Assembly: GCA_027490095.1 (NCBI GenBank)
Contig: JAIXYT010000025.1
Span: forward strand, 1-64,000
Source: Sphingomonadales bacterium
GTDB taxonomy: Bacteria > Pseudomonadota > Alphaproteobacteria > Sphingomonadales > Sphingomonadaceae
Direction: 5' to 3'
DNA length: 64,000 nucleotides
The notes under the pieces were generated by a model. That model ran no database searches and was not told the DNA's origin. It worked only from the letters and a program-made list of their open reading frames with translations. Positions 1 to 64,000 of this stretch are shown here, in pieces. Every line of letters begins with the position of its first letter. The stretch's first letter is position 1. The position numbers and the translations under genes are program-made.

Positions 1-1209
1 ATCCTGAAGCCGGACCTGGACGCATTTTACATCGATCCGTTCAGCGCCACGCCGATGGGCGTGCTGTTCTGCGACATCGTCGAGCCCTCGACCGGCGAGC
101 TCTATGGACGCGACCCGCGCTCGACCGCCAAGCGCGCCGAAGCGTATCTGAAGGGCACCGGCATCGGCGACACCGTCTATGTGGGGCCGGAAGCTGAATT
201 CTTCATGTTCGACGATGTGAAGTTCGGCACCAGCTACAACGGCAGCAGCTTCTCGATCGACGACATCGAGCTGCCGACCAACACCAACCGTGCCTACGAG
301 GAAGGCAACCTCGGCCACCGGCCGCGCGCCAAGGGCGGCTATTTCCCGGTCGCCCCGGTCGACAGCGCGACCGACATCCGTGCCGAGATGGTGCAGACCA
401 TGCTGGACATGGGCCTGCCCTGCGACAAGCACCACCACGAGGTCGCTGCAGCCCAGCACGAGCTGGGGCTGGAGTTCGGCACCATGGTGCAGACGGCCGA
501 CCGGATGCAGATCTACAAATATGTCGTCCACATGGTGGCGCAGGCCTATGGCAAGACGGCGACGTTCATGCCCAAGCCCATCAAGGAGGACAATGGATCG
601 GGGATGCACACGCACCTGTCGATCTGGAACAAGGGCAAGCCCCTGTTCGCCGGCGAGGGCTATGCCGGCCTTTCGGAAATGGCGCTGTACTTCATCGGCG
701 GCATCATCAAGCACGCCAAGGCCTGCAACGCCTTCACCAACCCGACGACCAACAGCTACAAGCGGCTGGTGCCGGGTTACGAGGCGCCGGTGCTGCTCGC
801 CTATTCGGCGCGCAACCGCTCGGCCTCGTGCCGGATTCCCTATGGCACGGGCGCCAAGGCCAAGCGCGTGGAAGTCCGCTTCCCCGACGCCATGGCGAAC
901 CCCTATCTTGCCTATGCGGCGCTGATGATGGCGGGCCTGGACGGGATCGAGAACAAGATCCACCCGGGGCCGGCGATGGACAAGAACCTGTACGATCTTC
1001 CGCCCAAGGAGCTGAAGAAGGTGCCGACCGTGTGCGGTTCCCTGCGCGAAGCGCTGGGCGCGCTGGACAAGGGCCGGGCCGTCTTCACCAAGGGCGGCGT
1101 GTTCACCGACGACCAGATCGACAGCTATATCGAGCTGAAGATGGAAGATGTGGCGCGGTGGGAGATGACGCCGAGCCCGGTGGAATTTGATATGTATTAC
1201 AGCTCGTAA
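1..1209 (+). CDS. glnA: Glutamine synthetase type I (5' end truncated by window; frame open from base 1)
   Basis: Frame 1 open from the window edge; motifs [50 protein letters not shown]. Confidence 0.97.
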
Positions 1210-1320
1210 GCGGCTGCAGCCTGGACCGCGATCGCGTAAGTGATCGCGGGAAGGCCTGCAGACTCGCGTCGAGCTACGGCCGGCTGAGCGGGTGGTCTCT
1301 ACCACCCGCCAGTCCGACGG

Positions 1321-1343
1321 AGGCGGGCTTTGCCCGCCTTTTT
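1321..1343 (+). terminator. Rho-independent terminator downstream of glnA
   Basis: AGGCGGGC-TTT-GCCCGCCT followed by TTTT; preceded by a second hairpin GCGGGTGG-tctcta-CCACCCGC (1288-1309). Confidence 0.8.
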
Positions 1344-1617
1344 CGTTCTTTCCTTGTCTTTCAGCCATGCGGGCAGACTCGGCGGCTTTGCCGCCGGCTG
1401 CCGTACCACCCCCCCATTTCACCCACTTCGGCGCTTTAACCCCGCCGCGCCCTTGAACCGACCCCCTGCTCCGGTGTAGCTAGCCAGCAAGAACCGGGCC
1501 AATTGGCGGTCCGATCGGGCTTGGGCAGGGAAGGGTCGTCCGCTGGCAACTGCTGCAGAACCAGTCGCGGCGCGCCCGTCACGCCAGCCGGCGGCGCCCG
1601 ACGTCGGCCTTGCGGTC

Positions 1618-2322
1618 GTGTCGATCGGCAAGTCCTACGACAGCCGCGTGGTGCTGCGGGATGTCTCGCTCAGCGTGAACCGGGGCGAAGTCGTCGGCCT
1701 GCTGGGCCCCAATGGCGCCGGCAAGACGACCTGCTTCTATTCGGTGATGGGCCTTGCCGCGCCGGACCAGGGGCGGATCCTGCTCGACGGCGTCGACATC
1801 ACGCGGCTGCCCATGTACCGGCGCGCCGCGCTGGGCCTTGGCTATCTGCCGCAGGAAACCTCCATCTTCCGCGGCCTGTCGGTCGAGGAAAACATCTCCG
1901 CCGTCCTCGAGGTGTCAGAGCCCGACCCGCAGGCACGCGCCGCGCGGCTGGAACAGCTGCTGGGCGAGTTCAACATCACCCGCCTGCGAACCGCGCCGGC
2001 GATGGCCTTGTCGGGCGGGGAGCGGCGGCGGTGCGAGATTGCCCGCGCGCTTGCCGCAAGCCCCTCCATCATGCTGCTGGACGAGCCCTTCGCGGGCATC
2101 GACCCCATTTCCATCTCCGACATCCGGACGCTGGTCAGCCACCTGAAGGACCGCGACATCGGGGTCCTCATCACGGACCACAATGTCCGCGAGACGCTGG
2201 AGATCGTGGACCGCGCCTGCATCATCTATGATGGGCGCGTGCTGTTCGAGGGCACACCGGAGGCACTGGTGAAGGACGAGACCGTCCGCCAGGTCTATCT
2301 CGGCCAGGATTTCACCCTTTAG
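1618..2322 (+). CDS. lptB: LPS export ABC transporter ATP-binding protein LptB
   Basis: Walker [10 protein letters not shown], signature LSGGERRRCEIARAL, Walker B LLDEPFAGIDP; immediately upstream of rpoN. N-terminus uncertain (GTG start; similarity may extend upstream). Confidence 0.9.
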   Translation: MSIGKSYDSRVVLRDVSLSVNRGEVVGLLGPNGAGKTTCFYSVMGLAAPDQGRILLDGVDITRLPMYRRAALGLGYLPQETSIFRGLSVEENISAVLEVSEPDPQARAARLEQLLGEFNITRLRTAPAMALSGGERRRCEIARALAASPSIMLLDEPFAGIDPISISDIRTLVSHLKDRDIGVLITDHNVRETLEIVDRACIIYDGRVLFEGTPEALVKDETVRQVYLGQDFTL

Positions 2323-2332
2323 GGGGGCAGGG

Positions 2333-3813
2333 ATGGCGCTGGGCCCCCGCCTTGATCTCCGCACCAGCCAGACGCTGGTCATTTCGCCCCAGCTGCAGGC
2401 GGCCATCAAGCTTCTGACCCTGTCCAACCTGGAGCTGGCCAATGAGCTGGCCGCCGAGCTCGACCGCAACCCGCTGCTGGAGCTGGATGACGAGGCCGGC
2501 GACGGCAACGGCGAGGCACCGCCCGAGCCCGCCCCGCCGGAGGCGGACCCCGACACCGCCGGGATGGACACCGAACTCGCCGCCGACGAAGGGGCCCACC
2601 GCGCCGAGGATTTCGACGCCGACCTGGTGGAGGAGCGGTTCCACCACGACAGCATCGCCGACAGCGGTGCGCCGGCCGAACCGGGCGAGGATTTCAACTT
2701 CGACCAGGTGGCTGCCGACGACATCACGCTGGCCGAGCATCTGGAGCGGCAGGCACGCGGCCTTCCGCCGGGCGACCAGCCGCTCGCGCTCCACCTGATC
2801 TCGCTGATCGACGAGGCCGGCTATCTGACGGAGCCGGTGGCCGAGATCGCCGAGCGTCTGGGGCTGGACGAAGCCGAGGTCGAACGCGTGCTGCGGCAGG
2901 TGCAGACCTTCGACCCGACGGGCGTCGGGGCCCGCAACCTCGCCGAATGCATCGCGCTGCAGGCGATCGAGGCGGACCGCTACGACCCCTGCATGGCGGC
3001 CCTCATCGGCAACCTCGAGCTTGTCGCCCGGGGCGATCTCGCGCAGCTGCGGCGTCTCTGCCAGGTCGACGCCGAGGATCTTGCCGACATGCTGCGCGAG
3101 CTGCGCGGCTACAACCCGAAGCCTGGCCATCTCTACGGTGGCGGGCGCACGGTGACGGTGGTGCCGGACGTCTTCGTGCGGCGGGGCCCGCGCGGCGGCT
3201 GGACGGTCGAGCTGAACGGCGCAACGCTGCCGCGCCTGATCGTCAACCGCCAGTATCAGGCGCGCCTGTCTGCCCGTTCCACCCGCAGCGGCCCGGCCCC
3301 GAAGCCCGAACGGCAGTTCCTGGACAGCTGCCTTTCGCAGGCCCAGTGGCTGATGAAGGCGCTGGACCAGCGCGCGACCACCATCATGAAGGTGGCGGTG
3401 GCGCTGGTGGAGGAGCAGCAGGCCTTCTTCGAGAAGGGGGTCGCGCATCTGAAGCCGCTGACGCTGCGGCAGATCGCCGACACGATCGAAATGCATGAAT
3501 CGACCGTGAGCCGGGTGACGAGCAACAAGTATCTGGCCTGCGACCGGGGCGTGTTCGAGCTGAAGTATTTCTTCACCAACGCGATCCAGAGCAGTGACGG
3601 CGGGGTCGATGCCTCGGCCGAGGCGGTGCGCCAGCGGCTGAAGGCGCTGATCGATGCCGAAGAGCCGCTGAAGCCGCTGTCGGACGACAAGCTGGTCGAG
3701 CTGCTGAAGCGTGACGGTTATGACCTCGCGCGGCGCACGGTGACAAAGTACCGCGAGGCGATGGGGATTCCGTCGAGCTTCGATCGGCGACGCCGCGCAC
3801 TTGTGCGGGCGGC

Positions 3814-3817
<4 letters not shown>
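2333..3817 (+). CDS. rpoN: RNA polymerase sigma-54 factor
   Basis: N-terminal LDLRTSQTLVISPQLQAAIKLLTLSNLEL; RpoN-box-like ARRTVTKYREAMGIPSS; IEMHESTVSRVTSNKYL. Confidence 0.96.
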
Positions 3818-4716
<899 letters not shown>

Positions 4717-4738
4717 GCAATCGGGGGCGTGGCCCGGA

Positions 4739-5656
4739 TCAGTCGAACGGGAAGACCCGGGCCCAGTCCTTCGCCATGTCGATGATGGTCCAGCCCCGCG
4801 CCGGCCCTTCGTCCAGCCCGCGCGCGAGGCGACCGACGGAAGACTCGCGGTCATAGGCATATTCGCGGGCCGCATCTGTGTGGTGCAGCAACATGCCAAG
4901 CCGCGGCCCGTCGCCTGCCGTCACCCACTCCAGCATCTCGAAATCGCCGTCCGAATTGCCGAAGGCTGCCAGCGGCCGGCGCCCCAGGAAGCGGTTGATG
5001 CCCACGGGCTTGCCGGCATTGTCGTTGAGGAAGTCGAGCTCCGCCTCGCGCATCAGGGCGGGCCTGCCATCGATCAGCTGGTAGCGCGTGGTGATCGAGC
5101 TGCCGATCACCTGCTCGGGCGGAATTCCATAGGTGGCCTGGCTGAAGGTGCGGATGAACTCGATCCCGCCGCCCGACACGATGTGGCAGCGGAAGCCATG
5201 TGCCTCAAGGTACCGCAGCAGCTCGAGCATGGGCTGGTAGATCATCCTGTCGAATGGTTGGCCGAAGCGGGGATGGCGTGCCGTGCGCAGCCAGTCCATC
5301 ACGATGGTTGCGAAATCGTCTGTCGTGATGTGGGCGTGGCTCGCCATGATCAGGGTTGCCAGCGCTTCCATGCCGCCGGCTGCCAGTGTTTCCATGTCAT
5401 TTTCGAGCACGGCCCGGAAGGGCTGGGTCTCGTGCCATTCGGGGTGGTCGGCGGCCAGCGCCCGGACCCGGTCAAATCCGAACAGCCCCTGGACGTAGAA
5501 GGGCTTTTCAGACCAGAGAGTCCCGTCATTGTCGAACACCGCGATCCGGTCGGCCGCGTCGACGAAGTCCGGCTGGCCGGGCGTTGTCACGCGCGCGACG
5601 AAATCCAGGATCGCGCGCCGCGCCGGGCTCTCGCGCCAAGAGGGCAGGGCCGTCAT
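4739..5656 (-). CDS. HAD-family hydrolase (phosphoserine-phosphatase-like)
   Basis: FDNDGTLWSEKP, HIVSGGGIEFIR, AFGNSDGDFEML. Confidence 0.85.
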   Translation of the reverse strand: MTALPSWRESPARRAILDFVARVTTPGQPDFVDAADRIAVFDNDGTLWSEKPFYVQGLFGFDRVRALAADHPEWHETQPFRAVLENDMETLAAGGMEALATLIMASHAHITTDDFATIVMDWLRTARHPRFGQPFDRMIYQPMLELLRYLEAHGFRCHIVSGGGIEFIRTFSQATYGIPPEQVIGSSITTRYQLIDGRPALMREAELDFLNDNAGKPVGINRFLGRRPLAAFGNSDGDFEMLEWVTAGDGPRLGMLLHHTDAAREYAYDRESSVGRLARGLDEGPARGWTIIDMAKDWARVFPFD

Positions 5657-6312
5657 GCGGCCGGGTCCCAGCGGTGCAGCATCCGGGCCGCCGTGCCGAA
5701 GGGGCCCAACTGGTAGAGCGCCGCAGTCGGGCAGGCGAAGGCGAAGGGCGCGAAGGGTTCGGCCATCATGGCCTCCAGCGTGCCTGTGGGCGCGACGCCG
5801 GTGCTGACATGCGGTTCGAAATGGGCGCCGGCTCCCTTGCTGGTGAAATGGGTCACATAGTCGATCAGCGCCGCATCGAAGGCGGGATTGCCGTGCCCTT
5901 CCGTGAAGGCGTCGATGCCGCCCGTCGGCGCAAGGAACGGTGCCGCTGCGGTGATCACGTCGGCCTGCAGTTCCAGCAGGGCCGGCGTGACGGCCACCCA
6001 GATGCCGGCAATTCCCATCCCGGGCCCGGGCGTGTAGCCGAACCGTTCGGCCTGCAACTCCAGCAGATGCGGGCGGGTGCCGACGATGACAGCACCGACG
6101 GCAGCCTTCAGCGCGACCAGGTCGTGCGTCGGAACGAAGGCCTGCAGCAGCGTGATGTGCGGGCTGTGCTGCGCATCCAGCGCAAAGCCGCCCGGAAAGA
6201 TGGCCCGCAGCCGCACATTGTCGGCCTCGGCCCGCGCCAGCATCCGCGCGTCGGGTTCCAGCAGCACATCGATCGCGATCAGGTCCTGTGCCATCCCCAC
6301 CTCTTCCGGCAA
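5653..6312 (-). CDS. 2H phosphoesterase / 2'-5' RNA ligase-like protein
   Basis: Two H-x-[ST] motifs (SPHITLLQ, EPHVSTGV); overlaps the HAD gene by 4 bp. Confidence 0.55.
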   Translation of the reverse strand: MPEEVGMAQDLIAIDVLLEPDARMLARAEADNVRLRAIFPGGFALDAQHSPHITLLQAFVPTHDLVALKAAVGAVIVGTRPHLLELQAERFGYTPGPGMGIAGIWVAVTPALLELQADVITAAAPFLAPTGGIDAFTEGHGNPAFDAALIDYVTHFTSKGAGAHFEPHVSTGVAPTGTLEAMMAEPFAPFAFACPTAALYQLGPFGTAARMLHRWDPAA

Positions 6313-6364
6313 CCTTGCCGTCGAGGATAGGACGCCCCGGCGCTGCTGGGCAAGCCGCTGTCGG

Positions 6365-7093
6365 TCAGGCGATCAGCCGGTGCCCGTGCAGATAGGCATA
6401 GTCTTCGGCGCAGGCTTGCGCGACGGCAGCGGCTTCGGCGTCCAGTTCGGGCAGCGGCCCCTCCGGCGGGCCGAAGCCTGTCGAGGCCTCGACTGCGTTG
6501 TACCAGTGGCTGGCCCAGATGCCGTCGGTTTCGCGGCGGCCGGGGGCCCATGACAGCATCGCCGGGTCCCAGGGGATGCCGAGGGCGGTGCAGAGCCTGG
6601 CGAGGACGCCCGGCGGGTCCTTCAGGATGTCGGCGGAATCGACCACCGGCGGGGCATGGCCGAGCTTGTCGGCCACCCGGTCGAAATAGGCGCGCTGCCG
6701 GCTGACGCCCAGATGTTCGGGGCGGACCTTCGTGCGCTTGGCGGCGTAGCTTGCAACCACGCGGCGCGGGTCTCGGATGAGGAAGGCGTGGGTGTGGGCG
6801 GTGAGCGCTTCGATGCCGATGGGGCCTTCCATGTGGTGCGCCATGTGCTTCTGGTACCAGATGGGGCGGTCATTGGGGACGGGGCCGCTCATGGTGCGCG
6901 CAAGGCTCGCCCAGTCGCAGTCCATTGCGGCGATGATCTCGGCGGCCATCGGCTGGGGGTCGCCGGTCAGCTTCAGATAGGCGCCGTAGAAGGGCTCGTC
7001 GGTGACGTGGGTGTCGGCCCGGGCGCCGAAGCTGCGCATCATCGCGGTCGAGAGGTTGCGGGGGCCGCTCCACATCGCAATCCGGATGGTCAC
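6365..7093 (-). CDS. Sulfotransferase-like family protein
   Basis: IAMWSGPRNLSTAMMRSF N-terminal PAPS-loop-like motif, FLIRDPRRVVASY; GTG start overlapping the upstream aminotransferase stop. Confidence 0.75.
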   Translation of the reverse strand: MTIRIAMWSGPRNLSTAMMRSFGARADTHVTDEPFYGAYLKLTGDPQPMAAEIIAAMDCDWASLARTMSGPVPNDRPIWYQKHMAHHMEGPIGIEALTAHTHAFLIRDPRRVVASYAAKRTKVRPEHLGVSRQRAYFDRVADKLGHAPPVVDSADILKDPPGVLARLCTALGIPWDPAMLSWAPGRRETDGIWASHWYNAVEASTGFGPPEGPLPELDAEAAAVAQACAEDYAYLHGHRLIA

Positions 7094-8025
7094 GGACGCA
7101 CCTGCTTCGCGCAGTCGGCGGCGGCCATCGCCCTGTAAAGGGTCTGCAACCGCTCCACCATCGGCCCGCGCCTGTCGGTCAGCCTGCGCCCGTCGATGCT
7201 GGTTACGGGCACGACGCCGGCGAAGGTGCCGGTCACGAAGGCTTCGTCGGCGCTGTACACGTCGGTCAGCGAGAAATTCTTCTGGAAGATGGGGATGCCG
7301 TTGTCCTCGCACAGCAGGATCACGTTGCCGCGCGTGATTCCGCCAAGGCAATAGTCGCCGGTCGAGGTCCAGACCTCCTGCACGCCCCGGCGGTTCGTCT
7401 TCACGAGGAAGAAGTGGGTGCTGTTGCAGGTGGCGACGAAGCCGTGCGGATCGAGCATCAGGGCTTCGTCGGCGCCCGCCTCGGTCGCCTGGATGCAGGC
7501 GGTGATGCAGTTGAGCTTGCTGTGCGAATTGAGCTTCTGGTCCTGCACGTCGGGGAAGCCGCGGCGGACATGGACCGTGAACAGGCGGATGCCCTTTTCG
7601 AGCGTGGCGGGCAGCGGATCCTTGTGTTCGGCGATGATGACGATGGTGGCGGGCGACACGACGACCCGCGGGTCCTGATAGGGGGTGGAGCGGACGCCGC
7701 GGGTCACCATCAGGCGGATGTGGCAGCTCTCCATGCCGTTGGCATCGATGGTCGCGTACAGCCGCTGCACCAGCTCCGCGCGGGTGATGCCGATGTCCAT
7801 CGCGATCGCCCGGGCGCCTTCCCAGAGCCGATCGAGATGCGCGTCCAGGAAGGCAATTCGCCCTCCATGGACGCGCAGCCCCTCCCAAACGCCGTCACCC
7901 AGCATGAAGCCGGAATCGAAGACGGAAACGGTCGCCTCCGCGCGGGGCGTGAGACGGCCGTTGATGTTGATGAGAATGTCCGCATTGCGCGGATCGGGAG
8001 CGAAATCATGGGTGCCCTGGGCCAT
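7090..8025 (-). CDS. Class IV aminotransferase (branched-chain / D-amino-acid aminotransferase-like)
   Basis: SVFDSGFMLGDGVWEGLRVHGGR, KLNSHSKLNCITACIQATEAGADEALMLD. Confidence 0.85.
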   Translation of the reverse strand: MAQGTHDFAPDPRNADILININGRLTPRAEATVSVFDSGFMLGDGVWEGLRVHGGRIAFLDAHLDRLWEGARAIAMDIGITRAELVQRLYATIDANGMESCHIRLMVTRGVRSTPYQDPRVVVSPATIVIIAEHKDPLPATLEKGIRLFTVHVRRGFPDVQDQKLNSHSKLNCITACIQATEAGADEALMLDPHGFVATCNSTHFFLVKTNRRGVQEVWTSTGDYCLGGITRGNVILLCEDNGIPIFQKNFSLTDVYSADEAFVTGTFAGVVPVTSIDGRRLTDRRGPMVERLQTLYRAMAAADCAKQVRP

Positions 8026-8065
8026 GGGCGGACTTTAGCGGCCCATCGGCCGAAGGCCAGAGGGG

Positions 8066-8096
8066 CCTGCCCGGCCGCGGCAAGCGGCCGGGCAGG
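8066..8096. terminator. Perfect 13-bp hairpin between the minus-strand porin-like gene and the aminotransferase gene
   Basis: CCTGCCCGGCCGC-ggcaa-GCGGCCGGGCAGG; no clear T-run. Confidence 0.5.
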
Positions 8097-8102
8097 TCCG
8101 CC

Positions 8103-8873
8103 TCAGAAGGTCATGCCGACGGTCATCTTGTAGAAGTCTCCGGCGTTGCCGGATTCGACATCTGCGCCGCCGGTGAAGCGGGCGAACATGCCCTGCGGCA
8201 GGGTGAACTGCACATAGGGGCCGACCCACTGGTAGACGCGCGCCGTGCCGCCGCCCGGGTAGGTGTTGCGGGAGTTGCTGAGCAGTTCGTAGTGCGCGCC
8301 GGCCGACACGAGGCTGGAGAATTTGTAGCCGGCGTTCACCCAGAGGTGCAGGAAGTCGAGCGCGGCATCGCCGTTGCGCTGCCGGAGCGCGGCGTAATAG
8401 CCGCTGTACCATTCGGCTTCGAAGCTGTCGCCCGAGTAGTTGATCGTGAGGCTCGGCACGATGCCGTCGAGGAAGCGGGCGCCCACCGTGGTGCCGCTGT
8501 CCTGGTCGAACGACCCGCCCGACAGCAGCGAGCCGTTGGTGAAGCCGAGCTGCGGCTTCACCTTCAGCTTGCCGTCCATCAGGTTGAAGTTCACGCCGAC
8601 GCCGAACTCCGTCCAGAGGTCGTCGCCGCTGTTGCCCATGCCGAGGCCGAAGGCCGGCTTGGTCCAGAAGATGCCGTAGAAGGAGAAATCCATGGTGTCG
8701 CTGACGGGCACCAGGCCGTTGAAGTTCGGGTAGAAGCCGAAGAAGCTGTCCTGGCTCAAGGAAACAGTGAAGGTGGGATCCCGCTTTTCCTGAGCAATGG
8801 CAGGCGCAGAGACGGCGAGGCCAAGAAAAGTGACAATAGCTGCGCAGTACGCGCGAAGACGTGCGTAACCCAT
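8103..8873 (-). CDS. Outer-membrane beta-barrel protein (DUF6733-like porin)
   Basis: Signal peptide ...VSAPAIAQ; alternating aromatic beta-strands, C-terminal ...YKMTVGMTF ending in Phe. Confidence 0.6.
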   Translation of the reverse strand: MGYARLRAYCAAIVTFLGLAVSAPAIAQEKRDPTFTVSLSQDSFFGFYPNFNGLVPVSDTMDFSFYGIFWTKPAFGLGMGNSGDDLWTEFGVGVNFNLMDGKLKVKPQLGFTNGSLLSGGSFDQDSGTTVGARFLDGIVPSLTINYSGDSFEAEWYSGYYAALRQRNGDAALDFLHLWVNAGYKFSSLVSAGAHYELLSNSRNTYPGGGTARVYQWVGPYVQFTLPQGMFARFTGGADVESGNAGDFYKMTVGMTF

Positions 8874-9048
8874 TTCGTCAATCCTTTCGATCGGTTGCTC
8901 CGATTCCCCCCAAGGATATGACGTTGTTGTTGGCCGGGCGTTGCCGACGCTGCGTCAAATGTGTGACAACCGCCGAACAGTCCAATTCAAACGGCCAATG
9001 AATCCTTGGCCGCTGCGCAGGACAGCATTTGTGGCACTCATGTTGCAG

Positions 9049-9696
9049 TCAGAGCGGCAACCCCGTCAGGCGCGACAGCTCGTCGAGCGCCTGTGCCTCG
9101 CCCGAGACCTTGATGGCCGTCATCCCCATGGCGGCGGCCGGCTTGCAGTTGATGCCGAGGTCGTCGAGGTAGATGCACTGCGCCGGCTCCAGCGACAGTG
9201 CGTCGCACATCATGCGGTAGATGGCGGGATCGGGCTTGCGAACGCCGGCCTTCGAGCTTTCGATCACATGGTCGAACCGCGCCAGGATCGCCTGGACCTG
9301 GGCCGACTGGTCCTCGCTCGCCGCCATGCCTGCGCCATGGCCCACCTGCGCATTGTTGGTGATGCAGCCGATCATGAGGCCGGCTGCCTTCAGCGTGTCG
9401 AGCGCGGCGACCATGCGCGGGCGCACCTGGCCCGACAGCAGCGGCAGCACCTCGGCGCCCCGCACGTCATGGCCCAGCGCCAGCGCCTCGGCGCGGAACA
9501 GGGTGTCGAAGGTGTCGGCGTCGATTTCGTTGCGCTCCAGCCGGGCCCAGGCATTGCTGTCGGGGTTGGTCGCGTTGACGGTGCGGATGAAATTGTCGGG
9601 CAGGCCGCGCGCGGCTTCATGGGCGCGGAAGGCTTCGAACGGCGACGAGGTGATCACACCCCCGAAATCCCACAACACCGCCCGGAAACCGTTCAT
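9049..9696 (-). CDS. HAD-IA family hydrolase
   Basis: VLWDFGGVITSSPFEAF, GCITNN, KPDPAIY, YLDDLGINCKPAAAMGM. Confidence 0.88.
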   Translation of the reverse strand: MNGFRAVLWDFGGVITSSPFEAFRAHEAARGLPDNFIRTVNATNPDSNAWARLERNEIDADTFDTLFRAEALALGHDVRGAEVLPLLSGQVRPRMVAALDTLKAAGLMIGCITNNAQVGHGAGMAASEDQSAQVQAILARFDHVIESSKAGVRKPDPAIYRMMCDALSLEPAQCIYLDDLGINCKPAAAMGMTAIKVSGEAQALDELSRLTGLPL

Positions 9697-9799
9697 TCTG
9701 CGCCTCCATCCCCGATTTTTCCCCCGATGACGCGGGAATCCGCCACTTGCAACCGTGCCGCGCCTTGCCCGGGCCCCCCCAAGCTGGCAGGCGGCGACC

Positions 9800-11044
9800 A
9801 TGGGAAAGAAGCTGACCTGGTGGATCCTCGGCGCGCTCGCGCTGGGGCTGATCGTGGGGTTCCTGGTGAACAGGACTGCCGCGCCCGAAACGGTGAAAGA
9901 TACCGTCTATTACCTCGGCATCGTCACCGACCTCTTCCTGCGGCTGATCAAGATGATCATCGCGCCGCTGGTGTTGGCCGCGCTGATTTCGGGCATCGGG
10001 CACATGGGGGGCGACGCCAAGGCGCTGGGCCGGATCGGCGGGCGCGCGATCGCCTGGTTCGTGGGCGCTTCCTTCGTTTCCATCACGATCGGAATTTTGG
10101 CGGTCAACTGGCTGCAACCCGGCATCGGGCTCGACCTGCCGCTGCCGCCCGCCAATGCGGAAAGCGGGATCTCCACGGCCGCCTTCGATCTCAAGAAGTT
10201 CGTCACCCACCTTGTGCCCAAGTCGATCTTCGAGGCGCTGGCGACCAACGAGATCCTGCAGATCGTGATCTTCTCGCTGTTCGCGGGCATCGCGCTGTCG
10301 CAGATGGGGGAAAAGGGCGCGCCGCTGTTGAAGGCGATGGATGCGCTGATGCACCTGATGCTGATCGTGACCGGCTTCGTGATGCGCTTTGCGCCGCTCG
10401 CCGTGTTTGCAGCCGTGACCGCCACCATCGCCGAACGCGGCCTGGGCGTGCTGGTGACCTATGGCGCCTTCATGGGCGGTTTCTACGTGGCGCTTGCCCT
10501 GCTGATGGCGACCATCCTGTTCGCCGGCGGGCTGGTGATCGGGATGAAGAATGCCGGCCGCCTGGCGTTCGCGATCCGCGACCCCTTCGTGCTTGCCTTC
10601 ACCACGGCAAGTTCCGAGGCGGCCTACCCCCGCACGCTCGACGCGCTGGAGCGCTTCGGCGTGCCGCCCAAGATCGCCAGCTTCGTGCTGCCGCTGGGCT
10701 ACAGCTTCAACCTCGACGGCTCGATGATGTACTGCGCCTTCGCGACGATCTTCATCGCCCAGGCCTATGGCATCGACCTGACGATCGCGCAGGAAGTGGC
10801 GATGCTGCTGATCCTGATGGTGACGTCGAAGGGCATGGCCGGCGTGCCCCGGGCAAGCCTGGTGGTGATCGCCGCCACGCTCGGCCAGTTCAACATTCCG
10901 GAGGCCGGGCTGATCCTGATCCTGGCCGTCGACCACTTCCTCGACATGGGCCGCTCGGCCACCAACGTGGTCGGAAACGCGGTCGCGACGGCGGTGGTTG
11001 CCGAGTGGGAATCGCGCCGCCCGGAAACGCCGTCAACGGTTTGA
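9800..11044 (+). CDS. Dicarboxylate/amino acid:cation symporter (DAACS family)
   Basis: TTASSEAAYPRTL, GYSFNLDGSMMY, SKGMAGVPRASLVV, DHFLDMGRSATNVVGN. Confidence 0.94.
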   Translation: MGKKLTWWILGALALGLIVGFLVNRTAAPETVKDTVYYLGIVTDLFLRLIKMIIAPLVLAALISGIGHMGGDAKALGRIGGRAIAWFVGASFVSITIGILAVNWLQPGIGLDLPLPPANAESGISTAAFDLKKFVTHLVPKSIFEALATNEILQIVIFSLFAGIALSQMGEKGAPLLKAMDALMHLMLIVTGFVMRFAPLAVFAAVTATIAERGLGVLVTYGAFMGGFYVALALLMATILFAGGLVIGMKNAGRLAFAIRDPFVLAFTTASSEAAYPRTLDALERFGVPPKIASFVLPLGYSFNLDGSMMYCAFATIFIAQAYGIDLTIAQEVAMLLILMVTSKGMAGVPRASLVVIAATLGQFNIPEAGLILILAVDHFLDMGRSATNVVGNAVATAVVAEWESRRPETPSTV

Positions 11045-11051
11045 CCCATTT

Positions 11052-11070
11052 TGCGGAGTTGCACTCCGCA
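11052..11070. terminator. Hairpin downstream of the symporter
   Basis: TGCGGAGT-TGC-ACTCCGCA perfect 8-bp stem 8 nt after the stop codon. Confidence 0.45.
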
Positions 11071-11075
11071 CTCCC

Positions 11076-11106
11076 TTGACTCGAAGTCAATTTGAGTTAG
11101 GCTCAA
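11076..11106 (+). promoter_or_regulatory. Putative promoter with two overlapping inverted repeats upstream of the CYP153 gene
   Basis: TTGACT (11076-11081) - 16 nt - TAGGCT (11098-11103); dyads TTGACT-CGA-AGTCAA and TTGAG-TTAGG-CTCAA. Confidence 0.5.
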
Positions 11107-11144
11107 TCCCAACGAGAGGGATTGACCTTACGGGGAGTGAAACC

Positions 11145-12392
11145 ATGGCCACGCTTGCACGCACTGCCGATCTGCCGCTTGAAGTCCTCGACATCGGCAA
11201 CCCGCACCTCTGGACGGACTACACCAACGTCCTTCCCTATTTCGCGCAGCTGCGCGCGGCCGGCCCGGTGCACTACTGCCCCGAGAGCATCTACGGCCCC
11301 TACTGGAGCGTGGTCACCCACCAGCACATCATGGAGGTGGAGGGCCGCCCGGACATCTTCTCGTCCAGCTGGGACAAGGGCGGAATCACCATCGCCGACC
11401 GGCCGGAAGACCGGCTGGAGGAGCCCGAGCTGCCGATGTTCATCGCGATGGACCGGCCGCAGCACACCGGCCAGCGCCGCACCGTGTCGCCGGCCTTCAC
11501 GCCGGCCGAGATGGCGCGCCAGAACCAGGACATCCGCCGCCGCACGACCGAGCTGCTCGACAGCCTGCCCGAGGGCGAGACCTTCGACTGGGTGGACAAG
11601 GTGTCGATCGAGCTGACGACAGGCATGCTCGCGATCCTGTTCGACTTTCCCTGGGAGGACCGGCGCCTGCTGACCAAATGGTCCGACGCCGCGGTCGATT
11701 TCGAGTCGATCGAGGACCCGGAGAAGAACAAGGCGCGCTGGGAAATCCTGTTCGAGATGGCGGGCTATTTCACCAACCTGTGGGCCGAGCGGGCCAACAA
11801 GGAGCCGCGCCCCGATCTCATCTCGATGATGATCCACTCCGACGCGACGAAGAACATGACCCCGCAGGAGTATATGGGGAACCTGGTGCTGCTGATCGTC
11901 GGCGGCAACGACACCACCCGCAACACAATGACGGGCTCCGCGATGGTGCAGAGCCTCTATCCCGAAAACTGGTCGAAGATGATGGCGGACCCGTCGCTCA
12001 TCTCGAACGGCGTCTCCGAGCTGATCCGCTGGCAGACCCCGCTTGCCCACATGCGCCGCACTGCGCTGGTGGATTCCGAGGTTGCCGGCCGGACCATCCG
12101 TGCCGGCGAGAAGCTGATCATGTGGTATCTCTCGGCCAACCGGGACGAAAGCATCTTCCCGGACGGCAATGTGTGGAACCCGCTGCGCGAGAATGCCCGC
12201 CGGCACCTGAGCTTCGGCTTCGGCATCCACCGCTGCGTCGGCGCCCGCCTCGCGGAGCTCCAGCTGGGCATCCTTCTCGAGGAAATGCAGAAGCGGAAGA
12301 TGCGCGTCGAGGTGATGGGCCCGCCCACGCGCGTCTATTCCTCGTTCGTGCACGGCTATCGCAGCCTGCCGGTGGTGATGCGCCGGGGCTGA
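11145..12392 (+). CDS. Cytochrome P450, CYP153-like (alkane/fatty-acid terminal hydroxylase family)
   Basis: YGPYWSVVTH, SIELTTGMLAILFDFPWEDR, LIVGGNDTTRNTMTGS I-helix, ELIRWQTPLAHMRRTAL, LSFGFGIHRCVGARLAELQLGIL. Confidence 0.92.
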   Translation: MATLARTADLPLEVLDIGNPHLWTDYTNVLPYFAQLRAAGPVHYCPESIYGPYWSVVTHQHIMEVEGRPDIFSSSWDKGGITIADRPEDRLEEPELPMFIAMDRPQHTGQRRTVSPAFTPAEMARQNQDIRRRTTELLDSLPEGETFDWVDKVSIELTTGMLAILFDFPWEDRRLLTKWSDAAVDFESIEDPEKNKARWEILFEMAGYFTNLWAERANKEPRPDLISMMIHSDATKNMTPQEYMGNLVLLIVGGNDTTRNTMTGSAMVQSLYPENWSKMMADPSLISNGVSELIRWQTPLAHMRRTALVDSEVAGRTIRAGEKLIMWYLSANRDESIFPDGNVWNPLRENARRHLSFGFGIHRCVGARLAELQLGILLEEMQKRKMRVEVMGPPTRVYSSFVHGYRSLPVVMRRG

Positions 12393-12400
12393 TGGGTGAA

Positions 12401-12420
12401 GGGCGGCCTCGCGGCCGCCC
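12401..12420. terminator. Hairpin between convergent P450 and DUF805 genes
   Basis: GGGCGGCC-tcgc-GGCCGCCC; no strong T-run. Confidence 0.4.
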
Positions 12421-12428
12421 CTTGCACC

Positions 12429-12851
12429 TCATTGCAGCGTGCGGCCCTTGGGGTCGGGCCCGTGGCGGTTGGGGCCGCGTGTGCCGTCCAGCAGATAGAA
12501 GATCAGCAGCACCAGCCCGCCCACCGGGATCAGGTTCAGAAGCAGCCACCAGCCCGACTTGTCGCTGTCGTGCAGCCGGCGCACCGACACGGCGAGCGAC
12601 GGCAGGAACAGCCCCAGCGACGCAAGCGCAATCAGGGCGACCGGCAGCGTGGTGCCGGGGGCCTCCATCAGCAGCGCATTCATCTCTTCCGGGGTTGCGC
12701 CCTCGGGAATCGGCCCGGCCTGCCCGAACAGCCAGGCCGTCAGCACGCCGAACAGCAGCAGCAGGAACAGCTGCCACAGCCAATATTCCTTGCGGCGCGA
12801 CCGCCCGCGGAATGTCGCATATTGGCGGAGCGGATCGAACATCGAGGCCAT
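12429..12851 (-). CDS. DUF805 domain membrane protein
   Basis: YATFRGRSRRKEYWLWQLF N-terminus, SVRRLHDSDKSGWWLLLNLIPVGG. Confidence 0.9.
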   Translation of the reverse strand: MASMFDPLRQYATFRGRSRRKEYWLWQLFLLLLFGVLTAWLFGQAGPIPEGATPEEMNALLMEAPGTTLPVALIALASLGLFLPSLAVSVRRLHDSDKSGWWLLLNLIPVGGLVLLIFYLLDGTRGPNRHGPDPKGRTLQ

Positions 12852-12893
12852 GCAGTCCCTTTCAAGGTTGATCGTGGATGGACGCCGTCCGGG

Positions 12894-14030
12894 TCAGGGC
12901 GACGTCAGGATGATCAGTGTCCGCCGGTTCTGGGCGCGGCCTTCCGCGGTGTCGGTGGTGGCAATGGGCTGGGCGCCACCGAGGCCGGCTGCCGTGATGC
13001 TGTCTGCGGCCACGCCGTCCGCCGCCAGCATGTCGGCAACGCCCTGCGCCCGCGTGCGGCTTTCGGCGAGGCTTGCGGCCGGATCGCCCGTGCCGTCGCC
13101 ATGCCCCTCGATCCGGACCTTCGCGGCCGGCCAGGCCTTCAGCACGCTCGCGACCGCGTGCACGGCCTCGTCACCGGACCCGTCCAGGCGGAAGCTCCGC
13201 GGCCCGGCCCCGCCCGACAGCGCGCGGGCAAGCTCCAGCGCAGCCGAGCCCTGCGGAAGCATCAGCACGCTGCCGTCCGGCAGGCGCACCTCGGCCAGCT
13301 TCACCTCCGTTTCGGTGATGATGGGGGTTGTCGCGGGCGCAGACGCGGTCTCGGCGCTCTCGCGCTCGAAGGCCTGGAAGCTGGCGACGACGATGATGGC
13401 AAGCACCGCTGCCGCCAGCCAGGGCAGCCAGCGGGCGGCATCGCGCGCGGAACCGGCGGCCCCTTCCACCGGCGTTCCGTGCAGCGGCACCGGCTCGGCC
13501 GCGCTGGCCGCGACCAGTGGCGCGAGCGGCTGGGGCAGGGCTGCCAGCAGGGCAGGGCGCTCGGCCTCCAGCGCGGCTTCCAGCCGGTCTGCCGTCACGA
13601 CGCCGCCGAGCTGCCGTGCCACGACCCCGACCCCCACGGGGCCGGCGAGCTTCATGACCTCGGCAACCGTGTGCGCGCGTGTTCCCGTGAGCGTGGAGAC
13701 GGCAGCTGCCAAGGCGCCCGTGGCCGGCCCCAGCAGCCCGTCGGTCAGGGCATGCCCCTCGGCCATCAGATGCCCGCGGACGTTGCTGTCGGTCAGCGCA
13801 GCGGTGAAGCGGTCCAGCGGGTCTCCCCCCTCCAGCAGGGGGCCGACCAGCGCCATCACCTCGTCCATCCCGCCGTGCGTTGCCCGGTTGGCCAGAGTGC
13901 CCAGAAGCGCGGGCACGGCCGCCGCCATGGCGTTGCGGGTGGCCTCGGGGGTGTCGCCCAGCAGCCGTGCAAGATGATCCATCTGCTCCGCCGGCACGGC
14001 GGTCGACAGCGCGTCGATCAACTGGCCCAT
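12894..14030 (-). CDS. DUF937-TM-OmpA domain protein
   Basis: N-terminal DUF937-like region, TM WLPWLAAAVLAIIVVASF, C-terminal OmpA-like VRIEGHGDGTGDPAASLAESRTRAQGVADML...RAQNRRTLI. Confidence 0.8.
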   Translation of the reverse strand: MGQLIDALSTAVPAEQMDHLARLLGDTPEATRNAMAAAVPALLGTLANRATHGGMDEVMALVGPLLEGGDPLDRFTAALTDSNVRGHLMAEGHALTDGLLGPATGALAAAVSTLTGTRAHTVAEVMKLAGPVGVGVVARQLGGVVTADRLEAALEAERPALLAALPQPLAPLVAASAAEPVPLHGTPVEGAAGSARDAARWLPWLAAAVLAIIVVASFQAFERESAETASAPATTPIITETEVKLAEVRLPDGSVLMLPQGSAALELARALSGGAGPRSFRLDGSGDEAVHAVASVLKAWPAAKVRIEGHGDGTGDPAASLAESRTRAQGVADMLAADGVAADSITAAGLGGAQPIATTDTAEGRAQNRRTLIILTSP

Positions 14031-14091
14031 CGCCCTCTCCCTCAAGGGGCCACGCTAACCCGCCGCACCGGATTATGCCAGCCGCTCCGGC

Positions 14092-15615
14092 TCAGCTCGC
14101 CAGCGCCTGCCGCCGGAAGCCGAGCGCCTCGGCGACATGCGCGCGGCCGGTCACCTCGGCGCCTTCGAGGTCGGCGATCGTGCGCGCGACCCTCAGCGTC
14201 CGGGTCCAGCTGCGCGCCGAGAGCTTCATCGTCTCGGCCGCGCGCGTCAGCAGCTGGCGCGCCGGCTCGTCCAGCCGGTCGGGCGCCTCCAGCAGTTTGC
14301 CCTCGGCTTCGGCATTGGTGCGTGCGGGCGTTCCCGCATAGCGCGCGGCCTGCAGCGCGCGGGCTGCTGCCACCCGCGCGGCGACATCCGCACTGCGCTC
14401 GGCCGGCGGCGGCAGCGCGAGGTCGCTTGCCTTCACCGCCTGGATGTCGATGAAGAGGTCGATCCGGTCGATCAGCGGGCCCGAGATCTTCGACTGATAG
14501 TCCGCCGCGCAGCGCGGGGCCCGCGCGCAGGCGAGCGCCGGGTCTGCGAGGTGTCCGCAGCGGCAGGGGTTCATGGCGGCGATCAGCTGCACGCGCGCCG
14601 GATAGGTGACGTGGAGCGCGGCACGCGCCACCTCCACCTCGCCGCGCTCCAGGGGCTGCCGCAGCGCATCGAGCGCGCCGCGCTGGAACTCGGGCAGCTC
14701 GTCGAGGAACAGCACGCCCAGGTGCGCGAGGCTCACTTCGCCCGGCCGCGCCCTGGTGCCGCCGCCCACCAGCGCCGGCATGGAGGCCGAATGGTGGGGC
14801 GAGCGGAAGGGCCGGGCGCGGGCGATCCGCCCGCCCTCCAGCGTGCCGGCAAGGCTTGCGATCATTGCCACTTCCAGCGCCTCGGCGGTCGTCAGTTCGG
14901 GCAGGATGCCGGGAAGCGCGGCTGCCATCATCGACTTCCCCGCCCCGGGCGGCCCGCACATCAGCAGGTTGTGCCCGCCGGCAGCCGCGATCTCCAGCGC
15001 GCGCTTCGGCGCTTCCTGCCCCTTCACGTCGCCGAGATCGGGCCCGGTGAAGGCCTTTGCCTCCAGCCGCGCCGGGTCGGGCGCCGGCAGGGGGTTGCTG
15101 CCCTTCAGGTGCGCGACCAGCGCGTGGAGATCGGGCGCTGCCAGCACCTCCATGCCGTCTGCGGTGCCGGCAAGCCAGGCGGCCTCGGGCCCCTGTGCGG
15201 CGGGGCAGATGAGGCCCAGCCCGGCCGACGCTGCATGCATCGCCGCCAGCAGGACGCCCGGCGACGGCGTGATCCGCCCGTCGAGCGAGAGTTCGCCCAC
15301 CGCCACGAAATGGGCTAGCGCCTCGGCATCGAGCACGCCCATCGCCGCCAGCAGCCCCAGCGCGATCGGCAGGTCATAGTGGGATCCGGCCTTCTCGAGA
15401 TCTGCGGGCGCGAGGTTCACCGTGATCTTCTTCGCCGGCATGGCGAGCCCCAGCGCCGCGAAGGCTGCCGTGACCCGGTCACGGCTCTCCTTCACCGCCT
15501 TGTCGGGCAGGCCCACCACAAGAAACCCGACAAGGCCCGAAGCCAGCTGGACCTGGACGTCGACCGGCCGGGCCTCGAGCCCGAGATAGGCGACCGTCGC
15601 AACGCGCGCGACCAT
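14092..15615 (-). CDS. comM: YifB/ComM family Mg-chelatase-like AAA+ ATPase
   Basis: GLPDKAVKESRDRV, NLAPADLEKAGSHYDLPIALGLL, MCGPPGAGKSMMA, FRSPHHSAS, AMNPCRCGH. Confidence 0.93.
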   Translation of the reverse strand: MVARVATVAYLGLEARPVDVQVQLASGLVGFLVVGLPDKAVKESRDRVTAAFAALGLAMPAKKITVNLAPADLEKAGSHYDLPIALGLLAAMGVLDAEALAHFVAVGELSLDGRITPSPGVLLAAMHAASAGLGLICPAAQGPEAAWLAGTADGMEVLAAPDLHALVAHLKGSNPLPAPDPARLEAKAFTGPDLGDVKGQEAPKRALEIAAAGGHNLLMCGPPGAGKSMMAAALPGILPELTTAEALEVAMIASLAGTLEGGRIARARPFRSPHHSASMPALVGGGTRARPGEVSLAHLGVLFLDELPEFQRGALDALRQPLERGEVEVARAALHVTYPARVQLIAAMNPCRCGHLADPALACARAPRCAADYQSKISGPLIDRIDLFIDIQAVKASDLALPPPAERSADVAARVAAARALQAARYAGTPARTNAEAEGKLLEAPDRLDEPARQLLTRAAETMKLSARSWTRTLRVARTIADLEGAEVTGRAHVAEALGFRRQALAS

Positions 15616-15722
15616 GGAACAGACATTCCCCCGACATGGTCCGACCCATGTATTCGAATTCGTAACCGCCTCTGCCCTTGCAGGGAAGGGGTCATGGCCT
15701 ATGCTGCGTTTGCGAAGGAGAC

Positions 15723-18428
15723 ATGCGGATGACGCAGGCCCAACCGATCACGCAGAACCCCGACATCCGCCTGCTGGGCCGGATTCTGGGCGACGTGATC
15801 CGGGCGCATGGCGGCGAGGCGCTGTTCCGCCGGACGGAGGCGATCCGCGCGGCCTCGGTCGGCCGCCACAAGGGCGAAGGCGCCGTCGAGGCCGTGGCTG
15901 CCGAGCTTGGCGCGCTGTCGCTCGACGACACGCTCGCCTTCACCCGCGGCTTCATGCTCTTCTCGATGCTCGCCAACCTGGCCGAGGACCGGCAGATGCA
16001 GGGCCCTGCAGGGGCTGCGCTGCCCGCCGGCTTTGCCGGCACGGCCGCGGATGCGGGGTTCGGGCTGGCCGAAGCGGTCGCCGTGCTGGAGGGGAAAGGC
16101 GTTTCCCGCGCCGACCTGCTGGCCCTGCTTGCCCGCGCCCGGGTGACGCCCGTGCTGACCGCGCACCCGACCGAGGTGCGGCGCAAGAGCATGATCGACC
16201 ACAAGACGCGAATTGCCGAGCTGATGGCGCTGCGCGATGCCGGCGACACCCAAGCGGGCCCCGGCGAGACCGTCGAGGCTGCCATTCGCCGCCAGGTTGC
16301 GCTGCTGTGGCAGACCCGGCCGCTCCGGCGCGAGCGCATCCGCGTTGCCGACGAGATCGAGACGGCGCTCGCCTGGCTGCGCGACGATTTCCTGCCCGTT
16401 ATGCCTGCGCTTGCGCAGGGCTGGGCCCAGGCGCTCGGCGAAATCCCGCCGCCCTTCCTGACCATCGGCAGCTGGATCGGCGGCGACCGCGATGGGAATC
16501 CGAACGTCAACGCAGACACGCTGCGCCTCGCGATGCGCGCCAATGCCGAGACGCTGTTCGGCTGGTATCTCGACCAGGTCCATGCGCTGGGCGCGGAACT
16601 CTCCATCTCGTCCGAACTCGCGCCCATCCCCCCGGCTGTCCTGCGCCTCGCCGAGGCCAGCGGAGACACGGCACCCGCCCGCGCCGACGAACCCTATCGC
16701 CGGGCGCTGACCGGCATCTATGCGCGGCTTGCCGCCACCGGCGAGCGGCTGACCGGCGCGCCCCCGGCCCGGCCCGCGCGGGTGCCGGCCGAGCCCTATC
16801 CTGCGCCGGCAGACCTGCTGGCCGACCTCGATGCCATCGCCGAAGGGGCAGCCCGGGCCGGCGCAGGCGGCGGCGCGCTCGATGCGCTGAGGGTCGCCGT
16901 CCGCCAGTTCGGCTTCCACCTCGCGACGCTCGACCTCCGGCAGAACAGCGACGTGCACGAAGCCTGCGTCGCCGAGCTGTTCCGCCTGGCCGGCGTCGAG
17001 CCCGCCTATGAAGGCCTCGACGAGGCCGCCCGAACTGCCCTGCTGCGCACCGAGCTCGCAAGCCCCCGCCTCCTCACCACGCCGCTCGCCCCACCCTCCG
17101 ACCGGACCGCAGGCGAACTCGCCATCTTCCGCGCAGCCGGAGAGGCCCGCGCCCGCCACGGCGAGGCCGCCATCACCACCTGCATCGTTTCCAAGACCAC
17201 CAGCCTCTCCGACCTGCTTGAGCCGCTGCTGATGTTGCGCGAGGCCGGTCTCCTCGTTCCCGGCGAGGCCCCGCAGCCGGCGCTGATGGCCGTCCCCCTG
17301 TTCGAGACCATCGCCGACCTCGAGGCCGCACCCGGAATCATGGCCGACTATCTGGCGCTTCCCGGAGTCGCCGGGGCCGCCCGCGCCCGCGGCGCGCAGG
17401 AAGTGATGATCGGCTATTCCGACAGCAACAAGGACGGCGGCTACCTCACCTCCACCTGGGCGCTTCACAAGGCCTCAGCCGCGCTTGCGGACGTGTTCAG
17501 GGCCGCCGACGTGCCGATCCAGCTGTTCCACGGCCGGGGCGGTTCGGTGGGGCGCGGCGGCGGCTCCAGCTTTGCCGCGATCCGCGCCCAGCCGCCCGGC
17601 ACCGTGAACGGCCGCATCCGCATCACCGAGCAGGGCGAGGTGATCGCCGCCAAGTACGGAACGCCCGAGGCCGCCGCCCGCACGCTCGACACCATGGCGG
17701 CCGCCACACTTCTAGCGACACTCGACCCGCCGGCCATTCCGGCGGCCGATCGCGCCCGCTTCGAGGCCGCGATGGACCGGCTTTCGGCCGACGCCTTCGC
17801 CGCCTACCGCGCGCTTGTCTATGGAGAGCCGGGTTTCCGCACTTTCTTCCGCGCGATGACCCCCATCCGCGAGATCGCGACGCTGAAGATCGGCAGCCGC
17901 CCGCCCAGCCGCACCGCGTCCGACGCGATCGAGGACCTGCGGGCCATCCCCTGGGTGTTCAGCTGGGCCCAGGCCCGGGTGATGCTGCCCGGCTGGTATG
18001 GCGCAGGCCAGGCGCTGACGGCCTTCCCGGACAAGGGCCTGCTGTCTGCAATGGCCGCCGAATGGCCCTTCTTCCAGGCGACGCTCGCCAACATGGAAAT
18101 GGTGCTCGCAAAGTCCGACATGGGGATCGCTGCCCGCTATGCCGCCCTTGCAGGGCCCGAAGGTGCGCCCCTGTTCGAGGCGATCCGGACCGGCTGGCAG
18201 TGCACGGTCGACAGCCTCCTCGGCGCCACCGGCCAGTCGCGCCTCCTCGAACGCAACCCGGCGCTCGACAGCTCGATCCGGCTGCGCCTGCCCTATATCG
18301 AGCCGCTGAACCTGCTGCAGGTGGAGCTGATGAAGCGCCACCGCGCCGGCGAGGACGACCCGCGCATCGCCGAAGGCCTGCAGCTTTCCATCAACGCGAT
18401 CGCAACCGCGCTCAGGAACAGCGGCTGA
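15723..18428 (+). CDS. ppc: Phosphoenolpyruvate carboxylase
   Basis: VLTAHPTEVRRKS, GSWIGGDRDGNPNV, MIGYSDSNKDGGY, LFHGRGGSVGRGGG. Confidence 0.97.
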   Translation: MRMTQAQPITQNPDIRLLGRILGDVIRAHGGEALFRRTEAIRAASVGRHKGEGAVEAVAAELGALSLDDTLAFTRGFMLFSMLANLAEDRQMQGPAGAALPAGFAGTAADAGFGLAEAVAVLEGKGVSRADLLALLARARVTPVLTAHPTEVRRKSMIDHKTRIAELMALRDAGDTQAGPGETVEAAIRRQVALLWQTRPLRRERIRVADEIETALAWLRDDFLPVMPALAQGWAQALGEIPPPFLTIGSWIGGDRDGNPNVNADTLRLAMRANAETLFGWYLDQVHALGAELSISSELAPIPPAVLRLAEASGDTAPARADEPYRRALTGIYARLAATGERLTGAPPARPARVPAEPYPAPADLLADLDAIAEGAARAGAGGGALDALRVAVRQFGFHLATLDLRQNSDVHEACVAELFRLAGVEPAYEGLDEAARTALLRTELASPRLLTTPLAPPSDRTAGELAIFRAAGEARARHGEAAITTCIVSKTTSLSDLLEPLLMLREAGLLVPGEAPQPALMAVPLFETIADLEAAPGIMADYLALPGVAGAARARGAQEVMIGYSDSNKDGGYLTSTWALHKASAALADVFRAADVPIQLFHGRGGSVGRGGGSSFAAIRAQPPGTVNGRIRITEQGEVIAAKYGTPEAAARTLDTMAAATLLATLDPPAIPAADRARFEAAMDRLSADAFAAYRALVYGEPGFRTFFRAMTPIREIATLKIGSRPPSRTASDAIEDLRAIPWVFSWAQARVMLPGWYGAGQALTAFPDKGLLSAMAAEWPFFQATLANMEMVLAKSDMGIAARYAALAGPEGAPLFEAIRTGWQCTVDSLLGATGQSRLLERNPALDSSIRLRLPYIEPLNLLQVELMKRHRAGEDDPRIAEGLQLSINAIATALRNSG

Positions 18429-18473
18429 TACAGGTTTGCGCGCAGGCCCAGCTTTCGATAGAGCGACGCGCAC

Positions 18474-18549
<76 letters not shown>

Positions 18550-18640
18550 GCTGCCTTGCCCTGCGGCAACCTGCCCGCCGCCGACGTTGCGGTCGGGCGC
18601 GGCAGTGCCTACATGAGCGCCTCTTCAAACGGGGGCTTGC

Positions 18641-19270
18641 ATGGCCGACTACCACACGCACGACGACGACGAACCGCTGACTGGCGAGGACCGCGACGCC
18701 GCCATCCCGGCCGACGTGCTCGAAGCCGTGCGCACCCTCATCCGCTGGGCGGGCGACGACCCCACCCGCGAAGGGCTGATCGACACGCCGGGGCGCGTCG
18801 CGCGCGCCTACAAGGAGTATTTCAAGGGCTATTCCGAGAACCCGCTCCACCACCTCACCCGCACCTTCGACGAGGTGGGCGGCTATGACGAGATCGTGCT
18901 GCTGCGCGACATCCGCTTCCAGTCGCACTGCGAGCACCATATGGCCCCCATCATCGGCAAGGTGCACATCGCCTATCTGCCCACCACCCGTGTCGTCGGC
19001 ATCTCAAAGCTGGCCCGCGTCGCCATGGGTTACGCCAAGCGCCTCCAGGTGCAGGAACGGCTGACGGCCGAGATCGCCGACGCGATCCAGGAAGGGCTCC
19101 ATCCCCGTGGCGTCGCCGTGGTGGTCGAGGCAACCCACGCCTGCATGTCGGCCCGCGGCGTCCTCACCTCGGGCGTCACCATGACGACCAGCCGCATGAT
19201 GGGCGTGTTCCGCGAGGATGACCGCAGCCGCAAGGAAGTGCTGGCGCTGATGAAGATCGGCTCGAATTGA
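18641..19270 (+). CDS. folE: GTP cyclohydrolase I
   Basis: [54 protein letters not shown]. Confidence 0.97.
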
Positions 19271-20619
19271 CGGATACGATCGACATCGCACCGCCCCGCA
19301 AGGTGGGGATGGTCTCGCTCGGCTGCCCCAAGGCGCTGGTCGACAGCGAGCGCATCCTCACCTCGCTGCGCTCCGAGGGCTATCAGCTATCCCCCGACTA
19401 TGCCGGGGCCGACGTGGTGATCGTCAACACCTGCGGCTTCCTGGACAGCGCCAAGGCGGAGAGCCTGGAGGCGATCGGCGAGGCGATTGCCGAGAACGGC
19501 CGCGTGGTCGTGACCGGCTGCATGGGCGCCGAGGCGGAAGCGATCACCGATCGCTTCCCGCAGGTGCTGGCCGTCACCGGCCCGCAGCAGTATGAACAGG
19601 TGGTGGGCGCGGTGAAGGCGGCCGCTCCGCTGCCGCCACAGCCCTTCATCGACCTCGTCCCCCGCTTCGAGGACGATGGCGCGGGCCTCAAGCTCACGCC
19701 CCGCCACTACAGCTATCTGAAGATTTCCGAAGGCTGCAACCACCGCTGCGCCTTCTGCATCATACCGAGCCTCAGGGGCGATCTCGCCAGCCGCCGCCCG
19801 GACGCCATCCTGCGCGAGGCCGAGAAGCTGGTCGCCGCCGGCACCCGCGAGCTGCTGGTGATCAGCCAGGACACGTCGGCCTATGGCCGCGACCTCAGGC
19901 ATGCCCAGTTCGGAACGGCAGGCCGCCCCGAAATCCGCGCCCACGTCACCGATCTCGCCCGCGAACTGGGCCAATTGGGCGCCTGGGTCAGGCTCCACTA
20001 TATCTACCCCTACGCCCATGTGGATGAACTCATCCCGCTGATGGCAGACGGCCTCATCCTCCCCTATCTCGACATCCCCTTCCAGCACGCCTCGCCCAAT
20101 GTGCTACGTGCCATGCGCCGCCCGGCGAACGAGGCGAAGGTGCTGGAGCGCATCCGCCACTGGCGCGGACAAGTGCCCGACATCGCGATCCGCTCCACCT
20201 TCATCGCCGGCTTCCCGGGCGAGACGGAAACGGACTTCCAGTATCTCCTCGACTGGCTCGAGGAAGCGCAGCTCGACCGCGTCGGCTGCTTTGCCTACGA
20301 GCCCGTCGCGGGGGCGGCCGCCAACGAGCTGCCCGGTGCGCTGCCGCGCGAGGTGCGCGAGGAGCGCCGCGACCGCTTCATGGCCAAGGCCGCCGAAATC
20401 TCTGCCGCCAAGCTGCAGGCTAAACTTGGCCGCACGCTGGAGGTGATCATCGATGAAGCCGACGGCGCAGGCGGCGCAACGGGGCGTTCCAAGGCCGATG
20501 CGCCCGAGATCGACGGCCATGTCCTGCTGCGCGACGCTCCAACGGCGAAGCCCGGCGACATCCTGAAGGTCCTCATCGAGGACGCCGACGAGTTCGACCT
20601 CTTCGGGGTCCCCGTCTGA
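19267..20619 (+). CDS. rimO: Ribosomal protein S12 methylthiotransferase RimO
   Basis: [55 protein letters not shown] domain at the C-terminus. Confidence 0.96.
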
Positions 20620-21155
20620 GCCTGCTCGCGCTTTCGGCCATCGACACGCCCGTCGGGCCGATGGCGCTGGCCCATGACGCGACCGGGCTGCTCTGGGCCG
20701 CCGAATTCCGCGCAGACCCGGCGAGGCTGGAGACCAGCCTTCGCCGCTACGGGCTCGCTGCCGAGCCTGTCCCGGTCGCCGCCCCGGCCCTGCTCGCCGA
20801 AGCCTTCGCCCGCTATTTCGCCGGCGAGCTCCGCGCCCTCGAACCGCTCCCCACCGGCGCCGTCGGCAGCCGCTTCGAACGCGGCGTCTGGGCCGAACTC
20901 CGCCGAATCCCGCCCGGCGAGACGCGCAGCTATGGCGATATCGCCCGCGCGCTCGGCGGCGCGGTCTCCGGCCCTGGCCCGAACGCCCGCGCGGTCGGCA
21001 CCGCCAACGGCCGCAACCCGCTCGCCATCGTCGTGCCCTGCCACCGCGTAATCGGCGCCGACGGCAGCCTCACCGGCTATGCCGGCGGCCTCGAAACCAA
21101 GGCCTGGCTGCTGAAACATGAAGGTTGGCGGGGTTTGCAGCCGACACTTTTCTGA
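20616..21155 (+). CDS. ogt: Methylated-DNA--[protein]-cysteine S-methyltransferase; start probably CTG at 20616 (first ATG 20661)
   Basis: [50 protein letters not shown]-terminal strand [14 protein letters not shown] lies upstream of the first ATG. Confidence 0.9.
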
Positions 21156-21170
21156 TAGCAGGCGCGGGCC

Positions 21171-23465
21171 ATGGATGCCGCCCTCTCCACCCACCCCGCG
21201 CCGGCCACCACCGCGCGGCTCCCCGTCCGCCCGCTGTTCGTCGCCATCCTGTTCCTCGGCAGCTTCCTGCTCTTCCTGATCCAGCCGCTGTTCGCGCGCC
21301 TGGTGCTCCCCGTGCTCGGCGGCTCGCCCAGCGTCTGGAACACCGCGATGCTCTTCTACCAGGCGGCGCTCCTCATCGGCTACGCCTACGCCCACGCCCT
21401 TCAGCGCCTGTCCTTCAGGGTGCAGGCCGGCATCCACCTTGCGGTCTTCGCGGCCGCCGCCCTCACGCTGCCCATCGGGATCCGCGCGATCGGCGGGGCC
21501 GACACCGGCGACGGCGCAGCGCTCTGGCTGCTCCAGCTGCTCGCCCTCTCCATCGGGCCGGTGTTCGTCGCGGTCTCGGCCCAGGCGCCGCTGATGCAGG
21601 CCTGGTTCGCCCGCTCGACCGATCCGGCGGCTGCGAGCCCCTTCTTCCTCTACGCCGCCTCCAACGCGGGCTCGCTCGGCGGGCTGCTGGCCTATCCCTT
21701 CCTGCTCGAGCCCTTCACCGCGCTGCCGCAGCAACAGGCCTTCTGGTCCGCGGGCTATCTGCTGCTCCTCGCGCTCGTCGGCCTCGGCGCCTTCGCGATC
21801 CTGAAGGGGGGCGTGCAGCCGCCCGCCACCCTTTCCGACGTCACTACGGGCCGGGCCGCCCGCCCCGTGACCTGGGGGCGGCGCCTCCACTGGGTGCTGC
21901 TTGCCGCCGTCCCCTCGGGGCTGATGCTCAGCACCACCACCCACATCACCACCGACATCATGGCCATGCCGCTGCTCTGGGTGCTGCCGCTTGCCGCCTA
22001 TCTCGTCAGCTTCATCCTCGTCTTTTCCGGCATCGGCCCGATCGCGACCCGCGTGGCCGTCTTCCTCGCCCCGCTTGCGCTGCTGGGCTTCGGGGCGGCG
22101 GGCCTGCTCTCCGTCGGCCAGGCGGCGACCGTCTATGGCCTTGCTTCGCTCCTGCTGCTGCTGATCATCGCAACCGCGCTGCACGGCACGCTGGCGGCCG
22201 ACCGTCCGCCTGCTGCCGGCCTCACCGAATTCTACCTGCTGATGTCGGTGGGGGGCGTGCTCGGCGGCCTGTTCCCGGCGCTGATCGCCCCGCAGATGTT
22301 CGACTGGGTCTATGAACATCCGATCCTGCTGCTGGCGGCTGCCCTGCTGGTGCCGGCAAGGCCGCTGACGCGCAGGATCGGGCAGCTGTGGCAGGGCAGC
22401 GGGCCCGTGGCGCGCGCCTTGCGCATCCTCGTGCCGCCGCTCGTGCTTGCGCTCGGCTGGTGGCTGGGGGCCTCGTTCCGGCTCGTCGACACGCCGCCCC
22501 TGCAGCTCGCGGCGATCGCCCTGATGGGCCTGCTCGCCGGTCTTGCCATCGGCCGCCCGCTGATGTTCGCCTTCATCCTCGCCAACCTGATGCTGGCGCT
22601 CGGCGGCTGGCAGCAGATCGACATCTCCACCATCGAAAAGGCCCGGCAGCGCAGCTTCTTCGGCATCTACACCATCGAGAATTCGAACAGCACGCAGACG
22701 CGCCGCCTGCTCCACGGCACAACGCTGCACGGCGCCCAGTCGCTCGATGCCGCGAAGTCGCGGATGCCGCTCACCTATTATGCGCCCGGCAGCGGAGTCG
22801 GGCTCGCCATGCAGGCGGCCCCCAGCCTGTTCGGGGCGACAGCGCGCATCGGCGTCGTCGGCCTCGGCACCGGGTCCTTGAGCTGCTACGCCACCCCCAC
22901 CGAGGACTGGACGGTGTTCGAGATCGACCCGCTGATGGTTGCCCTCGCGACCGACCCGGCGGTCTTCTCCTTCATTGCCCAGTGCAAGCCCGACATCCGG
23001 GTGGTGGTGGGCGACGCCCGGCTGAAGCTGGCCGAGGAACCCGCCGGCCGTTTCGATATCCTCGCCGTCGACGCCTTCTCGTCGGATGCGATCCCGCTGC
23101 ACCTTCTGACGCGCGAGGCCTTCGAGACCTACCGCCGCACGCTTTCGCCCGAGGGCGTGCTGCTGGTCCATGTCTCGAACCGCTTCCTCGATCTCGAACC
23201 GGTGGTGGCGGCGATCGCGAAGGACATGGGCCTCAGCGCCCGCCTGCTCTTCTACCAGCCCGACGCGGACGGCTGGACGGAAAGCTACAACGCCTCCGTC
23301 TGGATCGCGCTGACGGCCGACGAGGCCGCGATGGTGCGCTTCACCGAAGCGACAGGGCAGGGCGGGGACTGGGTGCCGCTGGCCACGCGCAGGGACGTGC
23401 CGGCCTGGACCGACGGCTTCGCCTCGATCCTTCCGGTCTTGAAGCCCTTCCGGGAACGGTTCTAG
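21171..23465 (+). CDS. Fused MFS-type membrane/spermidine synthase-like protein
   Basis: N-terminal multi-TM region; C-terminal GVVGLGTGSLSCYATP, DAFSSDAIPLHLLTREAFETYRRTLSPEGVLLVHVSNR. Confidence 0.9.
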   Translation: MDAALSTHPAPATTARLPVRPLFVAILFLGSFLLFLIQPLFARLVLPVLGGSPSVWNTAMLFYQAALLIGYAYAHALQRLSFRVQAGIHLAVFAAAALTLPIGIRAIGGADTGDGAALWLLQLLALSIGPVFVAVSAQAPLMQAWFARSTDPAAASPFFLYAASNAGSLGGLLAYPFLLEPFTALPQQQAFWSAGYLLLLALVGLGAFAILKGGVQPPATLSDVTTGRAARPVTWGRRLHWVLLAAVPSGLMLSTTTHITTDIMAMPLLWVLPLAAYLVSFILVFSGIGPIATRVAVFLAPLALLGFGAAGLLSVGQAATVYGLASLLLLLIIATALHGTLAADRPPAAGLTEFYLLMSVGGVLGGLFPALIAPQMFDWVYEHPILLLAAALLVPARPLTRRIGQLWQGSGPVARALRILVPPLVLALGWWLGASFRLVDTPPLQLAAIALMGLLAGLAIGRPLMFAFILANLMLALGGWQQIDISTIEKARQRSFFGIYTIENSNSTQTRRLLHGTTLHGAQSLDAAKSRMPLTYYAPGSGVGLAMQAAPSLFGATARIGVVGLGTGSLSCYATPTEDWTVFEIDPLMVALATDPAVFSFIAQCKPDIRVVVGDARLKLAEEPAGRFDILAVDAFSSDAIPLHLLTREAFETYRRTLSPEGVLLVHVSNRFLDLEPVVAAIAKDMGLSARLLFYQPDADGWTESYNASVWIALTADEAAMVRFTEATGQGGDWVPLATRRDVPAWTDGFASILPVLKPFRERF

Positions 23466-23474
23466 GGAAAGGCC

Positions 23475-24518
23475 ATGGCACAGAAGGTCCGCATCGCCGT
23501 CCTGGGCGCCTCCGGCTACACCGGCGCGGATCTCGTCCGCCTGGCGATCACCCACCCACAGGTGGAGATCGTCGCGCTCGCCGCCAACCAGAAGGCGGGG
23601 CAGACCATGGCCGACATCTGGCCGCACTTCGCGCCCTATCCGAACCTTCCGCGCCTGATCCGGGCCGACGCGGTGGACTGGAGCGGGGTCGACGCCGTCT
23701 TCGGCTGCCTGCCCCACGCGGCATCCGCCGAGCTGCTTTCGACGCTGAAGAACACGAAGATCATCGACCTCTCGGCCGACTTCCGACTGCTCGATGCCGA
23801 GGTCTATGGCGAATGGTATGGCGTCACCCACCCGGCGCCGCATCTGTTGTCCCAGGCCGTCTACGGCCTCACCGAAATGGCGCGCCCTCGCCTGAAGGAT
23901 GCGCAGCTGGTCGCCTGCCCCGGCTGCTACCCGACGGCCGCGCTGCTTGCCCTGCTGCCGCTCGCCGAAGCCGGGCTGATCCGTCCCTCCAACATCACCA
24001 TCAACGCGCTTTCGGGCGTCTCGGGCGCCGGCCGTGGCCTCAAGGAAACCAACCTCTTCGTCGAGGTGTCCGAGGCCGTTGCTCCCTATGCAGTCGGCCG
24101 CCATCGCCACATGCCCGAGATCGAGCAGGAACTGGGGCGCGGCTTCGGCGCACCCGTCAGCATCAGCTTCACGCCGCACCTGATCCCGATGAACCGCGGC
24201 GAACTGGAAACCATCACGGTGGAACTGTCGCCCGGCAGGACGGCCGAGGACCTGCGCACCGCCTTTGCCACCCGCTACGCCGGGGAGCCGTTCGTCCACC
24301 TGCTGCCCGAGGGCCAGGCGCCGGCCACCCGCATGGTGCGCGGATCGAACCATGTGGTGCTCAACGCCTTCCCCGACCGGATCCCGGGCCGGGCCATCGT
24401 GATCGTTGCAATCGACAATCTCGTGAAGGGCTCGTCGGGCCAGGCGATCCAGAACATGAACCTGATGTTCGGCCTGCCCGAAACCATGGGGCTGGAAGCA
24501 GCCGCCCTGTTCCCGTGA
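23475..24518 (+). CDS. argC: N-acetyl-gamma-glutamyl-phosphate reductase
   Basis: VLGASGYTGADLVRL, LVACPGCYPTAALLAL, GVSGAGR. Confidence 0.96.
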   Translation: MAQKVRIAVLGASGYTGADLVRLAITHPQVEIVALAANQKAGQTMADIWPHFAPYPNLPRLIRADAVDWSGVDAVFGCLPHAASAELLSTLKNTKIIDLSADFRLLDAEVYGEWYGVTHPAPHLLSQAVYGLTEMARPRLKDAQLVACPGCYPTAALLALLPLAEAGLIRPSNITINALSGVSGAGRGLKETNLFVEVSEAVAPYAVGRHRHMPEIEQELGRGFGAPVSISFTPHLIPMNRGELETITVELSPGRTAEDLRTAFATRYAGEPFVHLLPEGQAPATRMVRGSNHVVLNAFPDRIPGRAIVIVAIDNLVKGSSGQAIQNMNLMFGLPETMGLEAAALFP

Positions 24519-24542
24519 TCGAAACGTTCCCGTGATCGAAAC
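24509..24542 (+). repeat. Perfect 17-bp tandem duplication at the argC/GNAT junction
   Basis: GTTCCCGTGATCGAAAC GTTCCCGTGATCGAAAC (24509-24525, 24526-24542). Confidence 0.95.
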
Positions 24543-25053
24543 CGAACGGCTGATCCTCAGGCCCTGGGACCAGGCCGACCTGCCAATCCTGGCGAGCTTC
24601 TCGACCGACCCGGTGCTGATGCACCATTTCGGACGGGCGGAGCTGGTCGACGACAGTGTCGAACGGCTGGAGCGGATGCAGCGCTTCGACCGCGAGCTGG
24701 GCTTTTCCTTCCGCGCCGTCGTCCGCAAGGCGGATGGCGTGGTGATCGGCAATTGTGGGCTGAAGCCGCTCACCATCCCCTGGCCCGAGCCCGCCGACAT
24801 CGAGATCGGCTGGCTGTTCCGGCAGGATTGCTGGGGCCGGGGCTACGCGGTCGAGGCCGCGACCCCGATGCTCGCCCTCGGCCTGGAATTCGGCCCCCGC
24901 GTGATCGCGATGACGGCGGCAAGCAACGCGCAAAGCCAGCGGGTGATGCAGAAGCTGGGCATGACCCACGAACCTGCGCTCGATTTCGACCATCCGGACA
25001 TCGCGGAAGGCCATTTCGGCAGGCGACATGTGACCTATGTGATGCAGAGATGA
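24532..25053 (+). CDS. GNAT family N-acetyltransferase
   Basis: IETERLILRPWDQAD, IEIGWLFRQDCWGRGYAVEAATPML. Confidence 0.9.
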   Translation: MIETERLILRPWDQADLPILASFSTDPVLMHHFGRAELVDDSVERLERMQRFDRELGFSFRAVVRKADGVVIGNCGLKPLTIPWPEPADIEIGWLFRQDCWGRGYAVEAATPMLALGLEFGPRVIAMTAASNAQSQRVMQKLGMTHEPALDFDHPDIAEGHFGRRHVTYVMQR

Positions 25054-25062
25054 TGCCCGACC

Positions 25063-25593
25063 ATGTTTGAAACCGACCGCCTGATCCTGCGCGCCTTCCG
25101 CGAGCCCGATCGCGCGCCCTGGGCCGACATGAACGCCGACCCGGAGGTGATGGCGCATTTTCCCGCAACCCTGTCGCGCGCCGAAGCGGATGGCGTGATC
25201 GACCGGGTGAACGGCAAGATCGCCGCCACCGGCGTCGGCTTCTGGGCGCTCGAGCGCAAGGCCGATGGCTGTTTCCTGGGCTTTGCGGGCCTCAACCGGA
25301 TCGCCCACGAGAATCTGCCGATCTATGGCCAATGGGAGGTCGGCTGGCGGCTGGCCCGCCACGCCTGGGGCCAGGGCTATGCCAGCGAGGCAGGGGCCTT
25401 CGCACTGGACCATGGCTTCGGCGCGATGCGGCTGCAGCGCATCCTCGCCTACACCGCCCGCACCAACAGCCCGTCCGAACGGGTAATGCAGCGCCTGGGC
25501 ATGGTGCGCCGCGCCGACATGGATTTCGAGCATCCGGCCGTGCCCGAAGGAAGCCCGGTGCGCCCCCATATCGTCTATGTGAAAACGATCTGA
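25063..25593 (+). CDS. GNAT family N-acetyltransferase
   Basis: FETDRLILRAFREPDRAPWADMNADPEVMAHFP, WEVGWRLARHAWGQGYASEAG. Confidence 0.92.
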   Translation: MFETDRLILRAFREPDRAPWADMNADPEVMAHFPATLSRAEADGVIDRVNGKIAATGVGFWALERKADGCFLGFAGLNRIAHENLPIYGQWEVGWRLARHAWGQGYASEAGAFALDHGFGAMRLQRILAYTARTNSPSERVMQRLGMVRRADMDFEHPAVPEGSPVRPHIVYVKTI

Positions 25594-26111
25594 TGCCGCT
25601 CCATCCCTTCAACGGGCAGATGCCCCGCCTTGCGCCCGGCGCCTGGGTTGCTCCCGGCGCACAGGTGATCGGCGACGTCGAGATCGGGGCAGGCGCTTCC
25701 ATCTGGTACAATGTGGTCGTCCGCGGCGACGTGATGCCAATCCGCATCGGCGCCAGGTCCAACATCCAGGACGGTTCGGTCGTCCATGTGACGCGCAAGC
25801 TCGCCGCGACCAGCATCGGCGATGATGTTCTGGTGGGGCACATGGCCCTCATCCACGGCTGCAAGCTGATGGACCGCAGCTTCGTCGGCCTGGGCGCAAT
25901 CGTGATGGACGCTTGCGTGATCGAGCCCGAAGGCATGCTGGGCGCCGGCGCGCTGCTGAGCCCGGGCAAGCGGATCGGCCCGCGCGAGTTGTGGCTGGGG
26001 CGCCCGGCCAAGTTCGTCCGCCTGCTCGACGACGCCGAGGTCGCCCGCAACGCCGCGGGCGCGGCCGGCTATGTCGAGCTCGCCAAGCTGCACCGGGGGT
26101 CGCAGGGGTGA
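25593..26111 (+). CDS. Gamma-carbonic anhydrase-like hexapeptide-repeat protein
   Basis: SIWYNVVVRGDVMPIRIGARSNIQDGSVVHV, VGHMALIHGCKL, GLGAIVMD; TGATG overlap with upstream GNAT gene. Confidence 0.92.
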   Translation: MPLHPFNGQMPRLAPGAWVAPGAQVIGDVEIGAGASIWYNVVVRGDVMPIRIGARSNIQDGSVVHVTRKLAATSIGDDVLVGHMALIHGCKLMDRSFVGLGAIVMDACVIEPEGMLGAGALLSPGKRIGPRELWLGRPAKFVRLLDDAEVARNAAGAAGYVELAKLHRGSQG

Positions 26112-26159
26112 CACGGCATCGGGGTCTTGAGAGCGGGGCTGCAAGCCTGTCGGACGGGC

Positions 26160-26213
26160 TTCCGGCAGGCCACAAACCGGTCGGCAAAGCCGCCGGTTGG
26201 CGGCCTGCCGGAA
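26160..26213. repeat. Long two-part palindrome (REP-like or structured 3' element)
   Basis: TTCCGGCAGGCC...GGCCTGCCGGAA (12 bp perfect) enclosing AACCGGtCGGC-AAA-GCCGCCGGTT. Confidence 0.6.
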
Positions 26214-26281
26214 CCCGCCGGCCACTTCTTCAGCGGGTCTGCCGACCAGTGCTTCGCACTGACGGCAGCCGCTTGCGAAAG

Positions 26282-26358
26282 TGGTCGGAGCGACAGGATT
26301 CGAACCTGCGACCTCCAGACCCCCAGTCTGATGCGCTACCAGGCTGCGCTACGCTCCG
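26282..26358 (-). tRNA. tRNA-Pro (anticodon GGG), CCA encoded
   Basis: Minus strand CGGAGCG TA GCGC AGCCTGGTA GCGC A TCAGA-CTGGGGG-TCTGG AGGTC GCAGG TTCGAAT CCTGT CGCTCCG ACCA. Confidence 0.95.
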
Positions 26359-26391
26359 ACGAGCGACGGGCCATAAGGAACGCCCCGCCTG

Positions 26392-26970
26392 ATGGCAAGC
26401 GCGGAATGCCTTGTCGCCGATGGCGTCGCGCTGGTGCGCGGGCAGCGGCTGCTGTTCGAGGGGTTGTCGTTCCGGCTGGAACCGGGCGGGGCACTGCTGG
26501 TGACGGGGCGCAACGGGGCGGGCAAATCCTCTCTGCTGCGGCTGGTCGCCGGGCTGCTGGCCCCCGATGCCGGCACGCTGTCCAACCCGTTCGGCACCGC
26601 GCTTCTGGCAAGCGACCAGGCGCTGAAGCCCGACCGCACGGTTGCAAGCGAGCTCGGCTTCTGGGCCGGGCTCGATGGTGCGTCGCCCGAGGCCGTGGCA
26701 GCGGCTGCAGAGGCGATGGCCGTGACCCAGCTGATGCCCTTCCGCTGCGGGCAGCTTTCGTCCGGCCAGCGGCAGCGCGTGGCGATCGCGCGGACGCTTG
26801 CCAGCGGCGCGCGGCTGTGGCTGCTCGACGAACCTGCGAACGCGCTCGACACGGCCTCGGAGGCGCGGCTGGTGGCGGCTGTCGAGGCGCATCGGCAGGC
26901 AGGCGGGCTGGTGCTGGCGGCGACCCACCAGCCGCTCGGGCTGAAGGACGCCGGGTCGTTGGCGCTATAG
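26392..26970 (+). CDS. ccmA: CcmA-like heme exporter ABC ATPase
   Basis: GNGAGKSSLLRLVAGL Walker A (GRNGAGKSS), LSSGQRQRVAIARTL, LLDEPANALD; small single-domain ABC of CcmA type. Confidence 0.75.
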   Translation: MASAECLVADGVALVRGQRLLFEGLSFRLEPGGALLVTGRNGAGKSSLLRLVAGLLAPDAGTLSNPFGTALLASDQALKPDRTVASELGFWAGLDGASPEAVAAAAEAMAVTQLMPFRCGQLSSGQRQRVAIARTLASGARLWLLDEPANALDTASEARLVAAVEAHRQAGGLVLAATHQPLGLKDAGSLAL

Positions 26971-27894
26971 TTCGCGCGGATCCTCGGTGAAGACGATGGT
27001 GAGCCAGCGGTCCGGGCCGGCCTCGCCGATGGCGTTCCCGATCTCGGCCCGCAGCGCATCGAAATGGGCGATCGTCCTTGCCGGCATGTCCCTGGGGGCC
27101 AGAACCGAGATCTCGATGAACTTCGCCCGGCCGGTGCGCGTCACATAGCTTTCGTAACCGGCAAAGCCATGGCGCGCGACGAAGGCGTCCATCACGGCAT
27201 GGACATGGGCGTCGAGTTCGACGGGCACGATCTGGAAGATGTCGTGGAACGCCTCCTTCGCATCCTTCCAGGGCACGGGCAGGATCAGCAGCGACAGCAG
27301 CGCCAGCACCGCCGGATCGACATAGGGAATCCAGGGCTCGAACGGGGTGCCCCGCATGCCCAGGGCCACGAGGAAGGCGATCAGCAGCGCGGTGGTGATG
27401 ATGCCGGAGGCGGCCCAGGCCTTGAGGTCGATCGCGACCAGCGCGGAGCCGATGCGGTCGTTCTGGCGCCACAGCCAGAACCAGGTGCCCGCGCAGATCA
27501 GCACGACTCCGACGGCGTAGAGAATGGCCGGGCCGAGCTCGGGGGCGTTGCCGCCGGTCATCAGGCTCTGGACGGCGCCCAGGAAGCCGAAGGCCACCAG
27601 CGTCATCAGGACGGCGGCCTTCAGGGCCACCACAAGCGGCTCGAGATGCCAATAGCCGTACTGGAATTTCTGGTTGCTTTCCCGCGCCACCAGCCGGGCG
27701 ACTGCCAGCATCAGCCCGGTGATGACGGCGTCGACCACCGAGAACAGGCCGTCGAAGATGATCGCGAGCGAGTTCGAGAGCAGCCCGAACAGCACGCCGA
27801 GCGCCGCGATCAGCACCGTTGCGACGACCGACAGGCGCAGCAGCGAGGCTTCGAGTTCGCTTCTGAGCGCGAGAGCGCGATCGGTTGCCGCCAT
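26965..27894 (-). CDS. Cation diffusion facilitator family transporter
   Basis: SNSLAIIFDGLFSVVDAVITGLML, GYWHLEPLVVALKA; C-terminal cytoplasmic domain. Confidence 0.85.
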   Translation of the reverse strand: MAATDRALALRSELEASLLRLSVVATVLIAALGVLFGLLSNSLAIIFDGLFSVVDAVITGLMLAVARLVARESNQKFQYGYWHLEPLVVALKAAVLMTLVAFGFLGAVQSLMTGGNAPELGPAILYAVGVVLICAGTWFWLWRQNDRIGSALVAIDLKAWAASGIITTALLIAFLVALGMRGTPFEPWIPYVDPAVLALLSLLILPVPWKDAKEAFHDIFQIVPVELDAHVHAVMDAFVARHGFAGYESYVTRTGRAKFIEISVLAPRDMPARTIAHFDALRAEIGNAIGEAGPDRWLTIVFTEDPREL

Positions 27895-27936
27895 GGACGC
27901 AGTGTCGCTCAGCCGCGGGCCAGCGGCAAGCCGACC

Positions 27937-29037
27937 TCAGGCGGAATGCAGGAAGTGCATGATGTCGCCATCCTGCACCACATAGGTTTTCCCCTCGGCC
28001 CTGAGCTTGCCAGCCTCGCGCGCCTTGGCCTCGCCGCCCAGCGCCACGAAGTCCGCGAACGCCACTGTCTCGGCACGGATGAAGCCCTTCTCGAAATCGG
28101 TATGGATCACGCCCGCCGCATTGGGGGCGGTCGCGCCCTTTTCCACCGTCCAGGCGCGGGTTTCCTTGGGGCCCGCAGTGAAGAAGGTGAGGAGGTGCAG
28201 AAGCTCGTAGCCGGCCCGGATGATGCGCGCGAGGCCGGTTTCCGTGAGGCCAAGCGCCTCCAGGTACTCGGGCCGGTCTTCCGGCGGCATGGTCACGATC
28301 TCGGCCTCGATGGCGGCCGAGATGACGACAGCGCCGGCCCCTTGGCGCACGGCCATCCGCGCCACCGCTTCGCTGTGGGCGTTGCCGGTTGCGGCCGAGC
28401 CTTCCTCGACATTGCAGACATAGAGCACGGGCTTGGAGGTGAGCAGCTGCGCCTGCGCCAGATGGCGCGCCTCGTCCGGGTCTGCCGCTTGCGCCAGGCG
28501 GGCAGGCTTCCCGTCGCGCAGCAGGTCGAGCGCCTTCTGGAGGGCAGACGCCGCCGACTTCGCATCCTTGTCGCCGCCCTGGCCCTTCTTCACGAGGTTG
28601 GGCACGCGGCGCTCCAGGCTCTCGAGGTCGGCGAGCATCAGCTCGGTCTCGACGGTTTCCGCGTCTGCCACGGGGTCGATCCGGCCCTCGACGTGGGTGA
28701 TGTCGTCATCCTCGAAGCAGCGCAGCACATGGACGATGGCATCCACCTCGCGGATGTTGGCGAGGAACTGGTTTCCGAGGCCCTCGCCCTTGGACGCCCC
28801 GCGCACCAGGCCGGCGATGTCGACAAAGCCGAGCTGGGTCTCGATGATCTTGGCCGAGCCCGCGATGTCGGCGATCTGCTTCAGCCGCGCATCCGGCACG
28901 CCGACGTTCCCGACATTGGGCTCGATGGTGCAGAAGGGATAGTTGGCCGCCTGCGCCGCGGCTGTTTCGGTGAGCGCGTTGAAGAGGGTGGATTTCCCGA
29001 CGTTCGGAAGTCCTACGATGCCGCAGCGGAAACCCAT
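27937..29037 (-). CDS. ychF: Redox-regulated ATPase YchF
   Basis: MGFRCGIVGLPNVGKSTLFNALT, NYPFCTIEPNVG, DIAGLVRGASKGEGLGNQFL, KTYVVQDGDIMHF. Confidence 0.97.
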   Translation of the reverse strand: MGFRCGIVGLPNVGKSTLFNALTETAAAQAANYPFCTIEPNVGNVGVPDARLKQIADIAGSAKIIETQLGFVDIAGLVRGASKGEGLGNQFLANIREVDAIVHVLRCFEDDDITHVEGRIDPVADAETVETELMLADLESLERRVPNLVKKGQGGDKDAKSAASALQKALDLLRDGKPARLAQAADPDEARHLAQAQLLTSKPVLYVCNVEEGSAATGNAHSEAVARMAVRQGAGAVVISAAIEAEIVTMPPEDRPEYLEALGLTETGLARIIRAGYELLHLLTFFTAGPKETRAWTVEKGATAPNAAGVIHTDFEKGFIRAETVAFADFVALGGEAKAREAGKLRAEGKTYVVQDGDIMHFLHSA

Positions 29038-29038
29038 C

Positions 29039-29611
29039 TCAACTCTCCTGCTGGCGAAGCGCCAGGTCATTCATGAAGCGCACGTCGTCGCCCGCGGCGA
29101 GCAGCGGCGCAAGGTCTGCGATGTCGGCGAGCATGCCCGCCAGCGCCGGTTCCTCGGCCTTCGCGAAGTTGCCCAGCACATGCGGGGTTACCCGATCCTT
29201 GTGGCCGGGGTGGCCTATGCCCAGCCGCACGCGGCGGAAATCCGCACCCACGTGCGCGATGATGGAGCGGATGCCGTTCTGGCCGGCTGCGCCGCCCCCC
29301 ATCTTCACCTTCACCCGGAAGGGATCGAGATCGAGCTCGTCGTGGAAGACGGTGAGAGCGTCGGGGCCCAGCTTGAAGAAGCGCAGCGCCTCGCCGACCG
29401 ACCGGCCGCTTTCGTTCATGAAGGTCATGGGCTTCAGCAGCACGAGCCTCTCGTCGCCCAGCCGGCCTTCGGCCGTCAGCCCCTGGAAGCGCGCTTTCCA
29501 TGGCCCGAAGCCGTGGGCGCCGTGGATCGTGTCCACGGCCATGAAGCCCACATTGTGGCGATGCCCGGCATAGGCCGGGCCCGGGTTTCCGAGCCCGGCC
29601 CAGACCTGCAT
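29039..29611 (-). CDS. pth: Peptidyl-tRNA hydrolase
   Basis: VWAGLGNPGPAYAGHRHNVGFMAVD, KPMTFMNESGRSV, FHDELDLDPFRVKVKMGGGAAGQNGIRSI. Confidence 0.97.
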   Translation of the reverse strand: MQVWAGLGNPGPAYAGHRHNVGFMAVDTIHGAHGFGPWKARFQGLTAEGRLGDERLVLLKPMTFMNESGRSVGEALRFFKLGPDALTVFHDELDLDPFRVKVKMGGGAAGQNGIRSIIAHVGADFRRVRLGIGHPGHKDRVTPHVLGNFAKAEEPALAGMLADIADLAPLLAAGDDVRFMNDLALRQQES

Positions 29612-29614
29612 GGC

Positions 29615-30223
29615 TTACGCCTCGGCTGCAGCCTCGTCGGCGGCTTCCTGGCTCTTCAGGCCCGACGGCGCCGCGATGGTGGCGATGGTGAAGTCGCGGT
29701 CGATCACCGGCTTCACGCCGTCCGGCAGCTTCACCGCCGAGATGTGGATCGAATCGCCGACTTCGAAGCCGGTCACGTCCACGACGATATCGTCGGGGAT
29801 CGCGTTGGCCGGGCACTTCATCTCGATTTCGTGGCGCACGACGTTGAGCACGCCGCCGCGCTTCAGGCCCGGCGAGGCGGCTTCATTCTCGAAGCGCACC
29901 GGCACGTTCACGGTGATGAGCGAGTCGGCCGACACGCGCAGGAAGTCCACATGGACCGGGCGGTCGCTTACGGGATGGAACTGCACGTCCCGCGGGAGCG
30001 TGCGGTGGGTCTTCCCGTCGACGGTGATCTCCACGACCGAGTTCATGAAGTGGCCCGTGTGGAGCATCTTGGTGAGGAGCTTTTCCTCGACATGGATCGC
30101 AACGGCAGCTTCCTTGTTGCCGTAGATCACGGCCGGAACCCGGCCTTCTCGCCGCACCGCCCGGGAGGCTCCCTTGCCAGCCCGGTCGCGTGCTTCCGCG
30201 GCGAGCGTCAGCACATCAGACAT
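29615..30223 (-). CDS. rplY: 50S ribosomal protein L25/general stress protein Ctc
   Basis: [38 protein letters not shown]. Confidence 0.96.
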
Positions 30224-30326
30224 ATGTTTCTCCGTTCATTGTATCCCGCGCCTCCAGGGTGCGCGGGTCTCTGGAAGTGGGGGCCCTTAGCGGCATTGCG
30301 GGATTCGTGCAACAGAGGGTCGCAGT

Positions 30327-30398
30327 TGAGAAGCGTTCGCAGGAAATCGCTTGCAGGGCTGGTCAACGACCGCTAGCTGCGAATGCAAATGCTTCTCA
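30327..30398 (+). promoter_or_regulatory. Two Fur-box-like 7-1-7 sites upstream of/at the start of the TonB receptor gene
   Basis: TGAGAAG-C-GTTCGCA (30327-30341) and TGCAAAT-G-CTTCTCA (30384-30398); flanking perfect 10-bp inverted repeat GTTGAGAAGC/GCTTCTCAAC (30325-30334 / 30391-30400). Confidence 0.45.
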
Positions 30399-32647
30399 AC
30401 AACGCTTGGGGAACCTCCTTGCACCTGCTTGCCGCCGCTGCCCGTCCGAGCCTCCTTGCTGCCGTTTCGGCCCTCTCTGTCGTTGCCGCGCCGGCCGTCC
30501 GCGCCGCGGCGCCCGATGCCGACTCCGCACCGGCCGAGGTTGCCGACGAAGCTGCCCTGCGCGAGAGTTCTGCCTCCACCATCATCGTGACCGGCCGGCG
30601 CGACCAGGACCGGCTGCCGGACATGTCCGGCACGCTGATCTTCGCCGGCAAGCTTGGCGACGTCGCGCTGCTGACCGACCGCCCGCCCGTCGCCACCCGC
30701 AACCTCAGGGTCGCGCTTGCCGACATCCCGGGCATCCTGGTTTCAGAGGTTTCGAACGGCTCCTGGGCGTCGCTGTCGTACCGGGGGCTCGGCGAGCCGC
30801 ACGAGAGCTGGAACGTGCTGACGCTGCAGGACGCGATCCCCGCCGTCCCCGACATGTACAGCTATCCGGCTGCCTATTTCATCCCGCCGCTGGAGCTGGT
30901 GGAGCGCGTGGAGTTCATCCGCGGCGCCGCCGGGCTGCTCTACGGCCCGCAGCCGGGTGGCGCGCTCAACTATGTGATGAAGGGCCCGCGCCGCGAGGTC
31001 GGCGTGGAGGGGCAAGCCCGGCTGACCGTGGGCAGCTTCGACACGGTGCAGGGCCTCGGCAGCCTCGCCTGGTCCAACGGGCGGCTGGCGCTCGACGGTT
31101 TCGTGCAGAAGGGCGTGAGTGACGGCCCGCGCCAGGCGAACAGCGACAGCGACCAGCTGACGACGCGTGTGCGGGGCCACCTGATGCGCGACGAGGCAAC
31201 CGTCACGGTCGCGCTCGACACCTATGAGGGCCGGTTCGGCGAGCCGGGTGGACTGTCGCGGGCCCGGTTTGAGGCCGACCGGCGAAACGTCTCCACCCCG
31301 CGCGACCGGATCCGGCTTTCGCGCCTTGCGCCGTCGGTTTCGGTCGACTGGCAGCTCGACGATGCGACCCTGCTGACGAGCCGCCTTTTCTACAGCCGCT
31401 TCGAGCGGGAAAGCTGGCGCCAGGCGGGCGGCAGCTTCGGCCAGCCGACGCCGGCTGCCAACGTGCTTGTCCGCCAGCTGCAGCTGTTCGAGACGGCCGG
31501 CCTCGACCTCAGGCTGCGCCGTGATTTCGGTGCGGGCGGCCGCCACAGCCTGACGGTCGGGCTGTTCGGCCACACCTCCGATGCGCCGGTCCGGGTGGAC
31601 AAGGGCGCAAGCAATTCGGACTTCGCGGGCACCGCGGGCGCTGTCTCGCGCGTGAACCGCAGCGGCGATGCAGCCGCCCTGTTCGGCGAGGTGAAGCTGG
31701 ACTTCGGCGACGTGCAGCTGGTGCCCGGCGTCCGGCTGGAGCGGCTGCGCCAGCGGGTCACCGAATCGCTCGACCTTGGCCTCGGCAGCGTGACCGGCGG
31801 CCCCCCGGGCGCCCCCAACGGCGGGCTCGGCAACCGCCGCAACGTGGAGCAGATCGCGCTGTGGGGCGTCGGGGTCACCTGGGATGCCACCGACGAGCTT
31901 CGCTTCGTGGCCAATGCCTCGCGCGGCTTCAAGCCGCTGCTCTACAACGACGGTGTCACCTTCCAGGCCGGTGTGGATGCGGCCGGCACCTTCGAGGCAA
32001 GCTATGCCTTCACGGTGGAAGCCGCCGTCCAGGCCCGGCCGGCGCCGCCGCTGAGGCTCGACGCCGGCCTGTTCCGCGTGACGCTGGACGATCAGGTCGG
32101 CTTCCTCGCCGGGCCGCTGCCCGCCGCCCCGCCGTTTGGCGCGGTCGGCACCGGCGGCGCGCGGCGGCAGAATGTGGGCAGCATGCGCAACCAGGGGATC
32201 GATCTCGCGATGCGGCTGGATCTGCTGGGGCCGGACGGCATCGGCCAGGCAGAGGATGTGCTGCGGGTGACGGCGAACCTCCAGCTGCTGGACGCGACCT
32301 TCACCAGTGGCCCCGCAGAGGGCTTCACGCCGCAATATGCGCCGGCCCACCTGCTGCGGGCGACACTGTCGCACATCGGGCACAACGGCAGCCGCGCTGC
32401 GCTCACCTTCACCTCGGTCGGCGACCAGGAGGGGTCCGACAACAACAGTCCGGACTTCTTCCTGCCCGGCTACGAGGTTCTGGATGCCCAGGTGGAATGG
32501 CCGCTGGGAGCCGGGTTCCTGGTGGGAGCCGGAATCAACAACCTGCTCGATGAACGCTATGCTTCGCGGGTTCGCCCGGGCGGTGGTGGCGGATTCGATC
32601 CGGGCTTGCCCCGCAATGTCTTCCTGTCGCTGGGCTGGAAGGGCTGA
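30383..32647 (+). CDS. TonB-dependent receptor (FecA/siderophore type); exact start uncertain
   Basis: Plug domain SLSYRGLGEPHESWNVLTLQD, VERVEFIRGAAGLLYGPQPGGALNYVMK; beta barrel; C-terminal NVFLSLGWKG. Confidence 0.92.
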   Translation: MQMLLNNAWGTSLHLLAAAARPSLLAAVSALSVVAAPAVRAAAPDADSAPAEVADEAALRESSASTIIVTGRRDQDRLPDMSGTLIFAGKLGDVALLTDRPPVATRNLRVALADIPGILVSEVSNGSWASLSYRGLGEPHESWNVLTLQDAIPAVPDMYSYPAAYFIPPLELVERVEFIRGAAGLLYGPQPGGALNYVMKGPRREVGVEGQARLTVGSFDTVQGLGSLAWSNGRLALDGFVQKGVSDGPRQANSDSDQLTTRVRGHLMRDEATVTVALDTYEGRFGEPGGLSRARFEADRRNVSTPRDRIRLSRLAPSVSVDWQLDDATLLTSRLFYSRFERESWRQAGGSFGQPTPAANVLVRQLQLFETAGLDLRLRRDFGAGGRHSLTVGLFGHTSDAPVRVDKGASNSDFAGTAGAVSRVNRSGDAAALFGEVKLDFGDVQLVPGVRLERLRQRVTESLDLGLGSVTGGPPGAPNGGLGNRRNVEQIALWGVGVTWDATDELRFVANASRGFKPLLYNDGVTFQAGVDAAGTFEASYAFTVEAAVQARPAPPLRLDAGLFRVTLDDQVGFLAGPLPAAPPFGAVGTGGARRQNVGSMRNQGIDLAMRLDLLGPDGIGQAEDVLRVTANLQLLDATFTSGPAEGFTPQYAPAHLLRATLSHIGHNGSRAALTFTSVGDQEGSDNNSPDFFLPGYEVLDAQVEWPLGAGFLVGAGINNLLDERYASRVRPGGGGGFDPGLPRNVFLSLGWKG

Positions 32648-32668
32648 CCCCGGCGACAGCCTGCACGG

Positions 32669-32935
32669 TCAGCCGGCACGCACGAGCGTGGCGGCGAGCA
32701 GCAGGGCCTGGAGCGCGGCGATCCCGTGCAGCCGGGCCGTGAAGGGCTGCTTGCGGGTCTTGTGGTGCCAGGCCCGCCGGGCGGCATAGGCCGCCGGTGT
32801 GCCCCCGATGGCTGCCAGTGCGAGCAGCCGGCGTTCCGGCACGCGGCGGGCGCGGGCAGCCGCCGCGGCCTTGTCGGCCCGGAAGACAAGCAGAGTTACG
32901 ACGTTCACAAGCAGCAGGAAGCCGAGCAGGGTCAT
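32669..32935 (-). CDS. DUF1294 family membrane protein
   Basis: FRADKAAAAARARRVPERRLLALAAIGGTPAAYAARRAWHHKTRKQPF. Confidence 0.85.
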   Translation of the reverse strand: MTLLGFLLLVNVVTLLVFRADKAAAAARARRVPERRLLALAAIGGTPAAYAARRAWHHKTRKQPFTARLHGIAALQALLLAATLVRAG

Positions 32936-32973
32936 GATGGAAGACGGGCGCCGGTTGCCCGGCGCCCCTTTTC

Positions 32974-35316
32974 CTATTCCTTTTCCTCGCTGGGGGCGGG
33001 CAGGGCCGCCACCTTCTTCTTGCCGCGCCTGGACTTGGGCGCGGCCGAGATGATCTCGAAGGCGGGCTTGTCGTCCTTGATGTGGACCCTGACCTCGCCG
33101 CCATTCACCAGCTTGCCGAACAGCAGCTCGTCGGCGAGCGGGCGCTTGATCGACTCCTGGATGAGCCGGCCCAGCGGACGGGCACCATAGAGGCGGTCGT
33201 AGCCGCGCTCGATCAGCCAGTCCTTCGCCTCGTCCTCGAGGGCGATGTGGACGTCGCGCTCGGCCAGCTGGAGTTCGAGCTGGATGATGAACTTGTCGAT
33301 CACCCGGGCGACGATCGCAGGCGGCAGATAGTCGAACGGAACGGTCGCATCCAGCCGGTTGCGGAACTCCGGCGTGAACATCCGCTTGATCGCTTCCTCG
33401 TCCTCGCCGACCCGGGCGCCGGCGCCGAAGCCGATGCCTTCGCGCTGCATGTCGGCCGCGCCCGCATTGGTCGTCATGATGAGGATCGTGTTGCGGAAAT
33501 CGACCGTCTTGCCGTGGTGGTCGGTCAGCTTCCCGTTGTCCATCACCTGCAGCAGGATGTTGAACAGGTCGGGGTGGGCCTTCTCGATCTCGTCCAGCAG
33601 CAGCACGCTGTGCGGGTTCTGGTCGACGGCGTCCGTCAGCAGGCCGCCCTGGTCGAAGCCGACATAGCCCGGGGGTGCCCCGATGAGGCGGCTGACCGAG
33701 TGGCGCTCCATATACTCCGACATGTCGAAGCGCGTCAGCGGAATGCCCAGGATGTTCGCAAGCTGGCGGGCGACCTCCGTCTTGCCGACGCCGGTGGGGC
33801 CGGAGAAGAGGTAGTTGCCGATCGGCTTGTTGGGTTCGCGCAGGCCCGCCCGGCTGAGCTTGATCGCGGATGCCAGCAGCTCGATCGCCTTGTCCTGCCC
33901 GAAGACGACATGCTTCAGGTCGGCCTCGAGGGTCGAGAGCGCCTTCTTGTCGTCGGTGGAGACGGACTTGGGCGGGATTCGCGCCATGGTTGCGACCACG
34001 GCTTCGATCTCCTTGGTGCCGATCACGCGCTTGCGCTTGGCTTCGGGCACCAGCATCTGGGCCGAGCCGCTCTCGTCGATCACGTCGATCGCCTTGTCGG
34101 GCAGCTTGCGGTCGTTGATGTAGCGCGCCGACAGCTCCACGGCCGACTTGATGGCGTCGGGCGTGTAGCGCACCTTGTGGTGCTTCTCGAAGGCGGGCTT
34201 CAGGCCCGTCAGGATCTTGATCGTGTCCTCGACGGTCGGCTCGTTCACGTCGATCTTCTGGAAGCGGCGCAGCAGCGCGCGGTCCTTCTCGAAATGGTTG
34301 CGGAACTCCTTGTAGGTGGTGGAGCCGATGCAGCGGATCGAACCACCCGACAGCGCGGGCTTCAGGAGGTTCGAGGCGTCCATCGCCCCGCCGCTGGTGG
34401 CACCAGCGCCGATCACGGTGTGGATTTCGTCGATGAAGAGGACGGCGTGGGGCAGCTTCTCGAGCTCGGAGACGACATTCTTCAGCCGCTCCTCGAAATC
34501 GCCGCGGTAGCGCGTGCCGGCCAGCAGCGCGCCCATGTCGAGCGCGTAGATGACGGCAGGCTTCAGCACGTCGGGCACATTGCCCTCGATGATCTTGCGG
34601 GCGAGCCCTTCGGCGATGGCGGTCTTCCCGACGCCGGGATCGCCGACGTAGAGCGGGTTGTTCTTGGAGCGGCGGCAGAGGATCTGGATGGTGCGGTCGA
34701 CTTCGGCCTCGCGGCCGATCAGCACGTCGATCTTGCCCGACTTCGCCTTGTCGTTGAGGTTGACCGTGAACTGCTTCAGCGCGCTTTCCGGCGCCTTCTG
34801 CCGGCCTTCCCGCTTGTCCTCGCGCGGCTCGGCCTGCTCCTCGGCGCCCTTGGGCGCCTTGGGTTCGGACATGCCGGGCGTCTTGGCGATGCCGTGGCTG
34901 ATGTAGGAGACGGCATCGAGGCGCGTCATGTCCTGCTGCTGCAGGAAATAGACGGCGTGGCTTTCCCGTTCCGAGAACAGCGCGACGAGGACGTTTGCGC
35001 CGGTCACCTCCTCGCGGCCGGAGGACTGCACGTGCAGAATCGCGCGCTGCACCACCCGCTGGAAGCCGGCGGTTGGCGAGGGGTCGACGCTGCTGTCGGC
35101 CTTCAGGCTGCCGAGCTCGGTGTCGAGATAGCGCGTCACCTGGGCGCTGAGCTCGTCGAGGTCGACGCCGCAGGCCTTCATCACGACGGAGGCATGGGTG
35201 TCGCCGATCAGGGCGAGCAACAGATGCTCCAGCGTTGCATATTCGTGGCGACGACGGCTGGCCTCGGCGAGCGCGTTGTGGAGGGTGGATTCAAGGTCCC
35301 GCGAGAAAGAGGGCAT
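32974..35316 (-). CDS. clpA: ATP-dependent Clp protease ATP-binding subunit ClpA
   Basis: Clp N domain, two AAA modules (GDPGVGKTAIAEGLA; FSGPTGVGKTEVARQLA), FNDKAKSGKIDVLIGRE-type linker. Confidence 0.96.
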   Translation of the reverse strand: MPSFSRDLESTLHNALAEASRRRHEYATLEHLLLALIGDTHASVVMKACGVDLDELSAQVTRYLDTELGSLKADSSVDPSPTAGFQRVVQRAILHVQSSGREEVTGANVLVALFSERESHAVYFLQQQDMTRLDAVSYISHGIAKTPGMSEPKAPKGAEEQAEPREDKREGRQKAPESALKQFTVNLNDKAKSGKIDVLIGREAEVDRTIQILCRRSKNNPLYVGDPGVGKTAIAEGLARKIIEGNVPDVLKPAVIYALDMGALLAGTRYRGDFEERLKNVVSELEKLPHAVLFIDEIHTVIGAGATSGGAMDASNLLKPALSGGSIRCIGSTTYKEFRNHFEKDRALLRRFQKIDVNEPTVEDTIKILTGLKPAFEKHHKVRYTPDAIKSAVELSARYINDRKLPDKAIDVIDESGSAQMLVPEAKRKRVIGTKEIEAVVATMARIPPKSVSTDDKKALSTLEADLKHVVFGQDKAIELLASAIKLSRAGLREPNKPIGNYLFSGPTGVGKTEVARQLANILGIPLTRFDMSEYMERHSVSRLIGAPPGYVGFDQGGLLTDAVDQNPHSVLLLDEIEKAHPDLFNILLQVMDNGKLTDHHGKTVDFRNTILIMTTNAGAADMQREGIGFGAGARVGEDEEAIKRMFTPEFRNRLDATVPFDYLPPAIVARVIDKFIIQLELQLAERDVHIALEDEAKDWLIERGYDRLYGARPLGRLIQESIKRPLADELLFGKLVNGGEVRVHIKDDKPAFEIISAAPKSRRGKKKVAALPAPSEEKE

Positions 35317-35563
35317 GTGACCTTCCTGACCGGCAACGAGCAGAAGACTCATCGCTTGACGGCCAATGTCACCATGCTTCAACAAAAGTGCAAGGGGCGA
35401 TGGTGGCGGCCGGGTCGCACAGCTTGCCGCATGCACCGGCAGAGCGACAGGCGGACAGGAATCGGCGGCAGCGCGCCGGGTGCAGATGGATCGGGGCGCA
35501 GGTGGATCGGGGCGCGCTGCGGCCTGCCCGCAACGCCCTCCCGGGGCATCGGCGCGGATGGGT

Positions 35564-36316
35564 TCAGGCGGAGACGGTCGAGCCGGGCAGACGGCGCTTG
35601 CGGGCCGCGAAGCCGACGAGGCCGAAGCCTGCAACCAGCAGCGCCCAGCTGGTGGGTTCCGGCACGGTCGGCATGTCCACGAAGCCGACGGTGTGGTTGT
35701 CGGATTCATATCCGCCGCCGCCGGCCTGGTAGAAGCGGATGCGATCGAAGGTGGTGCCGGTGGGCTTGAACACGTTCACGAAGGCGAACATCTCGTTGCG
35801 GACCTGGCCCTGGAAGGGGGCGGTCGGGTTGCCGCACCAGGCGCTGGTGGGGCAGTTCCGGAGGTCGGCCCGGATGGAGGCCGGCGTGATCGTCTCGATG
35901 AGCGTGTTGCCCTTGTAGAAGGCGAGGCGGTTCTGGCCGTCGAGCGCCGACAGCCAGTAGCCGAAATAGGACAGGCCTTCGCGCGGGGCGCGGGTGAAGA
36001 CCACCTCATAGCCGCCGTCGGACTGGAAGGTGACGGCGTGGTTGCCGACACCGCCGGCCGAGCCATAGACATTGGGGCCGTCGATCCGGACATCGCGATA
36101 TTCGGCGCGGATCAGGCCCGCGGTGCCGAAATCGGTGGTGAAGGTCCGGTCGTTCCCGCGCTGGCGCGTGTTGAACCGTTCGACGCCGACGATTGCGAGC
36201 GTCTGGGTCGTGTTCTGCACGCCCGGTGCTTCATAGGTCAGCGTCGCAACGGCCGTGGCCGGCGTCGCGAGGAAGGCAGCTGCCGCAAGTGCGGCGGAAA
36301 CGAGCATGGTACGCAT
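35564..36316 (-). CDS. PEPxxWA-CTERM sorting domain protein
   Basis: Signal peptide MRTMLVSAALAAAAFLATPATA; C-terminal VPEPTSWALLVAGFGLVGFAARKRR. Confidence 0.9.
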   Translation of the reverse strand: MRTMLVSAALAAAAFLATPATAVATLTYEAPGVQNTTQTLAIVGVERFNTRQRGNDRTFTTDFGTAGLIRAEYRDVRIDGPNVYGSAGGVGNHAVTFQSDGGYEVVFTRAPREGLSYFGYWLSALDGQNRLAFYKGNTLIETITPASIRADLRNCPTSAWCGNPTAPFQGQVRNEMFAFVNVFKPTGTTFDRIRFYQAGGGGYESDNHTVGFVDMPTVPEPTSWALLVAGFGLVGFAARKRRLPGSTVSA

Positions 36317-36455
36317 GGCAAAAAGTCCGACCCGTGTTTCGAGGGGCGGACAATCCGTCCCTCTGTGGCCCAATTACGGGCTTCTGAGGGGGCCTTTAGC
36401 ACAGTTGCAGCGCCAGGCGGTGTAAACAAAGGCAAGTAACGGCGCTGAAACAAAT

Positions 36456-36491
36456 GGGGGCGAGGCCTGCCGTTCCGCAGGCCTCGCCCCC
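36456..36491 (-). terminator. Rho-independent terminator of the second PEP-CTERM gene
   Basis: 15-bp perfect stem GGGGGCGAGGCCTGC/GCAGGCCTCGCCCCC; minus-strand trailing ATTTGTTT. Confidence 0.75.
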
Positions 36492-36508
36492 CGATCCGGT
36501 GCGGGCGA

Positions 36509-37267
36509 TCAGGCCGTGACGATAGCGGCCGCCCCGCGGCGGCGGCGGGCGGCAAAGCCCACCAGGCCGAAGCCGGCGATCATCATCGCCCAGGTGGCGG
36601 GCTCGGGGATCACGCCGCTTGGCTTGGTGAAGAAGCCGACGGTGTGGTTGTCGGATTCATATCCGCCGCCGCCAACCTGGTAGATGCGGATGCGGTCGTA
36701 GGTGTCGCCTCCGGTGAAATATACGTTCAGGAAGGCGTAGGGCTCGCCGCTGTTCTTGCCCACGAACGGCGGGTCCTGGTTGCCGCAATAGGCGTTGGGG
36801 CAGGGGCCGATCCCGGCGGGCGGCAGGGACTTGATGGCGCTCGGCGTGATGGTCGCGAGCTCGGTCGCGCCGTTGTAGAAGGTGATGCGGTTCTGGTTGT
36901 CCAGAGCCGACAGCCAGTAACCGAAATAGGTGAGGCCGGTCGGCAGCGTCGTGGTGAAGGTGATCTCGATTTCATCGAGGTCGCTGAACGTGACGATGTG
37001 CTTGCCGCTTCCGCCCGAGGACCCGAACTGGTTCGCGTTGTCGATCCGGCCACCCGTGTAGGTCGCGACGATCTTGTTGCCGGTGCCGAAGTCCGTCGAG
37101 AAGTTTGCGGCAGACCCGACTGTGCGCGTCTCGAAGGTTTCGACCCCCGAAACGGTGAAGCCAGCCGTGGTGTTCTGCACGTTCGGCAATTCATAGTTGA
37201 TGAAGAATCCTGCCGAGGCAGGCGCAGCCAGCAGCAGGGCCGCGGTTGCAAGGAAAAGGCGCTTCAT
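36509..37267 (-). CDS. PEPxxWA-CTERM sorting domain protein (paralogue of 35564-36316)
   Basis: MKRLFLATAALLLAAPASA; shared YFGYWLSALDxQNRxxFY and GGGGYESDNHTVGF; C-terminal IPEPATWAMMIAGFGLVGFAARRRR. Confidence 0.9.
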   Translation of the reverse strand: MKRLFLATAALLLAAPASAGFFINYELPNVQNTTAGFTVSGVETFETRTVGSAANFSTDFGTGNKIVATYTGGRIDNANQFGSSGGSGKHIVTFSDLDEIEITFTTTLPTGLTYFGYWLSALDNQNRITFYNGATELATITPSAIKSLPPAGIGPCPNAYCGNQDPPFVGKNSGEPYAFLNVYFTGGDTYDRIRIYQVGGGGYESDNHTVGFFTKPSGVIPEPATWAMMIAGFGLVGFAARRRRGAAAIVTA

Positions 37268-37460
37268 GATCTGTCCCCAATGAACGAGCTGTCCGACGAG
37301 CTCGCCAGAATGCGTGCAAGAGATGTGCCAATTTCTTGGGAGGGGATTCGCCGAAGGCATGAAGCCTGCAAATGGCCGGCAACGCGTTCACGCCTGTCAA
37401 AACTCTTGACAGGTGCGGCCGCCATTATCCTTTCCAGATGTTAACCTTTGCGCCCTCCGG

Positions 37461-38078
37461 TCAGGCGAAGGCGCCCTTCAGCCCGTCGATCACGATCTGT
37501 GCGGCCAGCGCTGCAAGGATCACGCCGAGCAGGCGGGTGATCATCGCCTCCACCTTGGCGCCGACACGGCGCATGATCGGCCCGGCCGCCAGCAAGGCCA
37601 TCAGCGTCAGCACCAGCACGATCGCGAGCGCGCCATAGACTGCCGCATATTCGGCCGCCGTCTCTGCGCGGGACGTCAGCAGCATCACCGCTGCGATCGA
37701 GCCGGGGCCCGCGATCATCGGCATCGCCATCGGGAAGACCGACACATCCTCCTGCTCGACCGCCTGCGCCCGCTCCTCGCGGCGCTTGGTGCGCTTTTCA
37801 AAGACCATGTCGACCGCGATCAGGAACAGCATGATTCCGCCCGCGACGCGGAAGGCATCGAGGCTGATGCCGAGCGCGCCGAGGAAGGGCTCGCCGAAGG
37901 CGGCAAAGGCGAGCAGGATCGCCGATGCGATGAGGACCGAGCGCCAGGCCATGGACCGTCGGGCCTCGTTCGTCGCGTTGGTGGTGAGCCCTGCGAAGAT
38001 GGGCGCGGCGCCCGGCGGGTCGATCACGACCAGCAGCGTGACGAGTGCCGACACGAACAGGTCCCAGGGGAAGGTCAT
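37461..38078 (-). CDS. MarC family integral membrane protein
   Basis: [44 protein letters not shown]. Confidence 0.92.
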
Positions 38079-38932
38079 TCGCGCGCGGCTGCCTTCAGCG
38101 TGTTTTCGAGAAGGCAGGCGATCGTCATCGGGCCGACGCCGCCGGGCACGGGCGTGATGTGGGCGGCAACGTCGGCCGCCTCGGAGAAGGCGACGTCGCC
38201 GACAAGGCGGGTGCCCTGGCCCGATTCCTTCGGCACACGGTTGATGCCCACGTCGATCACGGTGCAGCCGGGCTTCAGCCAGTTGCCGCGAACCATCTCC
38301 GGGCGGCCGACTGCGGCGATCACGATGTCGGCGCGGGCGGAGAGCGCGGGCAGGTCGCGGCTGCGGCTGTGTGCGACGGTGACGGTGGCCGACGCCGAGA
38401 CGAGGAGCGAGGCCATCGGCCGGCCGACGATGTTGGACCGCCCGATCACCAGTGCGTCCGCGCCCGACAGGTCGCCGAGCGTCGCCTCCAGAAGGCGCAG
38501 GCAGCCGAGCGGGGTGCAGGGCACGAAGCCGTCGAGCCCGGTCGCCAGCCGACCGGCGTTCACCGGGTGGAAGCCGTCCACATCCTTGTCCGGATCGATG
38601 GCTGAGATCACCCGGGCGCTGTCGATCTGCGGCGGCAGGGGAAGCTGCACCAGGATGCCGTCGACGGCCGGGTCGCGGTTTAGTTGCGCGACCAGCGCGA
38701 GAAGCTCGGCCTCGGTCAGGTTTGCGTCGCGCCGGTGCTCGATCGAGGTGATGCCGGCCTCGGCGCAGGCGGCGATCTTGTTCCGCACATAGACGTGGCT
38801 TGCCGGATCCTCGCCCACCAGCACGACGGCCAGAGCCGGCGCCCGGGCGCCGGCCGCGGTGCGCGCGATCACGGCATGCGCGATGTCGGCGCGCATCCTC
38901 AGGGCGTGGGCCTTGCCGTCGATGATCTGCAT
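38075..38932 (-). CDS. folD: Bifunctional methylenetetrahydrofolate dehydrogenase/cyclohydrolase
   Basis: [75 protein letters not shown]. Confidence 0.97.
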
Positions 38933-39231
38933 CAGGCCAGCAGGTCCATCGCAAGGCCGGTCAGCAGGCGCTGGCTCAGCATGATGCCCAGGATCAGCAC
39001 CAGCGGCGACAGGTCGATCCCGCCCATGTCGGGGAGCAGGTTGCGGATCGGCCGCAGCAGCGGGTTCAGCAGCCGGTCGAGCCCGGTCAGTAGGCCGCGG
39101 ACGAAGCGGTTGTTCAGGTTCACGACGTTGAAGGCCACCAGCCAGCTGAGGATCGCCTGGAGGATGATCACATAGACGAACAGCTGCAGCAGGTAGACAA
39201 CGAAGCCGATCAGTTCCGCCATGGTGTTCAC
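38932..39231 (-). CDS. YggT family membrane protein
   Basis: Two hydrophobic repeats; [24 protein letters not shown]; start at 39231 or 39222. Confidence 0.88.
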
Positions 39232-39309
39232 GGGGCCAAAATTCCTTGTGCCGGGGGCTGTGCAAGCGAGCCTCTAGCGGGTGATGGCGTGCGGGGCTAG
39301 ACGCCGGCT

Positions 39310-40401
39310 GTGGCAACGCCCGTCCATCTTCTCGCCCTCGAGCTGAACGCGTTCCGCAACCACCGGGCCTCTCGGGTGGCCCCGGGCCTTGCGCCGTTCG
39401 TGCTGCTGACGGGCCCCAACGGGGCCGGCAAGACCAATGTGCTGGAGGCCGTGTCGCTGCTGGTGGTGGGGCGGGGCCTCCGCGGCAATCCGCTGTCGCA
39501 GATGGCATCTGCCGGCGGCGGCGGGGGCTTTGCCGTGCTGGCGGAGCTGCAGCCCGATCCCGGGCTTCCGGCCATCCGGGTGCTGACATCGACGAAGGCC
39601 GACGCGCCGGAGCGGCGACAGCTGAAGATCAACGGCGCCGCTGCCGCCCTGTCGGTGCTGTCGGACTGGTCTTCGCAGCTGTGGCTCACGCCGGCGATGG
39701 ACCGGCTGTTTTCCGATGCGGCGTCTGCCCGGCGGCGCTTTCTCGACCGGCTGGTGCTGGCGCTGAGCCCCGGGCATGCGGGCCATGCCACGCGCTACGA
39801 GGCGGCGATGCGGGCGCGCACCCGGCTGCTGACGGCGGAAGCGCCGGCGGACCCGGCCTGGCTGTCGGCGCTGGAGGCGCAGATGGCCGAGCATGGCGAA
39901 GCGCTGGCCGAGGCGCGGGCAGGCACGGTCGCCGCGCTGGAGAAGCTGCTTGCAACGACTGCGGATGCAGCCTTTCCCCGCCCGTCCATCGCGCTGTCCG
40001 ATGCAGGCCAGGAGGGGCTGGCAGCCCGCCTGCGCACGGTGCGCGCGGCCGACCGGGCGGCGGGCCGTGCGACGACGGGGCCGCACCGGCAGGACCTGGT
40101 CGTGACGCATGCCGACAAGGACATGCCGGCGGCCCAGGCCTCGACCGGGGAGCAGAAGGCTCTGCTTGTCTCGATCCTGCTGGCCCATGCCGGGCTGGTG
40201 TCGGAGCGGACCGGCCGGGTGCCGTTGATGCTGCTGGACGAGGCGGTGGCGCATCTCGATCCGGACCGGCGGCGGGCGCTGTTTGCCCGGCTGGCCGGGC
40301 TTGGCGGGCAGGCCTGGCTGACGGGAACGGATGCTGCGCTGTTCGAGGGGCTGGAAGCGGCCCGGTTCGACGTGCGCGACGGGACGATTTTGCCCGTCTA
40401 A
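39310..40401 (+). CDS. recF: DNA replication and repair protein RecF
   Basis: [74 protein letters not shown]. Confidence 0.95.
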
Positions 40402-42921
<2,520 letters not shown>

Positions 42922-42931
42922 GGTTCAGGCG

Positions 42932-42954
42932 CCGGGCCCGACCCTTGGGCCCGG
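42932..42954. terminator. Hairpin 3' of gyrB
   Basis: CCGGGCCC-gaccctt-GGGCCCGG; no T-run. Confidence 0.35.
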
Positions 42955-42963
42955 AGGTCGACC

Positions 42964-43449
42964 ATGCGACTGGTGATGCTGCTGATGCTGTCCGCCCTGC
43001 CGGCGCCGGTGCTGGCGCAGGCGCAAGCGCAGCAGTCCGATGCGGACAGGCTGGAACAGAAGGCCGAAGGCGTCGTGCGGCAGCCGATGAAGGACATCGG
43101 CCTGATGCGCGAGAACCCGCCCGAGGTGCTGCGCGATGCCCAGAAGGCGCCCTACACGATGGCCGGGCTGAAGAGCTGCGCCGACCTGAAGCACGCGATC
43201 GGCGAGCTGGACGTTGTGCTGGGGCCCGACGTCGATGCGGTCGACGACCAGGGCGACGCCCTGCCGGCCCGGCTGGCCGAGGCGGGCGCCAAGAGCATCG
43301 TCAACGCGCTGATCCCGTTCCGCGGGCTGGTGCGCGAGGCCAGCGGCGCGGCGGAAGCGGATCGCAAGTTCCGGATGATGGTGGCCGCCGGCATGGCGCG
43401 GCGTGGGTATCTGAAGGGGGTTGCAGAGACGCGGAAGTGCAGGGTTTAG
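42964..43449 (+). CDS. Hypothetical secreted protein
   Basis: Signal peptide ending ALPAPVLAQA; ORF directly after gyrB; no recognised domain. Confidence 0.65.
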   Translation: MRLVMLLMLSALPAPVLAQAQAQQSDADRLEQKAEGVVRQPMKDIGLMRENPPEVLRDAQKAPYTMAGLKSCADLKHAIGELDVVLGPDVDAVDDQGDALPARLAEAGAKSIVNALIPFRGLVREASGAAEADRKFRMMVAAGMARRGYLKGVAETRKCRV

Positions 43450-43464
43450 GGGCAGAGGGACGGC

Positions 43465-43618
43465 CGGCGGCCAAGCCGCCGAGTCCGTCTGGGGGTAAGG
43501 GAAGAGGAGATAGGAAGAGCGCGGCAAAGCCGCGTGCCGTCGGACTGGTCGGCGATAGAGATCGCCGACCCAGCCGGCCGGGCTTGCGCCGACTCCGGCG
43601 ATTACGGCTGCGCCGTAA
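43465..43618. repeat. Cluster of four short hairpins in the gap before the T2SS operon 3' end
   Basis: CGGCGGC-CAA-GCCGCCG (43465-43481), CGCGGC-AAA-GCCGCG (43520-43534), GTCGGCGAT-AGAG-ATCGCCGAC (43548-43569), TTACGGC-TGC-GCCGTAA (43602-43618). Confidence 0.6.
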
Positions 43619-43636
43619 CGCTGGGCGGCTTCAGCC

Positions 43637-44020
43637 TCAACCGCACCCCCTCATGCCCCCCACAGGCACGACAATCGCTTCCGCCCCTCCATCCGTCTGC
43701 TCGATCCGCATCGAGCCGGATTCGATGATCGCGCCGTTCTGGATCTGGCCGCCGGTCGCGAACTCCAGGCGCACCGACACCTTGTAGCCATGCCCGCCGA
43801 ACTGGCCGGGCGCGAACTGGGCAATGTCGAACATCTGCTTGCCCCGACCCGTGCCCTTCTGCATCCGCATCGTCTGGCTGGTCTCGTCGATCATGGCGAT
43901 GCGGATCGGCGCCTCGGTGCGGGTCCACAGGAAGGTCCGGCAGCGCCCCGGGGCCGCCGGCTGGGGCGGCAGCTCGGTCAGGCCCATGAGGGCGGTGGCG
44001 AGCAGGGTAAGGCCGATCAT
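43637..44020 (-). CDS. Small putative exported protein of unknown function, distal gene of the T2SS operon
   Basis: Overlaps the GspL/M ORF stop by 4 bp; hydrophobic N-terminus MIGLTLLATALMGLTELPP; two Cys. Confidence 0.65.
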   Translation of the reverse strand: MIGLTLLATALMGLTELPPQPAAPGRCRTFLWTRTEAPIRIAMIDETSQTMRMQKGTGRGKQMFDIAQFAPGQFGGHGYKVSVRLEFATGGQIQNGAIIESGSMRIEQTDGGAEAIVVPVGGMRGCG

Positions 44021-45339
44021 GGGGCAACACCGAGGTCTGCCGAAATCGTCTGGTCGGCATTGCGGGTGAAGGTCGCGGCGGTGAAGCGGGCGCCCTTCAT
44101 CTCCAGGTCCGAGATCAGCGGAAGCAGCACCGTTGCGCGCGCCGCCGGGACCATGATCCGAGGGCCCGTCTGCCCGGGCGGCGCCAGGCCTGCCGCCATC
44201 AGGGCTGCGGCCACGGCATCCGCCTTCATCGGCGCGCCGCGGGCTCGGGCGGCGCCGGCGAGGGCTGCGTCCTGCCGGGCGGTCACCAGCCGCAGCATCG
44301 ATCGCGCGAGCGGCGTGTCGACCGTGGCCCGGGCTGCCTGGCGGTCCCCTATGGTCACCGTCGTGCCCGAGGCCGTCGCGACGAAGGCCCCTCCGGCCAT
44401 GCGCTGGCCGACGAGGGCGATCGCGTCGGCGGGGCCTCCCAGACCCAGCAGAAGGCTGCCGTCGGGCTGAAGCCGCGCCGTGTCGAGCCGTGCACCCGGC
44501 ACCTGTTCAAGGATTGCCGTTGCAAAGGTCATGCGCGCGCCGAGCGCGCCGCCTTCGGCCTTTCGCCGCGCGTCGGCGAGCGCTGCGGCGCCGGCCTCTG
44601 CGTCGGCAGGCCGCGTGCCGAGCGTCTGGGCGGCAAGCTCCACGACGGCCCGGTCGCCGACGGCAACGGCGGCTGCGCTGCGCGCCTCTTGAATCGCGAG
44701 CGGCGCAAGCGCCAGCGCCGCCACCAGCAGCGCGAGCAGGATGGCCGTGATCCGGAACCGCCGTTCGGCCCACCAGCGGCGGCGCGGCGCATAGGCGCCC
44801 TGCAGCAGGTCGATGGGCAGCGGATCCGGGGTTGCAGCCGGCGCGAACTCGCCCAGCTGGAGGAATCGGCCGAGCTGGCTTGCGCCTGTCAGCGCCGAGG
44901 CGAGAGACGGTTCGACGAGGCCGGCAAGATCGGTCGTTCGCAGCAGCACCCGGTCGCCGAAGCGGGCCATGGTCGGGGCCGCTTCGGCCGGTTCCAGCAG
45001 CAGGGCGGCCGGCACCAGATGCGCAGGCTCCGCGCCGGCCGCGCGGAAGTGCGACAGATGCCCCGCCATCCGCTCATGCGCGATGACGGCGACCCAGCTT
45101 GCGCCATCCTCGTCTGCCGGGCCGACTGCCACATGCAGGTCCTCGATCGGCTGGGCCGACAGGTCGGTCGCGCGCATGCGGGCTTCCGCCAGCCGCGCGC
45201 GGCTGTCGGCTTCCGTGAGCGTCAGCCGGTGCAGCGCGACATCGTCGCCGGGAATCACGGCAACGGTCGCGCCGGGCGACTCCGCGCTCGCCTCGCCGAG
45301 CGGCCGTACCCCGTCTTGCGTGGCCAGAAGGATGGTCAT
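44017..45339 (-). CDS. gspL: Type II secretion protein GspL with C-terminal GspM-like domain (apparent fusion)
   Basis: Position between gspK and operon end; TM ITAILLALLVAALALAPLAI; GspL-like cytoplasmic part; C-terminal PRIMVPAARATVLLPLISDLEMKGARFTAATFTRNADQTISADLGV resembles the GspM periplasmic domain. Confidence 0.75.
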   Translation of the reverse strand: MTILLATQDGVRPLGEASAESPGATVAVIPGDDVALHRLTLTEADSRARLAEARMRATDLSAQPIEDLHVAVGPADEDGASWVAVIAHERMAGHLSHFRAAGAEPAHLVPAALLLEPAEAAPTMARFGDRVLLRTTDLAGLVEPSLASALTGASQLGRFLQLGEFAPAATPDPLPIDLLQGAYAPRRRWWAERRFRITAILLALLVAALALAPLAIQEARSAAAVAVGDRAVVELAAQTLGTRPADAEAGAAALADARRKAEGGALGARMTFATAILEQVPGARLDTARLQPDGSLLLGLGGPADAIALVGQRMAGGAFVATASGTTVTIGDRQAARATVDTPLARSMLRLVTARQDAALAGAARARGAPMKADAVAAALMAAGLAPPGQTGPRIMVPAARATVLLPLISDLEMKGARFTAATFTRNADQTISADLGVAP

Positions 45340-46259
45340 GACAGCATCTCTACCCTGACCCACCGGCTGTAGACCACCTCTGCTGGCAACTGGATGGTGT
45401 CGAGCAGCAGTTCGCGTGTCACGCGCGCGCGGCCGGTGGTTGCGACCAGCTCGACCTGCATCCAGCGCGTGCTGGTGCCGACCTCGTTCTCGATGTTGAC
45501 GGCGCCGTCTGAGGAAAGCCCCGAACGGCCCAGGAAATCGTTCGCCGACGCCCAGCCACCGGCAGGCCGCATCGACACGGCAAGCCGCGCCTTGTCGGAG
45601 CCGACCCCCAGGCTTGCAAGGATGGGGGCCCGGTCGGCCGTGAGGCTGTTCAGGTTGATCGACGCCCGCTCCCGCGTGGGAAGCGCGCAGAGCAGCGGCC
45701 CGGCCAGCTGCCAGTGTCGCTGCGTGACGCCTGCGATCGTCGCCCACTCGCTGGGATCGGCCCAGAGCTGGCCGGTCTGGCCGAGCCTGGCCGCAGTCGC
45801 CTTCGAAAGGCTGTCGGCTTCGAGCAGCGGAATGCCGACGGCCACGAGCAGCCGGGCGAAGTCCTGCGGCCGCGCAGCGGGCTGGGGGCGGGCCATGGCC
45901 GGGTCCGTCGCCGGCGGGGCTGCAAGCGCATTCAGATTGAAGCAGTTGCCGCCCTCTGCGAAGCGCAGCGCAACCTTGCCGTCGCCGGCCGCCATCTCGA
46001 TGGGCGAGTCGAGAAGGCCCGGCTGCATGCGAAGCCTTGCCTTGAGCGACGCGGCCATGTTGGCCGACGCGGCCGTCGCTGCACTCGCCAGAAGCTGCGC
46101 CTCGCCCCGCGCCTCGGCCTCGGTGATCCGGTTCCCGGCCGCCTTCAACCGCTCCAGCCCGACGGTCGCGAACCCGGCAAGCAGAACGACCATGGCGAGC
46201 ACGGCCAGAAGGGCGGCGCCCCGTTCGGAGCGTTTCGCTGCCGGGCGATACAGGGTCAT
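45336..46259 (-). CDS. gspK: Type II secretion minor pseudopilin GspK
   Basis: RGAALLAVLAMVVLLAGFATVGLERLKAAGNRITEAEARGEAQ, INLNSLTADRAPILASLG. Confidence 0.88.
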   Translation of the reverse strand: MTLYRPAAKRSERGAALLAVLAMVVLLAGFATVGLERLKAAGNRITEAEARGEAQLLASAATAASANMAASLKARLRMQPGLLDSPIEMAAGDGKVALRFAEGGNCFNLNALAAPPATDPAMARPQPAARPQDFARLLVAVGIPLLEADSLSKATAARLGQTGQLWADPSEWATIAGVTQRHWQLAGPLLCALPTRERASINLNSLTADRAPILASLGVGSDKARLAVSMRPAGGWASANDFLGRSGLSSDGAVNIENEVGTSTRWMQVELVATTGRARVTRELLLDTIQLPAEVVYSRWVRVEMLS

Positions 46260-46849
46260 GCGCCCACCAGCAGCTTCAGGGTGATCGGAACGCCATCCCG
46301 CCGGACCAGCGTGAGCTCGACCGCGCGGGGCAGTTCGGCAGGGTCCGTCGGGGCCCAGCTGTCGGACCAGCCGCTGGCGGTCATCACCCGGAAGCGGGCG
46401 CCGACGATCCCCTGGGCCATCGGTGTCGCTTCGCCCGGCGGGGCGCCGTCGATCGCGGGGAAGGGCTGGCGCAGCAGCAGGCCGTCGGCATGGCCCCAGG
46501 CGACCTTCTCGACCGCAGGCAGCACGCCTTCTGCCCGGTAGCGGGTGAGGACAAAGCCGTCGGGCGTCAGCGTGAAGGCGGGCATCGGCTTGCCGTCGGC
46601 CCCCAGGCTGGGGCGGCGGGCAGCCTGGCCGAGGTCGGCGGCAAGGATGGTGCGCATGTCGTCGAGCGCCGTGACGGTGCCGAGCGCGCCCTGGCTTGCG
46701 GCGAAGCTGCGGGTGGCGCCCGTCGCCATGGCGGTGGCGATGCTGGCGATGATGCCGAAGATCAGCAGCGAGACCAGCATCTCGACGAGCGTGAATCCGC
46801 CCTCGCACGAGGGATGGTCGCGCCGGGGATGGTGGCGTGCCGCGCTCAT
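46256..46849 (-). CDS. gspJ: Type II secretion minor pseudopilin GspJ
   Basis: GGFTLVEMLVSLLIFGIIASIATAM prepilin signal; operon position. Confidence 0.87.
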   Translation of the reverse strand: MSAARHHPRRDHPSCEGGFTLVEMLVSLLIFGIIASIATAMATGATRSFAASQGALGTVTALDDMRTILAADLGQAARRPSLGADGKPMPAFTLTPDGFVLTRYRAEGVLPAVEKVAWGHADGLLLRQPFPAIDGAPPGEATPMAQGIVGARFRVMTASGWSDSWAPTDPAELPRAVELTLVRRDGVPITLKLLVGA

Positions 46850-47283
46850 CGGGCGACGGCCGGGTTGCCACGCCCGCGCAGCACGGTCCGGCGCGCGAGC
46901 GCAGGCCCGCCCGGCTGCAGGCTGACCATGATGTCCACCTGCACCAGGTCCGGCAGGGCGATGGCGTCGGGCGCGGGCCCGGGGGTGATGCTGTAGTGCC
47001 ACTGGCGCCCGGCGTTGCTGCTGATGCCGTCCGTCGCGCCGGTCGGGGCCGCGGGGGCCGCCAGCACCTCGACAGCCAGATTGTCGGCCTCCAGCCGCGC
47101 GGCGGCAGCCGTCGCGAGGTTGGCGGCGCCCGCGAGCTGGAAGGTCTGGAAGCGCGCAAGCGTCAGCCCGACAAGGCTGAGCAGCATCATCGCCACGAGC
47201 ATCTCGACCAGGGTAAACCCGGCCTCCGCCCCGCGAGCGCCCGCGCGGCGCGGCCTATTGCCGGTCGGAGCGCAGGTCCGCAT
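46846..47283 (-). CDS. gspI: Type II secretion minor pseudopilin GspI
   Basis: AGFTLVEMLVAMMLLSLVGLTLARFQ prepilin signal; operon position. Confidence 0.83.
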   Translation of the reverse strand: MRTCAPTGNRPRRAGARGAEAGFTLVEMLVAMMLLSLVGLTLARFQTFQLAGAANLATAAAARLEADNLAVEVLAAPAAPTGATDGISSNAGRQWHYSITPGPAPDAIALPDLVQVDIMVSLQPGGPALARRTVLRGRGNPAVAR

Positions 47284-47707
47284 TCTCGCCCTCTCCGCCT
47301 TCGGCACCGTCGGCGCCCAGCGAGAAGACCACGAAGGGCTGGTTGTTCGCCCCCGGCACGGCATAGCCATAGGGCTTCCCCCACGGATCGTTCGGGAGAC
47401 TCTTGAGCTTGGCACCGGTTGCGGTCGGCGCCGTCAGCACGGCAAGGCCTTCCTCGGCGGTCGGGTAACGGCCGGTGTCGATGCGCCAGAACTCCAGCCC
47501 CTGTTCGATGAGGGCGATGTCGGCCTCGGCCTTCTGCACCTGGGCGCGGCCCTGCATCGGCAGCACGTTGATCACGACGACGGTGGTGAGAAGCCCGATG
47601 ATGGCAAGCACCACCAGCAGCTCGACGAGGGTGAAGCCGGCTTCGGGCCCACGGCGCGCCGGCGGCATGGCATGCGAGACATGGAGGTAGGGGAAGGCGA
47701 GGGCCAT
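47255..47707 (-). CDS. gspG: Type II secretion major pseudopilin GspG
   Basis: AGFTLVELLVVLAIIGLLTTVVV; DTGRYPTAEEGLAVL; NDPWGKPYGYAVPG...DLRSDRQ. Confidence 0.95.
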   Translation of the reverse strand: MALAFPYLHVSHAMPPARRGPEAGFTLVELLVVLAIIGLLTTVVVINVLPMQGRAQVQKAEADIALIEQGLEFWRIDTGRYPTAEEGLAVLTAPTATGAKLKSLPNDPWGKPYGYAVPGANNQPFVVFSLGADGAEGGEGENADLRSDRQ

Positions 47708-48847
47708 TCAGCGGGCTCCGAGGGACTGACCAGCAAGGGTGTTGAGTTCGAGGATCGGCAGAAGCACGGCGAGGATGATCACGCCGACCATGCCGCCCAT
47801 TATCACGATGATCGCGGGCTCTGCCAGCGCGAGAACGGTCCGGCTTCGATCCGACAGCTGGCGGTCGAGGCTGGTGGCTGCGCTTTCGAGGAGCGGCGCG
47901 AGCCTGCCCGAGCTCTCGCCCGACTGCACCAGGCTGACGAGAAGTCCCGGCGGGTTCGGCAGCAGCGGCAGCGCCGCCGACAGCGACGAGCCCGCGCGCA
48001 CCTGGGCTGCGATCTTCTGGCTGGCGTGGCGCCAGGCCCGGTTGCCGAGCGTGGGCGCGGTGATCGACAGCGCCTCGGCGAGCGGCAGGCCGGCCGAGAG
48101 CATGGTGGCGAGGAGGCGGGACCAGCGCACGCCTTCCAGCGCCGACAGCCAGCCGCCCACCCCGGGCAGCGAAAGCAGCCAGGTGTCGAGCCGGGTTCGG
48201 TTGTCACCCCGGCGCTGCCACGCCCAGAGGCCGATTCCGGCGAGCAGCGGCAGGGCCAGGAACAGTGGCCAGAGCTTCTGCACCGCGTTCGACAGCCCGA
48301 GGATCACGCGGGTGAGCAGCGGCAGCGGCTGGCCCGAGCCCGTCAGCTGCTCGGCGATCGCGGGCACCACGAACAGCAGCATGGCGATGATCACACCCAG
48401 CGCCACCAGCATGAGGAGTGCCGGATAGGCCAGCGACGAGATGAGCCGGGCCCGCAGGGCCACCTGCGCTTCCAGCGTGTCGGCAAGGCGGGTGAGCAGC
48501 AGCGGCAGGCGGCCGGAGGCTTCGCCCGCCGCGATGGTCGCCTTCACCTCGGGCGGAAAGGCCGAGATGGGGAGCGCGGCCGCAAGCGGGCTTCCGCCCT
48601 GCAGGGCGCGGTTCGTTCGCTGCAGAACGGCCTTCTCGGCCTCGCTCGCCGGCTGGCGGGCGAGCGTCGCGACCGCATCCGAAATGGGCATCACGGCAGC
48701 GAGCGTCGCCATCTGGCGGATGAGTGTGGCCCGCGCCTGCGGCTTCAGGCGCGGGGCGGCGGGGTCGGTGGAACCGGCCCCCAGCCGGATCGGGCGCTTC
48801 CAGAAGGGGAGTTCGGCGCCGGGGACTGGCGGCCGCTGGGCGTTCAT
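47708..48847 (-). CDS. gspF: Type II secretion inner membrane protein GspF
   Basis: T2SSF domains; LASMLSAGLPLAEALS-type repeat (LATMLSAGLPLAEALSI), ALAEPAIIVIMGGMVGVIILAVLLPI. Confidence 0.94.
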   Translation of the reverse strand: MNAQRPPVPGAELPFWKRPIRLGAGSTDPAAPRLKPQARATLIRQMATLAAVMPISDAVATLARQPASEAEKAVLQRTNRALQGGSPLAAALPISAFPPEVKATIAAGEASGRLPLLLTRLADTLEAQVALRARLISSLAYPALLMLVALGVIIAMLLFVVPAIAEQLTGSGQPLPLLTRVILGLSNAVQKLWPLFLALPLLAGIGLWAWQRRGDNRTRLDTWLLSLPGVGGWLSALEGVRWSRLLATMLSAGLPLAEALSITAPTLGNRAWRHASQKIAAQVRAGSSLSAALPLLPNPPGLLVSLVQSGESSGRLAPLLESAATSLDRQLSDRSRTVLALAEPAIIVIMGGMVGVIILAVLLPILELNTLAGQSLGAR

Positions 48848-50397
48848 GTCGTGCCGCCCGTCCCGGGCACCGGCGCGACGGCCGTCGGGTCCACGCCCGC
48901 CGGGATGCCGGCATGGGCGAGATCGCGCACCGGTTCGCCCTGGAACAGCGGAAGCACCTCGGTCGGCGTGGTGCGCTTGGCGCGCACGGCCTCCCGCGCG
49001 CTCTCCTTCAGCGATCGGTGCAGGCCGGCGGCCTCAAGCCGGCCTTCGCCGGCGCCTTCGTTGATGAGCGCGCGGACCGGGCCGTCGGTGGTGATCAGCT
49101 CGAACAGGCCGCGCCGGCGGGCATAGCCCGTGTGGCGACAGCTGGGGCAGCCATTGGCCTTGGCAACCGGCATCCCCGGCGTCAGCCCGATGCGCTGGGC
49201 CAGCGGGGCGGCCAGCGGCTCCTCGGTGACGCACACCGGGCAGACCTGGCGGGCAAGCCGCTGGGCGACCACGGCCCGCAGCGTCGCTGCGATCAGGAAG
49301 GTTTCCACGCCGAAGTCGCGGAGGCGGGTGATTGCGCCGGCCGCCGAATTGGCGTGCACGGTGGAGAGCACGAGGTGGCCCGTCAGCGCGGCCTGCACTG
49401 CGATCTCGGCGGTCTCCCGGTCGCGGATTTCGCCGACCATCACGACGTCGGGGTCCTGCCGCAGGATCGCCCGCAGCCCCTGCGCGAAGGTGAGGCCGAC
49501 GCGGGTGTCCACCTGGGTCTGGCCGACGCCCGGGACGGCATATTCCACCGGGTCCTCGACCGTCAGGATGTTGCGCTTGCCGTCGTTCAGCTGCTTCAGC
49601 GCAGCGTAGAGCGTGGTCGTCTTCCCCGCGCCCGTGGGGCCGGTCACCAGCACGATGCCGTTGGGGGCGCCAAGCGCTTCGGTCAGCGCGCCGAGCGTTG
49701 CGGGATCGAGGCCGAGGTCCTTCAGTTCCAGCCCCACGCTCGACTGGTCGAGGATCCGCATCACCACCCGCTCGCCGCCGCGGGCCGGCAGCGTGGACAC
49801 CCGCACGTCGAGCGCGCGCGTGCCCAGCGTCAGGGAGATCCGGCCGTCCTGCGGCAGGCGCTTTTCCGCAATGTCGAGGCGTGCCATCACCTTCACGCGG
49901 CTCACCAGCATCGGTGCGATCTGGGCCGGCAGGCGCAGCACCTCCTCCATCACCCCGTCGCGGCGGAAGCGCACCGACATCCCCGTCTCGTTCGCGCCGT
50001 CGCCGGCCTGGGGTTCGAGGTGGATGTCGGATGCGCCCTGCTGCACGGCCTGGGCGACGATGGCGTTGATCAGCCGGATCACCGGGGCTGCGTCGTCGTT
50101 GTCGAGAAGGTCCGCCGTGTCGCGCGCCAGCGTCGCGAGGTTGGAGGCCGCGGCCGCATCGGCGGCAGCCGACAGCCCGTCGGTCGCATAGGTTTCCGAA
50201 AGCAGCCGGTCGAACGCCTCGTCCGACAGGGAGTCGACCTGGATGGCCCGGCCGGCAACCCGGCGGGCCTCCAGGATGGCAGCGCCCTTGGCGCCGCGGC
50301 GCACGGCAAGCCTGTCGGATGCGGGCACCAGCAGCACCCCGTTCGCCCGCGCGAAGCTGTAGGGGATGGGCGGCGAGGCTGTCGGCTCCCGGCTCAT
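48844..50397 (-). CDS. gspE: Type II secretion ATPase GspE
   Basis: VTGPTGAGKTTTLYAAL, TVEDPVEYAVPGVGQTQV, LRQDPDVVMVGEIRDRETAEIAVQAALTGHLVLSTVHAN, CPVC...CPSC. Confidence 0.96.
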   Translation of the reverse strand: MSREPTASPPIPYSFARANGVLLVPASDRLAVRRGAKGAAILEARRVAGRAIQVDSLSDEAFDRLLSETYATDGLSAAADAAAASNLATLARDTADLLDNDDAAPVIRLINAIVAQAVQQGASDIHLEPQAGDGANETGMSVRFRRDGVMEEVLRLPAQIAPMLVSRVKVMARLDIAEKRLPQDGRISLTLGTRALDVRVSTLPARGGERVVMRILDQSSVGLELKDLGLDPATLGALTEALGAPNGIVLVTGPTGAGKTTTLYAALKQLNDGKRNILTVEDPVEYAVPGVGQTQVDTRVGLTFAQGLRAILRQDPDVVMVGEIRDRETAEIAVQAALTGHLVLSTVHANSAAGAITRLRDFGVETFLIAATLRAVVAQRLARQVCPVCVTEEPLAAPLAQRIGLTPGMPVAKANGCPSCRHTGYARRRGLFELITTDGPVRALINEGAGEGRLEAAGLHRSLKESAREAVRAKRTTPTEVLPLFQGEPVRDLAHAGIPAGVDPTAVAPVPGTGGTT

Positions 50398-50401
50398 GCC
50401 A

Positions 50402-52483
50402 TCACCGGGGTGGCATCGCCGGGGCGGGCTGCGCCGGCACCGCGGCCGCCGGCGCGGGGGCCGGGAAGGGCTCCGGTTTGTAGGGCGGCGCCGTGCGCAG
50501 ATAGTCGTAGGCAAGCGAATCGAGCCGCGAATAGCCGTCGCGCGCTTCCTGGGCTTCGCGGATCCCGTCCCAGCGGTTGGCGGTCACGGCGTCGGCCTCG
50601 GACTGGGTCCGCACGACGGTGGGGCGGATGAAGATCATCAGGTTGGTCTTCACCCTTGAGCGGGACTTCGACCGGAAGAAGACGCCGAGGCCCGGGATGT
50701 CGCCGAGGATCGGGATCTTCTCCAGGCTGCGGCGCTCGTTGTCATCGAGCAGGCCGCCGAGCGCGAGGATCTGGCCGTCGCCCACCGTGACCGCGGTTTC
50801 CAGTTCGCGCTTGTTCAGGATGAAGTCGCGGTCGGCAACCGTCGCCGCGATCGAGGAAACGACCTGGTTGATCGTCAGCGTGATGGTGCCGCCCGCATTG
50901 ATCTGCGGCTTCACCGCCAGCTGGATGCCGACATCCTGACGCTGAACGGTGCGGAAGCTGTTGTCGAGATTCTGGCCCAGCGCCTCGCCGGTGGTGACGG
51001 GGATTTCCTGGCCGACGAGAATTCGCGCCGGCTGGTTGTCGAGCGTCATGATCGAGGGCGTCGAGAGGATGTTCGAATCGACGTCGCTCTTCACCGCATT
51101 GATCACGAAGCCGAAGATGGTGCTGCCGCCGAGGCTCGCAATGCCCGAGGTAAGGCCCGTCGTGCCGAGCAGGCTCTGGACTGCCGCCTCCCGGAAGCCG
51201 TCGGCCACGTCGCCGGTGATCGCGCCTTTTTCGGCCGCAACCGCGCCTGCGACCGCGAGCAGGTTGGGCGACGCGTTGGAGAAGTTGGACGAGACCAGCG
51301 GCACCGTTCCATCGCGCCCGGCCAGCAGGAACTGGACCCCGAGCTTCTTCGCCGCCGTGTCGGAGATCTCGACGATGATGGCCTCCACCTGCACCTGGGC
51401 GCGGCGGGTGTCGAGCTGGCGGATCACTTCGCCCAGCTCGCGCTGGATTTCGGGCGGGGCTGCGATGATGAGCGCGTTGGCGCCTTCGTAGCGGGCGATG
51501 ATCGCGCGGCGGCGGCTGTTGCCGGCGGCGACCCCCACATTCGCCGGCGTGGCCGCCGGTTGCGGCACAGGCTGCTGCTGTTGCTGCGGATTCCGGTTGC
51601 CGAAGGGGGTGCCGGCAAGGCCCGTGATCCCGCCCCCCGTCTGCACCGGGGTCGGGGTCTGCCCCATCAGCTGCTGCAGCACCGGCATCACGGCCGCCGC
51701 ATCGGCATGCTGCAGGAAGATCACCCGCGATTCCGAGCCCCCGGCCGCCTTCTGGTCGAGGTCGCGCGCGATCCCGGCGATGCGCTTCACCTGGTTGGCT
51801 TCGCCCCGGATCGCGATCGCGTTGGAAGCATCGATCGGCACCACCGACACCGCGCTCGCGGCATTGGCCTCGCCGCCCGGCTGCTGGACGAGACGCTGGA
51901 GCGACTGGGCAAGGTCGCGCGCGCCGGCGTTGCGAAGCTGCACGACCTGCGTTGTCGAGCGGTCCCGGTCGATGTCGCGCAGCACCTGGCGCGCGCGGCC
52001 GATGTTGTCGGCGAAATCCGCGATGATCACCGCATTGCCGGCCCGATTGGCCGACGCCGTGCCGTTGCGGCTGAGGATCGGGCGAAGCGAGTCGACCGCG
52101 GCCTGTGCATCGATGTTGGTGAGCGGGATGACGGCGGTGGAATAGCGCGCACCACCTGCCCCGGCGCCCGCCTCTGCGGGCTGGACCCGGTACTGCCCGG
52201 TGCCCGAGGGCACGGCGACATAGCCGTTTGCCCTGAGCGTCGCGAGGAACAGTTCGAAATACTGGGTCCGGCCCAGCGGCTTTTCCGACACGACCGACAC
52301 CTTGCCCTGGACGCGGGGGTCGATCACGAAGGTTGCCCCTGTCACGCGCGCGACATCGTCGATGAACGCGCGGATGTCGGCATCCCTGAGGTTGACGGTC
52401 GTCTGCGCCAGTGCAGGCATCGACACGGATGCCAGCAGCAGGCCGGCAGCAATCAGGCCGGAACGGATCGACGCGCGGATCAT
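50402..52483 (-). CDS. gspD: Type II secretion secretin GspD
   Basis: N0 domain VNLRDADIRAFIDDVARVTG; N1-N3 repeats; secretin VGQEIPVTTGEALGQNLDNSFRTVQRQDVGIQLAVKPQIN. Confidence 0.96.
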   Translation of the reverse strand: MIRASIRSGLIAAGLLLASVSMPALAQTTVNLRDADIRAFIDDVARVTGATFVIDPRVQGKVSVVSEKPLGRTQYFELFLATLRANGYVAVPSGTGQYRVQPAEAGAGAGGARYSTAVIPLTNIDAQAAVDSLRPILSRNGTASANRAGNAVIIADFADNIGRARQVLRDIDRDRSTTQVVQLRNAGARDLAQSLQRLVQQPGGEANAASAVSVVPIDASNAIAIRGEANQVKRIAGIARDLDQKAAGGSESRVIFLQHADAAAVMPVLQQLMGQTPTPVQTGGGITGLAGTPFGNRNPQQQQQPVPQPAATPANVGVAAGNSRRRAIIARYEGANALIIAAPPEIQRELGEVIRQLDTRRAQVQVEAIIVEISDTAAKKLGVQFLLAGRDGTVPLVSSNFSNASPNLLAVAGAVAAEKGAITGDVADGFREAAVQSLLGTTGLTSGIASLGGSTIFGFVINAVKSDVDSNILSTPSIMTLDNQPARILVGQEIPVTTGEALGQNLDNSFRTVQRQDVGIQLAVKPQINAGGTITLTINQVVSSIAATVADRDFILNKRELETAVTVGDGQILALGGLLDDNERRSLEKIPILGDIPGLGVFFRSKSRSRVKTNLMIFIRPTVVRTQSEADAVTANRWDGIREAQEARDGYSRLDSLAYDYLRTAPPYKPEPFPAPAPAAAVPAQPAPAMPPR

Positions 52484-53109
52484 TGCCCGCCCCCGTCGTC
52501 CGGGCCGCGCTGCGCGCCCTGGGCGGGGGGTGAAGCCGGCATGTCCAGCCCGGATGGCGGGGCCGGGTCCGCCTCCGGATCGGCTGGTGCGCCCGCCTGG
52601 CCTCCGGATGCGCCGCCGATCGGCGGCGGGGGTGCCGACGGTGCGCCGCCCGATGCGCCCGGATCGAACCGCTGCACGGTCTCGGAACCGCCGGTGTCCA
52701 GCCAGAGCGCTTCGCGCGTGCCGCCGCGATCGAGCACCACATGGTCGGCGGCGATGGCCGCCAGCGTCACGCCGTCGGCCAGCGTGTCGCCCACGGCGAA
52801 CACCTGCTGCTGGCCGTCGCCCGTTGCAATGATCGCGCTGCCGCGGCCGGTTGCCGAATCGGCCCTGACGCCATGCAGGCTGAACGGCAATGCCGTGACG
52901 GGAAGGCCGTCGCCCGTGCCGGGGGATGTGGGAAAGAAGGGGTCGACGCGCGAAAGCAGGGCGCGGTCGGCAAGCGCCGGCGGGGCGAAGGCCGGGGCAG
53001 CCGGAAGCGGGGCGAGCGCGATGGTCACGGCACGCCAGGCCAGCAGGGCGGCTGCCAGAAGCAGCGCCGCCAGAAGAAGATGTCCCGGGTGGAACCGTGT
53101 TGCCGTCAC
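52480..53109 (-). CDS. gspC: Type II secretion protein GspC (GTG start)
   Basis: N-terminal TM LLLAALLLAAALLAWRAVTIAL; HR-like LPFSLHGVRADSATGRGSAIIATGDGQQQVFAVGDTLADGVTL; adjacent to gspD. Confidence 0.85.
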   Translation of the reverse strand: MTATRFHPGHLLLAALLLAAALLAWRAVTIALAPLPAAPAFAPPALADRALLSRVDPFFPTSPGTGDGLPVTALPFSLHGVRADSATGRGSAIIATGDGQQQVFAVGDTLADGVTLAAIAADHVVLDRGGTREALWLDTGGSETVQRFDPGASGGAPSAPPPPIGGASGGQAGAPADPEADPAPPSGLDMPASPPAQGAQRGPDDGGGQ

Positions 53110-53269
53110 GACGAAGTCGGGCCCTCGAAAATGTGCGAGCCGGCGATGGAGAAGGTCATGACGGTGCCTGTCGGTTCGCGGCTGGGTTGGGATGATGCCC
53201 CGCTGCACAGGGGTCCTCGAACCGTTGGCGTAGGGATGATTCCGATTCGCTTCAAGGCTTTGTCCCTCC

Positions 53270-54007
53270 TCAACCGGCAGCCGACGCCTGCCCTGCAAGC
53301 CACAGCGGAAAGGCCGCGAGTGCAAGGCAGGCACCGAAGGGCACGGGGTCGGCAGCGCCGAGGCCGGTGCGACGGGCGCGCACGGCAGCGTAGGCGAGGC
53401 CGGCCAGCGCCGACAGCAGCAGTAACGGTGCCAGCATAGCAACGCTTAACCAAGATCCGATCGCCGCCATCAACTTGGCATCGCCAAGCCCCAGCCCGTC
53501 GCGGCCGCGCAAGGCGCGATAGAGCAGGGCGATTGCCAGGAACCCCCCGCCGCCCACGGCCGCGCCCAGCAGGCGGTCGGCCGGGCCGCCGGCGCCGAAC
53601 AGCAGCCCCAATCCCAGAAGCGGAAGGGTCAGGCGGTCGGGCAGCCACAGGTGGCCGAGATCGAGGGCCATCAGGGCCAGCAGGATCCAGCCGAACAGCG
53701 CCCCCGCCAGGCCGGTCGGCCCGGGTTGCACGAGGAAGGCAAGCACGCCGACGGCGGCGGCTGCCCCTTCCAGCGCAGGATGCAGGGCGGGAATCGGCGC
53801 CCCGCAGTGCCGACAACGGCCGCGGAATGCCGCCCAGGACAACAGGGGGACAAGGTCGCGCGCCTCCAGCTGGACTCCGCAGCCGTCGCACCGTGACCGC
53901 CCGGACAGCGGCCGGCCCTCCGGCCAGCGCAGCACAAGGGTCGCGAGGAACGACCCGGCCACAAGGCCGAGGAAGCCCCCGAGAATCGGCCAGACCCAGA
54001 CGTCCAT
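53270..54007 (-). CDS. gspO: Prepilin peptidase
   Basis: GSFLATLVLRWPEGRPLSGRSRCDGCG...CRHCGAP; GLGLGDAKLMAAIGSWLS. Confidence 0.93.
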   Translation of the reverse strand: MDVWVWPILGGFLGLVAGSFLATLVLRWPEGRPLSGRSRCDGCGVQLEARDLVPLLSWAAFRGRCRHCGAPIPALHPALEGAAAAVGVLAFLVQPGPTGLAGALFGWILLALMALDLGHLWLPDRLTLPLLGLGLLFGAGGPADRLLGAAVGGGGFLAIALLYRALRGRDGLGLGDAKLMAAIGSWLSVAMLAPLLLLSALAGLAYAAVRARRTGLGAADPVPFGACLALAAFPLWLAGQASAAG

Positions 54008-54078
54008 CCGGCTAGGCGTCGGACAGGCACGGCCACAAGTAAACCCCGGGACCCCACCGCGGCGCTTGCCAGTGCGTT

Positions 54079-54095
54079 AATATCTGTCAATATCT
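54079..54095 (+). promoter_or_regulatory. Direct repeat AATATCT-GTC-AATATCT in the divergent T2SS / DyP-P450 intergenic region
   Basis: Two identical 7-mers with 10-bp period, flanked by TTAA on both sides (ttAATATCTgtcAATATCTtaa). Confidence 0.4.
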
Positions 54096-54134
54096 TAAGG
54101 GGGTCAGGCCTGTAAGCGCAGGTGGGGGAATCCA

Positions 54135-54839
54135 ATGTCGAACGTCGCCGGCAAGGCCTATGCGATGAACGTGCTGACGCCGATCAGGCCCGGATCGCGG
54201 GCTGGCCGATTCGGCATCGACCGCACCTGGACCAACCATTTCCTCTTCCACGCGGCCCGGGCGCTGCCCGACCGGCTGATGGGGCTTCTGGGCCTGTCGA
54301 TCATCCATTTCGCGCGCTGGATCGTCATCCGCCGCGACCAGTGGCCCGATCTCGGCCAGCCGCCCGAGCAGCTCATCAACGACTATGTGCTGTTCTGCTC
54401 CAACTTCAACGGCACCTGGGACCAGTATATCGACGCCTTCGCCGACGGCCTTCCCAGCGGGCTCGACCTGTTCTGGTATTCGGCCACCAAATATCCCAAG
54501 TCGATCCCGATCGGCCCGTTCAAGGCCTATATCCGGGCCAACCAGGTCGACACCGACCATTATTACAACGCCACGCCCGGCGCCGCGCAGCGCGACGTCA
54601 AGGCGGCGCTGCGGGTGAGGCGGGCGGTGCTGCGGCTGCAGGAGGCGCACAAGGCCGGCCCGGACGCCTTCGGCAAGGCCTGGGTGACCGAGCTCCGCAC
54701 CATCCAGAACGACCTCGGCTCGCCGGGTTTCGCGCCGGTCGCCTCCAACGACACGGCGCGCGCCGATCTCAACCGCCAGCCGCTGGTGCGGGCGCGCTGG
54801 GGCGCAGCGCAGCAAGGGGCATCGGGGGGCTCGCGCTGA
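54135..54839 (+). CDS. Protein of unknown function, first gene of DyP-P450 operon
   Basis: 234 aa; IHFARWIVIRRDQW, NDYVLFCSNFNGTWDQYIDAFADGLPSGLDLFW, FKAYIRANQVDTDHYYNATPG; overlaps next ORF (TGATG). Confidence 0.75.
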   Translation: MSNVAGKAYAMNVLTPIRPGSRAGRFGIDRTWTNHFLFHAARALPDRLMGLLGLSIIHFARWIVIRRDQWPDLGQPPEQLINDYVLFCSNFNGTWDQYIDAFADGLPSGLDLFWYSATKYPKSIPIGPFKAYIRANQVDTDHYYNATPGAAQRDVKAALRVRRAVLRLQEAHKAGPDAFGKAWVTELRTIQNDLGSPGFAPVASNDTARADLNRQPLVRARWGAAQQGASGGSR

Positions 54840-55849
54840 TGCCGAACATCGACGGCGGCCATTATTTCCTGACCCTGCTGGTGCCGGTGAAGGTGGGCGA
54901 GCCTGTGGCGGCCGACGGCCGCGTGACGACGCACAGCCACTTGCTGCGCGAGGAGCTGGCCAACCTGCCGACCGCGCAGCAGAGCCCGGTTTCCATCGAC
55001 ACCGGGCTCGTGAGCCCGTTTGCGCGCTGCCGGCGGACGCATTTCCTGCGCCTCTTCGTGATCGACCAGCCGATGTTCAACGGGCGGGACCCGATGGACC
55101 CGCTCTTGAACGTGATCGTGAAGAAGGACCCGCTGGTCCACCAGCCGTTCGACGTGCTGTCGCGCCCCTGGCTCGCGATGTCGGCCGATTTCGATCTGAG
55201 GCCGAACGAGCCCGACCAGGGCCTTGCCAGCTGGGCTGAAGGGCTGTGGACCAACAGCGAGGCCGAGATGCGCGCCGTGTTCGGCCACTGCCACGGCTTC
55301 GACGATGTGAACGACGCTTCGGCGTTCGCGGCCTATGTGAAGCGCTGCCAGGTCGACACGACGATGAGTTTCAACGACTATTGGCCCGGCCGGCCGCCGC
55401 TGAAGGGGCCGACGATCAACAACCTGATCCTGCGCGCCGCCGTCCCGGCCGTGCTTGCCGGGCTTGTCGTGCTGCTGCTGGGCGGCGGCTGGTGGGCGCT
55501 ACCTGCCGCTCTCGCAGGCCTCGCGCTTGGCGCCTGGCTCGTCGTCCGCTTCCTCTGGACCACGGGCGCGAAGCCCTTCCCGCCGGCGCCCGACAGCGAT
55601 TTGCCCAGCGTGCTGAAGGCGCTCCATGTGCAGCAGCGCTTCGCCTTCTTCGCCGAGGCCGTGCAGGAGATGGACGCGGGCGCGCTCCACCGCAGCTTCG
55701 GCCAGTGGCTGGCCGATGTCCGACCCGACGATCTCGACAGCCCCACCCAGGCGCCCGGCGTGATCCGCTCCGACGGGGTGCTGCTGCCGAGCCCCGACCT
55801 CATCCCCGACAAGCAAGTCGACGCAGCCGGCAAGGCGGTGCTGCTGTGA
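54839..55849 (+). CDS. Protein of unknown function with C-terminal TM hairpin, second gene of DyP-P450 operon
   Basis: THFLRLFVIDQPMF, FAAYVKRCQVDTTMSFNDYWPG; TM segments AAVPAVLAGLVVLLLGGGWW and LPAALAGLALGAWLVVRFLW; GTGA overlap with next gene. Confidence 0.75.
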   Translation: MPNIDGGHYFLTLLVPVKVGEPVAADGRVTTHSHLLREELANLPTAQQSPVSIDTGLVSPFARCRRTHFLRLFVIDQPMFNGRDPMDPLLNVIVKKDPLVHQPFDVLSRPWLAMSADFDLRPNEPDQGLASWAEGLWTNSEAEMRAVFGHCHGFDDVNDASAFAAYVKRCQVDTTMSFNDYWPGRPPLKGPTINNLILRAAVPAVLAGLVVLLLGGGWWALPAALAGLALGAWLVVRFLWTTGAKPFPPAPDSDLPSVLKALHVQQRFAFFAEAVQEMDAGALHRSFGQWLADVRPDDLDSPTQAPGVIRSDGVLLPSPDLIPDKQVDAAGKAVLL

Positions 55850-57432
55850 GTGCACCCATCGCGCCCGAGCTGGAGCTTGGCGACCTGCAGGGCGGAATCC
55901 TGTCGGCCTATGGCAAGCTGGGCTTTCCCAAGGCGCGCTACATCCTGTTCCACGTGACCGACCCGGCCGCCGGCCGCGCCTTTGTCGAGGCGCTGCGTCC
56001 GCTGGTGACGACCGCGCGGCGCTGGCCTTCGAGCAAGGGGATTTCGATGGGCAAGAACCCGCAGGCGCGGCCCGACTGTACGCTGAACCTTGCCTTCACC
56101 TTCTGGGGCCTGCTCGCGCTCGACGTGCCGACCCGCAGCTTGCGCGGCATGCCCGACGAGTTCATCGACGGCATGGCGGTGCGCGCGCCCATCCTGGGCG
56201 ACGACATCCTCGACAACCGCCCCGCCAACTGGGACGCGGTGTGGCAGCCGGGCGCCCCCAAGGCGCACATCCTGGTGATGCTGAACGCCCGCGACGACGG
56301 CGAGGGGAACCCGCATCCGGCGCTGCAGCAACTGACCGACTTGGTGCTGGCGGCCGCCGCCGCCCGCCCCGGCGTCACGCTGCTGCGCGGCCACCGCGGC
56401 GCGGACGACCGCTGGCAGGAGCTGACCGCGATGTACGCGCCGGGCGCCGACGGCAAGCCGCGCCCGCTTCCGACCGAGCATTTCGGCTTCGTCGATGCGA
56501 TCGGGGACCCTGTGTTCGAAGGGCAATATCCCGGCCGCGAGGAGCTGAAGCGATGCGTGGGGCAGGGCGCGGTCGACGGGCGCGGCAACTGGCGGCCGCT
56601 GGCGCCGGGCGAGTTCATCCTGGGCTGGACCGACGAGGCGCAGGAGGTGGCGGGTGCGGCCATGCCGCTCGATTTCAGCCGCAACGGCAGCTTCTTCGCC
56701 TATCGCAAGCTGCACCAGAATCTGGATGCGTGGGACCAGTGGATCGCGGCGCGCGCCAAGGGCCTTGCCGCCACCTGGGGCCTTTCCGATCTTGGCGAAG
56801 CGGCGGCGCTGTTGAAGGCGAAGATGGCCGGCCGCTGGGCCGACGGCGTGCCGCTGCTGCTGGCGCCGACGCCGCAAGCCCATGTCGCCTTCAACACACG
56901 CTGGAAGCCCGGCAGCCGGGAGTGGCTGGAGCAGATCACCAACTTCACCTTCCTCGACGACATCGATGGCGCGAAATGCCCCGTCACGGCCCACATCCGC
57001 CGGGCGAACACGCGCGACATGCTGGACCCGCTGTGGGACCAGGGGGCGGAAAACCGCATGGGCTCTGCCCTCAACAACCGGCGCCGGATGCTCAGGCGCG
57101 GGCTGCCCTATGGCGGGCGTGGCGACCCCCAGGGCGAACATGGCATCGTGCTGCTCGCCCATTGCGCCAGCCTGTTCCGCCAGTTCGAATTCGTGCAGCA
57201 GCAGTGGATGAACTATGGGCTGGATTTCAACGCCGGGAACGACGCCTGCCCGATCGTGGGCGCCCACCAGCCGGGCGCCCGCTTCGTGATCGCGGCCCCC
57301 GATGATCAGAAGCCGCCCTTCATCGCCTCGGGCCTTCCGCAGTTTGTCAGCACGCGCGGCGGGGACTATTTCTTCGCGCCCTCGATGACTGCGCTCAGGA
57401 TGATCGGGACCGGCGTCGTGGATCCGACATGA
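55846..57432 (+). CDS. DyP-type peroxidase family protein
   Basis: ELGDLQGGILSAYGK, HFGFVDAIGDPVFEG (GxxDG-like), CPVTAHIRRANTRDM (proximal His), NNRRRMLRRGLPYG, FRQFEFVQQQWMN. Confidence 0.85.
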   Translation: MSAPIAPELELGDLQGGILSAYGKLGFPKARYILFHVTDPAAGRAFVEALRPLVTTARRWPSSKGISMGKNPQARPDCTLNLAFTFWGLLALDVPTRSLRGMPDEFIDGMAVRAPILGDDILDNRPANWDAVWQPGAPKAHILVMLNARDDGEGNPHPALQQLTDLVLAAAAARPGVTLLRGHRGADDRWQELTAMYAPGADGKPRPLPTEHFGFVDAIGDPVFEGQYPGREELKRCVGQGAVDGRGNWRPLAPGEFILGWTDEAQEVAGAAMPLDFSRNGSFFAYRKLHQNLDAWDQWIAARAKGLAATWGLSDLGEAAALLKAKMAGRWADGVPLLLAPTPQAHVAFNTRWKPGSREWLEQITNFTFLDDIDGAKCPVTAHIRRANTRDMLDPLWDQGAENRMGSALNNRRRMLRRGLPYGGRGDPQGEHGIVLLAHCASLFRQFEFVQQQWMNYGLDFNAGNDACPIVGAHQPGARFVIAAPDDQKPPFIASGLPQFVSTRGGDYFFAPSMTALRMIGTGVVDPT

Positions 57433-58688
57433 GCGGCACGTCGCGATTCATGGCAGCGCTCGACGGCGTCTCCGGCCTTGGTGCCGGCTTTCTGGCGGCG
57501 AAAGGCGGCTTCAAGGCGCGGCTGCAGGCCGTGCTCGGCTCGGCGGCCGGCCAGCGCAACGCCATGGCCGTGCTCCGCTTTGCGAAACCCCGCCTGCAGC
57601 TGAAGCAGAACCTCATCAAATGCTACGAGGGCGAAGGCTCGCTGCTGGTCACGCACGCGGCCGATTTCCACGCGGTGATCGAACGCCAGGCCGAGTTCCA
57701 CGTCGTCTATGGCCCGCGGATGCGGATGCTGACCGGCGGGCGGGACTTCTTCCTGGGGATGCAGGACGGGCCCGACTATCGGCGCGACACCGACGCGATG
57801 CGGGCGATCGTCAAACCCGACGACCTGGTGCCCGTGCTGGCGATGGCCCGCGCCGAGGCGGCCGACGCGCTGGCAGGCAAGGAGGTGGATCTGCCGCCGG
57901 CGCTTTCGGCGCGCATCCCTGCGCTTATGGTCCAGCAGTATTTCGGCGTGGAGATGGAGACGGATCAGCTGATCGCGGACGCGACGGTGATGTTCCACTT
58001 CCTCTTTTCCGACCTCGACGCCGACCCGAAGATCAGCGCCGCGGCCATGGCCGCCAAGGACCGGGTGAACGCCGCCATCGACGCGAGTGCGGCGAGCGCG
58101 CGGCCAGGCACACTGCTTGCCCGCGCAGTCGAAGCGGGCAGGGCGGGTTCGACTGCCTTCGATGCCGACGGCATCCGCGCCAACATCATCGGCATCCTGA
58201 TCGGGGCCATCCCGACGCTGTCGAAGGCCAGCTGCCTCGCCGTCGAGGAGCTTCTGCGCCGCCCGAAGGTGCTGGCCGATGCGCGGGCGGTCGCGCAAGC
58301 CGGCGACGAGGCCAAGGTCGCCGACCATCTGTGGGAGGCGCTGCGCTTCAACCCCGTCAACCCGATCCTCTACCGCCGCGCGGCAAAGGCGACGAACATC
58401 GGCGACACCGAGGTGGCGGAGAACACCATGGTGCTCGCCGCAAACCTGTCCGCCATGTTCGACGAGGCCGTGGTGGAGACGCCCACCCGCTTCATCGCAG
58501 GACGCCCCTGGGGCGTCTACGCGCTGTGGGGCGAGGGGCTGCACCTTTGCTGGGGGGACCGGATCAACAAGGCGATCCTGCCCGCCATGCTGACCCCGCT
58601 GCTCGCGAAACCGGGCCTCAGGCAGCTGTCTGCCCCGGATAGCGAAGGCACGCCCTTCCCGCGCCACTATCGGCTTGCCTGGAGCTAG
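57429..58688 (+). CDS. Atypical cytochrome P450
   Basis: I-helix NIIGILIGAIPTLSKA, ExxR in WEALRFNP, Cys-ligand loop WGEGLHLCWG; 4-bp overlap with DyP gene. Confidence 0.8.
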   Translation: MSGTSRFMAALDGVSGLGAGFLAAKGGFKARLQAVLGSAAGQRNAMAVLRFAKPRLQLKQNLIKCYEGEGSLLVTHAADFHAVIERQAEFHVVYGPRMRMLTGGRDFFLGMQDGPDYRRDTDAMRAIVKPDDLVPVLAMARAEAADALAGKEVDLPPALSARIPALMVQQYFGVEMETDQLIADATVMFHFLFSDLDADPKISAAAMAAKDRVNAAIDASAASARPGTLLARAVEAGRAGSTAFDADGIRANIIGILIGAIPTLSKASCLAVEELLRRPKVLADARAVAQAGDEAKVADHLWEALRFNPVNPILYRRAAKATNIGDTEVAENTMVLAANLSAMFDEAVVETPTRFIAGRPWGVYALWGEGLHLCWGDRINKAILPAMLTPLLAKPGLRQLSAPDSEGTPFPRHYRLAWS

Positions 58689-59107
58689 GCCGCTTCGGCG
58701 CTCCGCAACTGCGCGATGAAGTCCCGTTCGCAGCTCAGCCTGCCGGCCACCTTGCTTTCGGGCGCGACCACCCGCCAGAAGGGAACAACCTCGGCAACGG
58801 CCTTGCCCTCGGCCATGTCCATCAGCGCGGCTTCCGCGACGATGCGCAGATAGATGGCCGTGGTGACCGGGCAGGTCGCCTGCGCGCCGGCTGCGCGGGC
58901 GAGTTCGTGGCGCATCCGCTCGATGGTCCGCGTCTCGCCCGCCGGCACCCGCTGGCAATAGTTGGCAATGGCGCCCGGTGAGGCGATGTGCATCAGCGTG
59001 CCGCTGCCGATGCCGGCAAAGTCGGTCGACAGCATCACATTGTGCGGCGGCTTCGCCTTGTCGAAGCGCTTGCGCCAATCCGTCGGTCGCTTGGGTTTTC
59101 CGCTCAC
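58685..59107 (-). CDS. Alkyltransferase-like (MGMT-fold) protein candidate lacking the acceptor Cys
   Basis: PAGETRTIERMRHELARA...VVPFWRVVAPESKVAGRL aligns by eye with [14 protein letters not shown]...[17 protein letters not shown] of the ogt gene in this window. Confidence 0.5.
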   Translation of the reverse strand: MSGKPKRPTDWRKRFDKAKPPHNVMLSTDFAGIGSGTLMHIASPGAIANYCQRVPAGETRTIERMRHELARAAGAQATCPVTTAIYLRIVAEAALMDMAEGKAVAEVVPFWRVVAPESKVAGRLSCERDFIAQLRSAEAA

Positions 59108-59202
59108 GAATCGCCTCCTTGTGCCTGCTCGCCGCTTAGCAGCAGCGCGGAATTCGGCCCAATAAGGCGGCGGAAAACTTCATTTCTTCAGAGGTTTGAC
59201 CT

Positions 59203-60579
59203 TCAGCTGCGCAGCCGCGCCAACGCCTCGTCGCGGCCGATCAGCGGCAGAAGCGCTCCCATGTCGGGCCCGTTGGACTGGCCCGTCAGCGCCAGCCGCA
59301 GCGGCGCGAACAGCGCCTTGCCCTTGCGCCCCGTCGAGGCCTTGAGCGCGTCCGTCAACGCCGCCCAGATGCCGGCGTCGAACGGCAGGCCTGCCAGCGT
59401 TTCGGCGGCAGCTGCCAGATAGGCCCTGTCCTCGTCCGTCTGGGCAGGCGCTGCGATGGGCCCGTGGATCACGGCCTTCCACTGCTCGGCCTCGGCGACG
59501 CTGGCGATGTTGCCGCGCACGGCGTTCCATTCCGCTTCGCTCAGGCTGGTGCGCCCCGCGACCGCCGCATGGTCCAGGTGGTGCAGGATCTGGCCGTTCA
59601 GCCGCTCGAGGTCGGCCTCGTCGAAGCGGGCGGTCGCCCGGCCCAGGTTGCCGATCTCGAACCCCTCGATCAGCGGCGCGTCCGACGTCACCGGCTCCAC
59701 CGACTGGCTGGTTCCAAGCCGTGCCAGCAGCGCCTTCATCGCAATCGGCTCGATGCCGCGGTCGCGGAACTCCGACACCCCGATGGAGCCCAGCCGCTTC
59801 GACAGCGCGCCGTCGGCGCCCGTCAGCAGCGCGGCATGGCCGAACTGCGGGAACTGAGCCCCCGTTCCTGTTTGGCCGCGGAAGCGAAGCTGATCCGAAG
59901 GACCAATTCCAAGCGCGGCCAGCGCCGCAAACATCTGAAGCTGGATGCCCGTGTTCGTCACATGGTCCTCGCCGCGCACCACATGCGTGACGCCCATGTC
60001 CACATCGTCGATCACGCTCGGCAGCATATACAGCCAGCTGCCGTCGGCCCGCCGGATCACGGGATCAGAGAGCGACGGCACATCGATGCGGCTCGGGCCC
60101 CGGATCAGGTCGGTCCACTCGTGCGGAAGCGCTGGGTCCAGCTTGAAGCGCCAATGCGGCTTGCGGCCCTCGGCCTCGTACCGCGCATGGTCGGCATCCG
60201 TCAGCTGCAGCGCTGCGCGGTCATAGACCGGCGGCAGCCCGCGGCCCAGCAGCACCTTGCGCTTCAGGTCCAGCTCGTCCGGCGTTTCATAGGCGCGATA
60301 GGCGTGGCCGGCCGCCGCCAGCTGCCCCAGCACCTCCGCATAGCGCGCCATCCGGGCCGACTGCTTCTCCTCGGCATCGGGCGCCATTCCCAGCCAGCCG
60401 AGGTCGTCGCGGATCGATTGCGCAAACGCCTCGGTCGACCGCGCGGTGTCGGTGTCGTCCAGGCGCAGCAGGAAGCGCCCGCCCTGCTTGCGGGCCAGCA
60501 GCCAGTTCAGAAGCGCCGTGCGGACATTGCCGACATGAAGGCGGCCGGTGGGCGATGGAGCGAAGCGGGTGACGATCAT
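59203..60579 (-). CDS. gltX: Glutamyl-tRNA synthetase
   Basis: VTRFAPSPTGRLHVGNVRTALLNWLLAR HIGH-type motif, LSKRLGSIGVSEFRD KMSK-type motif. Confidence 0.96.
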   Translation of the reverse strand: MIVTRFAPSPTGRLHVGNVRTALLNWLLARKQGGRFLLRLDDTDTARSTEAFAQSIRDDLGWLGMAPDAEEKQSARMARYAEVLGQLAAAGHAYRAYETPDELDLKRKVLLGRGLPPVYDRAALQLTDADHARYEAEGRKPHWRFKLDPALPHEWTDLIRGPSRIDVPSLSDPVIRRADGSWLYMLPSVIDDVDMGVTHVVRGEDHVTNTGIQLQMFAALAALGIGPSDQLRFRGQTGTGAQFPQFGHAALLTGADGALSKRLGSIGVSEFRDRGIEPIAMKALLARLGTSQSVEPVTSDAPLIEGFEIGNLGRATARFDEADLERLNGQILHHLDHAAVAGRTSLSEAEWNAVRGNIASVAEAEQWKAVIHGPIAAPAQTDEDRAYLAAAAETLAGLPFDAGIWAALTDALKASTGRKGKALFAPLRLALTGQSNGPDMGALLPLIGRDEALARLRS

Positions 60580-60647
60580 GAGCGCGCCGATAGTCCGGCA
60601 CGCGCGGGAGCGCAAACCTCAAGGGCGCGGAAGGGCCGGCCGTGCCG

Positions 60648-61046
60648 TCAGTTCGCGAAGCGCGTGCCCTTGGGCACCTCGACCGGTGTGAACGCCCCCA
60701 GCGCGCAGCTTCCGAAGGTCATCCCGCTCAGCGGATCGACGATATCGAACAGGTCGAGCTCGCAATACTGGGTCATGGTGGTGCGGAAGATCAGCACCCG
60801 ATCGTCGCGCAACATGGGGCAGCTGCCGCGCAGCTCGTTGCGGAACCAGCCGCTCTGCGCCCGGAACATCAGAACGCTGCTGCCGGCCTGCTTGGTCGAG
60901 ACCCCGGCGCGGATGGGGATGCAGGGCCGCGCGGCGCCGGTTGCCTTCAGGGTCATGGGGTCGGTGACAGGGGGCTTTGCGGCAAGGGCAGGCCCCGCCA
61001 GCGCAACTGCAAGCGCAAACACCATGGGTCGAAGGTCAGAAAGCAT
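60648..61046 (-). CDS. Hypothetical secreted protein (Cys-containing)
   Basis: Signal peptide MLSDLRPMVFALAVALAGPALA; Cys at RPCIPI, GSCPML, QYCELD, GSCALG. Confidence 0.65.
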   Translation of the reverse strand: MLSDLRPMVFALAVALAGPALAAKPPVTDPMTLKATGAARPCIPIRAGVSTKQAGSSVLMFRAQSGWFRNELRGSCPMLRDDRVLIFRTTMTQYCELDLFDIVDPLSGMTFGSCALGAFTPVEVPKGTRFAN

Positions 61047-61755
61047 CCTTTGCGCTCCTGCGTGCACCCAGCTCCGCCACGGACTCCGCCCGGACGAAGG
61101 GGTTGGTTTCAAGCTCTTCGGCCAGCCGGAAGGGAACCGTGGGTCGCGCCTCTGCACGCGCCGCCTCCACCGCCCGCAACCGCGCCAGCAGCGCCGGATT
61201 GTCCGGCTCGACCGTGATCGCGAACCGCGCGTTCGACAGGGTATACTCATGGGCACAGCAGACCAGGGTTTCGGCCGGCAGCGCCTTCAGCCTGCCGAGT
61301 GCGGCGAACATGTCGTCCGCACTGCCCTCGAACAGCCGGCCGCAGCCCATGGCGAACAGGGTGTCGCCCGGAAACAGCAGCCCTTCGGCCGGCAGATGGT
61401 AGGCGATGTGGCCGGCCGTGTGCGCACCGACGAACAGCACATCTGCCTGCGTGTCGCCAAGCCGGACCCGCTCTCCGTCATCGACCGCGACGTCCAGCCC
61501 CGGGATCCGCGCGGCCTCCCTTGCAGGGCCGACAACCGTGCAGCCGGTTGCCGCCTTGATTGCGGCATTCCCGCCGACATGGTCAGGGTGCCAGTGCGTG
61601 TTGAGGATGTGGGTGATGCGCAGGCCGAGCGCCCGCGCCCGTTCCAGCACAGGGTCGGCCACAGCCGGGTCGATCACCGCCGCCACGCCGGGTGCATAGG
61701 GCAGCAGCCAGATGTAATTGTCCGAAAGGGCCGGAATGCGGACGGGCTCGGTCAT
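61036..61755 (-). CDS. gloB: Hydroxyacylglutathione hydrolase (glyoxalase II)
   Basis: PALSDNYIWLL, NTHWHPDHVGGNAAI, PGDTLFAMGCGRLFEG, CCAHEYTLSNARFA. Confidence 0.95.
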   Translation of the reverse strand: MTEPVRIPALSDNYIWLLPYAPGVAAVIDPAVADPVLERARALGLRITHILNTHWHPDHVGGNAAIKAATGCTVVGPAREAARIPGLDVAVDDGERVRLGDTQADVLFVGAHTAGHIAYHLPAEGLLFPGDTLFAMGCGRLFEGSADDMFAALGRLKALPAETLVCCAHEYTLSNARFAITVEPDNPALLARLRAVEAARAEARPTVPFRLAEELETNPFVRAESVAELGARRSAKDAF

Positions 61756-61828
61756 GACCGCCCATTAGCCCACATCGGGGCCGGGTGCCATGTCCGAGCC
61801 GTCGCAGCCGGTCGGTCGCCGCCGCGCC

Positions 61829-62158
61829 TCAGCGGGCGCGGGCGTCCGATGCAAGCTTCACGATCTGCGGTTCGGCCGACGCCATCACCGAGTCGAAGCA
61901 GGATTGGCGGTTCATGGTCGCCTTCGCGTTGCTCTGGGCGGTGCCGCACATCTTGGAGGCTTCCGCCTTCACGCGGGACCGCAGGGTCGCAACCCCACTG
62001 TCGGTCGCGAGATTGAGATCGTTGTACGGAACCTGGGCCGATACCTGTTCCCAGCCCATCTTCAGATAATCCGACGTCACCATCACGTCGGCCTGGGCGG
62101 TCGCAGCAGTGGCAGATGCGAGCAGTGCAACGGCACCGAGCGTCAGTCCGATCTTCAT
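61829..62158 (-). CDS. UrcA family protein
   Basis: Signal peptide; VPYNDLNLATDSGVATLRSRVKAEASKMCG...CFDSVMASAEPQI. Confidence 0.8.
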   Translation of the reverse strand: MKIGLTLGAVALLASATAATAQADVMVTSDYLKMGWEQVSAQVPYNDLNLATDSGVATLRSRVKAEASKMCGTAQSNAKATMNRQSCFDSVMASAEPQIVKLASDARAR

Positions 62159-62258
62159 CGAGGATATCCCCCTTCATTTTGAGGCTCAGGCGGCTCCCTT
62201 GCCCCCCGGTGATCGCGAAACTAACCCCGGATTCAGGCCTTTGCAAGCTGAGGCGGCT

Positions 62259-62675
62259 CTACCAGCTCCCGATGTTGGGCGCGCTGGTCCAGGGCTCGGC
62301 CGGCGGCAGCGGCGCCCCCATCTGCAGCAGCTCCACCGAGATCCCGTCCGGCGACCGAACGAAGGCCATGCGCCCGTCGCGCGGCGGGCGGTTGATGATG
62401 ACCCCGCCTTCCGCCAATCTGCTGCAGGATTCATATATGTTCTCAACGGCATAGGCGACGTGGCCGAAGTTGCGGCCGCCATCGTAGCCCGCCTCGTCCC
62501 AATTGTGGGTCAGTTCGATCTGCGCAGTCTCGTCGCCCGGGGCCGCAAGGAAGATCAGCGTGAAGCGGCCGGCTTCATTGTCGAAACGGCGCAATTCCTG
62601 AAGGCCCAGCAGGTTGAAGAACCGGATGGTTGCATCGGGATCCGACACCCGAAGCATGGTGTGCAGATACTTCAT
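62259..62675 (-). CDS. VOC family protein (lactoylglutathione lyase-like)
   Basis: LHTMLRVSDPDATIRFFNLLGL, IELTHNWD, NFGHVAYAVENIY, FVRSPDGISVELLQ. Confidence 0.92.
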   Translation of the reverse strand: MKYLHTMLRVSDPDATIRFFNLLGLQELRRFDNEAGRFTLIFLAAPGDETAQIELTHNWDEAGYDGGRNFGHVAYAVENIYESCSRLAEGGVIINRPPRDGRMAFVRSPDGISVELLQMGAPLPPAEPWTSAPNIGSW

Positions 62676-63148
62676 CGCGCTGTTTCCTGTCCGGGGGTTT
62701 CGTGTTTCAGGGGCCGCCCCTCATAGCGCTCGAACAGCTCCACGATCCAGCCCGGCACCGGGCTCGAGGGGCCACGCACTTCGGCGACATGCACCTGCAC
62801 CGTCTCGCCGCTGGCGCGCAGGTCCTCGCCGTCCGGGCCGTTCGCAAGGCCGTGGATCTCCAGCGCCATCGTCATCGAGCTGCGGCCGATCCGGGCCGTC
62901 CGGCAGCAGATCAGGATTTCCTCGTCGAGGCTGATGGGGGCCCTGTACTCGACCAGTGCGCGGGCGACGTGGAACTCCACCCCGCCGGCGACTCCCGTCT
63001 TTTCGTACAGGCCAGCCGCGCGCCAGTATTCGGTGAGCGCGATGTCGAAATATTCGAGGTAGCGGCTGTTGTAGACGACGGCCTGGGCGTCGATCTCGGG
63101 GTAGTGCACCCGTTTCGCCCAGGCGAAGCGGAAGTCCGTGCGGGCCAT
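62672..63148 (-). CDS. Acyl-CoA thioesterase (4HBT hot-dog fold)
   Basis: KRVHYPEIDAQAVVYNSRYLEYFDIALTEYWR, VARALVEYRAPISLDEEI. Confidence 0.88.
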   Translation of the reverse strand: MARTDFRFAWAKRVHYPEIDAQAVVYNSRYLEYFDIALTEYWRAAGLYEKTGVAGGVEFHVARALVEYRAPISLDEEILICCRTARIGRSSMTMALEIHGLANGPDGEDLRASGETVQVHVAEVRGPSSPVPGWIVELFERYEGRPLKHETPGQETAR

Positions 63149-63265
63149 GCGACGATCTCCTGTCCGGCGCCCGAGGTTGCCGCTCGGGCGATCCCTGTCA
63201 ACCTGCCACCCCACTCTTGACACGGGCCGCTTCCGGGCGTTCCCATCGGGCTCGATCATGGCAGG

Positions 63266-63982
63266 ATGTGGCTGATGGACTGGACCAATTCCTCCGTTGT
63301 GTCGGGCGCCCTGATCGGCGCGGGGCTGGCGCTTGCCGGGCTGTTCGTGGCCGGCGGCCTCAACAGCATCCGCCGCGGCGAGGCGATCGTGACGGTGCGC
63401 GGCGTCGCCGAGCGCGACGTGGAGGCCGACCTTGCGACCTGGACCATCGCCACCCAGGCCAACGGCAGCGACCTTGCGATCGTGCAGGGCAAGGCCGACG
63501 CCGACGCCGAGGCCGTGCGCGCCTTCCTGACCGCGAACGGCTTCACGCCTGCGGAGATCCAGCCGCGGGGATCTTCCGTCAGCCAGTATTACGACGGCAA
63601 TCTCGGCCGGCTCAACATCACCATCCGCCAGCGCATCCTCGCCCGCACCACCGACATCCGCCGGATGGAAAAGGCCTTCGCGAACCAGGCCGAGATGATC
63701 CGCAAGGGTGTCGCGCTGGAAAGCGAGGGGGCAGGCGGCGTCACCTACAGCTTCACGAAGCTGAACGACGTGAAGCCCGAGATGATCGCCGAGGCGACGA
63801 AGAGCGCCCGCGAGGCGGCCGACCAGTTCGCCCGCGACAGCGACAGCCGGGTGGGCGGCATCGCCCGCGCGACCCAGGGCCTGTTCTCGATCACCGGGCG
63901 CGACGGCGAGACCGGCATCGGCACCGACACGCCCTATCAGAAGGTGCGCGTGGTCACGACGATCGATTTCGCGCTCGATTGA
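63266..63982 (+). CDS. SIMPL domain (DUF541) protein
   Basis: EAIVTVRGVAERDVEADLATWTIATQANGSDLAIVQ; IRQRILARTTDIRRMEKAF. Confidence 0.9.
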   Translation: MWLMDWTNSSVVSGALIGAGLALAGLFVAGGLNSIRRGEAIVTVRGVAERDVEADLATWTIATQANGSDLAIVQGKADADAEAVRAFLTANGFTPAEIQPRGSSVSQYYDGNLGRLNITIRQRILARTTDIRRMEKAFANQAEMIRKGVALESEGAGGVTYSFTKLNDVKPEMIAEATKSAREAADQFARDSDSRVGGIARATQGLFSITGRDGETGIGTDTPYQKVRVVTTIDFALD

Positions 63983-64000
63983 GCGGTCAGAGCGGCCAGC

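What the first reader, a model, noticed from the sequence alone, without database searches (positions are those of the whole stretch)
44017..45339. Apparent natural GspL-GspM fusion in the T2SS operon
One continuous 440-aa ORF occupies the gspL+gspM position. After a GspL-like cytoplasmic part, one TM and the periplasmic domain, a further ~100 aa end in a GspM-like ferredoxin-fold tail (MVPAARATVLLPLISDLEMKGARFTAATFTRNADQTISADLGV) with no second TM. An in-frame internal ATG at 44298 could also give a separate fragment.
Basis: partly seen in the sequence, partly recalled or inferred. Interest (0 to 1): 0.6.

Follow-up and report, generated by a model that had tools for sequence, protein, structure and literature searches.

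The report
Natural GspL-GspM fusion in T2SS
In one branch of the Sphingomonadaceae, two proteins that normally pair in the inner-membrane base of the type II secretion machine have merged into one 440-residue protein, and the second partner has lost its own membrane anchor; this is a natural way to ask whether the two must be free to change partners.

Summary
Minus-strand ORF 44017-45339 is one 440-aa protein. Residues 1-333 are GspL (TIGR01709 and Pfam T2SSL over cut-off). Residues ~334-440 are GspM's periplasmic part (helix plus ferredoxin-like domain) without its N-terminal TM helix. A profile of fused proteins hits separate gspM genes in dozens of other Sphingomonadaceae; tail versus 30 separate GspMs gives hhalign E=1e-17; the tail's best fold matches are all PulM. 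No separate gspM was found in the genome. The fusion is no artefact: unbroken in ten genomes of three genera (three more interrupted by N runs or contig ends). A GspD+E+F tree puts 12 fused operons in one clade (support 100): a single origin. In that clade gspH and gspN have also left the operon (C-D-E-F-G-I-J-K-LM-X); all 29 unfused operons examined keep gspL and gspM apart. The internal ATG at 44298 is not conserved, lacks a ribosome-binding site and would give an unanchored fragment. Most likely role (inferred): an assembly-platform unit fixed at 1 L: 1 M, the M domain anchored through GspL. No published natural fusion was found in the open-access papers searched.

The parts
44017..45339 (-). 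gspLM, fused GspL-GspM gene, 440 aa, stop codon included
   Evidence: translation; full-length homologues in three genera
44770..45339 (-). GspL cytoplasmic domain, residues 1-190
   Evidence: PF05134 residues 24-142, TIGR01709 residues 18-303; Foldseek to GspL cytoplasmic domains 4pht, 5tkw, 1yf5
44695..44751 (-). the only TM segment, residues 197-215
   Evidence: hydropathy scan
44341..44694 (-). GspL periplasmic part, residues 216-333 (ferredoxin-like domain 266-333)
   Evidence: TIGR01709 to residue 303; AlphaFold2 secondary structure alpha-beta-beta twice
44020..44340 (-). GspM-derived tail, residues 334-440: helix 343-367 and ferredoxin-like domain 373-438, no TM
   Evidence: profile hits to separate gspM genes; hhalign E=1e-17 and GspM HMM; fold of the tail matches PulM
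44296..44298 (-). internal ATG, Met348; judged not to be a start
   Evidence: not conserved; no Shine-Dalgarno motif
43637..44020 (-). gene X: conserved small protein of unknown function that follows gspLM, and follows gspN in several unfused operons
45336..46283 (-). gspK (start uncertain)
   Evidence: PF21687, PF03934, NF037980 just under cut-off
46256..47002 (-). gspJ ORF (true start lies inside it)
   Evidence: PF11612
46846..47415 (-). gspI ORF (true start lies inside it); it follows gspG directly, with no gspH between
   Evidence: PF02501; order
47255..47707 (-). gspG
   Evidence: TIGR01710 over cut-off
47708..48847 (-). gspF
   Evidence: PF00482
48844..50514 (-). gspE ORF (start uncertain)
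   Evidence: PF00437, TIGR02533
50402..52483 (-). gspD, secretin
   Evidence: TIGR02517 over cut-off
52480..53442 (-). gspC ORF (true start lies inside it)
   Evidence: position and conservation in the operons compared; no curated model was run on it

Best explanation
The gene is a true in-frame GspL-GspM fusion that arose once, in an ancestor of three Sphingomonadaceae genera, by loss of the gspL stop and of the first ~45 codons of gspM (cytoplasmic stub and TM helix). The protein crosses the membrane once, through GspL's TM. Its cytoplasmic domain presumably binds the ATPase GspE as in ordinary GspL; in the periplasm, GspL's ferredoxin-like domain is followed on the same chain by GspM's helix and ferredoxin-like domain. 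Shown here by computation: homology of both parts, a single TM, no other gspM found, a single origin, purifying selection, and departure of gspH and gspN from the operon in the same clade. Inferred: the protein stays one stable polypeptide; L and M are held at exactly 1:1; the M domain pairs with an L domain in the same or a neighbouring chain as in the PulL-PulM complex; the system secretes without an M transmembrane helix.
For: GspL part: TIGR01709 92.4 bits, cut-off 65; PF05134 51.8 bits, cut-off 25.5. GspM part: fusion profile hits separate gspM genes at positions 331-441; GspM HMM hits fused tails, E 1e-13 to 7e-8, and none of 220 shuffles; hhalign E=1e-17; all seven best PDB fold matches of the tail are PulM. 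No separate gspM found in the genome. Single clade of 12 fused operons, UFBoot 100. Order C-D-E-F-G-I-J-K-LM-X in fused against L and M apart in 29 unfused operons. AlphaFold2 pLDDT 94 with two alpha-beta-beta-alpha-beta-beta domains in tandem. dN/dS below 1 in both parts. L:M about 1:1 in Klebsiella (PMC6882859); L and M ferredoxin-like domains heterodimerise in Dickeya (PMC3815138).
Against: Curated Pfam and NCBIfam models do not recognise the tail as GspM. Foldseek E-values for PulM are weak, 0.03-0.09. The fused-only profile does not reach solved GspM chains. Secretion, protein stability and cis pairing are untested; the genome is about 97% complete, so a missed gspM on an unassembled stretch is possible, though all congeners would have to miss it too.
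Confidence: 0.93

Rival explanations
1. The C-terminal ~107 aa are an ordinary lineage-specific extension of GspL, and gspM is lost or encoded elsewhere.
For: Curated models give no GspM call for the tail.
Against: Direct sequence similarity of the tail to separate gspM genes at the same operon position; fold matches to PulM; no gspM found elsewhere.
Confidence: 0.03
2. The gene makes two products: the fused protein and a separate GspM fragment from the internal ATG at 44298, or a protein cut between the two periplasmic domains.
For: An in-frame ATG is present and is kept in five of the seven species of the genus.
Against: ATG absent in G005, G006 and the two other genera; no Shine-Dalgarno motif; the fragment would have no TM or signal and would stay in the cytoplasm. 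Cleavage in the periplasm was not tested.
Confidence: 0.05
3. The fused gene is a decaying or mis-assembled relic of a non-functional system.
For: None beyond the unusual architecture and the long stem branch.
Against: Unbroken in ten genomes of three genera, one of them a single-contig assembly; dN/dS about 0.2-0.5 in every part; neighbouring T2SS genes intact.
Confidence: 0.02

Closest known systems
GspL (TIGR01709; EpsL, PulL, OutL, XcpY)
   Same: Cytoplasmic actin-like domain, one TM, periplasmic helix and ferredoxin-like domain, position after gspK
   Different: A further GspM-derived helix and ferredoxin-like domain is fused to its C-terminus
GspM (T2SSM; PulM, OutM, XcpZ)
   Same: Membrane-proximal helix and permuted ferredoxin-like domain, place in the operon after GspL
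   Different: Own cytoplasmic stub and TM helix lost; no own start codon; anchored through GspL
PulL-PulM C-terminal domain heterocomplex (PDB 8AB1)
   Same: The two domains joined here form this complex in Klebsiella; its PulM chains are among the best fold matches of the tail
   Different: Formed there by two separately anchored proteins
PilM, PilN, PilO of type IV pili
   Same: [quoted passage not shown] the fusion is in effect PilM-PilN-PilO in one chain
   Different: Three separate proteins there

Membership tests
GspL | Match to curated GspL models over cut-off | tested here: met
   TIGR01709 92.4 bits (65), PF05134 51.8 bits (25.5)
GspL | One TM, then a periplasmic ferredoxin-like domain | tested here: met
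   TM 197-215; domain 266-333
GspL | Binding of GspE by the cytoplasmic domain | not testable with these tools
   inferred from homology to 4pht
GspM | Match to curated GspM models | tested here: not met
   no T2SSM call for the tail
GspM | Sequence homology to GspM of related species | tested here: met
   hhalign E=1e-17; HMM of 30 GspMs
GspM | Permuted ferredoxin-like fold | tested here: met
   alpha-beta-beta twice; seven best PDB matches are PulM, though with weak E-values
GspM | Own N-terminal TM helix | tested here: not met
   absent in the fused proteins, present in 30 of 30 separate GspMs
GspM | Gene directly after gspL | tested here: met
   tail stands where gspM stands in 29 unfused operons
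Type II secretion system | Core genes gspC-G and gspI-K with the secretin in one operon | tested here: met
Type II secretion system | Minor pseudopilin GspH | tested here: not met
   no ORF between gspG and gspI; genome-wide TIGR01708 hits are only pilin N-termini of other pseudopilins

The most novel reading that the evidence does not exclude
The fused clade runs a rebuilt type II secretion platform in which the proposed exchange between L/L, M/M and L/M pairs is no longer needed: L and M are a fixed unit with one membrane anchor, and the change went together with loss of GspH and removal of gspN from the operon.
Probability: 0.35. Interest if true: 0.65.

Novelty: new variant of a known kind. 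Interest (0 to 1): 0.5.

Why it matters
GspL and GspM are reported to contact each other through both their TM helices and their ferredoxin-like domains and to alternate between homo- and heterodimers (PMC3815138); what this does is open. Here evolution has removed one TM helix and tied the two periplasmic domains together. If this system secretes normally, free exchange of separate L and M subunits and an M transmembrane helix cannot be strictly required, and the fixed 1:1 unit may be easier to study by structure. It also shows that annotation by curated models alone would call this system 'GspM missing'.

Tried and rejected
PF04612 gave two weak hits in the genome; the better is YajC, a single-TM protein matched only over the TM and the start of the helix, and the other does not match the GspM HMM: both rejected. 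Pfam and NCBIfam scans of the isolated tail gave only chance matches. The fused-only profile reached solved GspL but not solved GspM chains; the profile that did reach PulM contains separate GspMs and is not independent, so the case does not rest on it. A search of 385 genomes across the class found no further fused form, but it would miss distant or independent fusions. Literature searches for a natural GspL-GspM or PilNO fusion found none, in an open-access library only. The internal ATG as a second start was considered and rejected.

Full report
Check of the observation. The ORF at 44017-45339 is on the minus strand, starts with ATG at 45339 and translates to 440 aa without interruption. 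It overlaps the end of gspK and the start of the next gene by ATGA, as in a tightly coupled operon. Around it lie gspC, D, E, F, G, I, J and K, recognised by Pfam or NCBIfam or, for gspC, by conserved position. Hydropathy finds one TM segment, residues 197-215.

The first 333 residues are GspL. TIGR01709 matches residues 18-303 at 92.4 bits (cut-off 65) and PF05134 at 51.8 bits (cut-off 25.5). The best structural matches of the whole model are GspL cytoplasmic domains, E=7e-9.

The last 107 residues are GspM. Curated models miss this, so relatives were used. A profile of five fused proteins from the genus hits, in other genera, gspL with its first ~320 positions and then a separate downstream gene with positions 331-437, E down to 1.2e-9. 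With ten fused proteins this reaches 1.4e-13 and recurs in dozens of genomes. Those separate genes are gspM: about 150-160 aa, with a TM helix within residues 14-37 in 30 of 30. An HMM of these 30 finds tails of fused proteins with E=1e-13 to 7e-8 and none of 220 shuffled sequences; hhalign gives E=1e-17 over GspM columns 46-157, against 0.02-0.06 for the other parts of the fusion. Synteny agrees: gspM follows gspL in all 29 unfused operons examined.

Structure. AlphaFold2 with 54 sequences gives mean pLDDT 94.3, with no weak stretch in the tail. Residues 266-333 and 373-438 each read alpha-beta-beta-alpha-beta-beta, the permuted ferredoxin-like fold that is described for GspL and GspM and called infrequent (PMC6233222). 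The helix 343-367 aligns with the membrane-proximal helix of separate GspMs. The tail modelled alone (pLDDT 90) has PulM chains as its seven best PDB matches, probability 0.98-1.00, although the Foldseek E-values are weak, 0.03-0.09. Both models used alignments that include separate GspMs.

No other gspM. The genome has no hit to the separate-GspM profile. Two weak PF04612 hits exist; the better is YajC and the other fails the GspM HMM. None of the six congeners has a convincing separate gspM; one marginal hit in G003 (E=0.001, off the operon) was not followed up.

Distribution and origin. The fusion is in all seven sampled species of the genus, five of a second genus and one of a third. Ten are unbroken; G005, G135 and G275 are interrupted by N runs or contig ends, and G002, counted as unbroken, has a short N run inside the open frame. 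Named members are Sandaracinobacter neustonicus, Sandaracinobacteroides hominis, S. sayramensis and Sandarakinorhabdus MAGs. Other Sphingomonadaceae, including Polymorphobacter multimanifer, have split genes. A maximum-likelihood tree of GspD+E+F from 41 operons puts 12 fused operons in one clade, UFBoot 100, on a long stem (0.53 substitutions per site), next to Polymorphobacter and its relatives. So the fusion arose once among the genomes sampled. A search of 385 genomes across the class found no other.

The operon changed as well. Fused operons read C-D-E-F-G-I-J-K-LM-X; unfused ones read C-D-E-F-G-H-I-J-K-L-M, mostly with a detectable N, some followed by X. A pseudopilin ORF between G and I was found in 28 of 29 unfused operons and in none of the fused. 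gspH was not found elsewhere in the fused genomes. A lone gspN-like gene lies away from the operon in four of the seven species of the genus; in the window's genome it is next to an aspartate-semialdehyde dehydrogenase-like gene. So GspN looks displaced rather than lost there; no hit over cut-off was seen in the other fused genomes.

The internal start. Met348 (ATG at 44298) is kept in five of seven species of the genus but not in G005, G006 or the other two genera. There is no Shine-Dalgarno motif before it, and a product from it would have no TM or signal. It is unlikely to be a start.

How it most likely works. Shown: one chain with GspL's cytoplasmic domain, one TM and two periplasmic ferredoxin-like domains, under purifying selection (dN/dS about 0.33-0.38 in the M part, similar to the L part). 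Inferred: the L and M domains form a heterocomplex in Klebsiella (PDB 8AB1), are present at about 1:1 there (PMC6882859) and compete between homo- and heteropairs in Dickeya (PMC3815138); the fusion would fix a 1:1 unit and anchor the M domain through GspL. GspM is also reported to protect GspL from proteolysis (PMC6233222), which a fusion would build in. What is lost is the TM-TM contact of L and M described in Dickeya. Whether the M domain pairs within its own chain or with a neighbour was not tested.

Novelty. Each domain belongs to a known family and the machine is a known one. The fused, TM-less form of GspM was not found in the papers searched (open-access library only). It is a new variant of a known kind.

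Noticed in passing
43637-44020 (minus strand): Gene X: a small protein, probably exported, with conserved Cys near both ends (motifs ELPPQ...PGxC...FLW and PVGGxRxC), no Pfam or NCBIfam match. It follows gspLM in the fused operons and lies after gspM/gspN in nine unfused ones, so it may be an undescribed T2SS accessory protein.
   Followed up: partly
L166, about 5050-5838 (G000:C2:65244-65801): A stand-alone gspN-like gene (PF01203 over cut-off) away from the T2SS operon, next to an aspartate-semialdehyde dehydrogenase-like gene; also found in three congeners.
   Followed up: partly
about 47230-47260: gspH is missing between gspG and gspI in the window and in all fused operons, and was not found elsewhere in those genomes.
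   Followed up: yes
53270-54007 (minus strand): A prepilin-peptidase-like ORF (gspO-like, with paired CxxC motifs) directly before gspC; read from the sequence, no model run.
   Followed up: no
35564-36373 and 36509-37360 (minus strand): Two adjacent similar proteins with signal-like N-termini and PEP-CTERM-like C-termini (PEPxxWAxxxAGFGLVGFAARxRR); read from the sequence.
   Followed up: no
GspD+E+F tree, stem of the fused clade: The stem is long (0.53 substitutions per site), so the core T2SS genes also changed much on the branch where the fusion arose.
   Followed up: no
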